Source: Gordonibacter sp. Marseille-P4307
GTDB lineage: Bacteria; Actinomycetota; Coriobacteriia; Coriobacteriales; Eggerthellaceae
Direction of reading: 5' to 3'
NCBI RefSeq assembly: GCF_900604965.1
Contig: NZ_UWPD01000001.1
Location: 372,001-436,000, forward strand
Length of the DNA: 64,000 nucleotides
The notes beneath the pieces were generated by a model, which did no database searches, was not told the origin of the DNA, and saw nothing but the letters and a program-made list of their open reading frames with translations. The position numbers were made by a program, and so were the translations under genes. This document shows, piece by piece, positions 1-64,000 of this stretch. Within the stretch, counting starts at the first letter, position 1, and each line of letters opens with the position of its first letter.

Positions 1-1
1 C

Positions 2-484
2 CTGCATGCGCTGGTGCAGATCGAGGCCGTAGTCTCCCACGGCGACGGCACGCCTCCCCAGGCTGTCGAAGACCGCCATGGCCTCATCGTCGAAGCCAGC
101 AGCAATGCTCAGGCCCCCGCAAGCGCGCTTTCGAGCCAGACCGTTGCCTTCTCCCACTACAACAACATCTCGGCTCAGCTGGGCATCGACCCCGCAACCG
201 GCGCGCTTGTGAGCGGCGGCACCAAGGCCGAAGCCGAGCAGTGCTTCAAGAACATCAAGGCCATCATCGAAAGCGTCGACCATGTGATGGAAGACGCCGT
301 GAAGGTGAACATCTTCCTGAAGGACCTTGCCGACCTCGACGCCGTTGACGAAGTATACGCCGCGTTCTTCCCCCAGGCGCAGGCAGCCCGCCGCGTTGTG
401 GGCGTCAACGCCCTGCCGATGGATGCGCACGTCCAGATCGACGCCATCTTCGGAAACGCCGAGGGCACGCCTCCGGTGAAATAG
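2..484 (+). CDS. Tandem RidA-family protein, C-terminal part (5' end off window)
   Basis: RidA (YjgF/YER057c/UK114) proteins hydrolyse reactive enamine/imine intermediates released by PLP enzymes. The open frame enters from the left edge. Its first residues (LHALVQIEAV) match the C-terminal strand of one RidA domain. A complete second domain follows, starting near VEASSNAQAPASAL and ending with the same kind of strand (MDAHVQIDAIFG). The protein therefore appears to be two RidA domains in one chain, with only the second visible. The substrate-contacting arginine typical of RidA is plausibly in ARRVVGVNALP. A strong hairpin terminator follows. The start codon lies outside the window; a GTG at base 14 is internal to the first domain and is not a credible start. 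Confidence 0.85.
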   Translation: MHALVQIEAVVSHGDGTPPQAVEDRHGLIVEASSNAQAPASALSSQTVAFSHYNNISAQLGIDPATGALVSGGTKAEAEQCFKNIKAIIESVDHVMEDAVKVNIFLKDLADLDAVDEVYAAFFPQAQAARRVVGVNALPMDAHVQIDAIFGNAEGTPPVK

Positions 485-511
485 CCCGATCACGCACGCC
501 CCCTTTTGCGC

Positions 512-542
512 AAGCCCCGCTGTCGTATCGACAGCGGGGCTT
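512..542 (+). terminator. Rho-independent terminator after the RidA gene
   Basis: A perfect 12-bp GC-rich stem (514-525 with 529-540) has a 3-base loop and is followed by TTGTTTC. AA and TT extend the stem on each side, so it may also stop minus-strand transcription arriving from nrdB. Confidence 0.8.
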
Positions 543-589
543 GTTTCGTGCAGGGCATCCAAAGATCGAGCGGCGCGCCTCATTCTGTC

Positions 590-1648
590 CTACAGATCGT
601 CCACCAACGCGGTCGATTTCGCATATGCGGTCGAGCGAGCCTCGAAGAAATCGGTCTTCACCATGTTGGCGTTCGAGTACTGCCCCACCCATTCCATATC
701 GGCGGGCTCTTCCCTGCAATCGTCGAACAACATACCGAAACCGATCTGGCTCCAGCGCAGATTTCCCAGATAGCGCACGTAACGCTTGATCATGTCGGTG
801 GTCAGGCCGCCTATGTCGTCGCCGATAACGTACGTCCCCCAGGCGATTTCCTGGTTCACGCCCTCGATCAGCATCTCGCGCAGATCGGCCACCATCGCCT
901 CGTCGAATAGCTGCGGCTCTTCAACCTGAAGTTCGGTAAGGATGTTGCGGAACAGCCACAGGTGCGTGTTCTCGTCGCGGTTGATGTAGCGAATCTCCTG
1001 CGCGCTTCCGGGCATCTTGCCGTTGCGGGCCAGATTGTAGAAGAACATGAACCCCGAGTAGAAGTAGATGCCCTCCAAAATATAGTTGGCCATGCACACG
1101 CGCAGAAGCGCGCGTGGGCTGCGATCAGCCAGAAACTCGTTGTACAGATCGCCGATAAAGGTGTTGCGCGCAAGAAGATGCCGGTCGTCGCGCCATTGGT
1201 ACAGGATCTCGTTGCGCTTTTCGGGGCTGCAGATGGTATCGAGCATGTACGAGTAGCTTTGCGAATGCACGCACTCCTGAAAGGTCTGGATGTGCAGGCA
1301 CAGGTTCACCTCGTTGGCCGTCACGTACTCCGATACGTTGGGCAGGTTCGCCGACTGGAGCGAGTCCAAAAACACCAGAAACGACAGGATCTTGTCGTAG
1401 GCGACTCGTTCGGCTTGCGAGAGCCTTGGGTAGTCCTTGATATCCTGGGCGAGGTTGATCTCCTCGGGAATCCAGAAGTTGTTCATGGCCTGCCGGTACC
1501 AATCAGACACCCACGGGTACTTCAAGTTGTTGAAGTCGTTCAGGTTGGTGGTGTTGCCCCCGATCATGCGGCGAGCCCGCACCTCGGTATCGCCGTCGGG
1601 GTTGAACAGGGGGGTTCGTTTCAGCTGGTCGTCAGCACCAAGCGTCAT
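590..1648 (-). CDS. nrdB: Class Ia ribonucleoside-diphosphate reductase, beta subunit
   Basis: NrdB holds the diiron-tyrosyl radical that starts reduction of ribonucleotides in NrdA. Metal ligands are seen in FQECVHSQSYSYML, NYILEGIYFYSG and DENTHLWLF. The Tyr after HSQS sits where the radical tyrosine of class Ia enzymes lies. The C-terminal tail (KSTALVDDL) is the kind that docks onto the alpha subunit. The ATG at 1648 is chosen because GAAAGG lies 6 bases upstream; an in-frame ATG at 1654 is too close to it. This gives 352 aa, normal for the family. It lies about 50 bases downstream of nrdA, so the two probably form one operon. Confidence 0.96.
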   Translation of the reverse strand: MTLGADDQLKRTPLFNPDGDTEVRARRMIGGNTTNLNDFNNLKYPWVSDWYRQAMNNFWIPEEINLAQDIKDYPRLSQAERVAYDKILSFLVFLDSLQSANLPNVSEYVTANEVNLCLHIQTFQECVHSQSYSYMLDTICSPEKRNEILYQWRDDRHLLARNTFIGDLYNEFLADRSPRALLRVCMANYILEGIYFYSGFMFFYNLARNGKMPGSAQEIRYINRDENTHLWLFRNILTELQVEEPQLFDEAMVADLREMLIEGVNQEIAWGTYVIGDDIGGLTTDMIKRYVRYLGNLRWSQIGFGMLFDDCREEPADMEWVGQYSNANMVKTDFFEARSTAYAKSTALVDDL

Positions 1649-1699
1649 GGTCATCCTTTCTCGGAAAGTCCGCAATCGTCGCTTCGCCCGTGCTCCGCC

Positions 1700-4219
1700 C
1701 TACGCAGAGCAGCTTTCGCATTCCTCGACTTCAAGCGACTTCGACCGCACGTAGTACACGGTTTTCACTCCGGCCTCCCATGCGCTTGCGTACAGGTCGA
1801 ACACCTGGCGCATGGTGAACTCGTTGGTAATGTAGAGGTTCATCGACTGGGCCTGATCGATATGGCGCTGGCGCACGCCGGCTGCACGAATCGACCACGT
1901 CTGATCGATGAGGTGGGCGGGCTTGTAATACCAATGCGTTTCCACAGACAGCTCGGGAGCGATGCGCGGCAGCATCATGCCCTTCTTCTCTTCCAGGAAG
2001 AAGCGACGCATGATGGGGTCGAGTCCTGCCGAGGTTCCCGCTAGAATCGACGTCGAGCTGGTGGGCGCCACCGCCAGCAGATAGGCGTTGCGCATACCCT
2101 GGCGCGCGACTTTGCCGCGCACCTCTTCCCACGCATCGCCCGCATACCCGCGCTTGTCGAAATAGGCGCCGGTTTCCCAGTCGGAGCCCTCGAAGCACTC
2201 GTAACTTCCGCGCTCGGCGGCCAGGTCGCTGGACGCCTCGATGGAAAAGCGGTTGATGCGCTCGAACACCTCGTCGGCAAACCGCAGATGATCGTCGCTT
2301 TCCCAGCGAATCTTGCGCTTAGCCAGCATGTGATGGTATCCGCTCACGCCCAGACCCACCGAGCGATAGCGACGATTGGTTACGCGCGCATACGGCAACG
2401 CGTAGAAGTTCAGGTCGATCACGTTGTCCAAAGCGCGCACCGCCGTGCGCGTGAGCTCGCGCAGCTCGTCGTCGTCTTCAACCGCAATGCGGCCCAGCGA
2501 CAAGCTGGCCAGGTTGCATACTACGAAATCACCGGGACGAACCGTGGTGACCACCACCGTATCGCCCTGTTCGGTAACCACCTCGCGCGACACCGTCTCC
2601 ATCGCCGAAGTGTTCTGGGCGATCTCGGTGCACAGGTTCGAGCAGTAGATCACGCCGGCATGCGGGTTGGGGTTGGCGCGGTTCACCGTGTCGCGCATAA
2701 ACGCGAAGGGCGCGCCCGTCTCGACCGCGGATTTGATGACCAGCCTCACCACATCCCGCACCGTCATCGTGCGCTTGGAGATGCGCGGATCGGCAACGCA
2801 GTCACGATAGCGGCGCTCCCATTCGTCGCCGAAGCAGTCTTCCAACGCATAGCCCTTCACCACAAGGATCTCGTGCGGATCCATAAGGTGCCATTCCTGG
2901 GACATGTCCTGTTTGGCCAGCTTCCAGAACAGGTCGGGGTAGCACACGGCCGGAAACACGTCGTGCGCCTTCATGCGCTCGTCGCCGTTGTTCGTGCGGA
3001 TCTGCAGAAACTCGGGCAGATCGCGATGCCAGGCATCCAGATACAGCGCGACGGCCCCCGAGCGCATGCCCAGCTGATCGACGGCGACGGCCGTGTCGTT
3101 AATCACGCGGATCCAGCGGATCACGCCGCCCGCAGCCCCCTTGAAGCCGCGGATCGAACCGCCCGTCGCACGCACTTTCCCCAGATACATGCCCATGCCC
3201 CCGCCGAACTTCGACACCTGGGCGAAATTGTCCACCGAGCGGTAGATGCCCTCCAGCGAGTCGGGCACGGTGTCGATGAAGCAGCTCGACAGCTGGTGAT
3301 GCGGTTTGCGCGCATTGGAGAGCGTGGGGGTGGCCATCGTCACCTTCAGCCCGCTCAGCATGGCGTAAAAGCGCTCGACCCATTCCATGCGCACCGCTCG
3401 ATCTTCGCGCATGGCCAGATGAAGCGCCACCCCCAGAAACATTTCCTGGGGCGTTTCGACCGCCTCCCCTTCATGGGTGCGGATGACGTAGCGACGCAGC
3501 ATAAGGTCGAGGCCCGCATAGTCGAACAGCCCGTCGCGCTCATCGTCGATGAACCCGGCGGCTTGGTCGATCTCGGCTCTCGTATAGCTCTCCAAAATGT
3601 AGGAACCGTACAGGCCCAGATCGGTGAGCATGCGCACCTTGTCATAGAAGCTTGCGACCCCGCGTCGGCCCATCTCGCAGGCGATCTTCCTATGGAAGGA
3701 AAACGCCAGCACGCGTGCGGCGATGCAGCTCCACAGCGGCGACTCCTGGGCGGTCAGCTCGACCGCGGCGCGGATCAGGGCATCGAGACGCTGCTGGACG
3801 CCCATGTCGAACTTGACGAAGCCCTGGAAGCGAGCCAGCCACACAGACACGCCGTATACTTCGTCGGCGAAATCGCGCTGGACCGATGCGAGCACCGAAT
3901 CGAGTTCGGGCGCGCCCGCCAATCGAACGATCTCCTCGCGATCGCGGCGCAGGGCGCTGCGGCGGGAGCGGTACAGGATGTACGCTTTCGCCTGGGCGAA
4001 ATGCCCCTCGCCCATAAGCGCTTCCTCTACCAGGTCCTGAATCTGTTCGACCGTGGCGGCAGGGGACTCCTCCATGCGGCGCTCGACCAAACCCAGCATC
4101 CGCTCAAGATCGGCTGCGGACACGGAGGCGGATGTGGCCGCGAACGATTTCTCCATCGCCGACACGATCTTGGAGGCGTCGTATTGCTCGAGCGCGCCGC
4201 TTCTCTTCACTATCTGCAT
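1700..4219 (-). CDS. nrdA: Class Ia ribonucleoside-diphosphate reductase, alpha subunit
   Basis: Catalytic subunit that makes dNDPs from NDPs in the cytosol. An N-terminal ATP-cone (about residues 1-90) suggests allosteric activity control. Redox and thiyl cysteines are visible in HQLSSCFIDTVPD, SNLCTEI and VVCNLASLSLGR. The C-terminal CESC tail is the thioredoxin-linked relay. The ATG at 4219 has AGGAG 7 bases upstream and gives 839 aa; the longer frame to 4243 lacks a ribosome site. It is first in an nrdAB operon, preceded by two sequences resembling NrdR boxes. Confidence 0.97.
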   Translation of the reverse strand: MQIVKRSGALEQYDASKIVSAMEKSFAATSASVSAADLERMLGLVERRMEESPAATVEQIQDLVEEALMGEGHFAQAKAYILYRSRRSALRRDREEIVRLAGAPELDSVLASVQRDFADEVYGVSVWLARFQGFVKFDMGVQQRLDALIRAAVELTAQESPLWSCIAARVLAFSFHRKIACEMGRRGVASFYDKVRMLTDLGLYGSYILESYTRAEIDQAAGFIDDERDGLFDYAGLDLMLRRYVIRTHEGEAVETPQEMFLGVALHLAMREDRAVRMEWVERFYAMLSGLKVTMATPTLSNARKPHHQLSSCFIDTVPDSLEGIYRSVDNFAQVSKFGGGMGMYLGKVRATGGSIRGFKGAAGGVIRWIRVINDTAVAVDQLGMRSGAVALYLDAWHRDLPEFLQIRTNNGDERMKAHDVFPAVCYPDLFWKLAKQDMSQEWHLMDPHEILVVKGYALEDCFGDEWERRYRDCVADPRISKRTMTVRDVVRLVIKSAVETGAPFAFMRDTVNRANPNPHAGVIYCSNLCTEIAQNTSAMETVSREVVTEQGDTVVVTTVRPGDFVVCNLASLSLGRIAVEDDDELRELTRTAVRALDNVIDLNFYALPYARVTNRRYRSVGLGVSGYHHMLAKRKIRWESDDHLRFADEVFERINRFSIEASSDLAAERGSYECFEGSDWETGAYFDKRGYAGDAWEEVRGKVARQGMRNAYLLAVAPTSSTSILAGTSAGLDPIMRRFFLEEKKGMMLPRIAPELSVETHWYYKPAHLIDQTWSIRAAGVRQRHIDQAQSMNLYITNEFTMRQVFDLYASAWEAGVKTVYYVRSKSLEVEECESCSA

Positions 4220-4240
4220 CGGTAAACTCCTGACGATTCG

Positions 4241-4284
4241 CAATATATCTAGCGGTTAACGATGTCAGAAGATACCAGATATAG
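4241..4284 (-). promoter_or_regulatory. Pair of candidate NrdR boxes upstream of nrdA
   Basis: Two copies resembling the palindromic NrdR core CwAtATaTwG occur at 4241-4250 (CAATATATCT, 8/10) and 4275-4284 (CCAGATATAG, 8/10). They lie 34 bp apart, close to three helical turns. Paired boxes at about this spacing are the usual arrangement for the ATP/dATP-sensing repressor NrdR. No nrdR gene is in the window. Confidence 0.5.
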
Positions 4285-4342
4285 TGATCTCCTCCCAAAT
4301 CGACAGGCGACTGACAACTTGGGAGCCCTCCGCGCACAGAAA

Positions 4343-4370
4343 GAGGCCGGACCGTTGCGGGTCCGGCCTC
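4343..4370 (-). terminator. Rho-independent terminator of the cytochrome c gene
   Basis: An 11-bp perfect stem (GAGGCCGGACC and its complement) with a 6-base loop is followed on the minus strand by TTTCT. It lies just past the stop of the NapC/NirT gene and separates it from nrdAB. Confidence 0.85.
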
Positions 4371-4395
4371 TCGAAACTCCTGCAAGCAACGGGGC

Positions 4396-5082
4396 TTACT
4401 TTGTGCCCATCATCTTCTTGTAGTCCTTGGAGCTCATCCAACCGTCGGGAATGACGGAATCGTTATGGCAGTTGGAGCAGTAGTTCACCGAAACCGTGTG
4501 GCCATGGTGGCATTCGGTGCATGCCACGTCGCCGTGGGGCATGGAGTGCGGGTTGCGCTTGGCGTCGATGGACGCAGTGGACTGAACGAACGCGCTTTTC
4601 TCCTGCAAGTCGGAGTGGCATCCGCTGTTGATGCAGAACTGGGTGCTGTCCTGAAGGCCTCGAGCGGCAACGAGGTCATCAAGCGAATGGGCCTCGAGCG
4701 GGTACTCGTAGTTGCCGGAAACCCAGGAGGCAGCCTCGGAAACCTGCTCGCCGATGGTGGGAACGTGGCAGCCCATGCACTGCATGCCGGCCCCGTGCTG
4801 GACGGCATTGCCCGCTTCATCGTAGTTCGCATGAGCATACGCCAGCATGCCGTTCGGATTGGAAACCTCGTTGCCCATACGGTCGGTCGTACCGTTGGCC
4901 CACGTGTCGTAGTACTCGTCCATCGGCGTGTGGCAGATGGCCGCGCAGAAGCCGGCGGTATTGTGCCACTGCCAGAACCCGATACCCAAGGCAACCACCA
5001 CCACGGCTACGACGCCCAGGATCACCAAGCGGTTCTTCTTCGGTTTTTTGGGTGCGGGCTTAACGTTGTTGTTCTCGTCCAT
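4396..5082 (-). CDS. NapC/NirT-family membrane-anchored multiheme cytochrome c
   Basis: Quinol-oxidising cytochromes of this family pass electrons from the membrane quinone pool to periplasmic reductases. After a short basic cytosolic tail there is one transmembrane helix (about residues 17-40) and then an extracytoplasmic domain. Five haem-type motifs are visible: CAAICH (three residues between the cysteines), CMGCH, CINSGCH (four residues), CTECH and CSNCH. The ATG at 5082 has AGGGAG 6 bases upstream; a TTG two codons earlier is less likely. The gene stands alone with its own terminator and no reductase beside it, so its partner is unknown. NrfH/NapC-like is the best description. Confidence 0.9.
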   Translation of the reverse strand: MDENNNVKPAPKKPKKNRLVILGVVAVVVVALGIGFWQWHNTAGFCAAICHTPMDEYYDTWANGTTDRMGNEVSNPNGMLAYAHANYDEAGNAVQHGAGMQCMGCHVPTIGEQVSEAASWVSGNYEYPLEAHSLDDLVAARGLQDSTQFCINSGCHSDLQEKSAFVQSTASIDAKRNPHSMPHGDVACTECHHGHTVSVNYCSNCHNDSVIPDGWMSSKDYKKMMGTK

Positions 5083-5366
5083 TATCAACTCCCTTGTCTG
5101 ATCGAGACCTTTTTTCCAGGCGGCGCCCTCTACGCCGCCTGCACCCGATTCGGATGCAACGGGAACCTGCGGCTCTCAACCAATCGAGCCTTCCCATCGA
5201 CCGTAGATTATGCCCCCAAACACCCGCTTTGAGTATCACCACAAAGGGGGGATTTTCTACATTTCCGAAGGAAAAGGCGGTTTAGAAGTGGGTTATTCGC
5301 ATAACCGTGCGATTTTTCACGAAAAAACGCGGGCGGAAGAACCCGTCTCGCCGCCCGCTCTTCCGC
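5083..5366. other. Non-coding gap upstream of the cytochrome gene
   Basis: This stretch lies between the cytochrome start and the rpsI terminator and should contain the cytochrome promoter. No gene or clear sigma-70 promoter was found. A run of short A/T-rich blocks around 5228-5330 is the most promoter-like part. Confidence 0.4.
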
Positions 5367-5397
5367 AAAAAAAGCCCGCCGGAAACCGACGGGCTTT
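5367..5397 (-). terminator. Rho-independent terminator of rplM-rpsI
   Basis: On the minus strand a 12-bp stem with one G-U pair closes on a TTT loop and is followed by seven T residues. It lies 28 bases past the rpsI stop. Confidence 0.9.
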
Positions 5398-5424
5398 TCG
5401 TATCTGCAATACGTTCCAGCGAGT

Positions 5425-5817
5425 TTAGCGCTTCGAGAACTGCGGACGCTTGCGGGCCTTCTTCAGACCGTACTTCTTGCGCTCGACCATACGGGAGTCG
5501 CGCGTGAGGAAGCCGGCTTTCTTCAGCTCGGGGCGATACTCGCCAGCACCCAACAGGGCGCGGGAGATGCCGTGGCGCAGAGCGCCGGCCTGACCGGAGA
5601 CGCCGCCGCCGTTCAGAAGGGCGACCACATCGAAATGGCCTTCGGTGTCGGTCACCTTGAAGGGGGCAACCGCGAAGTCCACCAGAGCCTGACGACCGAA
5701 GTAGTCAAGGGCCTCGCGACCGTTGACGGTCACCTTGCCCGTGCCGGGAACCAGGCGAACGCGAGCCGTGGCGTTCTTCCTACGGCCGGTGCCGTAATAC
5801 AAAGCTTCATTTGCCAT
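5425..5817 (-). CDS. rpsI: 30S ribosomal protein S9
   Basis: A 130-aa protein with the S9 hallmarks: [19 protein letters not shown] near the N-terminus, [19 protein letters not shown] in the middle, and the conserved basic C-terminus [12 protein letters not shown] whose final residues reach the ribosomal P site. It is 2 bases downstream of rplM, the near-universal L13-S9 operon, and a strong terminator follows. Confidence 0.98.
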
Positions 5818-5819
5818 GA

Positions 5820-6254
5820 CTAGCCCTCCATCTTAAACTCGCGAGGCTGCTGGGCCGCATGGGGATGCTCGGGGCCAGCGTACACCTTGAGCTTCTTACC
5901 CATCGCGCGACCAAGCGTGTTCTTGGGGAGCATGCCCTTGACGGCGTGCTCGAGAACGCGCTCGGGATGCTTGGCGATGGCCTCGTTGAAGGACTCGGAC
6001 TTGAGTCCGCCGGGATAACCGCTGTGGCGATAGTAGCGCTTGTCGGTGGCCTTGTTGCCGGTCACGCGAATCTTCTCGGCGTTGATGATGACCACGAAGT
6101 CACCGGTGTCAACGTGAGGAGTGTACTGAGGCTTGTTCTTGCCGCGCAGAATCTTAGCCGCTTCAACAGCGACGCGACCCAAGATCTGATCTTCAGCGTC
6201 GATCAAGACCCAGTTGCGCTCAACCTCAAGGGGCTTTGCGTAGTACGTCTTCAC
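5820..6254 (-). CDS. rplM: 50S ribosomal protein L13
   Basis: L13 is an early-assembly 23S rRNA-binding protein. Diagnostic segments are [49 protein letters not shown] and [11 protein letters not shown] choose the GTG at 6254 because GGAGG lies 7 bases upstream and the product is then 144 aa, matching the family. The open frame continues to 6464 but shows no L13 similarity there. First gene of rplM-rpsI. Confidence 0.96.
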
Positions 6255-6651
6255 TTCTATTCCTCCAAATACCTGTTTGAAATTCGCTGCAACGTCCGTT
6301 GCGGTGAACCTCTCCCGCTTGCGCGGGGCGTTGGTTTTCAAAAGTGCAAGGCCCGCGGACGCCGGTTTCCTACGCCGACACGCCTGCCCTGGCCTGGACA
6401 ACCAAAAGCGGTGGCGCCTCCGCTGCTCTTGCTTCACGGGGCTTTTGAAAGCAAACGAATGCATTGTACTAGGCGGGTATGCGCCGCGTCAACGAACAGA
6501 GGGCGCTTGATCGGGGATTCTTCACGAAAAGATATCTCTGAAAAGTTCACGTGTTCCGAATATCAACGCATAGGAACGAGGGGTCTGGCACCTGCATCCG
6601 TTTTCGCCTGCGTTATCATAGCTACGAGCAAACCGAGCCGAAAGGGGCCGC
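6255..6651. other. Divergent intergenic region between rplM and metA
   Basis: About 400 bases without a supportable gene. It must carry the rplM-rpsI promoter and its untranslated leader, and the metA promoter. Inverted segments such as CAAAAG...CTTTTG near 6340-6450 could fold in the rplM leader, as L13 leaders do in other phyla, but I cannot match a known leader or a SAM riboswitch. Confidence 0.4.
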
Positions 6652-7740
6652 ATGCCCATCAGAATCCCCGACGCCCTGCCCGCAAAAGAGACGCTTGAGG
6701 GCGAGAATATTTTCGTGATGACCGAGCACCGCGCCGTTCACCAGGATATTCGTCCGCTGAAGGTGCTGCTGCTGAACCTGATGCCCACCAAGATCACCAC
6801 CGAGACGCAGATCATGCGCAAGCTCTCCAACACCCCCCTGCAGATCGAGGTTCAGCTGCTGCAAACCGTCAGCCACCAATCGAAGAACACCTCGAAAGAC
6901 CACCTCGAAACCTTCTACCGAACCTTCGATCAGGTGAAAGACGAACGGTACGACGGGCTGATCATCACCGGCGCGCCCGTTGAGCGCCTTGACTTCGAAG
7001 AGGTGGACTACTGGCCCGAGCTGTGCGGCATCATGGAATGGAGCCGCACCCACGTCCATTCGACCTTCCATATATGCTGGGGAGCCCAGGCGGGCATCTA
7101 CTACCATCACGGGGTGCGCAAGCGCGATCTGCCCAAGAAAATGTTCGGGGCCTTCGAGCACCGCCTGGTGAAACCCTCCTCTCCCCTGGTTCGGGGGTTC
7201 GACGACCACTTCATGGCGCCGCACTCGCGCCATACCGAGGTCCTTGCCTCCGAGATCGAAGCCAACGGAAACCTCGAACTGGTATCCGTGTCCGACGAAG
7301 CCGGCGTCTACATCGCGAAAAGCGTGGATAATCGGCAGTTCTTCGTGTTCGGCCATCCCGAATACGACGACGACACGCTGAAGGCGGAGTACGACCGAGA
7401 CCGAAAGGCGGGCATGAACCCTGCGCCGCCCAGGCACTACTACCCCGACGACGACCCAACCCGAACGCCGACGTCCACCTGGCGCGCCCATGCCCAGCTT
7501 CTCTACACCAATTGGCTGAACTATTACGTGTACCAGACCACACCCTACGATCTGAGCAAAGCAGGCGCGCAGGAGGCGACCGAAGATGCGACGACGGGAC
7601 GCCCGAACAGCGGCCCGGCCCCGAAAAGCACTGAAAGCTCTCCCTCTATACGCGCCGCAAACGAAGACGACGACGGGTACGACCCGTACTCCGACCGCCG
7701 CAGCGAGGCGCCTCTGTTCGAGCGCGACCCCTGGCGTTAG
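6652..7740 (+). CDS. metA: Homoserine O-acyltransferase (MetA family, probably acetyl-CoA using)
   Basis: Activates homoserine for methionine synthesis. The catalytic Cys142 is in HICWGAQAG, and His235/Glu237 are in FVFGHPEYD. Residue 111 is Glu (GAPVERLDF). In this family Glu111 favours acetyl-CoA, whereas Gly111, as in the E. coli enzyme, favours succinyl-CoA; the product is therefore likely O-acetylhomoserine despite the family name. The protein is 362 aa, about 55 residues longer than usual. The extra C-terminal tail is acidic and low in complexity and has no recognised domain. Start ATG follows AAAGGGG. Confidence 0.93.
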
Positions 7741-7776
7741 CCCCGCGGCGCCAGCGCACACAGGATCTGCGGCGGC

Positions 7777-8445
7777 CTATAGGGCGAAACGCCGGAGATC
7801 AAGCCCAAGGAAGTCTGGAATCACAAGGTCGGATACTGCGGCAAGCTCGGATTCGGTCGAGCATGAAGGCGAGCTGTACACGCCCACGCAGCGCACCCCC
7901 GAAGCCGCCATGCTCTCAAGCGCGTAGGCGGAGTCGTCGAAACCCCAGGTGCATTGCGGCTCTACGCCCATGATCTCGCAGCATCGACGGAAAATGAACG
8001 GATCGCGCTTAGTGCCCTCCACGTCGTCCACCGAGACGATCGCATCCAGAAACGGGGAGAATCCGACGCGTTCCAGCCCCGCTTCAAGGAACGAACGCGG
8101 GCTGGACGACGCCACGGTGATGCGTGCGCCCCGTTCGCTCAAGCGGCGCACGAACGCCAGCGCCCCGGGACGTCCCTCGGCGCGCTGGCGATAGAAATCC
8201 AGCATGAACGCATCGATCCGGGCCGCAACGGCCGCGCCGCTTGCTCCGATGCCGAAGCCCTGATGGAAGAACTCGCCCGCCTCGGGAAGCGTGAGGGTGT
8301 TCAGCCGGTCGCGCTGCTCTTTGGACAGGACGACTCCCGCCGCCCGCGCAACCGAGGCCTCGGCATCGAGCCACGCCCCGATCGAATCGATGAGCGTCCC
8401 GTCGCAGTCGAAGATGAAGCCCACATGCGACAGATCGGGTTCCAT
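7777..8445 (-). CDS. HAD-superfamily phosphatase/phosphomutase-like hydrolase
   Basis: All four HAD motifs are present: DCDGTLIDS (nucleophile Asp) near the N-terminus, a serine-rich motif II in TVASSSPR, Lys in GTKRDP, and GFDDSAYAL for metal binding. The cap lies between motifs I and II, as in the beta-phosphoglucomutase/Gph subfamily. The gene is 222 aa and starts 2 bases after the hom stop, so it is the last gene of a lysA-hom operon. The substrate cannot be read from sequence. A role as the missing phosphatase of an amino-acid pathway (for example phosphoserine or histidinol phosphate) is possible but only a guess. Confidence 0.88.
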   Translation of the reverse strand: MEPDLSHVGFIFDCDGTLIDSIGAWLDAEASVARAAGVVLSKEQRDRLNTLTLPEAGEFFHQGFGIGASGAAVAARIDAFMLDFYRQRAEGRPGALAFVRRLSERGARITVASSSPRSFLEAGLERVGFSPFLDAIVSVDDVEGTKRDPFIFRRCCEIMGVEPQCTWGFDDSAYALESMAASGVRCVGVYSSPSCSTESELAAVSDLVIPDFLGLDLRRFAL

Positions 8446-8447
8446 GC

Positions 8448-9731
8448 TTAATCCTCGACGCGGATGATGGAAGGTTCGGAGTGCAGCACGTCGTCCAGCG
8501 AGGCGATCTTATCGACCACGGCGCGGATGTCGCGCTCGCGCGCCACATGGGTCACGTATACCACCTCGACGGTACCGGCCTCTTTCTGGCCTCGCTGAAC
8601 CACCGAGTAGATGCTCACGCCGAAATCGGCGAAGATCCCCGCCATCGACGCCAGCACGCCCGGGCGGTCGGCAACCGGGAAGCGGATGTAGTATTTCGTC
8701 TCCAGATCGTCCATGGGAACGATGGGCAGGCTATCGGTGCAGGTGCAACCCACAAACGAGGTCACGCCCATCTCGATGTGGCGCGCCACCTCCAACACGT
8801 CGCCCATGACGGCGCTTGCAGCGGGGCCCGCGCCCGCCCCTTCGCCGAAAAACATCGTCTCGCCCACGGCGTCGCCCACCACATAGATCGCGTTGTACAC
8901 GCCGTTCACCTTGGCCATCTGGTGGGAAAGGGGGATCATCGTGGGATGGACGCGCACATCCACGCCCTCGTCCGTGCGATGGCCGATGGCCATCAGCTTC
9001 ACGCAGTACCCCATGTCGCGGGCCGTCTGCAGATCGGTGGTGGTGATGTTGCGGATACCCTCGGTATGAACATCGTCCAAACTCACACGCGAATTGAACG
9101 CGATGGAAGACAGGATGGCAATCTTGGCCGCAGCGTCGAAGCCATCCACGTCGGCCGACGGATCGGCTTCGGCGAAACCACGGGCCTGGGCGTCTGCCAG
9201 CGCCTCTTCGTAGCTTGCACCCTCTTCATCCATGCGGGTGAGCATGTAGTTCGTCGTGCCGTTGACGATGCCCATAACCTTGTCGATGCGATTGGCGATA
9301 AGGGAGTGCTTCAGCGGGTCGATGATGGGAATGCCGCCGCCGACGCTGGCCTCGAATGCGATTTCAACCCCGTGCTGTTTGGCAAGCTCGAACACCTCTT
9401 CGCCCGCCGTGGCCATCAGCGCCTTGTTGGCGGTGACTACCGCCTTGCCGTTGCGCAGCGCCTCGCACACCGCATCGCGGGCCGCCGTGGTCCCACCGAT
9501 AAGCTCGATCACCAGATCGACGTTCGGGTCGGTTACCACCTCGCGGTAGTCGGACGTGAACACGTCGCCGTAACCGAACGACCGGGCGACCTCCGGTTCG
9601 CGCGAGCATACGCGCGCAACCTCGAGATCGACCCCGTAGTGGCGGCGGAACTCGTCTTTGTGGTTGCGAAGGATGTCGAGGCACCCTCCGCCCACCGTGC
9701 CGGTTCCGATCAGGCCGAGTCTTACCGTCAT
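8448..9731 (-). CDS. hom: Homoserine dehydrogenase with C-terminal ACT domain
   Basis: NAD(P)H-dependent reduction of aspartate semialdehyde to homoserine, the branch to methionine and threonine. An N-terminal Rossmann motif GLIGTGTVGGG, a catalytic-domain signature around GGGIPIIDPLKHSL and GTTNYMLTRM, and the lysine in DAAAKIAIL are seen. A C-terminal ACT domain (about 350-427, beginning YYIRFPVADRPGVLASMAGI) implies feedback control, typically by threonine. It lies 75 bases after lysA and feeds the MetA step encoded nearby. Confidence 0.96.
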   Translation of the reverse strand: MTVRLGLIGTGTVGGGCLDILRNHKDEFRRHYGVDLEVARVCSREPEVARSFGYGDVFTSDYREVVTDPNVDLVIELIGGTTAARDAVCEALRNGKAVVTANKALMATAGEEVFELAKQHGVEIAFEASVGGGIPIIDPLKHSLIANRIDKVMGIVNGTTNYMLTRMDEEGASYEEALADAQARGFAEADPSADVDGFDAAAKIAILSSIAFNSRVSLDDVHTEGIRNITTTDLQTARDMGYCVKLMAIGHRTDEGVDVRVHPTMIPLSHQMAKVNGVYNAIYVVGDAVGETMFFGEGAGAGPAASAVMGDVLEVARHIEMGVTSFVGCTCTDSLPIVPMDDLETKYYIRFPVADRPGVLASMAGIFADFGVSIYSVVQRGQKEAGTVEVVYVTHVARERDIRAVVDKIASLDDVLHSEPSIIRVED

Positions 9732-9806
9732 GGCTGTTCCTTTCGTTTCCCTCCATGCCTGCGGCCATCCCGAAAGGGACGCAGCGCCGAGGCGGATCCT
9801 TGCGTC

Positions 9807-11162
9807 TTACAGGTCGCGGCTCATGATGTCGGCATAGGTTTCGCGACGCGTCACCACGCGCGCCTCGCCGTCTTTCACGAACACGATCGCGGGGCGGGGC
9901 TGACCGTTGTAGTTCGATGCCATGCTAGAGCAATACGCCCCCGTACCGAACACGGCAACGATATCTTCCAGATCGGGGGTCTGAATGGGCATGTCAACAA
10001 CCACCGCATCGCCACTTTCGCAGTGCTTTCCGCACAGCGTGACGATCTCGGTGCGGGGCTGGGACGCCTTGTTCGCAATCACCGGCTCGTACGAAGCGCG
10101 ATACAGCGCGGTGCGGATATTGTCCGACATGCCCCCGTCGATGGCCACGTACTTGCGAACCCCCGGCAGCGTCTTGAGGATGCCCACCGTGTACAGGGTG
10201 AGCCCGGCGGTAGCCACCAGGCTGCGACCCGGCTCCACCAGCAGGCGCGGCGGGGCGACGCCCAGCTCGGCGCAGTACCTCTTCACCGATTCCGCCGTGA
10301 TTCGGGCGAAATCCTCGATAGTCGAGGGTCGATCTTCGGCGGTGTAGGCAACGCCCAGGCCGCCTCCCAGGTCGAGTTCGGCCACCTCGAGGCCGTACGC
10401 CTCCTTCACGCGCGCGATGAACCTGATCATAACCTGGGCAGCCTCGCCGAATGAATGAAGGGCGAAGATCTGCGAGCCGATGTGGCAGTGAAAACCCACC
10501 AGATCGAGGTTGGGCATGCCCATAACGTCTTTCACGCACGCGAACGCGAAATCGTCCAGCATGGTGAAGCCGAACTTGGAGTCCTCGCACCCGGTGCGGA
10601 TGTACTCGTGCGTATCGGCCTCGACGCCCGGCGTGATGCGCATGTAGATGCGCTGGGTGCGCCCCAGCTCTCCTGCGATCTGGGAGATGCGCGCCGCCTC
10701 GATGCGGCTGTCGACCACAATGACGCCCACCCCGGCCGAAACGGCCTCGCGCAGCTCTTGGGGTGTCTTATTGTTGCCGTGCACGTGCACGCGTTCCAGG
10801 GGAAAGCCCGCGGCGATGGCCACGGCAAGCTCGCCTCCGCCGGACACGTCCAACTCCATCCCCTCTTCGGCGGCGATGCGCACGACCTCTTTGTTCATAA
10901 AGGCCTTGCCGGCATACAGAACCCCCGAGTCGGGATACGCCTGCGCGAACGCCTTGCGATAGCGCGACATGCGCGAACGCAGATCGGCCTCGTCGTAGAC
11001 GTACAGCGCCGTTCCCTGCGTGCGCGCCAGCTCGACCATATCGACGCCGCCGACGAACAGGTGGTCGCCGCGCACCTCGGCCGTAAGCGGAAGAACCGCC
11101 CCTAAATCCATCGTAGTGCGGTTGTCGGGCTGCTTTGAGCGATCGGATGCGGGAAGCGACAT
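9807..11162 (-). CDS. lysA: Diaminopimelate decarboxylase
   Basis: Last step of lysine synthesis: decarboxylates meso-diaminopimelate in a PLP-dependent fold III enzyme. The PLP lysine is K86 in VLYAGKAF. HCHIGSQ, the LDLGGGLGV glycine loop, EPGRSLVA and the active-site cysteine in CGKHCESGD are all present. At 451 aa it is slightly longer than usual because of about 17 polar N-terminal residues; an internal ATG (MDLGAVLPL) could be an alternative start. It heads a lysA-hom-HAD cluster of aspartate-family genes. Confidence 0.96.
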   Translation of the reverse strand: MSLPASDRSKQPDNRTTMDLGAVLPLTAEVRGDHLFVGGVDMVELARTQGTALYVYDEADLRSRMSRYRKAFAQAYPDSGVLYAGKAFMNKEVVRIAAEEGMELDVSGGGELAVAIAAGFPLERVHVHGNNKTPQELREAVSAGVGVIVVDSRIEAARISQIAGELGRTQRIYMRITPGVEADTHEYIRTGCEDSKFGFTMLDDFAFACVKDVMGMPNLDLVGFHCHIGSQIFALHSFGEAAQVMIRFIARVKEAYGLEVAELDLGGGLGVAYTAEDRPSTIEDFARITAESVKRYCAELGVAPPRLLVEPGRSLVATAGLTLYTVGILKTLPGVRKYVAIDGGMSDNIRTALYRASYEPVIANKASQPRTEIVTLCGKHCESGDAVVVDMPIQTPDLEDIVAVFGTGAYCSSMASNYNGQPRPAIVFVKDGEARVVTRRETYADIMSRDL

Positions 11163-11314
11163 GCCACTCTACCCCTTCTGCATTGAGCCGGTTTCGGCTG
11201 ATTCCGGATATTCCGAATATATTACCAAGAACCGCCGTTTCCCTTGCAGGTACCGAGGGCTTCCGCACAACGGATATCCGATGTTAACCGATCGGAAATA
11301 TCAACGGCAACGCG

Positions 11315-12901
11315 CTAGCGCCCGCCGAACTTCTGGTCTTCGCCCAGCTCGACCACGACCTCGGTCACGCCGCGCGGGCTGTTTTTCTGCGCCTCCTCGA
11401 TCTCCTGGCGGGCAAGGGGGCTGTCAATGCGGTCAAGCAGCTCTTTGCTGCGCTCGGCCGCTTCGGCGCCCGCCGTCTGGCGAACCGTGCAAGCGGGGTT
11501 GGTGGTAAGGTACGCGATACCGCGGCGCTGTTCGACCTTGGCCTTGGCAGCGAGGAAGGTGAAGCCCACCACCCCGGCGGTTGCGGAGGCCAAAAGGATG
11601 GCCAGCTTCGCGTTGACCACATGACCGGCATCCGGGAACGCCAGGTTCGCAACGAAGATGGCCATGGTGAAGCCCACGCCCCCCAGAAGGCCGGCGCCCG
11701 CCATGTGGATCCAGCCGGTGTTTTCGGGCAGCTTTGAGACGCCCAGTTTGACGACGACGAAGCTGGACAGCAGGATGCCCAGGGGCTTCCCAACCAGAAG
11801 GCCGAGGAACACACCGAAGAACACGGGGTTGTCCACCAGCTCCATCACGCCGCTGCCCAGCAGGGAAACGTCTGCGTTCGTAAGGGCGAACAGCGGCAGG
11901 ATGCCGAAGTACACCCATGGATACAGCTTGTGCTCGAGCCGCGTGGCCGGCGGAACCACCTGGCGCGCGACGTGGCTGAGGTTGCTGACCGTCTCGATGT
12001 ACTCCCCCTGCGCCGACACGTGCACGTCGGGGTTGTACGATTCGCCCGCCCGCTTCGCCTCGTACGCGCTCCATCCGATGAACTGGCGCAGGTTGATGCG
12101 CGAACCGGCGGGAATGGTGAACGCCAGAAGCACGCCGGCGATGGTGGAATGCACGCCCGACATGAACACGCAGTACCACAGAACCACGCCCACCAAAAGG
12201 TACGGAAGCAGCGAGTACACGTGCATGCGGTTCATAGCCACCAGCACCAGCACCACCGCAACCACGCACGCCAGCCACACAAACGATGGGGAGTGCCCGT
12301 AGAACATTGCGATCACGATGATCGCGATGATGTCGTCGGCAACCGCAAGCGTGCTGAGGAACACGCGCACGCCGTTGGGCACGCGGTTGCCCAGAAGCGA
12401 CAGAACGCCCAGCGCGAACGCGATATCGGTTGCGGTAGGAATGCCCCAGCCGTGCTGGGTGTCGGGGAAACCCCCGTTGAACGCCGCGTAGATGGCGATG
12501 GGGGCCAGCACGCCGCCGAACGCCGCGATGATGGGCAGCAGCGCCTGGCGAAAGTTGGTGAGATCGCCGGCGGTCATCTCGTATTTGATCTCCAGGCCCA
12601 CCAGCAGGAAGAACACCGCCATGAAGATGTCGTTGATGATATGGGCAAGCGACATGCCCGCATACCGATCGCCCACTACGAACCCGACCTCGGTGTTCCA
12701 GAACCCCAGGAAATCGCCGTACAGACCGGTATTCGCCACGGCAAGCGCGACCACGGCGGCCAGCAACATGAGGGCGGAGGCCTTCGTCGACGAATACGTG
12801 AACGTCATGAATTTCTGAAAGCGGTCCTGGTTGTTCTGCACCTCGTCGATGTAGATGCTCTTATGCCACGTCTGCGGCTCTTTCTGTGCTTTATCGGACA
12901 T
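11315..12901 (-). CDS. nhaA: Na+/H+ antiporter NhaA
   Basis: Electrogenic sodium/proton exchanger of the cytoplasmic membrane. The paired aspartates of the ion site are in LAVADDIIAI; TATDIAFALGVLSLLG and HAIGxxG-like segments near IHMAGAGLLGGVGFTM support the family. About 11-12 membrane helices span residues 40-450. At 528 aa it exceeds the 390 aa of the E. coli protein: there is a 35-residue hydrophilic N-terminus and a roughly 75-residue charged C-terminal tail of unknown role. It is monocistronic. Confidence 0.93.
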   Translation of the reverse strand: MSDKAQKEPQTWHKSIYIDEVQNNQDRFQKFMTFTYSSTKASALMLLAAVVALAVANTGLYGDFLGFWNTEVGFVVGDRYAGMSLAHIINDIFMAVFFLLVGLEIKYEMTAGDLTNFRQALLPIIAAFGGVLAPIAIYAAFNGGFPDTQHGWGIPTATDIAFALGVLSLLGNRVPNGVRVFLSTLAVADDIIAIIVIAMFYGHSPSFVWLACVVAVVLVLVAMNRMHVYSLLPYLLVGVVLWYCVFMSGVHSTIAGVLLAFTIPAGSRINLRQFIGWSAYEAKRAGESYNPDVHVSAQGEYIETVSNLSHVARQVVPPATRLEHKLYPWVYFGILPLFALTNADVSLLGSGVMELVDNPVFFGVFLGLLVGKPLGILLSSFVVVKLGVSKLPENTGWIHMAGAGLLGGVGFTMAIFVANLAFPDAGHVVNAKLAILLASATAGVVGFTFLAAKAKVEQRRGIAYLTTNPACTVRQTAGAEAAERSKELLDRIDSPLARQEIEEAQKNSPRGVTEVVVELGEDQKFGGR

Positions 12902-12981
12902 GGGATCAGTCCTCTACCGGTTGTGCGCGGGACTCCTTGAAAAGCGCCCACCGCGGGTTTTCACATCGAAGTAGAGAAACT

Positions 12982-14256
12982 TTAGCACACGGGCGCGTCC
13001 GCCAGCGTGAGGCGGTTACCCGTCATGGCCCGAAGCGGCTCGAGATAGGGTGCCTCGTCGATGTCGGCCGTCGCAATTGCAAGGTTCACCAGCAGATCCA
13101 CCCAGAATTCGACCGAACGCCCGTACACGCGGGCGGCGTAGCCCCGCTCCATAAGCGACCGCTTGGCGTCGCGCACGTCCCGCTCGTCAAGACCCGCCAG
13201 CAGCTCATCGAGGGCGACGAGGTTGCGCTCGCCGTAGAATAGGTTTTTCACCAGGGTGATATAGGCCAGGCTGAAGTCGAACGGCATGGCGTCGGCCGGG
13301 CGGATCTCGATGAAGCTCTTCAGACGGACGTCGGGCCACACCATGGAAAGCGCATGCTCGACTTCCGCGTCGGTCATCACGCGATCGGCATACACCTCGT
13401 AAAACGTCTTGTCGCCCACGTACTCCCACGATCCGCGCCCGTCGGGCACCAGAATGGCCCCGCGGCTCAAAACGTAGTCTGCGTAGCGCTCGAACGAGAA
13501 GCCGGGCGACAGGGACCCCGGCACCGTCCCCACGCGATCTTGGCGCATACCGCTCCAGATTCCCGTGCGCACCATCTTGCGTGTACGTGGCCGAGCCTCG
13601 TAGACCGGGGAGTTATCACACATAAGGGCCAGGATGGGCGAGATCAGCTGGGCCACCCTGAACTTCAGCATGGCGTCGGCCTCGTCCGCGAAGTCGATGG
13701 ACACCTGCAAAGACGCCGAGCCGCGCATCATGGTGATGCCCGCGTAGGCCTCGTTTCCCAGGAAGCGGTTCATGCTGTCGTAGCGGAACTTGGGAATGAG
13801 CTCGAGATCGGACGCCTTGGCGCTGGGGTTATAGCCCACCATGGGCGCGAACAACCCCAGTTCTTCCAACGCAGGATCGAGCGCTTCGCGAAATGCCAGG
13901 TAGGATGCTTCGGCGTCGCCCACGCTCTCGAAGGGGCCGGCCGACACCTCGATCTGGGCGGCAGGTTCGAGCGAAACGTATTCGCTGCCGCGCGCCAGCC
14001 CCACCAGATCGTCGCCGTCGTATACCTCGCGCTCGTAGCGGGGGCTCATGCGGCGCAGCACCGCGCGCACGCCGTTTTCCTCGGCATACGACACCGGCCC
14101 TTCGGTATCTTTATGCAAGATGACGTGCTCCAGCTCGTAACCGAACATGCGGCTTTGCTTGGCGCCCGCCTGGAAGAAATCGACCAGCCTGCGCCGGTTC
14201 GCCTCGCGATAGTTCCCGCCAGCCGCCCGATCGCCGGATTCAGCCTCGAATTCCAT
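12982..14256 (-). CDS. Glutamate-cysteine ligase-family protein (GCS2/EgtA-like)
   Basis: ATP-dependent ligases of this family join glutamate to cysteine or another amine. Supporting segments are GYELEHVIL, EPAAQIEVSAGP, the ASLQVSIDF strand typical of actinobacterial/plant-type enzymes, and SFIEIRPADAMPFDF. The ATG at 14256 is preferred because GAGG lies 6 bases upstream; the longer GTG start at 14301 has no ribosome site. That gives 424 aa. No glutathione synthetase or ergothioneine genes are nearby, so the product (gamma-glutamylcysteine or another thiol precursor) is inferred. Confidence 0.78.
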   Translation of the reverse strand: MEFEAESGDRAAGGNYREANRRRLVDFFQAGAKQSRMFGYELEHVILHKDTEGPVSYAEENGVRAVLRRMSPRYEREVYDGDDLVGLARGSEYVSLEPAAQIEVSAGPFESVGDAEASYLAFREALDPALEELGLFAPMVGYNPSAKASDLELIPKFRYDSMNRFLGNEAYAGITMMRGSASLQVSIDFADEADAMLKFRVAQLISPILALMCDNSPVYEARPRTRKMVRTGIWSGMRQDRVGTVPGSLSPGFSFERYADYVLSRGAILVPDGRGSWEYVGDKTFYEVYADRVMTDAEVEHALSMVWPDVRLKSFIEIRPADAMPFDFSLAYITLVKNLFYGERNLVALDELLAGLDERDVRDAKRSLMERGYAARVYGRSVEFWVDLLVNLAIATADIDEAPYLEPLRAMTGNRLTLADAPVC

Positions 14257-14533
14257 CTTCAACCTCGATCCGTTGTCGAGATCCTTCGTCTCGTCCGACA
14301 CATGGCAACGATATCCCTACCGTTTCGACGCATTGTACACAACCTTATGGGGCTTCACCCTAACCTGCATGACATCTCCCCCGATCACACGCAAGGTGTA
14401 AGGTAAACGACAACTTTGGAGAAATCGAGACCGCGATTTACGTCGCTTCGCCTGAGCGCCTATACTCGCATCAGCTCGAATATCGATGAGGCGGGACACC
14501 CCCGCCGAACCCCTGCAACGAAAGAAGACCCTC

Positions 14534-14968
14534 ATGGTTTCTCGCCGAGCCCTTATCGGAATATCGGCCCTCGTATGGCTTTGGGCCGGATACAACGTCT
14601 TGCGCATCGGCGTGGCCGCGTACGGTCCGTTCGTCGAACCTGCAACCTTCGCCCTTACCGCTGCGGTGTTCGCCCCCTTCTTCGTCATGTTCCAGAAGCT
14701 GGCCCGCGAGAACCGCGTGCGCATTTCGAACATGCCGACGGAGAAGAACAACCCCTTCACATTCTTCACCGTTCGGTCCTACGTCATCATCGCGCTCATG
14801 ATGACGCTGGGCCTCGTGCTGCGCGGCATCCCGGCCGTCCCTCGGTTCTTCATCGCGTTTTTCTACGTGGGGCTGGGATCCGCTCTGTTCCTTGCGGGCG
14901 CCAGCTACGTGCTGTACCTCGTCCGATTCGATCGCTACGCCGAGGCCGACACGCACGCGGCCTGCTAG
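14534..14968 (+). CDS. Small integral membrane protein, function unknown
   Basis: A 144-aa protein with about four hydrophobic segments (residues 6-26, 34-53, 82-97 and 102-128), separated by a polar loop containing ENRVRISNMPTEKNNP. I recognise no family. AAAGAAG sits just upstream of the ATG at 14534. It is followed by an A/T-rich stretch and then the promoter of the next operon, so it is probably monocistronic. Confidence 0.7.
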   Translation: MVSRRALIGISALVWLWAGYNVLRIGVAAYGPFVEPATFALTAAVFAPFFVMFQKLARENRVRISNMPTEKNNPFTFFTVRSYVIIALMMTLGLVLRGIPAVPRFFIAFFYVGLGSALFLAGASYVLYLVRFDRYAEADTHAAC

Positions 14969-15066
14969 AGATGTTCAATTTCTATAACTTTTCTTTCTAA
15001 ATGAACTTGCGTTCCTGTTGATTTAAGCCTGCAATCTGGGCAAACTCTCGCCATTCCCCAACGAAT

Positions 15067-15075
15067 TGCTATAAT
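15067..15075 (+). promoter_or_regulatory. Extended -10 promoter for the YidC-TagF operon
   Basis: TGCTATAAT is an exact TGnTATAAT extended -10 element, 57 bases before the operon start codon. No good -35 box is present at 16-18 bp, which extended -10 promoters tolerate. Confidence 0.6.
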
Positions 15076-15131
15076 GTTCGACCGCTGCATACGCATGGGC
15101 GCACCGCGCCCTCGAACCGCAAAGGGGAACC

Positions 15132-17072
15132 ATGTTCGCACCCATTGCCGACCTTTTGGCACTGATCGTTCAACCGTGCTACGACCTCACGGGAAACTGG
15201 TGGATCGCCATCCTGCTGTTCACCGTCATCATCAAGATCATCCTCATCCCGATGTCGCTGTGGTGCCAGAAGAACAGCATCGTCATGGTCGACGTCATGC
15301 CGGAGATCAACCGCATCAAGGTGCGCTACTTCGGCGACAGCGAAACCATCGGCGAAAAGCAAAGCGAGCTGTTCAAGCAAAAGCACTACCATCCGCTGCT
15401 CAGCCTCGTGCCCTTGGCTGTTCAGATCATCATCCTGTTCGGCCTCGTCGACGTCATCCACTCCATCACCGACCACGGCGCCCCCGGAACCGAGTTCTTG
15501 GGAATGGTGCCCGTAACCGACGGGGGACTGTCCTGGATCATGCCCGTTTTGGCGGGGCTGTCCGCCGTGATCATGGGCTACGCGCAAAACCGCATCAACC
15601 CGCTGCAGAAAGAGCAGTCGAGGGCCGAGAAGAACATGACCAACGGCCTGTCCATCGGGCTGTCGCTGGTGCTGGGCGTGTTCGTGGCCGCCGGCATGTG
15701 CTTCTACTGGATCTGCTCGAACCTCACCTCCATCGCCATCCAGGCGCTCATGAACATCATGATCAAGCCCGAGAAGTACATCGACTACGACGACTTGGCG
15801 GCCAGCCGCGTCCAGCTGGACGAGCTAAGCAAGCTCGACAGCAACACGTCGAAGTGGTACCAGAGGAACCCCCTCGCCAAGCGCGAGAAGGCCGACTACA
15901 AGCGCTTCTTCAACGTGGTGAACAAGCACATCGTGTTCTACTCCGAGGGCAGCGGCTTCTACAAGTACTTCAAGGGAGCCATCGAGCACCTGCTGGCCCA
16001 TTCCGACTGCGTCATCCACTACGTGACCAACGATCCGAACGACCAGGTCTTCGAGATCGCGAAAGAGCAGCCCCGCATCCGCCCCTACTACATCGCCCAG
16101 CAGCGCGCCATTACCCTCATGATGAAGATGGACGCCGATGTGGTGGTGTCTACCCTGGAGGATCTGGACAACTACTACATCAAGCGCTCCTACGTGCGCC
16201 ACGACATCGAATACGTGTTCATGTTCCACCACATGACCTCCACCCACCTCACCCCCACCAAGGAGGCCTACGACCACTACGACACGCTGCTGTGCGTCGG
16301 ACCGCACCAAAAGCAGGAGATCCGCCGCGCCGAAGAGCTGTACAGGCTGCCTGCGAAGAACCTGGTGGAGTGCGGCTACGACCTACTCGATGAGAACATC
16401 GCCTCGTATGCGCAGCTGGTCGAGGACCAGAAATCGGGTAAGCGTGCGAAAAACGAGCGCCCGGTGGTGCTGATCGCCCCGTCGTGGCAGGAAAGCAACC
16501 TGCTGGACCTGTGCTTCGACGACATGATGAAGTCCCTGCTGAACCGCGGATGGCGCATCATCGTGCGCCCCCATCCCGAATACACCAAGCGCTACCACGC
16601 TCGCTGGGAGGCCCTGCAGAAGCGCTACGCCCACGTTGACGAGGCCGACCTCTACTTCGAGCGCGACTTCTCGTCCAACAACACCATCTTCACCTCCGAT
16701 CTCATCATCACGGACTGGTCATCGGTGTTCTGCGAATTCTCCTTCTCCACGCTCAAGCCCACCGTGTTCATCGATACGCCCATGAAGGTAGGGAACAAAG
16801 ACTACGAAGAGCTGGGCATCGAACCCACCGACATCACCTTGAGAAACGAGGTGGGCGTATCGTTCGACCCCGAAAAGCTGGAGGGTTTGGGCGACGCCGT
16901 GGCCGACATGATCGAGAACGCCGATCGGTGGAGCGAGACCATCCGTGCAGTGCGCGACGAAACCATCTACAACGTGGGCGGCGGGCGCGAAGCCGCAGGC
17001 GAGTACCTGTTGGAAGCCATCCTCTCCCATCAGCGGCAGCGCGCCGACAAGGAGGCTGAAAACGATGAGTAG
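15132..17072 (+). CDS. YidC/Oxa1 insertase domain fused to CDP-glycerol glycerophosphotransferase
   Basis: Residues 1-215 resemble YidC/Oxa1: GNWWIAILLFTVIIKIILIP, the cytosolic hairpin with MPEINRIKVRYFGD, HPLLSLVPLAVQIIILFGL and FYWICSNLTSIAIQALMNI, giving about five membrane helices. The groove arginine of YidC is replaced by Lys. After a charged linker, residues about 255-635 form a TagB/TagF-type domain with VLIAPSWQESN, IIVRPHPEY and SDLIITDWSSV, the family that polymerises glycerol phosphate from CDP-glycerol. The product is 646 aa. AGGGG precedes the ATG. It overlaps the next gene by 8 bases, so it belongs with two sulfatase-like enzymes in an envelope-polymer operon. Whether the first half still inserts proteins or serves as a membrane anchor is unknown. 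Confidence 0.88.
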   Translation: MFAPIADLLALIVQPCYDLTGNWWIAILLFTVIIKIILIPMSLWCQKNSIVMVDVMPEINRIKVRYFGDSETIGEKQSELFKQKHYHPLLSLVPLAVQIIILFGLVDVIHSITDHGAPGTEFLGMVPVTDGGLSWIMPVLAGLSAVIMGYAQNRINPLQKEQSRAEKNMTNGLSIGLSLVLGVFVAAGMCFYWICSNLTSIAIQALMNIMIKPEKYIDYDDLAASRVQLDELSKLDSNTSKWYQRNPLAKREKADYKRFFNVVNKHIVFYSEGSGFYKYFKGAIEHLLAHSDCVIHYVTNDPNDQVFEIAKEQPRIRPYYIAQQRAITLMMKMDADVVVSTLEDLDNYYIKRSYVRHDIEYVFMFHHMTSTHLTPTKEAYDHYDTLLCVGPHQKQEIRRAEELYRLPAKNLVECGYDLLDENIASYAQLVEDQKSGKRAKNERPVVLIAPSWQESNLLDLCFDDMMKSLLNRGWRIIVRPHPEYTKRYHARWEALQKRYAHVDEADLYFERDFSSNNTIFTSDLIITDWSSVFCEFSFSTLKPTVFIDTPMKVGNKDYEELGIEPTDITLRNEVGVSFDPEKLEGLGDAVADMIENADRWSETIRAVRDETIYNVGGGREAAGEYLLEAILSHQRQRADKEAENDE

Positions 17073-19170
17073 ACGCCTCGCGCTGACCGCATTCGACGCC
17101 GCCGGCATCGCGCTGACCGCCTTCGTTCTCTCGTTCGCCTTCGTCCAGCCCGCCTGGGCCTACGTCGATCCGTCGGTCATGACCTATACCATCCAGGCGC
17201 TTGCCGGCGTGGCGGTGGCGCTTTCCACCGTCATGGGCGTGCTCATGAGGCGCACCCGCAAAAAGCTGCTGAAGTCCCTGAACATCGATGAGAACCGCAA
17301 CAAGGAGGTCGAAGCGGACGTCAGCCGCATCGACCCGGAAACCGGCAAAGCCATCGTGTCGGACTGCGCAGATCCGAAAGAGCGCCGCTCCCGCAAACGA
17401 TCGGACGCCCCCGGCAAGGGATACGCCCCCCGGTGGACCACGCGCCTTGTTTTGGCGCTCCTCGTGTCGCTGTTCTCGGTGGGCACGCTGTTCATCGTCG
17501 CGCCGCTTGAAATCGTGGCCGCCTCCAAGGGCAGCCTCACCTACGGGCTGACCGATGTCTGGCAGCCGGTCGTCCTCAGCGCCTTGGCGCTTACGTGCGC
17601 CCTTACCGTGCTGCTCACCGTGCTGCGCGGACGGGCGTTCAACCTGGTCCTCATGGTGGCCTTCTCGCTCGGGCTGGCCTGCTGGGTGCAGGCGATGTTC
17701 CTCAACCACGGCCTGCCCGCCGCAAACGGCGGCACCGTGAAGTGGACCGACTATAAAACCATCGGCTGCATCTCGGCGGCTGCATGGGTGCTTATCGCGA
17801 CCGTCCCGTTTGCGCTCAGCTCCCTCAAGCGCCAGGCTACCCAGTTCGTCTGCGGGGCCCTGTGCGCCGCGCTTATCGTGGTGCAGGCCGTGGCGGTGGG
17901 AAGCCTGTTCGCGCCCGAGTCCATCCAGAGGGCATCGCTCACCGGCGACGGAGACAGCTCCGATCTGTCCGACTACCTTATGAGCGAAGAGGGCCTGTTC
18001 GACGTTTCGTCGAAGCACAACGTGGTGTTCTTCGTCTTGGACACCTACGACACTCAGTTCGCCAAGGACTCGCTGGCGAAAGATCCCGCCATGTTCAACG
18101 AGCTTTCGGGGTTCACCTGGTTCGACAACTCAGTGGGCTCGATGATCCCCACGCGCTACGGCAACGTGTTCCTGCTGACAGGCACCATGCCGCAAGAAGG
18201 GCAGCGCTGGGGCGACTTTTTGGCCGTGCGCTACCAGAACAGCAGCTACCTGGGCGACATCCAAGACCTCGGGTACTCCATCGGCATCTACTCCGACACC
18301 CTGGGCGAGCAGCACCTCAGCGCCGAAGACACCAAGCGCCTCATCTACGACCGCACCGTCAACATCCGCCCCGTCACGGAATCGACGATGGACGTCAAGG
18401 GTTCGGTTATCGCGCTGGCCCAATGCGCGCTCTACCGCGATATGCCCTGGTTCGGGAAGCCCTTCTTCTGGTTCTACACCGACGAGATCAACCAGCGCAT
18501 GAGCGATACGTCCGAAGCGAAGGGCCTTGCGTCCATCCCCTACGTCATGAACGATGCGAAATGGGGCAACGACGTGAACCGTCTGGGAGTCAAGGTAAAC
18601 GACGCGAACTCCGGCGATGCCGGATCGTTCCGCTACATCCACATGACGGGAACACACTGGCCCTACAACGTCAACGAGCGGGGCGAGGACATCGGACTGT
18701 ACAACGCCACGCTCGATCAGCAGACTCGCGGCATCACCAAAATCGTCAGCGACTACATCCGCAAGCTGAAGGAAAACGGCACCTACGACAACACCACCAT
18801 CGTCATCACGGCCGATCACGGCGACTACTATCCCATCACCGGTCCTCTGGACAAGCCCACCAGCCCCATCGTGATGGTGAAGCCCGCCCAGTCGGCGGAA
18901 CTGGACGCCCAGCCCATGAAGGTGAACCACGCGCCCATCTGGGCCGGAGACATCCTCCCTACGGTCATCGAGTCCATGGGAGGAGATGCGGGCAAATACG
19001 GTCCCACGCTGTTCGACATCCCGGAAAACCAACCGCGCGAGCGCTTCTACCTGGAAACCATCAACAACGACACCGGCGACGTGGCGGCGCTGCAGTACGC
19101 CGTCAACGGCGACGCCCTGGATATGAGTAGCTGGCAGCTTACCGGCAAAGAATGGAGGATCTGGGAGTGA
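17065..19170 (+). CDS. Membrane sulfatase/alkaline-phosphatase-fold enzyme (LtaS-like), copy 1
   Basis: The ATG at 17065 follows AAGGAGG and overlaps the upstream stop. The 701-aa product has a signal-like helix ending FVQPAWA, a second helix after YVDPSVMTYTIQALAGV, several further helices to about residue 300, then an external alkaline-phosphatase-fold domain: VVFFVLDTYDTQF (metal Asp), GSMIPTRYGN (candidate nucleophile Thr), HMTGTHWPYN and VITADHGDYYP. This layout recalls lipoteichoic-acid synthases and phosphoglycerol transferases. Next to a glycerophosphotransferase, a role in adding glycerol phosphate to a surface polymer is reasonable but inferred. Closely related to the next gene. Confidence 0.85.
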   Translation: MSRRLALTAFDAAGIALTAFVLSFAFVQPAWAYVDPSVMTYTIQALAGVAVALSTVMGVLMRRTRKKLLKSLNIDENRNKEVEADVSRIDPETGKAIVSDCADPKERRSRKRSDAPGKGYAPRWTTRLVLALLVSLFSVGTLFIVAPLEIVAASKGSLTYGLTDVWQPVVLSALALTCALTVLLTVLRGRAFNLVLMVAFSLGLACWVQAMFLNHGLPAANGGTVKWTDYKTIGCISAAAWVLIATVPFALSSLKRQATQFVCGALCAALIVVQAVAVGSLFAPESIQRASLTGDGDSSDLSDYLMSEEGLFDVSSKHNVVFFVLDTYDTQFAKDSLAKDPAMFNELSGFTWFDNSVGSMIPTRYGNVFLLTGTMPQEGQRWGDFLAVRYQNSSYLGDIQDLGYSIGIYSDTLGEQHLSAEDTKRLIYDRTVNIRPVTESTMDVKGSVIALAQCALYRDMPWFGKPFFWFYTDEINQRMSDTSEAKGLASIPYVMNDAKWGNDVNRLGVKVNDANSGDAGSFRYIHMTGTHWPYNVNERGEDIGLYNATLDQQTRGITKIVSDYIRKLKENGTYDNTTIVITADHGDYYPITGPLDKPTSPIVMVKPAQSAELDAQPMKVNHAPIWAGDILPTVIESMGGDAGKYGPTLFDIPENQPRERFYLETINNDTGDVAALQYAVNGDALDMSSWQLTGKEWRIWE

Positions 19171-19172
19171 CG

Positions 19173-21305
19173 ATGAACCGCCCGAACCCCCGCACCCGCG
19201 CGCGCCTGTGCGTGGTGGCCTTCGACCTTGCGGCCTGCATCCTTGCCGCACTGCCGCTGTCGCTGGCCTTCGTCCAGCCCGCCTGGGCCTACGTCGATCC
19301 GTCGGTCATGACCTACACCATCCAGGCGCTTGCCGGCGTGGCGGTGGCGCTGTCGGCCGTGGCGGGAGTAGCCATGCGCCGCACGCGCAAAGCGCTGTTC
19401 AAGGCGCTGAACATAGACACGAACCGCAACAAGGAGGTCGAGGCCGACGTTTGCCGCATCGATCCCGACACGGGACGACCCGTTAAGGACGAAGCGGCAG
19501 GCGCAGCCGTCCAGGCGCCCCGAAAAGCCGCCGGCAAACCCCGCGCGCACGGATACGCCCCCGGCTGGAAAACCCGCGTCCCCCTCGCCCTCGCCACGTC
19601 CGCCTTCTTCGTGTTCACCCTGTTCGTAGTGGCTCCGTACGAGATCGTCGCCGCAAGCGCCGGCAGCGTGTTCTTCTCTTTGAACGACGTTTGGCAGCCC
19701 ATCGCGATAGCGGCGATAGCGCTCGTCGCCGCACTGGCATTCCTGATCTCCCTTCTGCGCGGGCGCGCCTTCAACCTGGCCCTTCTGCTGGTGTTCGGGA
19801 TCGGTCTGAGCTGCTATGCGCAGGCTCTGTTCCTGAACGTGGGCCTTCCTCCCTCGGACGGCCACAGCATCACCTGGAACGACTACCGCAAGCCCATGGT
19901 TGTATCGGGCATCGTCTGGCTGGTTCTGGTTATAGGGCCGCTTCAGCTCAGCAAGGTGAACCGCCAGCGCACGCAACTGGGAGCGGCGGCGCTGTCGCTG
20001 GCCCTCGTCATCGTGCAGGGCGTCGGCGTAGGAAGCCTGTTCGCCAACGCCGATACGGCGGGAACGTCAAGCGGCAAGGCCATCGTAACCGAGCAGGGGC
20101 TCTACGACGTCTCCTCGAAGAGAAACGTGGTGGTGTTCGTCCTTGACACCTACGATACGCAGTTCCTGCAAAGCACGCTGCAGGCGGCGCCCGACCTGCT
20201 GGACGACTTCACGGGATTCACCTGGTACAGGGATTCGCTGGGCTCGATGATCCCCACGCGCTACGGCCTGTCGTTTTTGCTGCACGGCCAGTACCCCCAG
20301 GAAGACGAGGATTTCGGCACCTACCTGAACCAGCGCTACAAGCGCAGCCGCTTCCTGCAAGACGTTCAGAGCCTGAACTTCTCGACCGGCATCTACACCG
20401 ACACGCTGGGCACGCAGTTCCTCTCCGATGAAGAGGCGAACTCGCTGGTGAACAGCAAAACCATCAACATCCATCCCGCATCCAACACCATCACCAGCTG
20501 GAACAGCACCCTTAGAGCGCTTGCGAAGTGCTCTCTGTATCGCGACCTGCCCTGGATGCTCAAGCCCTTCTTCTGGTTCTACACCGACGAGATCAACCAG
20601 GCCACCAATGCGGACAACCCCGACATCGACCCGGCGAACAAGCCCTACATCATGAACGACGCCGGCTACTACAACTCGCTGAAGCAGCGCGGCCTCGCCT
20701 TCCAGGAAAACGACGACCGATACGACGGAGCCTTCCGCTTCATCCACATGACGGGCACCCACTGGCCCTATAACCTGGACGAAAACGGCAACGACATCGG
20801 GCTGCACAACGCGAACCTCACCCAGCAGGCGCGCGGCTGCATGAAACCCGTCCAGCACTACATCAACCAGCTGAAGCAGATGGGGGTGTACGACGAAACC
20901 ACCATCATCATCACGGCCGACCATGGCGACTGGTACCTCACCGAGAACCCCCTCGAGAAGGTGACCGTCCCCTACATGCTGGTGAAGCCCGCCCAGTCAG
21001 CCCAGTTGGACGCCCAGCCCTACAAGGTGTCGCAGGCCCCGATTGCAGCCGAAGACGTGCTGCCCACCTGCATCAAGTACATGGGCGGCGATCCTTCGGT
21101 CTATCCGGGCTATTCGATGGACGAAATCCCCGAACATCTCCAGCGCCCGCGCTTCTTCAATATGACGCTGGATCGCGACGCGAAAGACTACAAGATCATC
21201 CAGTACGAAGTGAACGGCGACTCGCTGGACTTCTCGAACTGGAAGCTCACGGGAGTGTCGTGGGACGTAGGCGAAGGGTCGAAAGCCAAGGGCGACCACG
21301 ACTAA
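19173..21305 (+). CDS. Membrane sulfatase/alkaline-phosphatase-fold enzyme (LtaS-like), copy 2
   Basis: Paralogue of the preceding gene, starting 2 bases after its stop with GGGAG 5 bases upstream (an ATG at 19152 lies inside the upstream gene). It is 710 aa. The N-terminal block AYVDPSVMTYTIQALAGV is identical in both. The catalytic segments are again present: VVVFVLDTYDTQF, GSMIPTRYGL, HMTGTHWPYN and ITADHGDWY. The regions between them have diverged, especially the loop around residues 100-135. The pair looks like an old tandem duplication with possibly different acceptors. A strong terminator closes the operon. Confidence 0.85.
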   Translation: MNRPNPRTRARLCVVAFDLAACILAALPLSLAFVQPAWAYVDPSVMTYTIQALAGVAVALSAVAGVAMRRTRKALFKALNIDTNRNKEVEADVCRIDPDTGRPVKDEAAGAAVQAPRKAAGKPRAHGYAPGWKTRVPLALATSAFFVFTLFVVAPYEIVAASAGSVFFSLNDVWQPIAIAAIALVAALAFLISLLRGRAFNLALLLVFGIGLSCYAQALFLNVGLPPSDGHSITWNDYRKPMVVSGIVWLVLVIGPLQLSKVNRQRTQLGAAALSLALVIVQGVGVGSLFANADTAGTSSGKAIVTEQGLYDVSSKRNVVVFVLDTYDTQFLQSTLQAAPDLLDDFTGFTWYRDSLGSMIPTRYGLSFLLHGQYPQEDEDFGTYLNQRYKRSRFLQDVQSLNFSTGIYTDTLGTQFLSDEEANSLVNSKTINIHPASNTITSWNSTLRALAKCSLYRDLPWMLKPFFWFYTDEINQATNADNPDIDPANKPYIMNDAGYYNSLKQRGLAFQENDDRYDGAFRFIHMTGTHWPYNLDENGNDIGLHNANLTQQARGCMKPVQHYINQLKQMGVYDETTIIITADHGDWYLTENPLEKVTVPYMLVKPAQSAQLDAQPYKVSQAPIAAEDVLPTCIKYMGGDPSVYPGYSMDEIPEHLQRPRFFNMTLDRDAKDYKIIQYEVNGDSLDFSNWKLTGVSWDVGEGSKAKGDHD

Positions 21306-21397
21306 CGACGGCAAACAGCGAACCGGCGGGCCCCGCAAGGACCCGCCGGCCGTCCCAAGCACCGCCGCAGCCATCGCAAGCCGACGGCGCCCGCTTC

Positions 21398-21440
21398 GGC
21401 GGCCGATGCGCTTTGCCAGTGCATCGGCCGCCTGCTTTTT
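21398..21440 (+). terminator. Rho-independent terminator of the envelope operon
   Basis: A perfect 12-bp stem (GGCGGCCGATGC with its complement at 21421-21432) has an 11-base loop and is followed by TGCTTTTT. A weaker GC hairpin lies at about 21324-21352. Confidence 0.9.
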
Positions 21441-21446
21441 ATTCCC

Positions 21447-22343
21447 CTACAGCTTGAAACCCAAAGTGACCAGCACCTCTTTGGGCATCATGAAGCGCAC
21501 GGTTTTCTGGGGGTCCACCATCTGACACACCTGCACATCGCCCTGAAGCGAGAACAGCATAGCCGCCTCGGCCTCGGTGGCTTTCGTGCGAGAGCACACC
21601 AGGTCAAGCATGTCGTGCACGGCGATGTCGGCCGCCGCATCCAGCGTGTCGGCCGAAGCGATGGTTCCGAAATGAGTCTCGTTCTCAATAAGCGGATTCG
21701 TCAGAGAAAGTTCGGGGAGCGCCGTCAGCGTGACGGTCGCGTGCCCTGCAGCCTCGGCGCCCGACACCCCTATCTCGCCGTCGCCCATACACGCATGCAT
21801 GTCGCCGCATCCGAACAGCGCCCCGTCAACGGCCACGGGAAAGTACAGGGTCGCCCCGACGGTAACGGCCTTGTTATCCATGTTGCCGCCGTGCGACCCG
21901 GGAGTTCCGCAGTTTACGGGCGCGCCTGCAGGAGCGACTCCGATCACGCCGATCATGGGGTTCAAGGGAAGGCGCAGCTTATCGGAAAACACCAAGCTGT
22001 CGCCCTGAATCGTACCGAACATCGTGGACCAGTCGTCGAAGCGGTCGCCCAGAACGCCCTCGTCCTTGCCGGTGGCGGCAACCGCGCAGCCATCGAATTC
22101 GATGGCGTCGATATGCACCTTCAGCGCGCCTCCCGCCACAGCCCCGTTCACGTACACCGGGCCGGTGGCCGGATTGATGCGGTCCCAATCGATGGCATCA
22201 AGCGCATCAGCCTGACTTCTCACCTGGTCGCCGAAGCAATCGGATGTGCGTATACGCACCGTGTCCCCCGACTCCACCGTCAGCGCAGGCTCAAGATCCT
22301 TGTCGAACGCATACAGCATCCGCTCGTTACCCAACTCGATCAT
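21447..22343 (-). CDS. Acetamidase/formamidase family protein
   Basis: FmdA/AmdA enzymes release ammonia from short amides. Family segments are NPATGPVYVNGAVAGGALKV, PLNPMIGVIGVAPAG, GSHGGNMDNK, LFGCGDMHACMGDGE and SLQGDVQVCQMVDP. The ATG at 22343 has AAGGAGG 7 bases upstream and gives 298 aa; an earlier ATG overlaps that site. Substrate specificity cannot be read. No transporter or urease genes are nearby. Confidence 0.9.
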   Translation of the reverse strand: MIELGNERMLYAFDKDLEPALTVESGDTVRIRTSDCFGDQVRSQADALDAIDWDRINPATGPVYVNGAVAGGALKVHIDAIEFDGCAVAATGKDEGVLGDRFDDWSTMFGTIQGDSLVFSDKLRLPLNPMIGVIGVAPAGAPVNCGTPGSHGGNMDNKAVTVGATLYFPVAVDGALFGCGDMHACMGDGEIGVSGAEAAGHATVTLTALPELSLTNPLIENETHFGTIASADTLDAAADIAVHDMLDLVCSRTKATEAEAAMLFSLQGDVQVCQMVDPQKTVRFMMPKEVLVTLGFKL

Positions 22344-22401
22344 GCCGTCCTCCTTCATCGAAAGCGCCTCATGCGCATGCTCGCTATCGCATCGCCCCGC
22401 G

Positions 22402-23436
22402 CTACAGGGCCGCGATATCCTTTACCAACTGGTCTACCTCTTCGTCAGTAGTGGCCCACGACGTGCAGAACCGCACGCACACGCGGCCCTCGCCCGCAGC
22501 GCCCTCGGGCTCGAAGACATAGCGCTCGGCCAACCGCTCGGCCTGGCGGTCGGACAACACCACGAACTGCTGGTTCGTCTCGCTGGCAACTTGGAAGGGG
22601 ATGCCCGCTGCCGCGAAGGCGTCGCGGATGCGCAGGCCCAGTTCGGTTGCATGGGCGGTTATGCTGAAGTACAACCCGTCCGAAAACAGCTCTTCGAACT
22701 GCGCCCCCAACAGCCAACCTTTCGCGAGCATGCCGCCTTGCTGCTTTATGTAGCTACGGAACCGAGGCGCCAACCCCTCGTGGGAAAACACGATGGCCTC
22801 CCCGAACAGCGCGCCGCATTTCGTGCCCCCGATGGTGAACACGTCGGCAGCCCGGGCGATATCCTGGATGGTGGCGTCGCACGCCGGAGAACCCAGCCCG
22901 TAGCCTAGCCGTGCTCCGTCGATGAACAGGTACCACCCGTGGCGATGGCAGGTATCGGCGATTTCTCGCAGATCGGCAGCCGAAAACAGCGCTCCGAACT
23001 CGTTGGGGAACGAAAGGTACGCCATCTTGGGCTCGACCACGTGCTCGGGAACCGGGCTGGTCTCGAACTCGACCGCATGCCGCTCGATATCGGCCGCCGT
23101 GATCTTGCCATCTTCAGCGGGCACGGCGATCACTTTGGTGCCGCCGAATTCGATAGCCCCGGTCTCGTGCACGTTGATATGCCCGTCAGACGCACTGAGC
23201 ACCCCCTGGTACGGTGCCAAAAGCGAACGGATAACCAGGGCATTCGCCTGAGTTCCGCCCACCACGAAGTGCACATCGGCCGATGGGTTCCCGATAACAC
23301 GCCTCATGATCTGACGCGCCCGATCGCAATGCTCGTCCAACCCGTAACCGGAGTGCGACTCGCCTGCCGTGCGGGCGACAGCCTCGATGACACAGGGATG
23401 GCCCGTTTGACTATAATCGTTGTTGAACCTGATCAC
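22402..23436 (-). CDS. Low-specificity threonine aldolase / beta-eliminating lyase family protein
   Basis: PLP enzyme of the threonine-aldolase fold, which cleaves L-threonine or allo-threonine to glycine and acetaldehyde. Seen are FNNDYSQTGHPCV at the N-terminus, the GGTQANALV phosphate-binding turn, DGARLGYGL (Asp contacting PLP) and the PLP lysine in FTIGGTKCGAL. The GTG at 23436 is chosen because GGAGGAG precedes it by 5 bases, giving 344 aa. It is divergent from purL. Confidence 0.87.
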   Translation of the reverse strand: MIRFNNDYSQTGHPCVIEAVARTAGESHSGYGLDEHCDRARQIMRRVIGNPSADVHFVVGGTQANALVIRSLLAPYQGVLSASDGHINVHETGAIEFGGTKVIAVPAEDGKITAADIERHAVEFETSPVPEHVVEPKMAYLSFPNEFGALFSAADLREIADTCHRHGWYLFIDGARLGYGLGSPACDATIQDIARAADVFTIGGTKCGALFGEAIVFSHEGLAPRFRSYIKQQGGMLAKGWLLGAQFEELFSDGLYFSITAHATELGLRIRDAFAAAGIPFQVASETNQQFVVLSDRQAERLAERYVFEPEGAAGEGRVCVRFCTSWATTDEEVDQLVKDIAAL

Positions 23437-23625
23437 ACGTTCTCCTCCGCCTCGTTCCACCTGACGAGAATCCTACCGTATTCCACCCGCCATGATGCAG
23501 ATCGTACGCAAAATACCGACGAGGCGAGGCGGACGGAAAAAAACAGCTGCCGTGACCTTTATACTGGACATACGTCAGAATGCGTCCGCACGGACGCCGG
23601 AACCCACCTTCTGAAAGGCGTTTGC

Positions 23626-26600
23626 ATGGTCTCCCGCGTTTACGTAGAGAAAAAGCCCGGATTCGACGTCGAATCGCACCAGATCGCCCACGAACTCCGC
23701 ACCATCTTAGGGGTAGAGACGCTCGCGGGCCTGCGCATCGTCAACCGATACGATGTCGAGGGGATCTCCGACGATCTGTTCGAAGCGTGCGTCCCCACCG
23801 TGTTCAGCGAGCCGCAAACCGATATCGCCACCTACGAGCTTCCCCGGTCAAACGGGGCTGCGGTGTTCGCCGTGGAATTCCTCCCCGGCCAGTTCGACCA
23901 GCGCGCCGACAGCGCCGCCGAGTGCGTTCAGCTGATCAGCCAGGGCGAGCGTCCCGAAATCGCCACCGCGAAGCTGTACTTTCTGGAAGGCGACCTCGAT
24001 GCAGCCGATATCGAGCGCATCAAAGACTACGTCATCAACCCGGTCGAGGCGCGGGAGGCTTCCCTGGCCGTCAAGACCACCGTGCGCACCGAGCAGCCCA
24101 ATCCCGAGAAAGTCGAGGTTATCGACGGGTTCCTCAACCTGAGCGACGACGAGCTCTCTGCATTCGTGTCCGATCGGGAGCTTGCCATGGACCTCGCCGA
24201 CGCGAAACTGTGCCAGCAGTACTTCGCCGACGAAGGCCGCAATCCCACCATCACCGAAATCAAGATGATCGACACCTACTGGTCGGACCACTGCCGCCAC
24301 ACCACGTTCGGCACCGAGCTTGCCGACGTGGCCATCGACGACGAACGCGCCGCGCAAACCTTCGAGCGCTATCTGGAAATCCGCCGCGAACTGGGTCGCG
24401 ATAACAAGCCGATCTGCCTTATGGATCTGGGCACCATCGCAGCCCGCTATCTGAAAAGCAAGGGCGTGCTAACCGGCCTGGACGAATCCGAAGAGATCAA
24501 CGCCTGCACCGTGAAGGCCACCGTCGATGTGAACGGGGTCGACGAGGACTGGCTGTTCCTGTTCAAAAACGAGACGCACAACCATCCCACCGAGATCGAG
24601 CCGTTCGGAGGCGCGGCCACCTGCGTGGGAGGCTGCATCCGCGACCCTTTGTCGGGACGCAGCTACGTATACCAGGCCATGCGCCTTACCGGCGCCGCGG
24701 ACCCGCTGGTTCCGGTAAGCGCCACCATTCCGGGAAAGCTTCCCCAGCGCAAGCTGGTCACCACAGCCGCGGCGGGCTACGCCTCCTACGGAAACCAGAT
24801 AGGCCTTGCAACCGGCCAGGTAAACGAGCTCTATCATCCGGGCTATGCCGCGAAGCGCATGGAGATCGGCGCGGTGGTGGGCGCCGCTCCCGCACGCAAC
24901 GTCCGCCGCGAGACGCCCGCGCCCGGCGACGTCATCATCTTGCTGGGCGGCCGCACCGGACGCGACGGCATCGGAGGCGCCACCGGCTCGTCCAAGGCCC
25001 ACGACGCCGAAAGCCTGGAATCGTGCGGAGCCGAGGTTCAGAAGGGCAACGCTCCCGTCGAGCGCAAGATCCAGCGCCTGTTCCGTCGCGGCGAGGCCAC
25101 GCGCCTCATCAAGCGCTGCAACGACTTCGGCGCCGGGGGCGTGTCGGTTGCCGTGGGAGAGCTGGCAGACGGCCTGTCCATCGATCTGGACCGCGTTCCC
25201 AAGAAATACGAGGGGCTGGACGGCACCGAAATAGCCCTGTCCGAAAGCCAGGAGCGCATGGCGGTCGATGTAGCCGCCGCCGACGTGGACGAATTCATCC
25301 GCTACGCCCACGAGGAAAACCTGGAGGCAACCCCCATCGCCACCGTTACCGAGGAGCCCCGCGTCGTTATGACCTGGCAGGGCGACACCATCGTCAATAT
25401 CAGCCGCCAGTTTCTGGCCTCGAACGGCGCCCCCAAGCGGGCAACCGCCCACGTGGCGGCCGCCCGCTCGTTCACGCCCGGGTTCGAGGGGTCAACCCTC
25501 GAGGAACGCCTGACCAACGTGGTCACCGACCTCAACACCTGCTCGAACAAGGGGCTGTCCGAACGCTTCGACTCCACCATCGGAGCAGGGACCGTGCTCA
25601 TGCCCTTCGGTGGGAAATACCAGCTCACGCCTTCGCTCTCGATGGTCGCGAAGTTCCCCGTCGAAGGCGAGACCACCACGGTTTCGGGTATGGCCTGGGG
25701 CTTCAATCCCTATATTTCCGAGCGGAACCAGTACGCCGGAGCCTATCTGGCCGTCGTGGAAAGCATCTCCAAGCTGATAGCCACCGGCTTCAAGCGCAAG
25801 AACGCCTACCTTACGTTCCAAGAGTACTTCGGAAGCCTGCGCAACGATCCTAAGCGGTGGGGCCTGCCCGTCGCGTCGCTTCTGGGCGCTCTGGCAGCCC
25901 AGCTCGACCTGGAGGTCGCCGCCATCGGCGGCAAGGACTCGATGAGCGGAAGCTTCGAGGATCTGGACGTCCCCCCCACCCTCGTCAGCTTCGCCGCCGC
26001 CACGGGAAAGATCGACGCCATCGTGTCGCCCGAATTCAAGGACGCGGGCCATCGCGTCGTCGCTTTCTGCCCCGTGTATCGCGACGGGCTCCTTCCCGAC
26101 GCGAACTCGCTTCGGGCGACCCTAGACGGAGTCGAGGCGCTTATCGGAAGCGGTGCGGCTCTGTCCGTGTCCACGCCCGGATACGGCTGTGCGGCCGAAG
26201 CCCTGTTCAAAATGTGCCTTGGCAACCGGATCGGCCTGGCGCTGAACGGATCTTTCATCGATGAGCTGTTCGAGCCCTCCTACGGCTCCTTCATCGTGGA
26301 GATGGCCGACGGCGCGGATATCCCCGAAATCCCCGGCGTGCGCACCGTTTCGTTGGGAAGCACGCAGGCGGCCTGGCGCCTCGATGCCGCAGGAGAGAGC
26401 ATTTCGCTTGCCTCGATGCAGGAGGCATGGGAATCCAAACTCGAGCCGGTGTTCCCCTACCGTCAGGCCGGGGAAGAGGTGGAAACGGTTACACACGCGC
26501 AGTCCGCTCCGCTAGTCTACAGCGGCTCCATCGCCAAACCGCGCGTCGTCATCCCGGTGTTTCCCGGCAACAACTGCGAGTTCGACATGGCGCGCGCATG

Positions 26601-27333
26601 CGAGCGCGCGGGGGCCGAGCCGCACATCATGGTGGTGAACAACCTCACGCCCGCACGCATCGCCGAAAGCGCGCGCGAGCTGGCCAAGCAAATCGGCTCA
26701 AGCCAGATCGTCATGATTCCGGGAGGATTCTCGGGAGGCGACGAGCCCGACGGATCGGCCAAGTTCATCACCGCGTTTTTCCGCAATCCCGAAGTGACCG
26801 AGGCCGTTCGCGATCTGCTGCAGCGCCGAGACGGCCTGATGCTGGGCATCTGCAACGGGTTCCAGGCGCTCATCAAGCTGGGATTAGTTCCGTACGGCGA
26901 CATCCGCCCCATGGACGAAAGCTGCCCCACCCTCACGTTCAACACCATCGGGCGCCACCAGAGCCGCATCGCGCGGACTCGCGTCTCGTCGAACCTCAGC
27001 CCCTGGCTGGCCCTGTGCGAACCGGGCGATGTGCACACCGTCGCCATCAGCCACGGCGAAGGACGCTTCGTGGCAAGCGACCAGCTTATCGAACAGCTGA
27101 AGGCAAACGGCCAGATCGCCACCCAGTACGTGGACGAAAACGGACGGCCCTCCATGGACTGGTCGGTGAACCCGAACGGATCGGTTTTGGCCGTCGAGGG
27201 CATCACCAGCCCCGACGGGCGCGTGCTGGGCAAGATGGGACACACCGAGCGCTTCGGAAACGGCACGTACCTCAACATACCCGACCATACGTTCCAGCCG
27301 CTCATCGAAGGCGGCGTGAACTACTTCGCCTAG
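23626..27333 (+). CDS. purL: Phosphoribosylformylglycinamidine synthase, single-chain type
   Basis: Fourth step of purine synthesis: converts FGAR to FGAM using glutamine and ATP. The 1235-aa chain has an N-terminal PurS-like region, the linker motif DTYWSDHCRHTTF, two AIRS-like halves (NETHNHPTEIEPFGGAATC; GGKDSMSGSFEDL), and a C-terminal glutaminase with nucleophile Cys in GICNGFQALIK and His/Glu near SHGEGRF. The ATG at 23626 has AAAGG upstream; the frame is open further upstream but lies over the promoter and the divergent gene. Large single-chain PurL rather than PurSQL is common in Coriobacteriia and proteobacteria. A terminator follows. Confidence 0.96.
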   Translation: MVSRVYVEKKPGFDVESHQIAHELRTILGVETLAGLRIVNRYDVEGISDDLFEACVPTVFSEPQTDIATYELPRSNGAAVFAVEFLPGQFDQRADSAAECVQLISQGERPEIATAKLYFLEGDLDAADIERIKDYVINPVEAREASLAVKTTVRTEQPNPEKVEVIDGFLNLSDDELSAFVSDRELAMDLADAKLCQQYFADEGRNPTITEIKMIDTYWSDHCRHTTFGTELADVAIDDERAAQTFERYLEIRRELGRDNKPICLMDLGTIAARYLKSKGVLTGLDESEEINACTVKATVDVNGVDEDWLFLFKNETHNHPTEIEPFGGAATCVGGCIRDPLSGRSYVYQAMRLTGAADPLVPVSATIPGKLPQRKLVTTAAAGYASYGNQIGLATGQVNELYHPGYAAKRMEIGAVVGAAPARNVRRETPAPGDVIILLGGRTGRDGIGGATGSSKAHDAESLESCGAEVQKGNAPVERKIQRLFRRGEATRLIKRCNDFGAGGVSVAVGELADGLSIDLDRVPKKYEGLDGTEIALSESQERMAVDVAAADVDEFIRYAHEENLEATPIATVTEEPRVVMTWQGDTIVNISRQFLASNGAPKRATAHVAAARSFTPGFEGSTLEERLTNVVTDLNTCSNKGLSERFDSTIGAGTVLMPFGGKYQLTPSLSMVAKFPVEGETTTVSGMAWGFNPYISERNQYAGAYLAVVESISKLIATGFKRKNAYLTFQEYFGSLRNDPKRWGLPVASLLGALAAQLDLEVAAIGGKDSMSGSFEDLDVPPTLVSFAAATGKIDAIVSPEFKDAGHRVVAFCPVYRDGLLPDANSLRATLDGVEALIGSGAALSVSTPGYGCAAEALFKMCLGNRIGLALNGSFIDELFEPSYGSFIVEMADGADIPEIPGVRTVSLGSTQAAWRLDAAGESISLASMQEAWESKLEPVFPYRQAGEEVETVTHAQSAPLVYSGSIAKPRVVIPVFPGNNCEFDMARACERAGAEPHIMVVNNLTPARIAESARELAKQIGSSQIVMIPGGFSGGDEPDGSAKFITAFFRNPEVTEAVRDLLQRRDGLMLGICNGFQALIKLGLVPYGDIRPMDESCPTLTFNTIGRHQSRIARTRVSSNLSPWLALCEPGDVHTVAISHGEGRFVASDQLIEQLKANGQIATQYVDENGRPSMDWSVNPNGSVLAVEGITSPDGRVLGKMGHTERFGNGTYLNIPDHTFQPLIEGGVNYFA

Positions 27334-27356
27334 CGAAGGAGCATCCTCTGCGTACG

Positions 27357-27394
27357 AAGGCCGTCTGCCGCGCACCCCGCGACAGACGGCCTTT
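27357..27394. terminator. Bidirectional terminator between purL and the flavoprotein gene
   Basis: AAGGCCGTCTG pairs perfectly with 27383-27393, with CGCG inside extending the stem around one mismatch. CTTTCCC follows on the plus strand. It separates two convergent genes. Confidence 0.8.
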
Positions 27395-27424
27395 CCCGTT
27401 CTATCTCCCCCGCGCAGATCAAGC

Positions 27425-29233
27425 CTAGGCGGAATACTGTGCAGCACCTTTGCCCGCGATGCGCCCGAACGTGAAGATGTCGGTCATCGAGCAGGATCCC
27501 AAACGGTTCGTCCCCATGATATGACCCGTTACCTCGCCTGCGGCGTACAGGCCGGGAATGGCCGAGCCCTCCGTGTCGATAACCCGAGCCTCGGTGTCAA
27601 TCTGCAGGCCTCCCATCGTGTAATGAACGGCGGGCTTGCAAGCCATCAGGTAGAACGGACCGTCTTCGATCGCATTCATCTTGCCGCGATAGCCGAAGTC
27701 GGCATCCTTGCCGTCTTTGCAGTACGTGTTCCACTTTTCCAGCGTCTTTTTGGCGCCCTCGGCGTCTACGCCCATGTCGTCGCAGACCTCCTGCAACGTA
27801 TCGGCCTTGACGATCACCTTGCGCGACAAGATGTTCTCGTACTCGTCCGCGTGGGTTTCAAGAAGTCCCGTCGCATCGGCGCCCTTTTGGTTGAACAGCA
27901 GATACCCCTGCTCATCGGTCTGCTTCAGTATCGCGTTGGAAATGACGTCGCGGCGCTCCAGCTCTTCGACGAACCGCGCGCCCTCCTTGTTCACCATAAT
28001 CGCCTGATACTCCAGACGCACGTCGCCCACGTACAGAAGCGCGCCCGTGCCCGGATCGCACACCGGATACGTCTGAATATGCTCCATGTCCAGCAGGTTC
28101 GCGCCAACCTGCTGGCCCATCTCGATACCGTCTCCGGTCACGCCCACAGAATCGGTGGACAGGAACTTCTCGTTCATGGCGGGGTTGTACTTGGTGCGCA
28201 TCTCGACGTTGGAACCGAAGCCGCCCGTCGCCATAACCACGGCCTTGCACTCCACGCTCACCTGCTGGCCGGTTACCGTGTTGGTGGCCTTCACGCCCAC
28301 CACGGCCCCGTCCTTCTTCACCAACTCGGTGGCGCGCATGCAGTCGATCAGGGTGATGGCGTCTATCTCGCGGGCGCGTCTCGTCAGCTTCGTGGTCATC
28401 TCAGAACCGGAATGCGTGATCGGAATGAGCGAGCGCTTGGTGTGATGGCCGCCGAACTGCATCAGGTCGTGCTTCCACGACACCCCGCCCTCGAACGTCA
28501 GCCACTGCGAGCTCTCAAGGGCGCCTTCGGCCACGATCTGGACCAGCTTGGGGTCTCCCAGGTTGTCTCCCCCTTTAAGCATATCGGCCGCAAGGTCGTC
28601 GGGGCTATCGGAGATGCCCTCTTTCACCTGGATCCAATTGCCGGGAACCGCCATCTCGCCGCCAGACAGGGCAGTGTCGCCTCCGAACACGCCCATCTTC
28701 TCCATCAGCACCACGGTGCGGCCCGCATTCGCCGCCGTGATGGCCGCAGCGAAACCGGCGCCTCCCGCCCCGATCACAACGACGTCGGCGCGATCGGGAA
28801 CGACGCCCTCGCCGGCATACTGAGACTTATCGCGCTTCTTCCACTGATCGGACTTCATACCGATATCGTTCAGGGCGTCCGAAACCGCGCCGATAAATGC
28901 CATGCTGGTGAGCGTGGCACCCGAAACGGCATCCACGTTCAGCGTCTGTCCGTCGATGATCTGCTTCGTAAGCTTCTCCATGGCAACGTCGCCCATACCC
29001 GGGGTCTCGCGCGAGTCGAGCACCGAGATGCGGTCAATCGCACCCTCTTTGGCCGACACCTCGATGGTGAAGCTGCCGTGCTTGCCCATGCCCGTCCCCA
29101 CCGCGATGCCGGTTGCGCTCGGGTTCTTCTCGCCCTTCTTTCCTCCGGGCGCGCACCCCGCCAACGCAAGGGTTCCGCCAATCGCAGCGATAGAGCCGCC
29201 CATAAGGAACTGCCTTCGTGAAAACTGACCCAT
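27425..29233 (-). CDS. Tat-exported FMN/FAD-binding reductase of the fumarate/urocanate reductase family
   Basis: The N-terminus SRRQFLMGG is a twin-arginine signal followed by a lipobox-like LALAGC, so the protein is probably an exported lipoprotein. Residues about 45-125 are an FMN-binding domain with the flavinylation-type DAVSGATLTS. From about 150 an FAD_binding_2 domain begins (VVIGAGGAGFAAAITAANAG). The proton-donor arginine region of flavocytochrome c fumarate reductases is conserved (ELERRDVISNAIL), with HYTMGGLQI and NRLGSCSMTDIFTFGR later. The start at 29233 has AGGAGGA 4 bases upstream; the product is 602 aa. Such enzymes reduce diverse alkene-type electron acceptors; the substrate is unknown. 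Divergent from a LuxR regulator, a very common Eggerthellaceae pairing. Confidence 0.92.
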   Translation of the reverse strand: MGQFSRRQFLMGGSIAAIGGTLALAGCAPGGKKGEKNPSATGIAVGTGMGKHGSFTIEVSAKEGAIDRISVLDSRETPGMGDVAMEKLTKQIIDGQTLNVDAVSGATLTSMAFIGAVSDALNDIGMKSDQWKKRDKSQYAGEGVVPDRADVVVIGAGGAGFAAAITAANAGRTVVLMEKMGVFGGDTALSGGEMAVPGNWIQVKEGISDSPDDLAADMLKGGDNLGDPKLVQIVAEGALESSQWLTFEGGVSWKHDLMQFGGHHTKRSLIPITHSGSEMTTKLTRRAREIDAITLIDCMRATELVKKDGAVVGVKATNTVTGQQVSVECKAVVMATGGFGSNVEMRTKYNPAMNEKFLSTDSVGVTGDGIEMGQQVGANLLDMEHIQTYPVCDPGTGALLYVGDVRLEYQAIMVNKEGARFVEELERRDVISNAILKQTDEQGYLLFNQKGADATGLLETHADEYENILSRKVIVKADTLQEVCDDMGVDAEGAKKTLEKWNTYCKDGKDADFGYRGKMNAIEDGPFYLMACKPAVHYTMGGLQIDTEARVIDTEGSAIPGLYAAGEVTGHIMGTNRLGSCSMTDIFTFGRIAGKGAAQYSA

Positions 29234-29321
29234 ACTTCCTCCTTCGGTTTCCCGCGCACGCGGGCCCCTACAACCTCGGAAAACCATGCCGCAGCCACCC
29301 CGCATTCGCAATCGTCCGCCC

Positions 29322-29351
29322 GGGTTAAATGCCGTAACCCAAGATTAACCC
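29322..29351. promoter_or_regulatory. Inverted repeat between the flavoprotein and LuxR genes
   Basis: GGGTTAA (29322-29328) is repeated inverted as TTAACCC (29345-29351), with a further TAACCC at 29335-29340 between them. The position between divergent genes makes it a candidate operator for the LuxR-type regulator. Confidence 0.4.
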
Positions 29352-29471
29352 CCTGGCTACCTTGGCTTTCAGGATATCTGTCGGGCGGAAAACCCCTACA
29401 ATGGAGCCTTGTCCGCACAAGGTCGCTCGATCGATGCGGATACGTGCGCCGTCGTTTCATGCAGGAGGGCT

Positions 29472-30884
29472 ATGGACGCATATCGGAATCCGGGGTTCGC
29501 CGCTTACTGGAGATCGGCTTTCGGGCGTGTCTCGTCCATTCCCTTGGTATTCCTTGGCGTGGGCCTGTACCGCGCTTGGCTGTCCATCTTCTTTCGCTTC
29601 GACGCGTTCCCCAAAATCGGCGTATCCGATTACTTCCTATTCGAAAGCGCCATCGGCGTCGCATCGCTCGCGCTTGCGTTCACCGCCGGAAACGGAGGGG
29701 CGCTTTGGCAGCGCCCGCGTGCCCACCTTGCGGGCGCGGCGCTTATGACCGCAGGGGCAGCGCTGCTCTCCCTTGGGTGCTTCGCGGTGGAATCCCCCGC
29801 CCTGCGCATCGGCGGCCTGGTGCTGGGCGGTGCGGGGCTGGGATCGCTCATCATCATGTGGGCGGAATTCTACGGATCGCTCAACCCGCTGCGCGTTGCC
29901 CTGTACCACGCCCTGGCCATTTCCGTTGGCGAGGCTATAAAGTTGCTTTTCATGGGGTTGAACACGTCCTACCTGGTGTTTTTCGCGGTGGTTCTTCCAT
30001 CCGTCTGCTTCGCCTGCGTCCGCGCCAGCATGAAGCGGCTGCCCGAAAAGCAGCGCGAGCATCCGTCTGTTACCGGGGACGCGAAATCGATTCCCTGGAA
30101 ACCCATCGCGCTGATGGCCACGTGCACGTTCGCCGCTGCGTTCGGAGCGCTTCCCACCCAGCCGCTTGTTGCCGGCAACATCGCCGGGGCGCTGTTCGTC
30201 ACGGCGCTGGTGTTTTTCGGCGTGCTGTCCGCCTCGAAGTGGTTCAACTTCGACACGGTGTACCAGCTCGCGTTTCCCTTGTTCATCGCGGGTTTTCTGT
30301 TCGTTATGCCCGCGGTCGGCGGAAACGGGCAGATCATGGCGTTTTGCTACGATGCCGGCTACACCATGCTTTCCATGTACATCATGATCGTGCTCAGCAA
30401 CATCACGTACCGCTTCGGGGTAAGCGCCGTATGGCTTAACGGCATCGAGCGCGGTATTCGCTACCTGGTAGAACTTGCGGGATGGGCTACGTTCTTCGCC
30501 GCATCGACCCATCTGGGACGCAGCGAGAGCGATGTGCTATACGACGCCATCATGCTCATTGTGGTTCTGACGTTCCTGATCATCTTCTTCACCGAGCGCG
30601 GCCTATCGGCGAAATGGGGCGTCGTACTGGATGATTCGCTTGAGAACGAATCGCGGGCGGGGCAATCCGCCATGAGGGCGTCCGATCTGTCGCGCTCGTT
30701 CGGGCTGACTCCGCGCGAAGAAGAGGTGCTGCAGCTGCTGGCGCAGCACATGACCGTCGCCGAAATAGAGCGAGCGCTGTTCGTGTCTCAGGGAACCGTG
30801 AAGGCCCATATCAGCCACATCTACAAAAAGATCGGCATCCACAGCAAGTCCGAGCTGTTCGAGCTTTTGGAGGGAAGCGGGTAG
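29472..30884 (+). CDS. Membrane-embedded LuxR-family transcriptional regulator
   Basis: A 470-aa protein with about 12 hydrophobic helices (residues 15-375, resembling a transporter-like sensor) and a cytosolic C-terminal LuxR/GerE helix-turn-helix. The signature is FGLTPREEEVLQLLAQHMTV...FVSQGTVKAHISHIYKKIG. AGGAGGG precedes the ATG at 29472. Regulators of this layout are expanded in Eggerthellaceae, usually beside one respiratory flavoprotein, as here; it probably senses a small molecule or redox state and controls the divergent reductase. It is the last gene before the accessory region. Confidence 0.92.
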   Translation: MDAYRNPGFAAYWRSAFGRVSSIPLVFLGVGLYRAWLSIFFRFDAFPKIGVSDYFLFESAIGVASLALAFTAGNGGALWQRPRAHLAGAALMTAGAALLSLGCFAVESPALRIGGLVLGGAGLGSLIIMWAEFYGSLNPLRVALYHALAISVGEAIKLLFMGLNTSYLVFFAVVLPSVCFACVRASMKRLPEKQREHPSVTGDAKSIPWKPIALMATCTFAAAFGALPTQPLVAGNIAGALFVTALVFFGVLSASKWFNFDTVYQLAFPLFIAGFLFVMPAVGGNGQIMAFCYDAGYTMLSMYIMIVLSNITYRFGVSAVWLNGIERGIRYLVELAGWATFFAASTHLGRSESDVLYDAIMLIVVLTFLIIFFTERGLSAKWGVVLDDSLENESRAGQSAMRASDLSRSFGLTPREEEVLQLLAQHMTVAEIERALFVSQGTVKAHISHIYKKIGIHSKSELFELLEGSG

Positions 30885-30904
30885 CTTCCATCGCCCACGC
30901 TTCT

Positions 30905-30973
30905 CGCGCCAAACTGCCGAACGATTTCACGCTAAACCTCGGAACGTTTTCGCGCCAAACCGCCGAAGTGAAT
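30905..30973. repeat. Three tandem 23-bp repeats
   Basis: Three consecutive 23-bp units start at 30905, 30928 and 30951. Each has the form CgCgCcAAAC-x-xCgGAA, ending in a T-rich tail in the first two. They lie 20 bases past the LuxR stop, at the boundary between core genome and accessory DNA. The role is unknown; they could be binding sites of a lost regulator. Confidence 0.7.
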
Positions 30974-31117
30974 CCCAGCGGCACGAGGAAGGGCAACTGG
31001 ACAGCGGCCCACTGGGCCTAGATCAGGCGCATCGAGCTCAAGGAGAGGGCCGACGTGGCGACAGCGCGCGAGCTCGCATGCTGGCGCTGGACCATCGGGT
31101 GCATGGCGGAGGCGTAG
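30968..31117 (+). pseudogene. Unidentified gene remnant with internal stop
   Basis: One frame reads VNPSGTRKGNWTAAHWA, stop, then IRRIELKERADVATARELAC and WRWTIGCMAEA before a second stop. The composition and tryptophan-rich C-terminus look like the end of a real protein, possibly a transposase or mobile-element protein, but I cannot assign a family. It overlaps the third tandem repeat. Confidence 0.35.
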
Positions 31118-31658
31118 CGATGGCGGATGCGACCGTATGACATAGAGCGATCCCTCCCATCCTGCGACCCGATCCGAGGCCGTTGGGGCCAACCCCGGTC
31201 ACTTTTTTGCGAGCGCAGAAGGCGCCACCCGCGTAACGAGACCGTCGAATCGATGAGGCAACCCCAGTCGTAGCAACGGAGTGCCCAGCACGCCAGTGCC
31301 ACGGGCGGATATTAACTGCAAAGACGAGCGTCGGAAAGACACGCCAAGGTCGCCGCAGGAGGGTCGAGATAGAGAAAGGGCCTGGCCTTGGGGCGGAACC
31401 CATGGGCCAGGCCCGATATTGCCTATTGACAATGTCCCGCTCATATTAGAAAAGATGGCGGGGGAAAGTCCCCGCCATTGGTTGGACCAGGGCCTTTCAG
31501 CCAGCCCGAAACGTATGTTGTTTATATCGCTTGGGACATGTTCTTGTCCATGTGTTTTCGGCATTGGGCACCAGATTGCCATATTCACAATGACGCTCAT
31601 AACGATGATAAAAAACATAACAGACCAGCTACATTAGTTAGCTGACCTGTGTAAATGT
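31118..31658. other. Non-coding stretch with two strong hairpins
   Basis: No gene is supportable. Two perfect inverted repeats stand out: GGGCCTGGCC (31378-31387) with 31405-31414, and ATGGCGGGG (31455-31463) with 31470-31478. Neither has a T-run, so they are not typical terminators. A TTGACA at 31426-31431 lies between them without a well-spaced -10. The arrangement could be a small structured RNA or the end of an integrated element. Confidence 0.35.
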
Positions 31659-31718
31659 TGGTCGCAGGGGCAGGACTTGAACCTACGACCTTCGGGTTCC
31701 TTACCCGAAGAGCAGTCC
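31659..31718 (-). other. 3' half of a tRNA gene (integration-site remnant)
   Basis: Read on the minus strand, an anticodon-stem-like hairpin (TTCGGG...CCCGAA) leads into AGGTCG, a canonical T-arm (GTAGG TTCAAGT CCTGC), a 7-base acceptor strand (CCCTGCG), A and CCA. The 5' half (acceptor strand CGCAGGG and D-arm) is absent: the DNA beyond 31718 is unrelated. This is the displaced 3' end expected when an element integrates into a tRNA gene. The loop reads TAAGGAA and lacks U33, so isotype is not assigned. Confidence 0.7.
31693..31710 (+). repeat. Direct repeat copy A (candidate att core)
   Basis: CGGGTTCCTTACCCGAAG lies within the tRNA 3' fragment. The same 18 bases recur at 46997-47014 in the same orientation. 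AGCAGT follows both copies, with a 3-base insertion in the second. Confidence 0.65.
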
Positions 31719-31856
31719 TTTTTTGACCCGCCGCATATATGAGCGCAACACATAGAGCCAACCGAATGTCGCATGCCGTTGTCTGCCTTCAGCCCCAAAT
31801 TGCGTCTGCATCCATACCGCTGAAAGCCTAATAAACGTAGGTGGCCATCGCTTTCT

Positions 31857-31884
31857 TTGAGCATTCCGAACTTTCGGTTAAGAT
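31857..31884 (+). promoter_or_regulatory. Candidate promoter for the cytosine methyltransferase
   Basis: TTGAGC (31857-31862), a 16-bp spacer and TAAGAT (31879-31884) lie 80 bases before the GTG start. The surrounding DNA is much more A/T-rich than the core genome. Confidence 0.4.
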
Positions 31885-31964
31885 AGAATATTGTCTTTGC
31901 TGTAAACCATGGCGGTTTAACTCCATTCCTGGTAGCCTGGCTGAGGAAAGGAGAAGGGCTGAAG

Positions 31965-33494
31965 GTGGATAGGATTCCCGTAATAGATTTGTTCGCTGGT
32001 CCGGGTGGCTTGGGCGAAGGCTTCTCCTCATTGAGGGATAGTGCCGGCAATCGCATATTCCAAATCATTATGTCGGTAGAGAAAGATGAGCTGGCCCACA
32101 AAACACTAAGGCTGCGTGCCTATTATCGCGCTCTTTTTGACAAGCATGGGCGCATTCCGAAAGCCTACCTCTCGTTCATCGCCAACCCCAGCGATGAAAA
32201 CTACGAGACACTTGTCAACTTTGACGAAAAGTGCTGGGATCGGGCATGCAAAGAAGCGCTTTGCATGGAGCTCAACGAGGGCGATGACGCCCTCGTTGAC
32301 GAAGCCCGAATTCGATTGGCCAACTATCAGGCACCGACGGGAGATTGGGTTTTGATCGGTGGCCCGCCTTGCCAAGCGTACTCCCTAGTCGGTCGAGCCC
32401 GCAGAACGCGCGAGAAGGCAAAGCTCCAAGCCGACACTAAGCAAACGCTTTACAAGTGCTACCTTTCGTTTATCCGTAAGCTGCAACCCAGCATCTTCGT
32501 GATGGAGAACGTCAGGGGCCTACTCTCCGCCCAGCTTCACGGAGAGGGCGTCTTCGGACTCATCTGGCAAGACATGGAAGATGCAGGTTACGTCATCAAG
32601 TCGCTAGTTGTCGAAGACCCCAAGACCTCGGACGATTATGTCGTTCAAGCTGAAAACTACGGCGTGCCCCAAGCGCGCCATCGGGTGATTCTTTTGGGAG
32701 TCCGCTCAGATCTTGGACTCGACACAGAAACGCTCGTCGAGTCGCCCCAGGTTTCTCTTGGTGAGGTTCTCGCTGGAATACCGCCGATACGAAGTGGCTT
32801 CTCCATGCGAAATAAGGGCTGGAGCGACATGAACTGGAAGCAATATATAAACGGCGCCATTGACAAAATACTTGCCACCCCTGAAGGCGAGCCTCTGCGC
32901 GAGTGCCTCATGGCAGTAAAATCCTCTCGTCCTCCCAAGGTGATCACGAAGAACAAAGTGGTCGACGCATGCAATATCTATGCTTCGTGGTACCGGGGCA
33001 GTCTGGGAGGCAGTAAGGTGCTTCCGAACCATGAGTCTAGGACCCACCTCGCCTCAGACCTCGATAGATATCTGTTCTGCTCTGCCTATGCCAAGGTATA
33101 CGGCACGCCCGCAAGGCTGTACGATTTTCCGGACTACCTGCTGCCTGCGCATGAGAACATCAAAGGGATCAGAGCCGGAAAAGAGGTTGACTTTGATGAC
33201 AGATTCAGAACGCAGCTTTTCGACAAGCCCTCGACGACGATAACCTCCCATATAGCCAAAGACGGCCATTACTATATACACCCCGACCCACACCAATGCC
33301 GCAGCTTGACCGTTAGGGAGGCTGCGCGCCTGCAGACCTTCCCGGATGATTATTTCTTCGCGGGCAACCGGACGTCGCAATACGGTCAGGTCGGAAACGC
33401 TGTCCCCGTATTGTTGGCACATCACATCGCGGGCATCGTTGCTAAATCGCTTGACGCCAATTCGGTAGTTCGGGACCCGAGAGCTAGCTCCTGA
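31965..33494 (+). CDS. DNA C5-cytosine methyltransferase (Mza-type module)
   Basis: Methylates cytosine C5 with S-adenosylmethionine. Motif I DLFAGPGGLGEGF (residues 8-20), catalytic GGPPCQAYSLVGR (about 129-141), VMENVRGL (about 176) and the C-terminal QVGNAVPVLLAHHI are present. The region between motifs VIII and IX is long and should be the target-recognition domain. It starts at GTG 31965 after AAAGGAGAAGGG; 509 aa. It is convergent with, and its last 11 bases overlap, the AIPR gene. In this kind of gene set it probably marks self DNA for the neighbouring effector proteins. Confidence 0.93.
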   Translation: MDRIPVIDLFAGPGGLGEGFSSLRDSAGNRIFQIIMSVEKDELAHKTLRLRAYYRALFDKHGRIPKAYLSFIANPSDENYETLVNFDEKCWDRACKEALCMELNEGDDALVDEARIRLANYQAPTGDWVLIGGPPCQAYSLVGRARRTREKAKLQADTKQTLYKCYLSFIRKLQPSIFVMENVRGLLSAQLHGEGVFGLIWQDMEDAGYVIKSLVVEDPKTSDDYVVQAENYGVPQARHRVILLGVRSDLGLDTETLVESPQVSLGEVLAGIPPIRSGFSMRNKGWSDMNWKQYINGAIDKILATPEGEPLRECLMAVKSSRPPKVITKNKVVDACNIYASWYRGSLGGSKVLPNHESRTHLASDLDRYLFCSAYAKVYGTPARLYDFPDYLLPAHENIKGIRAGKEVDFDDRFRTQLFDKPSTTITSHIAKDGHYYIHPDPHQCRSLTVREAARLQTFPDDYFFAGNRTSQYGQVGNAVPVLLAHHIAGIVAKSLDANSVVRDPRASS

Positions 33495-35607
33495 TTCTCC
33501 GATTCCTTTTGAGTTTATACGGGCAGCCCAGGTGCTTGAACCTATCCATCATTTTGACCAGCACCACAGATTGCTTGTCAGTGGGAATGCTTCCCCTTCC
33601 CATTTTTGTGGTAACTCTCATGATGCCCTGTTCTCGCTCGGTGCCCTCGCCATTGGCGACCGACCACTTCAGAACATTTGACCAGAACTCGGGGCCCATG
33701 CCGATTACCAGCTCTTGAGCCTCGATTCCGTTTAGCTCCCTCTGGTCCTTCTTTGCCTCGGCCTTGGCTTCTCTTTCATCTGAGAGGTCGAGAAGCGTTG
33801 AAAGCCATTCCGAATCCCAATCGATCTTCCTCTTGTGCAGTTCGGTGAGGCACTTCTCTTGCTTGGCCCATTCGGTAATGTTCTTGTAGCCGGCCTGAGG
33901 AGACATGAGCACCTCATGGGCCGCGTCTGCAGCCTGGCCGATAGCCCTTCTGAACGGCTTGTCGATTTCCTGGGCGGTCCATATCGCCTCGAAGTTCACG
34001 GCTTTGCCCATCTGCTTTACCGCGTGGGACAGTAGCCCGAGGGTCAAAACAACATGAGATGCTCTGTAACCGCCTTGCTCGTACCATTCGCGCTCCGTGA
34101 CGATTTTTTCCGTCACGTTGTAGATTATTTTTTTGGCAATCAGGCGGCGGTAGTAAAACTCGTTGAACTGCAGTTGGTTCTTTTCCCACTCCAATGTAAT
34201 CTGCTTCGCGAATTGGGCGAAGTTCTTCTGCGCGCCCCGGTTAACGTAATATGCGTCATCCGTCCATACCATGAGGTATTTTGCCAAGTCGGTCTTCGTG
34301 AAGCTCTGGGGCTTCGGGTAGACCTCTGCAAACTTCTTCTTCTTGCTTGGCGTGAGGTAAGCCTGTTCGTCCCTGTACTGGCCGCGGGCGCGCTCGTAGT
34401 ACCACTTCGTCTCGATGTAGCTTCCATGCTGGGGCGGTGCATAAATCCTGCGGGAGAAGTCTTCGATCCTGATGTGGTACGGATGGTTGGAGAAGAAGTC
34501 GGCGTCGGACACGCGATTTTGGCTGTTCGCGCTTCTTGAAATCATGGGCACGAGTTCTTTGGCTTCGTCCGGGCTGACAACGCTCAGTTTCATCTGAACG
34601 TAAACCTTGCTCAGGTCTACGCCGCTCTTGTAGGCCGCATAGATTGATGCTGTGGTTTGTCCGCCATTCACGATTTGGAAGTTGTCCAACCTGACGATCT
34701 TGGCTCCTTCGTCGGTGTCGACCGTTTCCACCTTTTCGGCAGTAGCGGTTAGGCCGTTATTGAAAGAGAAGAACATCTCGGGGGTGTTCTCAAGCGTTCC
34801 CTTTATGCCTTTGTTTACTTTGCTCCTGGCCTGCAAAAACACCCTGACGTTTTGTTCCAGCAGGCGCGTGCCCCATTGGTCGTAGATGGTGGCCAAATCA
34901 AGACCTGGTACGGCTGCTAGATAAACCTCGTTTTTACCGGTCTTCGCGCTTGCCCGCAGCGCGCTTAACGGCCCCGATGGGAGTTCTTCGAAATCGACGA
35001 CAAGCGCCTCGCGTTCTCGCCCGGACGAGACGAGCCTGTGAAGGCGCGAGATGTCCCAGACGCTATACGTCACTTCTCGGCCGTCTAGATCTGTATCAGA
35101 CTTACCTTTCGCCTGGGCGCTCAGCACCTTGTTCGTAAGCAGATAGACCTTCACTCGCGAAACGATTGACCAGCGCTCGTTCATTAAGCCCGCGAGCTCG
35201 TATCCTGGGCTGCTCTCTTCTAGGCCATCGCGGAACTTTTGGCTCCTAGACTTGTCCACGAAGTTTACGGCTCGCTTGAACGCGGCGTCGATTTCGGTTC
35301 GCGTCAGAGTCTGTATCTCGTGCTCCACCCCTAAATCGAGCACGATTACCCCCAGTGTGGCGCTGTTTGCCTCCCTCGCTATCGTGTCCTCGAGGGGATC
35401 GCCGCAATAGCCGTCAATCCTGATTCCTCCGCGAGACGGCTGGTAATGGGCATAGATTGCATCGTCAAACTCGCCCGCGTCGATGAGGTAATCGGTGAAG
35501 ATGTCGAACAGCGCCTCTTCCTTGTATATCTGCTCGGCGTTAGACGTTGTGACAATCTCTTGGAAGAATTCCTCGTAGAACTCGTCAAGACTAGATTGTT
35601 CGGCCAT
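33484..35607 (-). CDS. AIPR-family protein (abortive phage resistance), last gene of the Mza-like operon
   Basis: 707 aa. The AIPR signature is the central block FFSFNNGLTATAEKVE, VRLDNFQIVNGGQTTASIYA, followed by QMKLSVV and ISRSANSQNRVSDADFFSN. Members occur in phage-resistance loci, and their molecular action is poorly defined; a nuclease role has been proposed. The ATG at 35607 has GGAG 6 bases upstream (a TTG at 35619 is less likely). It overlaps the upstream PD-(D/E)XK gene by 17 bases, so translation is probably coupled. Confidence 0.88.
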   Translation of the reverse strand: MAEQSSLDEFYEEFFQEIVTTSNAEQIYKEEALFDIFTDYLIDAGEFDDAIYAHYQPSRGGIRIDGYCGDPLEDTIAREANSATLGVIVLDLGVEHEIQTLTRTEIDAAFKRAVNFVDKSRSQKFRDGLEESSPGYELAGLMNERWSIVSRVKVYLLTNKVLSAQAKGKSDTDLDGREVTYSVWDISRLHRLVSSGREREALVVDFEELPSGPLSALRASAKTGKNEVYLAAVPGLDLATIYDQWGTRLLEQNVRVFLQARSKVNKGIKGTLENTPEMFFSFNNGLTATAEKVETVDTDEGAKIVRLDNFQIVNGGQTTASIYAAYKSGVDLSKVYVQMKLSVVSPDEAKELVPMISRSANSQNRVSDADFFSNHPYHIRIEDFSRRIYAPPQHGSYIETKWYYERARGQYRDEQAYLTPSKKKKFAEVYPKPQSFTKTDLAKYLMVWTDDAYYVNRGAQKNFAQFAKQITLEWEKNQLQFNEFYYRRLIAKKIIYNVTEKIVTEREWYEQGGYRASHVVLTLGLLSHAVKQMGKAVNFEAIWTAQEIDKPFRRAIGQAADAAHEVLMSPQAGYKNITEWAKQEKCLTELHKRKIDWDSEWLSTLLDLSDEREAKAEAKKDQRELNGIEAQELVIGMGPEFWSNVLKWSVANGEGTEREQGIMRVTTKMGRGSIPTDKQSVVLVKMMDRFKHLGCPYKLKRNRRIRS

Positions 35608-36586
35608 TGTATTCTCCAATCGCTCTCTCCACGCTCGACAGCTCTACCTTGAAGGCGTCGCATTTGGATAAGTCGAGCGAGTACTTGACCTCTGATACGC
35701 CAGACGGCAGGTCAGCCGGTGTAATTCTTGGAAAGCCGTCTGATACCAGATACGAGCCCTTGCCAGTAATGTCCCATGTAATTGTTGAGTAGTCGACGTC
35801 GTCGGAATAGCCAACGGCCGCCAATCGCAACGAGAGTTCCTCGGTCGCCAAGTAATCATCGCCGATGGCTTCTTTTGTTTTCCGGACTTCATCGGCAAGG
35901 CTTATGCCCCCGCTCGGGGCCTCGTCGAGTCCGAGCACGCATAGATACAGCTCTTCTGGTGGCTTCGCCGCAAGCTGGGGCTCAGAGCTGATTTTGACTT
36001 TCGAGTTGGCTGATCCGCGGTTCGACTTCACCTCTACGTACAGCCTTCCGAACGAGAAATCGCGGGGTGATCCCAAAGGCCCCGTCCATGCTTTTACGGC
36101 CTCGTTGGCCGGCATCGCCTTGAAGCAGACCTCCCGAAGGAAGCGCAGCTCTGCGATTAGCCCTTTCTGCTCGTGTTTTCCGAGCTTGCCCGAGCTCAGG
36201 CTTAGCATGTATCGCCAGATCTCAAGTCGGATTCGGACGTGGGAGCACACTTCGTGAGGAACGGCTTTCGTCACGGCGTCGATGATGTCTTCGCACAGCT
36301 TCATAAAGGGCTGGAGGATGCCGTCTTCCGTCAGCTCGATGAGGATCGACCTTGCCTTCGACTGCTCGTCGGCCATCTTCGAGATTCTTATCGCGCGCAT
36401 CGCGGGCAGTGTGTCGTCTTTGCTCAGGCACGGGTATTTGATCAGGAGGGCGTTGTGCCCCTCGCTGGTTTTTGCCCAGAAGACCGAGACCCGTCCGCTG
36501 GATTCGAAGCCCTCAACCAAGCGGGTGGATATGTAGTCGTCTGCTGTCGGGGTTTTGATGGTTCCCCACGGGTTGCTACTGCTCAT
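35591..36586 (-). CDS. PD-(D/E)XK nuclease-like protein (DUF4420 type)
   Basis: 331 aa. A restriction-nuclease fold is indicated by GLIAELRFL (helix glutamate, about 142-150) and, about 30 residues later, DFSFGRLYVEVKSNRG with Asp and the E-x-K pair. Members are annotated as PD-(D/E)XK motif proteins and occur beside Z1 and AIPR genes. It overlaps the Z1 gene by 11 bases upstream and the AIPR gene by 17 bases downstream. Likely the DNA-cutting subunit of the module, by inference. Confidence 0.85.
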   Translation of the reverse strand: MSSSNPWGTIKTPTADDYISTRLVEGFESSGRVSVFWAKTSEGHNALLIKYPCLSKDDTLPAMRAIRISKMADEQSKARSILIELTEDGILQPFMKLCEDIIDAVTKAVPHEVCSHVRIRLEIWRYMLSLSSGKLGKHEQKGLIAELRFLREVCFKAMPANEAVKAWTGPLGSPRDFSFGRLYVEVKSNRGSANSKVKISSEPQLAAKPPEELYLCVLGLDEAPSGGISLADEVRKTKEAIGDDYLATEELSLRLAAVGYSDDVDYSTITWDITGKGSYLVSDGFPRITPADLPSGVSEVKYSLDLSKCDAFKVELSSVERAIGEYNGRTI

Positions 36587-39425
36587 CTTCCACCTGGCTA
36601 TCCTCGTCGGGCATGTCCTCGCCCAAGCTCATATCCTGCAAGGCGACGCTGTTGAAGACGTATTCGACATTCCAGTCTTTCTCGAGTGCCGGAAAGCTCA
36701 TGCTCCATGCCACTGCAGGAATGGACAGGTCCTCTCTGTCCCAGAATTCCTTGTCCAAGGGGCCATACTTGCTGTCGCCCGGACCGGTGCAGTATTCGTA
36801 CTCCGTGATGCCCTTTTTGGACATGATTCCCTGCCTGAATTTCACGTCGAGCATGTGGATGATTAGCAGCGGCCTCGACCTATGGTCTCTATAGTATTTT
36901 TCAAGGCCCAATGTGCGGGTTGTCTGGGATTGCGCGTACTCGTATTCTTGTTCAGCTATGGTTTTCTCGTACGGGCTTAAGCCGGCTGCCTGAATGCCCT
37001 TGGAAGCCACCTTGAACCTGTTTCCGATAAAGATCTTTTCACCGTTCGTTTGGCAGCCAGGAGAACGTCGTTGCCTGTACAGCTGCAATCCGCAGCACTC
37101 GAAATGCAGGTCGCTGTCATGATGCTTGCTCGGCTGGATTCCCGCCACCAGGACATCCCAGTATTTCTTTGACTCAAGGTCGAAGTATTCGATGTACTCG
37201 AGCACCTTGTCGGTCTTCGTGAGCATCGAATCATCGCAATTAACGTACCCCTTCAAGAAAGCCTTTATCTCGGAAGATGGCACTGCAGTGAACAACGGCC
37301 CCCATTTTGTATCGACCGTTCTCTCGCAATCGCTCGACTCGAGTCTCGCAATGAATTCGAATGCATGAGCTTCGTTTGTGCTTCTGACTTGCTCATTGCG
37401 TGGCAGAACGGTCGTTTCAATGAACTTGTTGCTCAGGCTGATGTTCCTTATCAGCTCTCCGGCGCCCATCTTATTCCGCGCTGTCACCATGAGGGTCGAA
37501 GGATGGGACCTGATTTTCTGCCCAAAAACTAGGGGGCTCGCTTTCTGCTGCTGCATCCTGATCAAATCGTCTACCAGATCGTCGGTTGCGTCGGCTACAA
37601 ACTTGCACCAACCCGCAGACTCCCTGGTCATCCAGACCCTGCATACATCCTCATATCCGGGACGATGCCCAAACCAACGGCCCATCTGCATAAGCGTGTC
37701 GTACGCGCGTGAATTCCTGGCAAAGTATGACGTCACGAGGCCTTCAAGGGTCAGGCCGCGTGACAGGCTATAGCCTCCAATCGCGACGACATGCTCTCCG
37801 CCGCTCCCATAATCTAGGCTATCTATTGACTTCGAGTTGATTAGTGCAGTGCGCAATGGCCTGACTACGGAATAGAGCGTGGGGTATATCTCTTCCCAGC
37901 CGTACTCACACTTGCCTTCGAATTCATCGTCCCAGCATTGCTTAAGCGCCGCTATCTCAGATGAATTGCGTTGGGCCTCCTGGGCCGGCAGCGCCCGATA
38001 ATTCTTGATTGGTGGGCGCAGCACGTCTTGGATGTATTCGTCGATACGGACGCGGTACTTCTTTTGGATCTTGTTGTAGGGGCTTATGTTGACGAGCATG
38101 CTCACATCGTCATCGTCGCCGTTTCTGGCTATCTTGATTGCCGCCGACAAGACAAAGGTTCTTATCGCGTCGACCATCGACTGTGGCAGCTCTTCCACAT
38201 CCCAGTCTTTTTTGCCTATGGGGAGTTTGGCCACATCGTCGATAAACCTCACGTATCGTGACCGATCGACCGTCTGGTCGTCATCGGGCTCGATATCAGC
38301 GAACACGACGCCGGGGCCGAAATAGGAATCCGCCGCGCTCAGCGTGTAGATGAAGTTCCTTGGGAATAAATCTCTCCCGAACTCCTCATCGATCTGGTCT
38401 TTATCAATGAGGATATTCGCATAGGGAGTTGCAGTGTAGCCGATATACACGCTCTTGTTGAACAGGCTGAGCAACTCTCTAATTTGGGAGTTGATTCGTG
38501 ATATGTCGTCCTTGCTGTACTGCGTGTTGATCGAGGCGTTGTCCGCCTCATCGTCAACCAAGAAAAGCTGGTCGCTATCCGTCCGGTATTGTTCCAGCCA
38601 TGCGATAATGTTTTGCAGGGTTCGGTAGTTCTTCTTGATAACGAACACCCAGGGTTCCTTGGTGTTTTCTGGATCCACCTGCATCAGCGATTTCATCTTC
38701 GCTTTCTTGAAGTCATCGCTTCTGGTTGTCCCGGGGTTCGGATGCCTAAAAGCACCCCGGGCGACCTCACCAACCCCAACAGGGACCCGTTGGATTGATT
38801 TTTCTATGGTTGGCCGATAGTCGTATCCAACGAAGCCCTCTTCGATGCGCTGCTGCGTTTGCGACCGCAGGTCGTTTGTGGTCGCAGCCATTACGACGAT
38901 GTATTTGTACCCGATGTCGGCCGCGCGACATATCAACCCAAGGTAATTAGCAGTCTTTCCCGACTGGACGTTGCCGACAACGAGGCCCTTCTTCATGAAT
39001 TCGCCGCTCGTCGACGGATTTGCAGTTAGCGCCAAGATTTCAAAACTGTCTTTGCCTATCGCATCACACACGTCTTTTGACCAATGGCGCTGAAGCCTCA
39101 GGTAGCTTTCGTATTGGTTCCAATAGTGCCAGTCGACATCATCATTTATCTCCTGAAGCCATGGCGTGTTGTCGTCAGAGTCTATTAGGTAGTGTCCTAG
39201 CTCCTGCTTTACCGACTGGTCTTTCCAGTACTGGTCAACGACTTTGGCGACGAAATCGTCTCGGTTAATCTCGCCGAGTTCCGGGTACTTTTTCATCATA
39301 TCCAGATAAAAAGCCAGGCAGTTGCGGGCGGACTCCTCTACCTCCGCTTGCGTCGGTATAACGTCGGCTTTTTCTTTCCACACCAAATCGCTTACATCGT
39401 TGAATAACTCTTCGTAGGCATCCAT
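36576..39425 (-). CDS. Z1-domain superfamily II helicase-like protein
   Basis: 949 aa. A P-loop VVGNVQSGKTANY (about 149-161), Walker B FLVDDEADNAS (about 288-298), GYTATPYANIL (about 333) and the late motif GGYSLSRGLTLEGL define the Z1 family of ATPases found in MutL/MORC-linked restriction systems. The long N-terminus (1-130) is acidic and probably regulatory. Its start overlaps the upstream MutL-like stop as TAATG, a translational-coupling junction. It should remodel or translocate DNA for the nuclease partner. Confidence 0.9.
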   Translation of the reverse strand: MDAYEELFNDVSDLVWKEKADVIPTQAEVEESARNCLAFYLDMMKKYPELGEINRDDFVAKVVDQYWKDQSVKQELGHYLIDSDDNTPWLQEINDDVDWHYWNQYESYLRLQRHWSKDVCDAIGKDSFEILALTANPSTSGEFMKKGLVVGNVQSGKTANYLGLICRAADIGYKYIVVMAATTNDLRSQTQQRIEEGFVGYDYRPTIEKSIQRVPVGVGEVARGAFRHPNPGTTRSDDFKKAKMKSLMQVDPENTKEPWVFVIKKNYRTLQNIIAWLEQYRTDSDQLFLVDDEADNASINTQYSKDDISRINSQIRELLSLFNKSVYIGYTATPYANILIDKDQIDEEFGRDLFPRNFIYTLSAADSYFGPGVVFADIEPDDDQTVDRSRYVRFIDDVAKLPIGKKDWDVEELPQSMVDAIRTFVLSAAIKIARNGDDDDVSMLVNISPYNKIQKKYRVRIDEYIQDVLRPPIKNYRALPAQEAQRNSSEIAALKQCWDDEFEGKCEYGWEEIYPTLYSVVRPLRTALINSKSIDSLDYGSGGEHVVAIGGYSLSRGLTLEGLVTSYFARNSRAYDTLMQMGRWFGHRPGYEDVCRVWMTRESAGWCKFVADATDDLVDDLIRMQQQKASPLVFGQKIRSHPSTLMVTARNKMGAGELIRNISLSNKFIETTVLPRNEQVRSTNEAHAFEFIARLESSDCERTVDTKWGPLFTAVPSSEIKAFLKGYVNCDDSMLTKTDKVLEYIEYFDLESKKYWDVLVAGIQPSKHHDSDLHFECCGLQLYRQRRSPGCQTNGEKIFIGNRFKVASKGIQAAGLSPYEKTIAEQEYEYAQSQTTRTLGLEKYYRDHRSRPLLIIHMLDVKFRQGIMSKKGITEYEYCTGPGDSKYGPLDKEFWDREDLSIPAVAWSMSFPALEKDWNVEYVFNSVALQDMSLGEDMPDEDSQVEDEQ

Positions 39426-40897
39426 TACTGCTCCTCAATCCCCAAGGCTTCTAGCACCGATCCCCATCTCCCCTCGAAGATGTCCAAGCTTCGCATGATG
39501 TTCAGAATCTTCTCGTCTTCGTTTCCCTGAGATTTCATCATTCCAAAGAAACTGTTGGCAATCTCGGCCAAGTCGCTCTCTTCGATTGGCGGGTTTGTGA
39601 CGCTCTCAGGATTGTTCGACAGTTCGTAATACAACGATTCGGTCGGAAAGCCTGATTCGATTAGCCTGAACAGCACTTCAAGATGCTTGGCGTCTTCGGC
39701 GTCCAGCTCTAAGAGGGCTCCTGCGATATTCGGGTGCTCCCGATTGATTCTGTAGGCGATGCTCCCGTTGTCTTTTACGGCGTTCCAAACGGGATACAAA
39801 GACGCTGACGTCTGCCTCGCGCCCCTTCGTCTGTAGACCTTCTTGGACGGAGAATTGAACGTGTTAATCAGGTTTCTTACTGTCGCTCGCACCTCTTCAG
39901 GCAATTGCGCCGATACTTTCTTGACGTCGATTTTCCAGTCTTCATCATGGTTGTTATCGATGTCGATTTTTACCCTGCATAATTGAGTCAGTGCGGTTTT
40001 CTTCGCCAAGTTGAACCATGTCCCGTAGATAATCAGTCTGCGAGCTCTGTAAAGATAGATGCCCTGGTTCTTCTGATAGCCTCCCACTAGCCCATATTTT
40101 TCGTACTCTTCTTTGCTCGAGTACTTCGACGAATGCGGCAACGTGAAACTCTGGACGGCAACGCCTTCGGAAACAGGCTCAACGGGATGGATAATCGTTG
40201 CCTCGTGTCGAGAATTGAACGGATCAAGCGGTTCGATGGGCACGCCGTTTAACGTCATGGTGACTTTTTTATAGCCGCGTTCCGTAGCAAGGAATCTATG
40301 AAAAACCAGAGCGATATGCTCTTCCGTCTCAGAAACCTGACGATTAAACACGGACTCGAGCGAGTGCTTATCCTTCGCCGAATCTCTTATGCGATCTATG
40401 TTTTCCCAAAGAACGAGCGTCCCGTCCCCGTCTTGCAGCAGCTCGTTAAAGGGAATCTCCTTGCGATCGGCTATCTCGAACACGTTCCACTCGTTTGTTT
40501 TCACAACCAAATCGAGATCCCACGCGAACGCACTGTACGAGCCACTCTTTCTGGAGAGAACCGTCATCTTTCTGCATTGGGAAAAAGACGCGGTTTTTAA
40601 CCCAAGCCCGTATCTGCCCAAATCGTTTTCATTCCGCAGTTTCCTCGGATCGGCGCTTCCCATTCGCATGGACGAGAACAATTCGTCGTGCGTGAGGCCA
40701 TGACCGTTATCGCAAATGGCGACAATGGGCTCGGGGGTTGCACGGGCCTCGATTCTAATCTCCGTTGCATCTGCGGCAAGCGAATTATCGATAAGGTCCG
40801 CTAGGGCCGTCTCGAACGAATAGCCGATATCGCGCATACTCTCGATGAGCATGGACGGCACCGGATCTAAACGCTTGCTGGTCACATTGGTTTCCAT
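39425..40897 (-). CDS. MutL/MORC-like GHKL ATPase, first gene of the Mza-like operon
   Basis: 490 aa. The Bergerat ATP-binding fold is clear: ALADLIDNSLAA (N-box), VAICDNGHGLTHDEL (G1) and GRYGLGLKTASF (G2), with the S5 transducer domain after residue 200 carrying a lysine-rich loop. Such ATPases act as ATP-driven clamps in mismatch repair and, in MORC-type restriction systems, probably on foreign DNA. GGAG lies 5 bases before the ATG. It heads the four-gene minus-strand operon; the intergenic DNA upstream holds an antitoxin-like fragment. Confidence 0.9.
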   Translation of the reverse strand: METNVTSKRLDPVPSMLIESMRDIGYSFETALADLIDNSLAADATEIRIEARATPEPIVAICDNGHGLTHDELFSSMRMGSADPRKLRNENDLGRYGLGLKTASFSQCRKMTVLSRKSGSYSAFAWDLDLVVKTNEWNVFEIADRKEIPFNELLQDGDGTLVLWENIDRIRDSAKDKHSLESVFNRQVSETEEHIALVFHRFLATERGYKKVTMTLNGVPIEPLDPFNSRHEATIIHPVEPVSEGVAVQSFTLPHSSKYSSKEEYEKYGLVGGYQKNQGIYLYRARRLIIYGTWFNLAKKTALTQLCRVKIDIDNNHDEDWKIDVKKVSAQLPEEVRATVRNLINTFNSPSKKVYRRRGARQTSASLYPVWNAVKDNGSIAYRINREHPNIAGALLELDAEDAKHLEVLFRLIESGFPTESLYYELSNNPESVTNPPIEESDLAEIANSFFGMMKSQGNEDEKILNIMRSLDIFEGRWGSVLEALGIEEQ

Positions 40898-40927
40898 AAC
40901 CGCTCCGTTTACGCGTGCGCTGGTGCG

Positions 40928-41004
40928 CTACTTCTTGCTCAACTCTTGGATCATGCAGTTCCTCACGAAGGCCGAGAAGCTCACCCCGCGCAGCTTGGTG
41001 AATC
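40928..41004 (-). pseudogene. C-terminal fragment of a ribbon-helix-helix antitoxin-like protein
   Basis: One frame ends KLRGVSFSAFVRNCMIQELS-KK-stop. The pattern GVSFSAFVRN resembles the second helix of ribbon-helix-helix antitoxins (RelB/DinJ or DUF6290 type). The upstream coding part is cut off exactly where the IS end begins at 41005, so the gene was interrupted or carried as a fragment. Confidence 0.45.
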
Positions 41005-41557
41005 TGAATCTGCCCCGATTTCGTTGACAGGTGCTAAGCCGCCTTCGATCGGCTCTCTTCCATCTGCTTTTTCTCGAACTCCTCGGGGCTGAGCCAGCCC
41101 GGCGCCGAGCGAATCCCGATCCTGTTGCAGAAGCGCTCCATGCACTCGGATGTCTCGAGCGCCGCCTCCTCTCCGCCGGAGAAGGCGCGCGCGTGCGCGC
41201 ATTCCGCCTTGACGACCCCCGTCAGGGACTCCGTGACGGCGCTGTCCCGCGGGCTCGAGACCGGCCCCGTGGACGGCGCGATTCCGCCCTCCCCCACGGT
41301 CTTGCCGACGAGCGGCGACGCGCACCGGCTCCCGTGGTCCGAGTGATGCAGGCAGCTGGAAAGCGAGCCGGGGTCGACGCCCAGCCCGCGCGCCACCTCC
41401 GCATAGGCGGTGTCGGACTTTCTGTGCAGCTCTACGGCCTGCTGCTTGAACTCCGGTGTGTACTTTGGCGTACCGGCCATGATCTTCACCTTTCTTCCTT
41501 TCCGAAATCTTATCGGAAAACGGAATTGCAAGTGTCAACCAATCTGGGGCAGATTCA
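41005..41557. mobile_element. Internally deleted IS3-family element
   Basis: TGAATCTGCCCC (41005-41016) is matched inverted at 41546-41557, and the similarity extends inward for about 26 bases (both read on to GTTGACA after a one-base gap). Between the ends is a single short frame joining the start of OrfA to the end of OrfB. At 553 bp it is less than half of a normal IS3 element, so it cannot move alone but could be moved by a complete relative. No clear target duplication is visible. Confidence 0.75.
41034..41480 (-). pseudogene. IS3 transposase remnant (OrfA start fused to OrfB end)
   Basis: Residues 1-40 (MAGTPKYTPEFKQQAVELHR...) are the helix-turn-helix start of IS3 OrfA. After about residue 60 the frame passes into OrfB C-terminus: SPRDSAVTESLTGVVKAE (the last catalytic Glu region), MERFCNRIGIRSAPGWLSPE and EFEKKQMEE. 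The DDE core between them, with both catalytic Asp residues, is missing. AAAGG precedes the ATG. The open frame across the deletion suggests a clean in-frame loss. Confidence 0.75.
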
Positions 41558-41964
41558 TCAAGGGCTGGAAGATCGTCGACCGCGTGCTGCCCTGGGAGGG
41601 CTTCACCGAGCAGCGGAAGTACGGCCTCGACGAGATGCTGCGCGCCTTCGACGGCGCGATGCCCGAGGGGGAGCGCCTAGGCGAGTTCCTGGACTCCGTC
41701 GAGGTGCCGGTCTCGGAGCTGCAGGTCGGCGACGAGGTCTGGATGTTCGCCGTCGGCGATGCCTGGAAGACGTACCCGGTCGTCGGCTTCGGCCAGCCGG
41801 AGTCCAGCCGCATCGCGGCTGCGGTCGATACGCCGGACGGCAAGACGGACGTGACATACCCCGACCTGCCCTACGTGGCCACGCACGACCACGGCGGCAA
41901 CTTCTCCTGGAACGCCAACAACTACGTCCACGGCGACACGGCGCGCATCCGCCCGCGCAAGTAA
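41546..41964 (+). pseudogene. 3' part of an unknown gene truncated by the IS element
   Basis: From the right IS end a frame reads GRFIKGWKIVDRVLPWEGF and on through LDSVEVPVSELQVGDEVWMF, AWKTYPVVGFG, ending ARIRPRK. Its coding character is good (G/C third positions), but there is no start codon: the 5' part is missing. No family recognised. The neighbours suggest a gene from a conjugative or integrated element. Confidence 0.5.
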
Positions 41965-42017
41965 CCAATACCGTCAAGGCGCGGGTCTTCCAAGGTCCGC
42001 CCGGAGAGGGGCTTTCT

Positions 42018-42251
42018 ATGAGCGAGATGATCCGCAGAGCTGAATGGGACCACATCAAGCGCGACTACGCATTCCGGAAAAACGACTCCGACTTCGAAAT
42101 GCCCGATGGCTGCGCCGAGCACCATGACCGGCAGAAGGTCTACTGCGAGGGGTGCGACTCCAAGTACGGCACCATCATGGTGTCGCGCGAGATGTGCGCA
42201 TGGCGCCATCCCACGTTCGACGAGTTCTACGACGGCGCAGTGATCGACTAG
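42018..42251 (+). CDS. Hypothetical 77-aa protein with CxxC
   Basis: The ATG at 42018 has GGAGAGGGG upstream. The small acidic protein has one CEGC pair (VYCEGCDSKYG) and several His/Cys residues, perhaps a metal site. It is followed 12 bases later by another small gene in the same direction. No family recognised; probable mobile-element cargo. Confidence 0.55.
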   Translation: MSEMIRRAEWDHIKRDYAFRKNDSDFEMPDGCAEHHDRQKVYCEGCDSKYGTIMVSREMCAWRHPTFDEFYDGAVID

Positions 42252-42263
42252 GCAGGAGCGACC

Positions 42264-42416
42264 ATGGAACCGCACGCAACCGGCAACGCGACGATAACCA
42301 TCCCGGCCGAGAAGCTCGAGTGGTTCCGCACCCAGATTGCCGAGATGCGCGGTATATACGCCGACGGCATAGCCCGAGAGGTTGCCGAGGAGCTAGGGTG
42401 CCTGCTGATGCTCTAG
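42264..42416 (+). CDS. Hypothetical 50-aa protein
   Basis: GCAGGAG lies 5 bases before the ATG. The sequence begins MEPHATGNATITIPAEKLEW and ends IAREVAEELGCLLML. The N-terminal TITIPAEKLEW strand resembles the start of small DNA-binding or antitoxin proteins, but this is only a resemblance. A decayed copy of its C-terminal half occurs at 43558-43629, so the gene belongs to a duplicated accessory segment. Confidence 0.5.
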   Translation: MEPHATGNATITIPAEKLEWFRTQIAEMRGIYADGIAREVAEELGCLLML

Positions 42417-42653
42417 CCGTACGAACAACTTCAAGCTGCGCCTCTGCGCGACGGTGGGCGATGCGATCAGAAAACCCCAGCCGCTTGTCCGCCGAGCCCC
42501 ACATCATGATGTGCATGCCGTAGTCGTCGAACATGCCAATCCTTTCGTTCGGTCGAAATGGCAAGACAGATGCTATCGGCGCGTCACAAGCCCAATACAT
42601 CTACCTTCGACAAAAATCACCCAGCGTCATGGGAAAATAATCTCGGAAAACGC

Positions 42654-42684
42654 TTGCTCGTCACGCGGCGTGACGTTGCATGAT
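42654..42684 (+). promoter_or_regulatory. MerR-type promoter with operator in a 19-bp spacer
   Basis: TTGCTC (42654-42659) and CATGAT (42679-42684) are 19 bp apart. The spacer is filled by the dyad CGTCACGCGGCGTGACG (42659-42675). An over-long spacer covered by a dyad is the hallmark of MerR-controlled promoters. It lies 25 bases before the MerR gene, so autoregulation is likely. Confidence 0.6.
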
Positions 42685-42708
42685 GCACCTTGAAAGGAGG
42701 TGGTTTCC

Positions 42709-43140
42709 ATGCCGGACAAGCAAACCGACAACCAGAAAATGTACTCGACGGGCGAGCTCGCCCAAGCATGCGGCACCACCGTGCGCACCGTGCAATACTA
42801 CGACGAGAAGAGCCTCGTCCATCCAACCGACCTCACGGAGGGCGGCAGGTGCGTATACACGGACGACGACGCCGCCAGGCTGCGTCGTGTGCTGCTGCTG
42901 AAGTCGCTGGGACTCAGGCTCACAGACATCCGCAGCTTCCTGGATAGCAACGACTCAACAACGGTACTGCGCGACATCCTGCAAGAGCAGGACGCAAGGC
43001 TCGCCGAGGAACTCGAGGAGCGAGCACATGCCAGGAAGCGGATCGCCGCCATGATCGAGGCGATCGACGCCACCGGGGAACTTCCCGCCGAGACCGTCCC
43101 CGACATGGAAGACATCATGCAAGAGAGGGCCAGCATATGA
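42709..43140 (+). CDS. MerR-family transcriptional regulator
   Basis: 143 aa. The N-terminal winged helix is clear: MYSTGELAQACGTTVRTVQY, YDEKSLVHPTDLTEGGRCVY, then LLLKSLGLRLTDIRSFLDS. A coiled coil follows (about 80-125), and the C-terminus is short without a cysteine cluster, so metal sensing is not indicated. The ATG at 42709 has AAAGGAGG 8 bases upstream. The stop overlaps ATGA with a following frame, and the next gene encodes a small membrane/zinc-ribbon protein that it may control. Confidence 0.88.
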   Translation: MPDKQTDNQKMYSTGELAQACGTTVRTVQYYDEKSLVHPTDLTEGGRCVYTDDDAARLRRVLLLKSLGLRLTDIRSFLDSNDSTTVLRDILQEQDARLAEELEERAHARKRIAAMIEAIDATGELPAETVPDMEDIMQERASI

Positions 43141-43158
43141 AGAAGCGAGCTCACCCCG

Positions 43159-43488
43159 GTGTACAAGACGCTGCTAGCCATCGGGATTCCCGCGGGCATC
43201 GCGGAGATCGGCACGATAGCCTGGTGGATTGCCACGGGCGACTGGCGTCCGTTCGCAATCGTCCTGCCAATCGCCGTCATGATAGCCGCACTGCTTACGC
43301 GGACGTATCGCAAGCGCACAGCATACGTCTGCCCGCACTGCCGCAAGGTGTTCGTGCCCGCGACTACGGAATGGTTCTTCGCCAAGCACACGCCCACGAC
43401 ACGCAAGGTCACCTGCACCGAATGCGGCGAGAAGGACTGGTGCGCCGAGGTGTCGATCGAGCGGCTCGCAGCAAAGACGGGAAGCTAA
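43159..43488 (+). CDS. Small membrane protein with C-terminal zinc ribbon
   Basis: 109 aa from a GTG start. Two hydrophobic helices (about 5-25 and 30-48) are followed by a basic turn and a four-cysteine zinc-ribbon-like domain (CPHCRKVF ... CTECGEKDWC). It lies 18 bases after the MerR gene and is probably co-transcribed. The start is uncertain because the ribosome site is weak. Confidence 0.6.
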   Translation: MYKTLLAIGIPAGIAEIGTIAWWIATGDWRPFAIVLPIAVMIAALLTRTYRKRTAYVCPHCRKVFVPATTEWFFAKHTPTTRKVTCTECGEKDWCAEVSIERLAAKTGS

Positions 43489-43511
43489 GCACTGCACTTC
43501 GTCCAAGTCGT

Positions 43512-43544
43512 CGGTGACGGTGGCGCTCTACGCCACCGTCACCG
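43512..43544. other. Perfect 14-bp hairpin
   Basis: CGGTGACGGTGGCG pairs perfectly with 43531-43544 around a CTCTA loop. There is no T-run on either side, so it is a very stable hairpin rather than a standard terminator. It lies just after the zinc-ribbon gene. Confidence 0.6.
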
Positions 43545-43557
43545 CTGCCGCCGCGCT

Positions 43558-43629
43558 CAGATTGCCGTCAATGCCGACGACATCGCCCGCGAGGTCGCAG
43601 AGGAGCTAGGAAGACTGCTGCAGCCCTAG
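43558..43629 (+). pseudogene. Decayed copy of the 50-aa protein
   Basis: The frame QIAVNADDIAREVAEELGRL ends in LQP-stop and aligns with QIAEMRGIYADGIAREVAEE in the gene at 42264, with a short internal deletion and no start codon. Confidence 0.5.
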
Positions 43630-43818
43630 CCGCGGGCGCGTGTGGCGCTCGTGATAGGTCGCCCTCCAGTCTGCGCATACGGCCTTCGCCTCCTCGCGGC
43701 GCAATCCGGGAAACTCATTGACGAGGTACGGTGGCGCCATGGCCGAGCTCTCCTCGCCGCTCTCGCGCGGCTTGTTCAGGAAGGCGAAGCGCTCCGTATC
43801 GGGGAACATGTTTCTCAT
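43606..43818 (-). CDS. Hypothetical 70-aa protein
   Basis: The ATG at 43818 has GGAG about 8 bases upstream. The product is polar, with no recognised domain (MRNMFPDTERFAFLNKPRES...). Its end overlaps the decayed 50-aa copy on the other strand. The coding status is uncertain. Confidence 0.35.
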   Translation of the reverse strand: MRNMFPDTERFAFLNKPRESGEESSAMAPPYLVNEFPGLRREEAKAVCADWRATYHERHTRPRLGLQQSS

Positions 43819-43927
43819 ACGATGGGCTCCTTTTTCTGCTCCGATTATCCCGCAGACGCCCGCCTTCCTCCCGGCAACCCTGCCGAACCCATGCGGAAAG
43901 CACCCGCATGGACTCCCCTTAACGGCC

Positions 43928-44293
43928 TTACTCCATCACGCTCCGCCCGAGGTGGAGCTTCTCGAAGTCACGGCGGTAGGGCCCCTTGATGCCGACCTCG
44001 CCAACATCCTCCATGCCCTCTATTCCAAAGCTCCCGAGATACGACTTGACCCCGTCATCGTCCGTCAGGAAACGGCCGAGCGCCGCCATATCGTAGAGCC
44101 CTCCCACGGCAACTGCAGCTCCCATGCGAAAGTAGTCGTTGTTGCAGTAAGCGCCTCTATCACGCTTCTCCTCTGCCATGTGCGCACCTCGTTCCAACTG
44201 CGCCTTTAGCTCGTCTCGCATCCTAGCCCCGGCACGCATCCCCGGGAGTACCTCATCGGGGACACGGGCGCCGCGTTCTCTAGCCAGCGCCAT
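43928..44293 (-). CDS. Hypothetical 121-aa protein
   Basis: The ATG at 44293 has GGAGG 5 bases upstream. The N-terminus is basic and helical (MALARERGARVPDEVLPG); the second half is glycine-rich with a hydrophobic stretch (MGAAVAVGGLYDMAALGRFL). The frame is open further upstream but without a ribosome site. No family recognised. Likely mobile-element cargo. Confidence 0.45.
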   Translation of the reverse strand: MALARERGARVPDEVLPGMRAGARMRDELKAQLERGAHMAEEKRDRGAYCNNDYFRMGAAVAVGGLYDMAALGRFLTDDDGVKSYLGSFGIEGMEDVGEVGIKGPYRRDFEKLHLGRSVME

Positions 44294-44516
44294 CCCGCCC
44301 TCCGAAACGGTCCGCCAGCTGGACTCGGGAACGCATCGCCGCCGAGAACCCGGACGGCCGCAAGGTGCGAAAAAACTTCCCGGCTCGAATCCACGGGCAC
44401 GATCGGGAACTCGCAGCCCTCCGGGTTTTCGCCTTCCTCCTTGCAGCCGCCCGGAACCCCGGCGCTCCACGCGCCACGGGCCCGCGAAGGACGGGCCGAC
44501 AGATTAGGAGGTCGAG

Positions 44517-45002
44517 ATGGAAAACACCAAGAACACGCTCGAGGTCATGATGGTCCCCGTCGGCGGCAAGCCCTACCGCAAGACGCTCGGGGCAGATGAG
44601 AGCGGAAGCTTCCTGCGCACGCTGCAGGAATGCGTCGGCGGCATGATGGAGCCCGCGGGGTACATCTTCGGGAACGCGCCCGCCGTCTACGTCAACGAGG
44701 AGGAGCTGTTCGGCGCATCGCTGGACACAGCGAACAGGGCCGTCTACGCGACGCACGAGATGGCCGAGGCTGGCTATCTCTCCCAGATGGACTATTCGAG
44801 CGTGGTCGAGGGGGGCGATCTCTACAGCATCGTCTTCGGCGACATGGTCTGCGTCGGGTTCGACCACGAGACCGGCGAGGACCGCGGCATCAGCGACGAC
44901 GAGGCCGCACGCGTGATCAAGCGTTTCGGCGGCAGCAAGTCGATCCAGTCGGGTGCCGTCGAGTGCCTCCGGCTTGCGTTCCGGAAGCGGGCGGCCGTCT
45001 AG
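44517..45002 (+). CDS. DUF3846-like protein
   Basis: 161 aa, start ATG with TTAGGAGG 6 bases upstream. The order of segments fits DUF3846: a strand VMMVPVGGKPYRKTLG, a helix with LRTLQECVGGMMEP, AVYVNEEELFGASLDTANRA and an ending in DLYSIVFGDMVCVGF. Such proteins are common on conjugative elements of Gram-positive bacteria; their function is unknown. It supports the view that this zone derives from an integrated element. Confidence 0.65.
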   Translation: MENTKNTLEVMMVPVGGKPYRKTLGADESGSFLRTLQECVGGMMEPAGYIFGNAPAVYVNEEELFGASLDTANRAVYATHEMAEAGYLSQMDYSSVVEGGDLYSIVFGDMVCVGFDHETGEDRGISDDEAARVIKRFGGSKSIQSGAVECLRLAFRKRAAV

Positions 45003-45079
45003 GCCGCCCGCAGGCGCCCTCCCGCCGGCATGACACGTTGCCAAGGAGGGAGGAGTCGATGTCGACCATGGACTCCTTG

Positions 45080-45143
45080 ACTTGGGAAGCTTACAATGCT
45101 ACTTGGGAAATTACTTAGAAGCTTACCGGGTAAGCTCCTAAGT
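45080..45143. promoter_or_regulatory. ACTTGGGAA repeats and a 31-bp inverted repeat upstream of the AlbA_2 gene
   Basis: ACTTGGGAA occurs at 45080-45088 and 45101-45109. An inverted repeat follows, in which ACTTAGAAGCTTACC (45113-45127) pairs with 45129-45143 with one mismatch. This lies 48 bases before the ATP-binding regulator gene, and the same 9-mer recurs downstream of it. Most likely operator sites. Confidence 0.6.
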
Positions 45144-45190
45144 AAGTGCTGCACTACGCAGGAATGCACCGAACGGGCGGGAGTGTGAAC

Positions 45191-46702
45191 ATGTTTGCGA
45201 TAACCAGCGACGAGCAGCTCGCCGCGAAAATAGAGAGGATGCGGGCAGCCGGAACGGACCTCGCCGAGTGCGAGCTGAAGGCCGCCGCCGACGGCTTCCC
45301 CAAGAGCGTCTTGGAAACCATGTCCGCCTTCGCGAACACGGCGGGCGGCACCATCGTCTTCGGCATCAGGGAGGCCCGCGGCTTCCACCCCGCGCAGGGG
45401 TTCTCGTCCAAGGAGGTCCAGTCGGGATGTGCCCAGGCTGCACGCGAGGGCATAGAGCCAGCCCTCCAGGCCGACATCCGCATCCTCGACTTCGAGGGCT
45501 CGCCGACCGTCGTGGCGAACATCCCCGAGCTCTCTCCCCGCCAGAAGCCCTGCTACGTACGCCGGCTCGGCCAACGCAACGGATCCTACATCCGCACCGG
45601 GGACGGCGACCACAAGATGACGCCGTACGAGATCGACCGCTTCATAGAGAACCAGATCAACAGCGCCCGCCACGACGCGGTCGTCGTCCCAGACGCAACG
45701 CTCGACGATTTCGACGCCGGCCTCCTGACCGGATGGCTGGCGGCGGAGCGCACGTCGTCCTTCGGCCGCGTCGAGACCCTCGACGACGAGACGCTGCTCG
45801 CCAACCGAAGGGCCATAGCCCCCGACGAGCACGGCGTGCTGCGCCCCACACTGGCCGGCATGATGGCGCTCGGATCCTACCCCCAGAAGTTCTTCCCCCG
45901 GCTCAACGTCGTCTTCACGAGCTACCCGACTAGCCAGAAAGGGTCGCCCCGCGATGGCGGAAGGCGCTTCGACGACTCCGCCAACCTCGACGGCCCCGTG
46001 CCGCAGATGGTCGTCGACACGCTGCGCGTGCTCTCGCGCAACATAAAGCACGGCGCAATCGTCAAGGGCGCGCTGAGGGAGGATGTCCCGGACTACCCGC
46101 TCGACGCCGTGCGCGAGGCGATCGCCAACGCCCTCATGCACCGCGACTACTCCCCGGAGGGACAGGGGGAGCCCGTGATGGTCGACCTGTACCCTGACCG
46201 CCTCGAGATCGGCAACCCCGGCGGGCTGTACGGATCGCTCACGGTCGAGCAGCTGGGGCAGAGGGGCGGCACGACCTCCCGGAACCAATCGCTCTCGCGC
46301 ATCCTGGAAGAGGTGCCCTACACGGACGTGGACGGCAGGCGCGGCAAGGTCGTCGAGAACCGCGGCACCGGATACCAGATCATACGCAGCTCCCTCGCGG
46401 ATGCGCTCATGAAGAACCCGGTCATCGACAACACCTTGGACGGCTTCCGGATAATATTCAGGCACCGCAGCATGACCGAGCAGGAGAGCGCCTACTCCAG
46501 GAGCAACGTGGCCGAGGCCGTGCTCGATTTCATAGCCTCACGCGAGAGCGTCTCGAGGGCGGAGGTCGCGAGGGCCGCCGGCATTGCGGACAAGACAGCG
46601 AGCAAGTACATCAACGGCCTCATCGGTCAGGGCCTCGTGGAGGGCATCGGGACCCAGAACAGCCCTAAGCGTCGGTACAGGCTCATCGGCAGAAAGGGAT
46701 GA
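45191..46702 (+). CDS. AlbA_2-domain ATP-binding protein with C-terminal winged helix
   Basis: 503 aa. The N-terminal AlbA_2/Schlafen-like domain shows ECELKAAADGFPKSVLETMS and AFANTAGGTIVFGI. A HATPase-type segment follows (ALMHRDYSPEG, VDLYPDRLEIGNPGGLYG), and the C-terminal 70 residues form a winged helix (SRAEVARAAGIADKTASKYI). Such proteins are usually annotated as ATP-dependent transcriptional regulators or helicase-related and are frequent on mobile elements. GGGAG precedes the ATG. It is flanked on both sides by repeats of one 9-mer, suggesting that it binds them and controls itself. Confidence 0.85.
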   Translation: MFAITSDEQLAAKIERMRAAGTDLAECELKAAADGFPKSVLETMSAFANTAGGTIVFGIREARGFHPAQGFSSKEVQSGCAQAAREGIEPALQADIRILDFEGSPTVVANIPELSPRQKPCYVRRLGQRNGSYIRTGDGDHKMTPYEIDRFIENQINSARHDAVVVPDATLDDFDAGLLTGWLAAERTSSFGRVETLDDETLLANRRAIAPDEHGVLRPTLAGMMALGSYPQKFFPRLNVVFTSYPTSQKGSPRDGGRRFDDSANLDGPVPQMVVDTLRVLSRNIKHGAIVKGALREDVPDYPLDAVREAIANALMHRDYSPEGQGEPVMVDLYPDRLEIGNPGGLYGSLTVEQLGQRGGTTSRNQSLSRILEEVPYTDVDGRRGKVVENRGTGYQIIRSSLADALMKNPVIDNTLDGFRIIFRHRSMTEQESAYSRSNVAEAVLDFIASRESVSRAEVARAAGIADKTASKYINGLIGQGLVEGIGTQNSPKRRYRLIGRKG

Positions 46703-46712
46703 GCTGAGAAGC

Positions 46713-46774
46713 CCTACTTGGGAACCTAGGTTCGGAAGTTCCCAAGTAGATTCCCAAGTGAGTTCCCAAGTAGG
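46713..46774. repeat. TTCCCAAGT iterons downstream of the AlbA_2 gene
   Basis: TTCCCAAGT occurs at 46739, 46751 and 46763, exactly 12 bp apart, and once inverted at 46716-46724 (ACTTGGGAA within CCTACTTGGGAAC). It is the same 9-mer as upstream of the gene. Confidence 0.75.
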
Positions 46775-46996
46775 CTCTCATCGTCGCATGCGCAGGGGCT
46801 GCAGCTTGCTCGGCCGCGCTGAACGGTCGCCCCGCGGCGGATGCCGATTCCGCCGATTTCGGAATGATCCGGAAGTCGTCCCCTCCCCGAATTCCCCCAT
46901 CTGCGCCTACTCCAAGGTCGTTGCCGGCACCCTGATTGCTGGCGTTTCCCCTTCAAAACGGCCTGTTTTGCGCCGGCACAACATCAGACCGTCCTC

Positions 46997-47014
46997 CGGG
47001 TTCCTTACCCGAAG
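46997..47014 (+). repeat. Direct repeat copy B (candidate att core)
   Basis: CGGGTTCCTTACCCGAAG is identical to 31693-31710 and in the same orientation. Here it is not part of a tRNA; on the minus strand it overlaps the stop codon of an open frame ending KLLTFG. The two copies are 15.3 kb apart and bracket module A and the linker zone. Confidence 0.6.
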
Positions 47015-47177
47015 GTCAGCAGTTTCGAGATGCCAGAGCCAAACTCCTTAGCGTTGCAGACAACGCGGTTGCCAACCATCTCGCAAGCTAGCGTCTCTGG
47101 GCGCAAGGTGGCACCTATAGCCGAAACGCCATCGTGCCCCCAACTTTTCTCGATACGCCTTGCATCTGCGCAAACGC

Positions 47178-47291
47178 CTAATGGACAATAAGCGAGAAGG
47201 CATCGAGCGCCCGCGCGATCTCCCAGGTAACGCTCGTGGCGGCCCCCACGAGCGCCGCGTCGTGCGACACCAGCAGCAGCGCCTGTTTCTG
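47178..47291 (-). pseudogene. C-terminal fragment of an ABC-transporter ATPase
   Basis: The frame reads QALLLVSHDAALVGAATSVT then WEIARALDAFSLIVH-stop. LLVSHD with the H-loop histidine is typical of ABC ATPases. A stop codon lies directly upstream, so only the last 37 codons remain. Confidence 0.55.
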
Positions 47292-47670
47292 TCAAGGCTA
47301 AACTGAACACCGTGGCATGACCGAATTGGACACTTTGGCAAGCATGCCGCGTTTACTAGCTTTTGGCTTTTCCCAACACGAGCGAAGTCTCCATGCGGCG
47401 ACTCGCGCCGATGAACTCGATCAAGCGCCCGCAACGCCCACCCCCCCCGATAAGGGCGTTGTGGGCGTTTCGCGGGGCATGGAGCGCCTTGCGGTGCGCG
47501 CCCGCCCCATGCGAGCGTGCAGGCCACAAGGCGGCGGGCAGCGATGCTGGGATGCCGGAGGAGCCGCTTTGCGAGCCGGGCGTCGGCTTTGGGACAAGCA
47601 CGAGGCGAATCGGCCGAAACGGTAGACTTGGTAGCCCATCTCGCCGAGGCAGGAAGCTAGGCCATTGAAG

Positions 47671-49485
47671 CTACGCACCCTTCGTAAGCTCGGCGTAGAG
47701 TTTGAACAGGTGGGCGACTATCTTCTCCTCGTCGCCGTCGAAGTCCACGCCGTAGGCGGCCTCGACCGCCGCATCGAGGGCGGCGTGCGCCTGCCGCAGG
47801 TCGGCGGGCATCTTGTCGGGGTCGTACAGGTCGGCGAGCGTCGCGCCCGGGTGCTTATCTCTCGCATCGAGCACGCCTTGGGCGCGCCGCTTCACCTCAG
47901 CACGAACTTCGCTCGAACACTGGGGATATGCCATATTGTTGTACACACCCGAAGAGTATTCGTAATCCGACTTCAACCTACCGGACACCACTCGCATCCA
48001 AGAAGCATGGAGCCTCGAAGAGAGCAGCCCAAAGTCGAACAACGACGCGCCGGGCATTACTATCAACTTATCACTAGCGATAATTTCAGGAGTGAAAAAA
48101 CCAAGTGGGACGTATTCGCGACGGCCAGAGGTCGTCCTCGGCAAAACTAGATAATTCGCTTCCGGCTGACGGTCTTGTACAAAAAGCCAGGGCTTGTCGG
48201 CGTATTTATTGAATTCTTTAGTTGGCGATGCCTCACGCGATGCTCGAATTCTAGACAGCCTCGAATCAAGTTCTGTATCGATCCCCACTGCATTCTCGGC
48301 AATATCGCGCAGCCAAATCACATATCGGACGGTTCCATTCATGAATTCGCGCGCACCTATATACTTTCGAAGATACGGCGCGACCGCTGGATGGGATGAG
48401 GAATAATTTCTGGCCTCATCTTCCTCAAGAATGAGCTCGCCCCCATCGACAGGCTTACTCCCTTGCGTCATAAGAAGGTGATGGTCGTCAACCGCCCTAC
48501 CTCGTGAACGAATAAAAACATTAGGAGAGGGATATATATAACCATTGATATGAGGCACATTAACCTCGATTCCTTCCTCTTCAAATAAGAGGCAAGAACC
48601 ACTGTTCTCGAAAGAGAACCCTACGATGACACAATGAACGTGCGCCTTATCACTAGCCTCGCTATCCCAAATGAACGTCCGCCATGCAAAAGCAATGCGT
48701 ATTCCACCCTCGAACAGCGAGCGCCACATTGGCTCTACTTGTTCTCCTTGGCAAATCGAATTCGTCGAAACAAAGGCGCTTTTGATCGAACGGTTTATCG
48801 ACATATAATTTGCAGCTATGTGATGCCACGCACCACAGTAATCAACCTTTCCCCATTTTTTTTGACCGGCAAAAGCGTTCGCCTCCATGTCGCTCGTCTG
48901 TTCTTTTGTTCTAAGCGATGACCCAACAAACGGCGGGTTGCCGCAGATGTAGCTGCACTGCTCGGCGGGCAGCACATCGTTCCAGTCCATGCGCAGGGCG
49001 TTGCCCTCGCGGATGTTGGCGTTGTGCTTCAGAGGAAGGAAGTCGAGCGGCTGCAGCAGTATCTCCTCGGTGGCCTGCTTCATCTGCGCCTCGGCGATCC
49101 AGAGCGCCGTCATGGCGACCGACACGGCGAAGTCGTTTATCTCGATGCCGTAGAACTGGTCGATTCCCACCTGAATCGAGTTGCTGCCTGCGTCGGCGAA
49201 TCCGAGCCCCATCTGGTCGCCCTGCAGGTCCTCGATCACGCGGTTCTCCAGCCTGCGCAGGGAGAGGTAGCTTTCAGTTAAGAAGTTGCCGGAGCCGCAC
49301 GCCGGGTCTAACAAGCTACCGTCTTTGATACAAAGCCCAGTTGCGGGGCCGGTGCAGTGCTTGGCAGAAATACCGTTATGAGCTGCGGTTTTATCTGTGA
49401 GCAGGCAGGTCGCTAGGAGCACCCATGCCCCCAAGGCATCGACCTCGCTCCGTTCGGTTGTCCTTGTCGCCGTTCTCATTTGCAC
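47671..49485 (-). pseudogene. N-terminally truncated MmeI-like DNA methyltransferase
   Basis: About 600 codons matching the methyltransferase and target-recognition half of MmeI/type IIL enzymes: SAM motif LLDPACGSGNFLTESYLSLR, the acidic GIEINDFAVSVAMTALWIAE, the catalytic NPPF (YICGNPPFVGSS), and a TRD-like tail. A full MmeI-type protein is about 900 aa with an N-terminal PD-(D/E)XK nuclease; that half is absent. The first 50 residues (MQMRTATRTTERSEVDALGA...) look unrelated or decayed. It lies 66 bases downstream of the CD-NTase gene on the same strand. It may be dead, or act only as a methylase. Confidence 0.75.
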
Positions 49486-49507
49486 CCACCTCGCTCTCTC
49501 AATCAGG

Positions 49508-49543
49508 AATCGTTAAAAGGTTCGGGAAATCGTTAAATCGTTC
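49508..49543. repeat. AATCGTT repeats
   Basis: AATCGTTAAA occurs at 49508-49517 and 49528-49537, and AATCGTTC at 49536-49543. The cluster sits between the CD-NTase stop and the MmeI-like remnant and resembles the short iterons around the AlbA_2 gene, but with a different motif. Confidence 0.5.
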
Positions 49544-49551
49544 TTGACAAG

Positions 49552-50838
49552 TTAGCTCTCTTGAATAGGAACCTCTTGATGTTCCCTCGCCACCACTCTT
49601 CCGTCTTTGATTGCATAACATTCCACGTAATGGTCACCTCTAAACTTGGTGTGTTCAACATGACCCATTCGAAGCGAGCCTTTAATAATCTGCCCCCTGA
49701 CGTCATCTCGCCGCTCTGCTTCTGATCCTCTGTTGAGCACTTTCCATCTAAGGTCGAATGGCGCAGGAACGGTTGTGTTGGAAACCTTGAACTCCAGCTT
49801 CTTGTTTGGGCGTAGCCAAATGTGGCGCACGAGCATATCCCGCAAGCTAGCTGGTCTAAATCCGTCTTGTGTGACCGTACAATCTATCTCAAGCGTATAC
49901 CGTAGGTCCATATCGTAATAGTCTTCTATGAATTCCTCGGTGTCCTTGAAAGTCTCTTCGGAGCTTGCTCTGCTCGAAGAGCCATCCACGGGGACAAATC
50001 TACCAAGGACCTTACGCCATTTGGAATACATGGAAGAATCGCCGTCAGCCTCAATGGCATCCAGGCAAAGCCCGTATGCCTTCTTGGCCTTGTTCTGGAA
50101 GTTCTTCTTCACATACACCTTCTGATTACTGCCTACCGCATTCCAAGAGTCCTGTTTTGGAAGGTCACTGAGGAACTTGAAAAAGTCACGCAGCATATAG
50201 TCAGGCAGTGTTGTCTTTTCTTGGTACCAATCTGTCTGACCAAAGAACCGCCAGACCAATGTGTCTATGAGAAGACCGCCCATCTCCACATTGTGCTTAC
50301 GCTTCCAAGCGCGAGTAAGCCTGCACAATACACGTGCGTTACCCTCGGTGCGATCGTTCAGCTCTTTCATCGCGCCGATTTCCAAGCGAGGTTTTGTCGT
50401 ATGCCAAGAATCAGAATAGGTATCGGGATACTCAAACGATCCGTCGTCAGCCTCGAAAACGGGCTGGATTTCGAACTTGAAGTTCGTGAACTGGAGGACA
50501 ACTACCTGGTGGTCTACTCTGATATCGGAAGTAGAATAGTGCGCGGAAACGCCCTTCTTCGCTCTTTCGAATGCCCGTCTGGAACCACCCTGTTTGTGAT
50601 AATCGTCATACAAGGCGCGGGGCATTACATAGACCATATCCAAGTCCGAGATACCATCAATAGCCGTATGTCTGCCGCAAGAGCCGACCATTAAGGCATT
50701 ATCCGTTTGACTGTCGCTGTCTCGAAACTCCCTATTGAGAGCCTTCGTGATCTCTTTGCGTCTGGAACTAATCTCCTCGTAGTTTGAAACCTTGAGATTC
50801 TCGAGCGTCTGCTCGAACAAAACATAGGACGAGGTCAT
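49552..50838 (-). CDS. CD-NTase (CBASS nucleotidyltransferase) with AGS-C sensor domain
   Basis: 428 aa. Nucleotidyltransferase core: MVGSCGRHTAIDGISDLDMV with G52-S53 and the metal aspartates D65 and D67; the third acidic position is Glu123 (FKFEIQPVF) rather than the usual Asp. C-terminal residues about 325-425 fit the AGS-C domain seen with SMODS enzymes (PFDLRWKVLNRGSEAE, RGDHYVECYAIKDG). CD-NTases make cyclic or linear oligonucleotide signals upon infection. The start overlaps the SLATT stop as ATGA, so enzyme and membrane effector are coupled. Last intact gene of the defence operon. Confidence 0.9.
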   Translation of the reverse strand: MTSSYVLFEQTLENLKVSNYEEISSRRKEITKALNREFRDSDSQTDNALMVGSCGRHTAIDGISDLDMVYVMPRALYDDYHKQGGSRRAFERAKKGVSAHYSTSDIRVDHQVVVLQFTNFKFEIQPVFEADDGSFEYPDTYSDSWHTTKPRLEIGAMKELNDRTEGNARVLCRLTRAWKRKHNVEMGGLLIDTLVWRFFGQTDWYQEKTTLPDYMLRDFFKFLSDLPKQDSWNAVGSNQKVYVKKNFQNKAKKAYGLCLDAIEADGDSSMYSKWRKVLGRFVPVDGSSSRASSEETFKDTEEFIEDYYDMDLRYTLEIDCTVTQDGFRPASLRDMLVRHIWLRPNKKLEFKVSNTTVPAPFDLRWKVLNRGSEAERRDDVRGQIIKGSLRMGHVEHTKFRGDHYVECYAIKDGRVVAREHQEVPIQES

Positions 50839-51413
50839 GCGGCACCGCCTGAACTTGCGGCATGCAAGGCGTCCTGCGCCTCGGAGGTCTTCTCGTCAGT
50901 CTCAATCGCCTTTGATGCCCGGTCGTAGTCCTTTCTCGTCGTACGAGCGATGTCCGCAAGAACGGCGTTCTCCTCTGCCCTCATCTGGTCGCGGCGCTTC
51001 CTCGCCGTAGCGGGCGTGACGGCACCTGTTCGCAAGTCGCCAATAAGATCCTCGTAGCCGACAAAAAGTGCACGAGTTTTCACAGCGGCCATCTGATGCC
51101 GCTGGCTCTTTCCCGCAAAGTCGAGATAGTCTCCGAGAAGGGATGCGAGACTGGCGCAGGTCGCAACGATGGCAACAGCAAGGTTCCCCCAGGCTTCGTG
51201 ACCGACAAGCGCGAAGATGCTCACAATCAAAGTGCTTGCAGACAAGACGGTAAACACGATGAGCGCAACATGCCTCCACTTCTCGTAGAGGTCATACCTG
51301 TCAGCCGCCTTCTCGTGAGCCTTGTAGGTGTACTTCATGCGATCAGCGGAGTCACGCAGGTTTGCTGACAGCTCCTCAATCTGAGCTGCGTCAACTATGT
51401 TTGCATCAGTCAT
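50835..51413 (-). CDS. SLATT-domain two-helix membrane effector
   Basis: 192 aa with two adjacent transmembrane helices (VALIVFTVLSASTLIVSIFAL and NLAVAIVATCASLASLLGDY) flanked by long charged helices, the SLATT layout. SLATT proteins accompany SMODS/CD-NTases and are thought to form membrane pores or channels when the nucleotide signal is made, killing the infected cell. It overlaps the mcrC stop by 4 bases upstream and the CD-NTase start by 4 bases downstream. The signal-binding mode is not evident. Confidence 0.87.
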   Translation of the reverse strand: MTDANIVDAAQIEELSANLRDSADRMKYTYKAHEKAADRYDLYEKWRHVALIVFTVLSASTLIVSIFALVGHEAWGNLAVAIVATCASLASLLGDYLDFAGKSQRHQMAAVKTRALFVGYEDLIGDLRTGAVTPATARKRRDQMRAEENAVLADIARTTRKDYDRASKAIETDEKTSEAQDALHAASSGGAA

Positions 51414-52480
51414 GCCAGCACCGCCTCCTTTGCGAAATGCTCCTCGGCGATCGCGTCGAGCTGGGCTGCAATCTGCGGAAACGGCAGGTTCAGGTCGAGC
51501 GTGCGGACGCTGATCTGGTTGCCGCTCATCTGGTAGACGTTGTCGGGTTGGGTCTCCTCGTCAGTCTTGGCGTAGAGCAACATGCCGCTCACTTCATGCG
51601 GCGCACCCGCAAGCTCGGCCTCCTTGTTCTTCACGTAGGTGAAGATCTGGTACAGGTTGCCCGAGTGGACGGTATGGGCGTCCCAGTTCTCCTGCAGCGT
51701 GTGCGTGTAATACTTCGCATCGATGATGAGCACGGTCCCGCCCCGAGCCAGCACAATGTCGCTTTGCATAGTGGGCAGCATCGTGCCCACGCCGTCGTCG
51801 AGCGCCCACTTGATCTGCGGGGAACTGGCGGACGCGATGCCGCATTCCTTGCGGTAGTACTCGAGGATGAACTTCTCGTAGAGCCGCTCCATGTATTGGG
51901 GCTTGATGTAGGTCATGAGCCGCACCTCGCCGCGCTCGTCGGTCAGCAGCATACCGTCGATGACGAGCTGACAAACCGAGAGCAGCATCCGGTAGCTCTG
52001 GTTGTTGCGCGTGAGGCGTATGGACGACCAGCGGATACCCGCAGGCTCCACCTCACCCACGGTAGCGAAGAACAGCATGCGCTTCTTCAGCTCGTCGCGG
52101 TGCTCCGCGCCCACGTCGCCGTGGCGGAGCAACAGCATGGCCGTGGTCTTGAGGATCCGGTTGAGCAGGTTGTCCTCCGACAGCTCATCGTACTCGCATG
52201 ACACGCGGCGGCTCCGAGCGAGGCGGTTCTTGATGGCGCCGGCCATCTCCACCTTGCCCCGCAGCACCGGCAAGTCCTCCGTGTGGTTCACGTACTCCCG
52301 GTAGAGGCCCTGCTTGAGCTGGTGGCCTATGCCCTTGGCGAGTATCGAGGCGAACAGGTCGTGGATGCGCTCGAAGTCCTCGCCCGCGACATCGTCCTCG
52401 CGGTCGGGGCGCAGGTCCTGGAACGCGTAGGAGAGCATATAGTAGACGTTCTTGATGAATATGCTCTTGTCCTTGGTCAT
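51410..52480 (-). CDS. mcrC: McrC-like nuclease subunit of a McrBC system
   Basis: 356 aa. The N-terminus KNVYYMLSYAFQDLRPD and the block LPVLRGKVEMAGAIKNRLAR are typical of McrC/LlaJI-type proteins. The C-terminal PD-(D/E)XK site is TMQSDIVLARGG then VLIIDAKYYTH. McrC cuts DNA when activated by the McrB motor on modified DNA. The ATG at 52480 overlaps the mcrB stop by 4 bases; the longer frame to 52513 runs inside mcrB. Confidence 0.92.
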   Translation of the reverse strand: MTKDKSIFIKNVYYMLSYAFQDLRPDREDDVAGEDFERIHDLFASILAKGIGHQLKQGLYREYVNHTEDLPVLRGKVEMAGAIKNRLARSRRVSCEYDELSEDNLLNRILKTTAMLLLRHGDVGAEHRDELKKRMLFFATVGEVEPAGIRWSSIRLTRNNQSYRMLLSVCQLVIDGMLLTDERGEVRLMTYIKPQYMERLYEKFILEYYRKECGIASASSPQIKWALDDGVGTMLPTMQSDIVLARGGTVLIIDAKYYTHTLQENWDAHTVHSGNLYQIFTYVKNKEAELAGAPHEVSGMLLYAKTDEETQPDNVYQMSGNQISVRTLDLNLPFPQIAAQLDAIAEEHFAKEAVLA

Positions 52481-54888
52481 CGCTGGAACACTCCGTGCAG
52501 GCTGTTCTCCCAACGGTGCAGCTTCGCCTCGTCATCGAACCAGTACTCGGCGAGCATTGGGGGGATGTCGTAGTCGACTACCTCGCGCAGCCATTCCTCG
52601 TCGGCAACGTCCCTGCCGCAGAAGTAGCTGTGCCCGATGCAGAAGCCGCACCCGAGCGAGCGGTCGCGGGCGATCTCCGCGTTGAGCTCCTTCACCCGAG
52701 CGACCAGCTCGTCGAGCACATCGCTGTCCAGCGCCTTCTGGTATGCGGCAAACCCCTCGGAGTCGAAGCCCGGTTCCATCTCGAAGAAGCTGAAGCGGCG
52801 GCGCAGCGCGTAGTCGATCATCGCCAGCGAGCGGTCCGCCGTGTTCATCATGCCGATGATGTAGAGGTTCTTAGGCACGCTGAAGGAAAGCCCGTTGTAC
52901 GCGAGCGTGGCCTTGGTGCCCCGGTAGTCACGCTCGATGAGCATGAGCAGCTCGCCGAAGATCTTCGACATGTTGCCGCGGTTGATCTCGTCGATGATGA
53001 AGAAGAAGTCCTTGTCGGGCTGGTTGGCGGCCTTCTGGCAGAAGCGGTAGAAGACGCCGTACTTCAGCTCGAAGCCCTCGCCTGCGGGCTTGTAGCCCAT
53101 CATGAAGTCCTCGTAGGAGTAGTTCTCGTGGAACTGCACGAACTCGATGCGGCTGTCGTCCTTCTCGCCCATCATCGACCACGCGAGCCTGTTGGCGCAG
53201 AAGGTCTTCCCGACGCCCGGAGCGCCTTGCAGGATGATGTTCTTCTTGTTGCGCAAGACCGCCACCAGGCGCTCGTAGCGCTCCTCGGTCATGTAGACGT
53301 CCTCGAGGAAGTCATCCGCTGTGTAGGTCTCGGTCTTGGCTTCCTCGGCGATGGGATTCTCCTCGCGAATGAGGTCGAGGATGAAGTCGTACTCGCCGGG
53401 AGTCAGCTTGAAGAGGCTTCCCTGGGGGTTGACGAAGTACTCCATCTTCTCCAGCTCGGGGCAGTCGTGCAGCGTCTGGTAGTCGATGGGCGTGCCGAGT
53501 CCCTCGACCTTCTCGAAGTAGAGCTTCTCTCCGTCCTGCTCGGCGGAGACCTTGGCGATGGCGACCACCTGCTTCACGGGGTTGGACTCATAGCCGATGA
53601 TCATGTCGCCGGCCTTGGCGTCGAGGAAGTTCTGGAAGATGCGGCGCTTGTTGCCGTTCTCGTTGTAGAGGGTGTAGTCCTGGACCTCGCCGACGGCGAT
53701 ATCGGCGAAGCTCCAGATCTTCGGGTTTGCGTTGAGCCACCAGTAGCCCTTGTCGCTCTCGCCGCCCTCGGACTCCGCATGGAGGCTTACCTGGGTCAGG
53801 TCGATACGGTCGAGCGCATCCGAGAGCTCATCTCGCAACCTCCAGACGTGCGCGCCCTCCTCGTCCTTGCCTGCCTGGAGTCCGACGTAGAGCACCGGCC
53901 ACCACTTCGAGTTTTCGTTTTCACCAGTGAGTACCGGGCAGCCCGTCTTCTCGACCACGCGCCTGGCAAGGCCAACCGACCCGCTTAGGTAGAACTGGCT
54001 CGACTCGCCGTATTTCACGGAGAGTTGCTTGCAGGTTGCCTCGCCACCGTAGTCCTTGAGGCGGCGGACGATCTCGAGCGCGCCCTCGGTGAAGACCTCT
54101 GGGTCGGCGAGCAGTCCCGCCCAGTCATCGACGGTGAGGCCGGGGTCGTACTCGTCAGCAGCGGGCCACCAGTCACCAGCGTCCTTGGGCTTGTCGTGCA
54201 GGTAACGGCTGATGTAGAAGCCGAAGTCGAAGGTGAGCGTACGCATCTCGGGGTCGGGGTAGCAGTCGGACGTGAGACTCCCCGCGAGCAGGCCCCTCAG
54301 CCCCTCGTCTTTCTGCAACTCGGCGCATATCTCGTCGTAGAGGGCAAGGTGGTTGCGGACGTTGTCGGCGTAGCGCCCCTGCTTGATGACGCAGTCGCTT
54401 CCCAGCTCCGCCGCCGTCTTGCGCACTTCGCCGAACTTGTAAATGTAGTAGCGGTCAGGGAAGAGCAGCCACAGGTAGGTGGTGATGGCGTTCTCGCTCT
54501 GGTAGTGGACCATGTTTGCTCTGTCGGGGTCGGTGTCCTTCCACTTCTGGAGGAGCTGATCGGCCTCCCGCTTGAATTGTGCTATGCGCTCCCAATAGTC
54601 CCTCTTCTCATCGAACAGGCCGAGGAACATGGCCCGGACTCCCTCCGGGTCAATCTGGGCAAACTCGAGGAGCATCCTCCTCGGGAAGTTGTTGAGCGAA
54701 GCGAGCAGGTTGTAGGTCTTGGCTAGCGCGGTGTCGAGCATTTCGGCGAAGTTCTCGGCGTTCATGGCCCAGTGCTCCTGAAAGTGCTTGGCCGCCTCCC
54801 ACTTGTACTTCTCGTCTTTCCAATGCGTCGGGAAGTCGGCCTTGTACTGCGCCAGGACTTCCTTGAATCGTTCTTGGTCAATCATCAC
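52477..54888 (-). CDS. mcrB: McrB-like AAA+ GTPase with an EVE modified-base reader domain
   Basis: 803 aa. An N-terminal region of about 370 residues (a DNA-recognition region with WLLFPDRYYIYKFGE) is followed by an EVE domain (about 380-490: WWLNANPKIWSFADI, AGDMIIGYESNP). The McrB motor comes next: Walker A ILQGAPGVGKTFCANR (about 547), Walker B FFIIDEINRGNMSKIFGEL (about 626) and a sensor region AMIDYALRRRFSFFEM. EVE domains bind methylated or hypermodified bases, so the target is modified invader DNA. There are two adjacent ATG codons; AGGGG favours the first. A 23-base gap separates it from res. Confidence 0.92.
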   Translation of the reverse strand: MMIDQERFKEVLAQYKADFPTHWKDEKYKWEAAKHFQEHWAMNAENFAEMLDTALAKTYNLLASLNNFPRRMLLEFAQIDPEGVRAMFLGLFDEKRDYWERIAQFKREADQLLQKWKDTDPDRANMVHYQSENAITTYLWLLFPDRYYIYKFGEVRKTAAELGSDCVIKQGRYADNVRNHLALYDEICAELQKDEGLRGLLAGSLTSDCYPDPEMRTLTFDFGFYISRYLHDKPKDAGDWWPAADEYDPGLTVDDWAGLLADPEVFTEGALEIVRRLKDYGGEATCKQLSVKYGESSQFYLSGSVGLARRVVEKTGCPVLTGENENSKWWPVLYVGLQAGKDEEGAHVWRLRDELSDALDRIDLTQVSLHAESEGGESDKGYWWLNANPKIWSFADIAVGEVQDYTLYNENGNKRRIFQNFLDAKAGDMIIGYESNPVKQVVAIAKVSAEQDGEKLYFEKVEGLGTPIDYQTLHDCPELEKMEYFVNPQGSLFKLTPGEYDFILDLIREENPIAEEAKTETYTADDFLEDVYMTEERYERLVAVLRNKKNIILQGAPGVGKTFCANRLAWSMMGEKDDSRIEFVQFHENYSYEDFMMGYKPAGEGFELKYGVFYRFCQKAANQPDKDFFFIIDEINRGNMSKIFGELLMLIERDYRGTKATLAYNGLSFSVPKNLYIIGMMNTADRSLAMIDYALRRRFSFFEMEPGFDSEGFAAYQKALDSDVLDELVARVKELNAEIARDRSLGCGFCIGHSYFCGRDVADEEWLREVVDYDIPPMLAEYWFDDEAKLHRWENSLHGVFQR

Positions 54889-54911
54889 GTGCCCCTAACC
54901 GAATCCTTGCG

Positions 54912-57500
54912 TTATACCGCGTTGCTCGCAGGTTGCGAGAGTGTCTTGAGATCGTCCCAGCTGTCCGCCTTGGCTACGTCGTCCTCGTAGGCGACCATGT
55001 AACCCCAGGTCTGCCCGGCGAAGTCCGGCTCGATGGCGAGTCGCCTCACGAGCTTCTCGGCCGCCTTCCGCTTTGCCTGGACGGTCGCGTCGTCGCGCCC
55101 TCGTGCGCTCTTGCCCTCGATAATCCAATAGACTCCGTCCGCATCCAGCGCCACGAAATCTGGGAAGTAGCGGTCTCGTGCCGTGTAATAGATGTATGCC
55201 CCGTCCTGCACATGCAGCCTATGCCACCAGATGATGCTAGGGGATGTGTTGAGCAGTTTCGCGACCTCGTACTCGCCGCTGTAGGAGTCGAAGGACTCTT
55301 CGGCGAAGAGAGACTTGAACCATCCGGAGTAGACGCGGCCGCGCACGAACTCGTCGCGTGCATCTATGGGGTCGTAGACCCTCTCTCCGAAGGGGAGCAT
55401 GTAACCGTTGAGCCTCATGTCCTTCGGCGTGATGGCGGCGATCTCCTTGGTGGAGCGCAGCACGCCCGCAACGTAGTCCTTGACGAGGCCTTGCAGCTGG
55501 ATGCGAGCGGAGTCGAGCGACTTTACCGACCAGCCCTCGAAGGAGACCCCCTTCATGAACTTGGGGATAAGGTAGTTCTCCACGTAACGGGCAGTTTGGG
55601 CGTTCGTGGGTACCAGATGCATGTTCACGACCAGCCTCACGAGGGCGTCCCGGGCGTCCTCATCCGGCACGTGGATGGAGTCGACCTCAGCGCTTTCCGT
55701 GTCCACGGCGCGCAGCTTCTTGCCCAACGCCGCGACGATTTCCTTGCGGAAAAGGACGTCACCAGTGGAAGTCACGCGCTTTGCCGCCTCGGCGATGGCG
55801 TGGTCGTCGATCTCCGAGAGGTCCACCGGCGGCTGCTTGACCTGGATGTCGGCGACCGGGAACCGGTAGGACACGTCGGCGAAGCGGGGGTTGCGCTCTA
55901 TTGTGACAGGCGTGAAGTCGAAGTCCTCCTCGCCGCCTATAGCCCGTACGCCGGCAGTCGGAGTGCCATCGCCCGTACTCAATGCCTGCGTTCCGGGCCC
56001 GAAGATGGGAACTTGCTGTTGCCCGTCGGCAGGCGTAGCCGTGGGCGCTGCCCCTGGTGCTGCGGCACCGGGATCCGGCTCCTGGGCGGCCTCCGCATGC
56101 TGCCGCATCGTCTCCGCCTGCACATCGGCCTGCTCCGCGGCCCGCCTGATGGCCTGCGCCACCCTGCCCTTGTCCGCCTCGGCGACGGCCTCCTCGAGAC
56201 CAAACTGGGCGAGCACGTTCTCGGCTGCGAGGAGCTCGGTGAACGACTGGTGCGCGATGATGTCGAGCTGGTCTATCTGCCACACTCCCGTGTACTTGCC
56301 AAAGGGCAGGCGCAAGCCGCGTCCCATGGTCTGCTGGGTAAGCACCTCCGAAGCCATGGCGCGAAGGGTCACCACCACCGCGATGTTCTTGACATCCCAG
56401 CCCTCCTTGAGCTTGTTCACACTCACCACCGCGAGCACGGGCGAGTTGGGCTCGTCGAGGCCCTCGAGGAGCCTCTGGGTGCCATCATCATCGTGCTTCG
56501 AGTCCACCTGGAGCACGGCGCTGTCACGTCCGAGGAACTCGGGAGTGCGCAAAAGCTGGGCGACCTGCGTGGCATGGTCGGTGTCGGAGCACACGACGAA
56601 AGCAACTGCGTTCAGGTGCCGTATCCCGTGGCTCTCCGCGTAGAGGTCGTAGTAGGCCTGCTTGATCCCCCTCAGCTGCAGAGCGTCGCGCAGCTGCTGC
56701 TCCTCGGAGGCCCGGGTCTCGTCGTACCCTCCCTTGCGAAAGGCAAGGACGGGAGCCTTCACGTACTGGTCCTTGATCGCGCGCCAGAGCGGGTACTCAA
56801 AGATCACGTGGTCGCCGGGCAGGACCGATGCCGTGAGCCCTACGCAAGCGGCAGGGTCCAGCTCACGCAGCGCCGCGTTGAAGGCGGCCGCACTCGTCGA
56901 GTAGAGGTGCGACTCGTCGGCGATAACGACCAGGTCTTCAAGCCCTTTGAGGTAGTCGAACAGCACGCCCGCATTCTCGTCGAAACGCCTGGGCTTGCGC
57001 CGCTGGGCATCCTGGCCGTCCCCGAGGGTGGCGCCCTCGATGCTCTTGGGCGCGATGAGCTGCTGTATGTTGAAGATAAAAGCCAGGACGGGCACCTCGC
57101 GACCGAAGGAAAGCGTCCCAGAACCGTTTTGCCGGGCAACCCAAGCCGAGTAGTCCTGGGGCGTCACGACGTCAGGCGGCACGTTAGAACCGGGTATGTA
57201 GCGCGGGCTTCCCATGGAGAAGTTGGCGACGGTCTTGGACTGCACGGTCTTGCCGGGGGTAACGATGACAACGTTGCGCACTCCCTGGCAGCGCAGGTAC
57301 TCGATGAAGGCCGCCATCAGGTAGGTCTTTCCCACACCGGTGGCGAGGTTTAAAACCTGCATCACGTCCGGGTCGTAGGGGCCGTCTAGCGTGAACACTA
57401 GCTGCCGCAGCGCCTCCTTGTTGGGTGCACGCAGGTCGAAGGCGGCACTGATGGATTCGAGAAGATCCGAGTCAAACGAGATGTCGAGTCTCTTCGCCAT
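54912..57500 (-). CDS. Type III restriction endonuclease, Res subunit
   Basis: 862 aa. Superfamily II helicase core: Walker A NLATGVGKTYLM (about 51-62), DEAH-type ADESHLYST (about 193), GLTASVLP and the late MGRGLRLPFGKYTG. A low-complexity Ala/Pro/Gln linker (about 468-500) precedes the C-terminal half. The nuclease site is YFPDFVALDADGVYWIIEGK (about 775-795). With Mod it forms the ATP-dependent type III enzyme that cuts between two inversely oriented unmethylated sites. Start overlaps the mod stop as TAATG. Confidence 0.92.
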   Translation of the reverse strand: MAKRLDISFDSDLLESISAAFDLRAPNKEALRQLVFTLDGPYDPDVMQVLNLATGVGKTYLMAAFIEYLRCQGVRNVVIVTPGKTVQSKTVANFSMGSPRYIPGSNVPPDVVTPQDYSAWVARQNGSGTLSFGREVPVLAFIFNIQQLIAPKSIEGATLGDGQDAQRRKPRRFDENAGVLFDYLKGLEDLVVIADESHLYSTSAAAFNAALRELDPAACVGLTASVLPGDHVIFEYPLWRAIKDQYVKAPVLAFRKGGYDETRASEEQQLRDALQLRGIKQAYYDLYAESHGIRHLNAVAFVVCSDTDHATQVAQLLRTPEFLGRDSAVLQVDSKHDDDGTQRLLEGLDEPNSPVLAVVSVNKLKEGWDVKNIAVVVTLRAMASEVLTQQTMGRGLRLPFGKYTGVWQIDQLDIIAHQSFTELLAAENVLAQFGLEEAVAEADKGRVAQAIRRAAEQADVQAETMRQHAEAAQEPDPGAAAPGAAPTATPADGQQQVPIFGPGTQALSTGDGTPTAGVRAIGGEEDFDFTPVTIERNPRFADVSYRFPVADIQVKQPPVDLSEIDDHAIAEAAKRVTSTGDVLFRKEIVAALGKKLRAVDTESAEVDSIHVPDEDARDALVRLVVNMHLVPTNAQTARYVENYLIPKFMKGVSFEGWSVKSLDSARIQLQGLVKDYVAGVLRSTKEIAAITPKDMRLNGYMLPFGERVYDPIDARDEFVRGRVYSGWFKSLFAEESFDSYSGEYEVAKLLNTSPSIIWWHRLHVQDGAYIYYTARDRYFPDFVALDADGVYWIIEGKSARGRDDATVQAKRKAAEKLVRRLAIEPDFAGQTWGYMVAYEDDVAKADSWDDLKTLSQPASNAV

Positions 57501-59524
57501 TACTCGTCGCCTCCTTTCGAGAAGCGGAAGATGTCGTCGGGGATGGAGACGACCCGCGAGCCCTTGCTGATGCGGCGCAGATGCTCGCGAACGCCGTCCA
57601 TAACGCAGGTGGCAGCAAGCACCATGGTCTGCCCTTCGCGGAGCCGCGATACCAGCCAGTCGACGAGGTCGGTGTCGGCGACGCCCTCCCAGACCTTTAG
57701 GACGACGTTGCCCTGATAGCCTTCAAAGTAATGGCCGTCATACGTCTTCCAGTCCCCGAACTCAAGAAGCGCAAAGCCCAGGTTCGCGGCGACCGACCTC
57801 ACAAGGGTGTCACCAGTCGCAGCTTCTGTGAGCATGACGCGGTCGAGCCTCGGGTCATAGTCGAAGCACTCCGGCGAGAGATGCGCGACTTGGAAGCCAC
57901 CACCTCCGCGCCAGTTGATGGCCTCCTTGGTGCGCACCGTCTTCGAGCGGGCTTTCAGCTCCTTAACGGCTTTGCTCTTCTTCAGCTCGTCGTCGCCTGC
58001 AATGAGCTTGTTGATGAGTGAGGTGAGCTTCTGCGCATCATCGGCGGACATACCCTCTGGCAGCTCTACGCCTTCTGCCGCAATGCGCTCGCCTGCAGTG
58101 CGCGTGATGCCTCCCTGATCTTCTCCGTTCACCACCTTCACGAGCCGTGGCAGGGTGAAGTTGTGGAAGGTCGAATCCAGCAGCTCGCAGGTGACCCAGC
58201 GCCGCCCCATCTTCTGGGCAACCGCCGCCGTGGTGCCCGAGCCGGCGAAGCAGTCCAGCACGATGTCGCCGGGGTCGGTGGCGATGTGGATGATGCGCTC
58301 GAGCAAACGCTCCGGCTTGGGCGTGTCAAAGGGCACGTCACCCGGAAAGAGCTTCTTTATTTCGTTCTTTGCCTCGTCGTTTGAGCCAACCTCAAGGTAC
58401 GGCCACCAGTCTTCTGGGACTTTTCCAGGCTTGGATGCCAAGTAGGACTTGGAGCGGAAGCCGCCACCGCCAGTGATGTACACGCGGGGCCAATTGCCCG
58501 ATTCGATGCGGGCCTGCGTTCTCTCCCGCACCTCCTCGATTGAGCCGTCGAGGACAATGGACATGATTCCCTTTTTTACCCTTTCTAAGGGGATATTCTC
58601 GTTGTTGGCGCGCCATTCCTCATCATGCAGGTCCTCAAGATGGCATGGCGCATACTCCGACAGCCACTCCAACATATCCCTTTGCCCGAAACGCCAATGG
58701 CCTCCTCGCGGCGGTCGCAGCAATTCTCCAGTAAGCGGACTTTGGATGGCGTAGCACATCCCGCCTGCACCGTCACCCTTATTTGCTGTCGCCGGGGCGC
58801 TTGTCCATGCGCCGAGAGGGTCATCGTCGGGGTTGCTATAAGCAGCATCCATCGCCGCAGTTCTTGGGAGCCTGTTCCACCTTACTTCGGGCCCTTTGGC
58901 GTATACAAGAATCATGTCATGGCGAGACGAAAAGCCCTCGCGTTCTTTTTTGTCGTTACGCGGCTTGAAGGTCTTTTCCCAAGCAATCTCCGACAGGAAG
59001 TTCCCCGCTCCAAAGACTTCATCCATGAGCAATCGGATTCTATGCACTTCTACGTCATCGATATGCAACCAGATAGTAGCGTCATTCCGCATGAGCCTTT
59101 TAAGATGCAGCAGGCGGTCACGGATCATTGTGAGCCAGATGGAATGCTCTAGATTGTCTTCATACGACGGAAATGCTTTGGCCGTATTGAAGGGCGGATC
59201 GATGTAGACGCACTTCACCTGTCCCATGTACTTTGCGGCCAGTTCGGGCACGCGGGTGAGCGCCTCCAGCACGTCGCCCGACTCGCCGAGTATCAGCAGG
59301 TTGCCATCCTGCGGCGGCAGGTCAGCACGTTCCGAATAGGCGAATGAATCGGACTTCTCCGCCTGCACGCCCGTCACGCACTCGTCGAGCACCAGCGTAT
59401 GCGTCTCGCAATACCTCGGGTCGCTCGGCTCCACCCACGTATAACCGTACCTCCCCGTCTCGGTTGGGATGAGCGCCTTGTCCTTGTTGTACCAGGTAAG
59501 CTGCAGGCGTTGCTTTGACATCAT
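57500..59524 (-). CDS. Type III DNA methyltransferase, Mod subunit
   Basis: About 674 aa. Beta-class order: motif IV VYIDPPFNTAKAF (about 108-120), written DPPF instead of the common DPPY, comes before motif I LDCFAGSGTTAAVAQ (about 425). The stretch between is the target-recognition domain. Mod proteins methylate adenine N6 on one strand and supply specificity for Res. There are two adjacent ATGs; GGAGG lies 4 and 7 bases away, and both overlap the end of the XRE gene (ATGA at 59521-59524). No simple-sequence repeat tract was seen, so phase variation is not indicated. Confidence 0.92.
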   Translation of the reverse strand: MMSKQRLQLTWYNKDKALIPTETGRYGYTWVEPSDPRYCETHTLVLDECVTGVQAEKSDSFAYSERADLPPQDGNLLILGESGDVLEALTRVPELAAKYMGQVKCVYIDPPFNTAKAFPSYEDNLEHSIWLTMIRDRLLHLKRLMRNDATIWLHIDDVEVHRIRLLMDEVFGAGNFLSEIAWEKTFKPRNDKKEREGFSSRHDMILVYAKGPEVRWNRLPRTAAMDAAYSNPDDDPLGAWTSAPATANKGDGAGGMCYAIQSPLTGELLRPPRGGHWRFGQRDMLEWLSEYAPCHLEDLHDEEWRANNENIPLERVKKGIMSIVLDGSIEEVRERTQARIESGNWPRVYITGGGGFRSKSYLASKPGKVPEDWWPYLEVGSNDEAKNEIKKLFPGDVPFDTPKPERLLERIIHIATDPGDIVLDCFAGSGTTAAVAQKMGRRWVTCELLDSTFHNFTLPRLVKVVNGEDQGGITRTAGERIAAEGVELPEGMSADDAQKLTSLINKLIAGDDELKKSKAVKELKARSKTVRTKEAINWRGGGGFQVAHLSPECFDYDPRLDRVMLTEAATGDTLVRSVAANLGFALLEFGDWKTYDGHYFEGYQGNVVLKVWEGVADTDLVDWLVSRLREGQTMVLAATCVMDGVREHLRRISKGSRVVSIPDDIFRFSKGGDE

Positions 59525-59748
59525 TCCACCTCCGCAGCTTCGCACGGAACAAGCTCCATGATGTCTGCAAGCTCACATTCGAGGGCATCGCATATCTTGA
59601 TAAGGACGGCGGTCGTGATGTTGTCGCCACGCCCGAGCTTCGCAATTGAGGCTGGACTGACATTGCTGATAGCACGCAGGTCCTTGCGCGTCATGTTCTT
59701 ATCGATGAGCAGTTTCCACAGTTTGTTGTAGCTGATTTTTCGTGCCAT
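59521..59748 (-). CDS. XRE/Cro-type helix-turn-helix regulator
   Basis: 75 aa, a single Cro/C1-type domain: MARKISYNKLWKLLIDKNMT, RKDLRAISNVSPASIAKLGR, VLIKICDALECELADIMELV. It is inserted between the ABC-3C genes and mod, overlapping each by 1 and 4 bases. Small XRE proteins often act as controller proteins of restriction systems, delaying nuclease expression. In this position it could govern the whole operon. Confidence 0.9.
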   Translation of the reverse strand: MARKISYNKLWKLLIDKNMTRKDLRAISNVSPASIAKLGRGDNITTAVLIKICDALECELADIMELVPCEAAEVE

Positions 59749-61616
59749 CAGAAACGGCCACCTTCCTCGCTTATTGCCTCTTCTTCTGTCGGATCGTGAT
59801 AGTCGAGCAAGAACCCGTAACGGCCCTCATCTCTGTTCTTGGTGAATGGAATGAGGGTGGCAGTGCTGTAATCCACTCCATCTTGAAGCTCATTTTCCGC
59901 GATGATTACCTGGCATTCCCCGCAATTGGCAATCATGTGATTCATGAGAGCTGACTTCATGCTGTCGGAGACGGGGGTCTCGCCTTTCTCCACCAGGTTC
60001 AATATCGGCGAATCAAGCACGACGAGCTTTGGCGGATGCTGGCCGTTGGCTTCGAGGAACTTCATGAGCGTGAATGCAAAGATACTGTTCAGATAGGCGC
60101 GGTAGCCCTTGCCCTCGAGTTCCTTCGGCCTGCCGTTGATAACGAGGTCGAACGTGCCCTTGGCTAGCCTCGCGCTCTTGAAGGCGGGGTACTTGCAGTC
60201 CGAGACGGCCACCTTGAGCGCGTCGTCCAACGCCCTGAATGCCCCTTTGTCGAAGTACTCCTTCGCGTCGAACTTGTCGATTGAGGTATCCTCGCCTTCC
60301 TTCTCGGAGACATCGGCTTCAAACCCCTCCAGTATCGTCTCCATGCGATCGATCTCGCTGCGAAGCTGCGACACCCTTTGATAGGAGGCGAGCGCGCTTC
60401 GCAGCTCTGCGGCACGCGGCTTGAACATCCGGTTCACAAGGTCGACAACGTTGGCACGCTGCCGCTCGAGCTCTGATATCTGGTTTTCGAGAATCGCTAT
60501 CTGCTCAGCTGTATCGGACTCGGTCAGCTCCAGATCCGCGATGCGAGCCAAAGTTTTCTCGAGCTCCGCTTTCGCCGCCGCCCTGTACGACTCTCGGTCG
60601 TCTGTCTTGGTTATCTCGTTCTCGCAGAAAGGGCATGTGTCTACATAACCAGCCTCCACTTTCTCCTCACCGTCGACGATAAAGTTGAGCCGGCTTACGT
60701 CAGAGTCGTACTGTGTGTGTAGCCTTCGGTACTGGTCGGCGAGTATTCGCATCTCTCCCAGCTCTTCGCTGACCCGCATGATCTCCGAGGAGATTATGCG
60801 GTTGCGCTCTACCGCCTCTGCAATGCTCGCCTCGACATCGGAAATCTGCCCCATGACCTCATCAATCTTTGCGTCGATGTCCACGTTGCCAATCTTCGCC
60901 AGCTCCTCCTGAAGCTCGGCCCGTCCTTCGGAGAGCGTGACTATCACGCTGTTGATGTAGGCGAGCACCGCCTTCTTCTTCGCCTTCTTGATCTCGGGAT
61001 CCTCGTCTGCCGCATCATCGGCAGCCTCTCCGGTAATCAGGTACATCAAGGCGTTCAGGCTTGGTGTTATCGAACTGTTCGCAGGACGACCGGGGTCGCA
61101 GATGATCGTCTGCTTCGTGATGATTTCGTCCTCGTGGAGCAGGAACTGGTGACGGAACGACCGAACCGTGAGAGCCTGCTTCTGCTTTTTCTGGTTCTGT
61201 ATGATCTTAACAGGCCCGTCGATTCCCAGGAGCTTGAGGAGAATCTCGTTGTAGGGATGAGCCGCTTTGTAGGAGATGTTGTAATCGCCGCTCTCGATTC
61301 CTTCTATGCCGGACGAGACGGTTATAACCGTGCCTCCCTTGGGCTTTTCGTCCCCGTCGACGATCTTCCTGCTGGCCCGAAGTTCCGTACCGCTCTCGTC
61401 CGCTATCACCATGGAGACCGTGTCGTAGCCCGTGCCGTCCTTGTCGAAGGGAACGGAGCCTTTTGCGCCGAGCATGAAGTCGATGCATGAGATCACGAGG
61501 GTCTTCCCGGTATTCGAGACACCGTGAACGATGTTAACTCCGCGATTGAAGTCAATGGATGACGGACGGACGCCTTCGCCACTCGCGCAGATCTGCTTGA
61601 TATAGAAGCCGCTCAT
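59748..61616 (-). CDS. Rad50/SMC-like ABC ATPase of an ABC-3C system
   Basis: 622 aa. P-loop HGVSNTGKTLVIS (about 31-43), a long coiled coil broken by a zinc-hook-like CPFCENE (about 325), and the Walker B/D-loop LVVLDSPILNLV (about 529). The ABC signature serine region is probably in NSIFAFTLMKF. Proteins of this build are the ATPase component of ABC three-component conflict systems and presumably sense abnormal DNA ends or phage structures. The start overlaps the middle-component stop by 4 bases. Confidence 0.85.
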   Translation of the reverse strand: MSGFYIKQICASGEGVRPSSIDFNRGVNIVHGVSNTGKTLVISCIDFMLGAKGSVPFDKDGTGYDTVSMVIADESGTELRASRKIVDGDEKPKGGTVITVSSGIEGIESGDYNISYKAAHPYNEILLKLLGIDGPVKIIQNQKKQKQALTVRSFRHQFLLHEDEIITKQTIICDPGRPANSSITPSLNALMYLITGEAADDAADEDPEIKKAKKKAVLAYINSVIVTLSEGRAELQEELAKIGNVDIDAKIDEVMGQISDVEASIAEAVERNRIISSEIMRVSEELGEMRILADQYRRLHTQYDSDVSRLNFIVDGEEKVEAGYVDTCPFCENEITKTDDRESYRAAAKAELEKTLARIADLELTESDTAEQIAILENQISELERQRANVVDLVNRMFKPRAAELRSALASYQRVSQLRSEIDRMETILEGFEADVSEKEGEDTSIDKFDAKEYFDKGAFRALDDALKVAVSDCKYPAFKSARLAKGTFDLVINGRPKELEGKGYRAYLNSIFAFTLMKFLEANGQHPPKLVVLDSPILNLVEKGETPVSDSMKSALMNHMIANCGECQVIIAENELQDGVDYSTATLIPFTKNRDEGRYGFLLDYHDPTEEEAISEEGGRF

Positions 61617-62071
61617 TCGGCCACCTCCTGCAAGGGTCTCTTCTCAAGGCGATGAATCTCCCTGATGACAGCCTTAAGGCTCTTGTGCTCGACGTCCTCG
61701 ATCGCCCTTTCGCACGCATCCGCATAACGCCTCGCGTAGTCGCTTTCCAGCGAGGCAACGCGCTCCTCCCCGAGCTGTGTGAGGCGGTAGAGCATGCCCC
61801 TGTCTGAGGCGATCGGCTGTACGCACCCCTCGAGAACCAGCTCGCGAAGAGCATCCTCGACGCGTCGAAAACGGGCGAGCCTTTCGCCAAACATGTACTG
61901 GTTGTCGCCATGAACGTTATCGTCGGCCAACGAAAAGGTTTTTCCATAGGTGGCTACAAAGTCGATGACCTGGATGAACTCGAGGTCGATCGGGTCGCCT
62001 GCGCGGGACAGGAGGATAAGGAGCCGCAAGGAGACCTCGAACCTCGTGTTGAACACTCTATCTGTCTGCAC
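61613..62071 (-). CDS. ABC-3C middle component (MC2-like)
   Basis: 152 aa from a GTG start with AGGGG 7 bases upstream. The N-terminal VFNTRFEVSLRLLILLSRAG followed by an IDFVATYGKTF helix and the charged, helical C-terminus fit the middle-component-2 family, a small winged-helix-like adaptor between effector and ATPase. The assignment rests on the pattern and on its place between the two other genes. Overlaps: 14 bases with the effector gene, 4 with the ATPase gene. Confidence 0.75.
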   Translation of the reverse strand: MQTDRVFNTRFEVSLRLLILLSRAGDPIDLEFIQVIDFVATYGKTFSLADDNVHGDNQYMFGERLARFRRVEDALRELVLEGCVQPIASDRGMLYRLTQLGEERVASLESDYARRYADACERAIEDVEHKSLKAVIREIHRLEKRPLQEVAE

Positions 62072-63026
62072 GTGCCCACCCCTCTATCCTGCCGTCGTTG
62101 ATGAGGAAATGGCAGACGCCCTTTCGTTGGGAGTTCGAGATTCTGTATCCATCCTTTGCAAGCATCAAATTGGTTGAGTCTATCTGCATCGCCCGATCCA
62201 GTACGGTGCGCAGGCATGAGAGGCCACCAGCGTAGTCATCGTCATGGACGCGCTCGTATGTCTCCACGACCTCGGAGTACACCTCGTCTACCAGCTCCAC
62301 GAATGGATCCGCCTCAGTCACGTTGTAGATGTCACGCGTGCCGCGTCTTATCGCCTCAGCGGCATAGAAGTCGCCCCGCTGACGACGGAAGTGCCCCTCG
62401 CGCTCAGGATAGTCATCGAAGGATTCAACCGTGAAGGAACCGAAACTCAAGCCCTCCGCCTCGGCGTACACGTCCAGAAGCGCCCTGACATACCCGCGCT
62501 CCACGGCGGCTATGTCGTCCGGCGGCGCGATAGCGCCCATTGACTGTGCACCCGAATCCTTCTTCTTTTGAGGCTTGACCTTGTTCGGAAGCACGAGGGA
62601 TTCCAGATACGCCTCAGCGAGAAACCTCTCGAGGGTTTCCAGCTTGGCAAGGTCGTTAAACTCTGCAATCCGCTCCGGCGGTAGGTTGGAGGCGGCGATA
62701 TCGAGCATGATCCTGTAAATCAGGACGTCTTCCTGCCCCGAGAGGATGTGAGGCGCCACTTCCTTCTCGAAGTAGGGAACGATGGTCGCTCTGACCTTCG
62801 CGTTATTGTAGTTTGCTCGAATCTTGCTGTGAACGTTCTCCTGCCGCGAAAGTATCCTGCTTGCCGACGTCGGAGTGCATTCGATGAGCTCGCCATTATC
62901 CCCTTCAAGGTTCAGGGGCTTTACCACCGCCCCGTAGAGTAAGTCGAAGAGATCCTTCTGCGAGATGAAGCACTCCCATAGCTTCAGCAGATGATTGGCA
63001 TACAAGGCAATGACGTATTCGCTCAT
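62058..63026 (-). CDS. ABC-3C effector protein with conserved C-terminal domain
   Basis: 322 aa; ATG at 63026 after GGAGGGGG. The C-terminal 80 residues carry the pattern of ABC-3C effector proteins: FVELVDEVYSEVVETYERVH, LRTVLDRAMQIDSTNL and the closing RKGVCHFLINDGRIEGW. The N-terminal two thirds is helical and charged with no catalytic motif I can name (a KPQKKKDSG linker lies near 165), so the toxic or effector activity is unknown. It is the first gene of the ten-gene operon. Confidence 0.72.
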   Translation of the reverse strand: MSEYVIALYANHLLKLWECFISQKDLFDLLYGAVVKPLNLEGDNGELIECTPTSASRILSRQENVHSKIRANYNNAKVRATIVPYFEKEVAPHILSGQEDVLIYRIMLDIAASNLPPERIAEFNDLAKLETLERFLAEAYLESLVLPNKVKPQKKKDSGAQSMGAIAPPDDIAAVERGYVRALLDVYAEAEGLSFGSFTVESFDDYPEREGHFRRQRGDFYAAEAIRRGTRDIYNVTEADPFVELVDEVYSEVVETYERVHDDDYAGGLSCLRTVLDRAMQIDSTNLMLAKDGYRISNSQRKGVCHFLINDGRIEGWARADR

Positions 63027-63060
63027 CTCACCCCCTCCTCGGAAGCTTTGCAAAACCAGC

Positions 63061-63080
63061 TATAAAGCGCCTATAAAGCG
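63061..63080 (-). promoter_or_regulatory. TATAAAGCG direct repeat upstream of the defence operon
   Basis: TATAAAGCG occurs at 63061-63069 and 63072-63080, an 11-bp period (one helical turn), 35 bases before the first start codon of the operon. It is a candidate operator for the XRE protein encoded within the operon. Confidence 0.45.
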
Positions 63081-63483
63081 GCCTGATTACTTCCAGCCCT
63101 CTCCTCCCTAGACTTTTTTAACGTGAACCGCACCGAATCTCGACGCGGAAACGCTGCGCCACGCGGGTTGCGTGATTGGAAGAACCGTAAGTTCCAATTT
63201 TAGCACTGCATGATGCGGATGTCGATATGAAGTGCGCGGACGTGAACATATTGTTCTTGTTACGCAGAGGTTCACGAAATCGAGCATCGTCTCGTCCCCA
63301 AGGCCACGGGGCGCGTTCGCAGGCGATGCCCGGAACAGTCAAGTGAATAGCGTGCCAGCTGCGAACGGCTGGTCACCAAGTCGAAGCGGAGCAATCCGCG
63401 CGAGGTGACCGCCCATGGGCAAAACCGCTGGCTGTCATTTAGGTGACCTCCGCTTCGGCTCTCAAGCCGAACGGAGAAACCTG
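63081..63483. other. Divergent non-coding region between defence operon and sigma-like gene
   Basis: No gene is supportable. It must hold the operon promoter on the minus strand and that of the sigma-like gene. A TTTTTTA run lies at 63113-63120, and the short inverted repeat GGTCACC...GGTGACC lies between 63371 and 63406. Confidence 0.4.
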
Positions 63484-63984
63484 ATGACAAAGCAAGACAA
63501 ACCACGCCGTATCTATCTCAAGTCGACGCGCACCTGGGTCGAGGTCGACGAGGAATTCTACCGCTCCTACATGCGGGAATGCGATGCCACCCGCAAGCGC
63601 ATGCAATACCACGGGCGCTGCGTCTGCCCCAAGAACAAGTTCTGGCTGTGCGACACGGACTGCCCGGCCTGCGAGTTCCGCCGCACGGGCGACACCCTCT
63701 CGCTCGACAGCGAGCCGACCGACAGCGGCTACTCGCTGCTGGACACGCTGGAGGATCCGGCGGCGAGCATCGAGGACATCATCGCCGACTTCGACGAGCT
63801 GTCTCAGCTGCTCCACCGCCTGGGCGAGCTGATGCCCGAGGCCATCAAGGTCGGCATCCTGCGCGAGCAGGGACTCAACGAGTCCTCCATCGCCGCCGAG
63901 CTGGGCATCCCCCGTACCACGCTGCGCTCGCGCCTCGCCAAGGCACGCGAGCAGCTGAGCGAGGAGTACCCGGACATCCTCTAA
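63484..63984 (+). CDS. Sigma-70 region-4-like protein, mobile-element type
   Basis: 166 aa; ATG at 63484 after GGAG. The N-terminus RRIYLKSTRTWVEVDEEFYR and a cysteine-rich stretch (CVCPKNKFWLCDTDCPAC) precede a C-terminal helix-turn-helix: LREQGLNESSIAAELGIPRT then LRSRLAKAREQL. Small sigma-like proteins with this N-terminus are frequent on conjugative and integrated elements of gut Gram-positive bacteria. It marks continuation of the island to the right. Confidence 0.8.
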   Translation: MTKQDKPRRIYLKSTRTWVEVDEEFYRSYMRECDATRKRMQYHGRCVCPKNKFWLCDTDCPACEFRRTGDTLSLDSEPTDSGYSLLDTLEDPAASIEDIIADFDELSQLLHRLGELMPEAIKVGILREQGLNESSIAAELGIPRTTLRSRLAKAREQLSEEYPDIL

Positions 63985-64000
63985 CCCCCATGGCCCCGGT

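Follow-up and report, generated by a model that had tools for sequence, protein, structure and literature searches.

One open reading frame in the 64,000-nucleotide stretch of DNA analysed here (the window) joins a YidC/Oxa1-type membrane domain to a TagF-like transferase. An earlier note on this DNA described the product as a YidC-type insertase fused to a CDP-glycerol glycerophosphotransferase and proposed that it couples membrane insertion, or a membrane anchor evolved from YidC, to the assembly of a teichoic-type polymer. The question raised by the locus is what an insertase fold does in one chain with such an enzyme, and what the chain helps to make. Here we present the features of the fusion gene and its neighbours (Table 1), together with their occurrence in related genomes and a proposed mechanism.

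Table 1. Features of the fusion gene and its predicted operon (positions within the window).
Feature	Position	Strand	Basis or remark
YidC-TagF-like fusion gene	15132..17072	+	single uninterrupted ORF, 646 aa; 86 full-length homologues
YidC/Oxa1 domain, residues 1-215	15132..15776	+	Pfam 60KD_IMP; AlphaFold2; fold match to YidC
Lys35 codon, counterpart of the YidC groove Arg	15234..15236	+	Lys in 87/87 rows
Charged linker with helix, residues 216-248	15777..15875	+	AlphaFold2 confidence low at 237-243
TagF/TarL-like GT-B phosphotransferase domain, residues 249-636	15876..17039	+	Pfam Glyphos_transf; TagF/TarL fold match
His366 codon	16227..16229	+	invariant, 87/87 rows
RPHP motif, residues 479-482	16566..16577	+	invariant in alignment
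TDWSS motif, residues 527-531	16710..16724	+	D528, W529 and S530 invariant
LtaS-like gene 1	17065..19170	+	Pfam Sulfatase E 6.7e-6; NCBIfam LtaS E 1.6e-4
LtaS-like gene 2, tandem paralogue	19152..21305	+	Pfam Sulfatase E 6.9e-7; overlaps gene 1
Predicted promoter TCGCCA-16-TATAAT, extended -10 TG	15048..15075	+	10/12 consensus matches
Terminator-like stem, 15 pairs, T-rich tail	21398..21432	+	3' end of predicted operon

The reading of two domains in one frame was borne out by Pfam, with both matches above the curated cut-offs: 60KD_IMP (PF02096) covers residues 23-208 (E 3.1e-29, 102.5 bits against a cut-off of 35) and Glyphos_transf (PF04464) covers residues 263-546 (E 1.4e-9, 37.8 bits against 22.1). 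The YidC/Oxa1 domain comprises an amphipathic helix, five transmembrane (TM) helices, the C1 hairpin and the C2 loop. An AlphaFold2 model of the whole protein, built on 14 natural homologues, had a mean pLDDT of 85. Because the YidC half was poorly tested when the whole fusion was compared with the PDB, residues 1-215 were folded (pLDDT 90) and searched separately. They matched the YidC of B. halodurans (3wo7) with a Z of 19.3 (rmsd 2.4 over 196 residues) and that of E. coli (6al2) with a Z of 17.8, the best chain outside the YidC/Oxa1 family reaching a Z of 5.3; the first 215 residues, whose fold the earlier note had named as a possible weak point, are thus predicted to be a YidC fold. The transferase half was closest to TagF (3l7k; Z 21.6, rmsd 4.9 over 330 residues) and TarL (8va1; Z 21.0), with other GT-B enzymes trailing TagF by 1-2 Z. 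A profile search of PDB sequences with this half gave no match even at E 10, so its kinship with TagF rests on Pfam and on the fold. A repeat scan of the fusion gene region found repeats at chance level only.

The 86 full-length homologues were aligned with the window protein (87 rows; a few organisms entered the 86 twice, through two tools, which leaves somewhat fewer independent genomes). In the transferase half, His366, Arg479-Pro-His-Pro482 and Asp528-Trp-Ser530 are invariant, and from its motif position His366 is the proposed equivalent of TagF H444 and TarL H300. In the YidC half, the invariant residues are Lys35, N48, Pro57, Gln98, Asn153, Gln159, Tyr192, Trp193, Asn197 and Asn208, and the C1 hairpin is retained in the aligned homologues. 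The alignment also bears on the suspicion that yidC and an unrelated tag gene had been brought together by a chimeric assembly or a frameshift. Since the full-length homologues come from many assemblies, most of them independent, and from several families, and one of them lies on the complete Berryella wangjianweii chromosome CP053716, such an artefact is ruled out, its probability being negligible.

The genome of the window (1.8 Mb, 98% complete) has a separate housekeeping yidC at G000:C2:518389, about 130 kb from the fusion and preceded by ORFs read as rpmH, rnpA and YidD-like, which is the setting in which the earlier note had suggested looking for it. The fusion as the sole yidC of the genome was thereby ruled out. 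The groove residue of the housekeeping YidC is Arg, whereas every row of the fusion alignment has Lys35, and the replacement noticed earlier is thus a constant feature of the fused form. An E. coli YidC with R366K and Y517A still complements YidC depletion, and in the groove polarity matters more than exact charge (PMC8920935); the groove Lys therefore does not indicate decay. The genome has no PF04464 match other than the fusion.

The fusion occurs in 13 of 60 related genomes, and one of its forms there is longer, with a large insert in a loop of the YidC domain. A scan of named genomes found relatives encoded in 223 stretches, of which the best 80 were retained. The sources of these best 80 are Eggerthella, Slackia, Adlercreutzia, Ellagibacter, Olsenella, Atopobium and Angelakisella, as well as many MAGs of Eggerthellaceae, Oscillospiraceae and Lachnospiraceae, and B. 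wangjianweii is the nearest named carrier among them (81% identity in the fusion). The search in other Coriobacteriia that had been suggested thus found the fusion recurring, e.g., in Eggerthella, Slackia, Olsenella and Atopobium. (Note that the carriers L083, L087 and L099 are MAGs titled Victivallales, Planctomycetia or Lentisphaerae, for which mis-binning is possible.) In a tree with the housekeeping YidCs of the relatives, the fused YidC domains are split off by one long branch with a support of 100/100, which marks them as a distinct, old subfamily with its own deep clade; a recent local duplication of yidC is ruled out as their origin by this branch. The longer fusions (L039:9158-11461, L040:6831-9107 and L041:9252-11465; 737-767 aa) have about 65 additional residues inserted behind TM helix 2 of their YidC domain. 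One genome of the window's genus (G002, 91% complete) has neither the fusion nor the LicC-choline-kinase protein described below, a double absence hinting at a joint gain or loss of the two.

The fusion gene heads a predicted operon of three genes, the other two encoding LtaS-like phosphotransferases. The promoter-like site upstream was the only one found by a consensus scan of positions 14900-21500, where about 1.4 are expected by chance, and the counts of promoter-like and terminator-like sites around the three genes show no excess above chance. LtaS-like gene 1 was scanned as a longer mechanical frame (16945-19167); its start was read from the sequence as a possible ATG at 17065, within the end of the fusion gene. 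Its product has an AYVDPS N-terminal module, a multi-TM region and an outer domain of the sulfatase/LtaS type. The two genes score 26.1 and 29.3 bits against PF00884 (cut-off 25) and are its only matches in the genome. They reach 20-24 bits against the 970 required for the NCBIfam lipoteichoic acid synthase equivalog, and for this reason are called LtaS-like only. In the LtaS-like part, all 23 aligned rows have Asp332, Thr369, Asp590 and His591, which by analogy with the alkaline-phosphatase superfamily are probably catalytic. The AYVDPS module is common to both tandem genes; in some loci of other lineages it stands alone next to the fusion, as a gene for about 93-100 aa (L087:8061-8363 and L110:5384-5665), weakly similar to Pfam 8xMP. 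Regarding the 45 loci with at least 2.5 kb of flank on each side, an LtaS-like match lies within 1.5 kb of the fusion in 34, always on the same strand, whereas 11 yielded no such match within 3 kb by blast; at least one of these 11 (L098) has a diverged PF00884 gene nearby.

In some species the partners form one chain. A YidC-TagF-AYV-LtaS protein of 1357-1401 aa is encoded as a single ORF in Coriobacteriia (L049, L078, L082 and L085), and the reverse order LtaS-YidC-TagF occurs in a protein of 1200 aa from a Lachnospiraceae MAG (L111:1636-5238). The domains were placed by blast in all five triple fusions and by Pfam in L049, L085 and L111, the Glyphos_transf match of L085 being slightly below the Pfam cut-off. 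Because triple fusions exist in two orders, they are strong evidence that the YidC, TagF-like and LtaS-like parts work together. The LtaS-like operon partners, these triple fusions and the nucleotidyl-activation genes in related loci give good support to the teichoic-type polymer role put forward earlier, and the fusion protein is very probably an envelope phosphopolymer enzyme.

The same chains bear on whether the YidC domain might act as a protein insertase for the co-expressed LtaS-like enzyme or the small AYV protein, timing their insertion with polymer synthesis. Such a role would make use of the full YidC fold, including groove and hairpin; Lys can replace the groove Arg, as the complementing R366K/Y517A variant shows (PMC8920935), and LtaS-like gene 1 overlaps the fusion gene in the window. 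However, the LtaS part of the triple fusions is in the same chain as the YidC domain, in L111 it even precedes it, so that insertion of the client would have to come ahead of the synthesis of its insertase, and a normal yidC is present in the genome. We consider insertion of these partners improbable; coupling to insertion is no better an account than an anchor derived from YidC or a domain that handles lipids.

The substrate name given in the earlier note fared less well than the enzyme family. The TagF-like fold and motifs stand, but CDP-glycerol as the substrate is probably wrong: no TagD-type CDP-glycerol synthase (TIGR01518) was found at cut-off in the genome, which is 98% complete. The only match, with 20.6 bits against a cut-off of 165, reads as CoaD-like, and another CDP-glycerol enzyme is possible; on balance, the donor in the window's genome is likely to be other than CDP-glycerol. 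This genome has two PF12804-choline-kinase fusions, one further PF12804 protein and two LicD genes; all of these lie elsewhere on the chromosome, outside the fusion operon. Two of its proteins (L129:1300-3066 and L127:235-2073, at C2:564485 and C2:1593912) are single chains of three domains, namely a winged-helix HTH, a LicC-like cytidylyltransferase and a choline-kinase-like domain.

In relatives, activation genes are neighbours of the fusion itself. They include a PEP mutase with the two cytidylyltransferase domains PF01467 and PF12804, a TPP decarboxylase, an Fe-ADH, a LicC-choline-kinase (PF12804) fusion with a LicB-like EamA transporter, and a chain uniting a PF12804 cytidylyltransferase with a class I/II aminotransferase (L120:4476-6308), the last likely a PntC joined to an AEP transaminase. 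At least one activation gene of these kinds is present in 19 of the 33 wide-flank loci. The LicC-choline-kinase fusion was found in 12 of the 13 genomes with the YidC fusion as against 20 of the 47 without it (Fisher p 0.0015, a test on the 60 related genomes that ignores shared descent). Since TagD was not found, since LicC-choline-kinase and LicD genes are present, and in view of the neighbours and the co-occurrence in relatives, we infer donors of the LicC/PntC cytidylyl type, CDP-choline-like in the window's genome and CMP-phosphonates in some relatives. No PEP mutase was found in the window's genome; a phosphonate donor was therefore rejected there and is proposed for the relatives only, whose PEP mutase/PntC-type gene set matches the phosphonyl-tailoring logic of PMC6697681, where the later steps of such pathways are described as unknown. 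The LicD proteins could be alternative users of the CDP-choline pool.

In the mechanism that we propose, the fusion protein would be a membrane-embedded phosphotransferase serving an envelope glycolipid or polymer of a teichoic-like, phospho-decorated kind. The C-termini of YidC proteins are cytosolic, so that the transferase should face the nucleotide donors and the catalytic domain of the LtaS-like part should face the outside; the product would have to be handed from one to the other. Embedded in the membrane, the YidC fold would keep the TagF-like domain on the inner side; there, a phospho-alcohol (in relatives, a phosphonate) would be transferred from a CDP or CMP donor to a lipid-linked acceptor. 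The hydrophilic groove would help the polar head of the lipid to reach the outer leaflet, and an LtaS-like enzyme at the outer face, encoded in the same predicted operon or, in some species, in the same chain, would take the passed lipid for further phosphotransfer. The donor in the window's genome, the acceptor and the lipid-passing role of the groove are the parts of this scheme that we infer. LtaS-type enzymes classically use phosphatidylglycerol, and for this reason the LtaS-like enzymes need not use the product of the fusion.

How much the YidC domain contributes is the more tentative part of the scheme. It could instead be a membrane anchor or scaffold only, an old paralogue that holds the TagF-like transferase and its LtaS partner and plays no part in transport. 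TagF and TarL act at the membrane, as such a role would have it, the number and topology of the TM helices alone would suffice, and the deep clade of the fused YidC domains (100/100) makes functional drift likely. Yet in a bare anchor the features of the groove would be expected to be lost, whereas the invariant residues of the YidC half listed above (apart from Pro57, which does not enter this argument) and the C1 hairpin are retained; full retention of the groove residues argues against a bare anchor. Anchoring alone is a plausible reading, and about as likely as lipid passing. We tentatively prefer the YidC domain as a functional lipid-handling module that holds or passes lipid, a reading that is plausible though short of probable; that it actually moves lipid head groups is a somewhat doubtful step further. 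Lipid scrambling in liposomes has been observed with E. coli YidC and several other insertases (PMC10491306), an activity that may be a side effect in vitro. The most specific form of the lipid-handling reading is rather unlikely: the YidC domain would have changed from a protein insertase to a flippase or scramblase serving only a lipid-linked phosphopolymer precursor, in covalent linkage with the cytosolic enzyme that produces this precursor and, in certain species, with the outer enzyme that consumes it as well. If true, it would be a machine for synthesis, translocation and polymerisation in one chain.

Few parts of bacterial envelope polymer synthesis are as poorly understood as the flipping steps. 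That insertases scramble lipids has been seen in the laboratory only recently, and we know of no established use for this activity in bacteria; a natural fusion of the insertase fold with enzymes on both sides of the membrane would give it a possible physiological role. The recurrence of the fusion in dozens of gut bacteria, beside or sometimes in one chain with an outer-face polymer enzyme, suggests that an insertase fold was recruited for building the cell envelope. In gut Coriobacteriia and Clostridia the fusion is also a candidate for the transferase that completes choline and phosphonate decoration, and the automatic names 'YidC' and 'CDP-glycerol glycerophosphotransferase' can mislead when given to it. 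All the domains are members of known families; for the YidC-TagF combination, the LtaS partnership and the triple fusion, no description was found in the open-access literature searched, judged by title and abstract.

Four known systems are closest. With the Pnt and lic clusters (PMC6697681) the loci of relatives share PEP mutase, PF12804 and PF01467 cytidylyltransferases, an aminotransferase, choline kinase and LicD; neither YidC nor a glycerophosphotransferase is mentioned in the paper's main text. With LtaS (PF00884) the operon partner shares an N-terminus with multiple TM helices and a domain of the alkaline-phosphatase type in which Asp, Thr and Asp-His are conserved, but it has the additional AYVDPS module, scores 24 against 970 bits and in some species is fused to YidC-TagF. 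With TagF/TarL (PF04464; 3L7K, 8VA1) the fusion shares the GT-B fold, the invariant His and the RPHP and D-W-S motifs; it differs in having a YidC domain in place of the TagF/TarL N-terminal region, in being about 18% identical over the aligned structure and in a genome where a CDP-glycerol synthase was not found. With YidC/Oxa1/Alb3 (PF02096; B. halodurans YidC2 3WO6/3WO7, E. coli 6AL2) it shares the whole core fold, the C1 hairpin, a positively charged groove residue and the YW..SN motif of the last TM helix, whereas the groove Lys in place of Arg, the separate deep clade, the C-terminal enzyme domain and the position outside the rpmH-rnpA locus set it apart.
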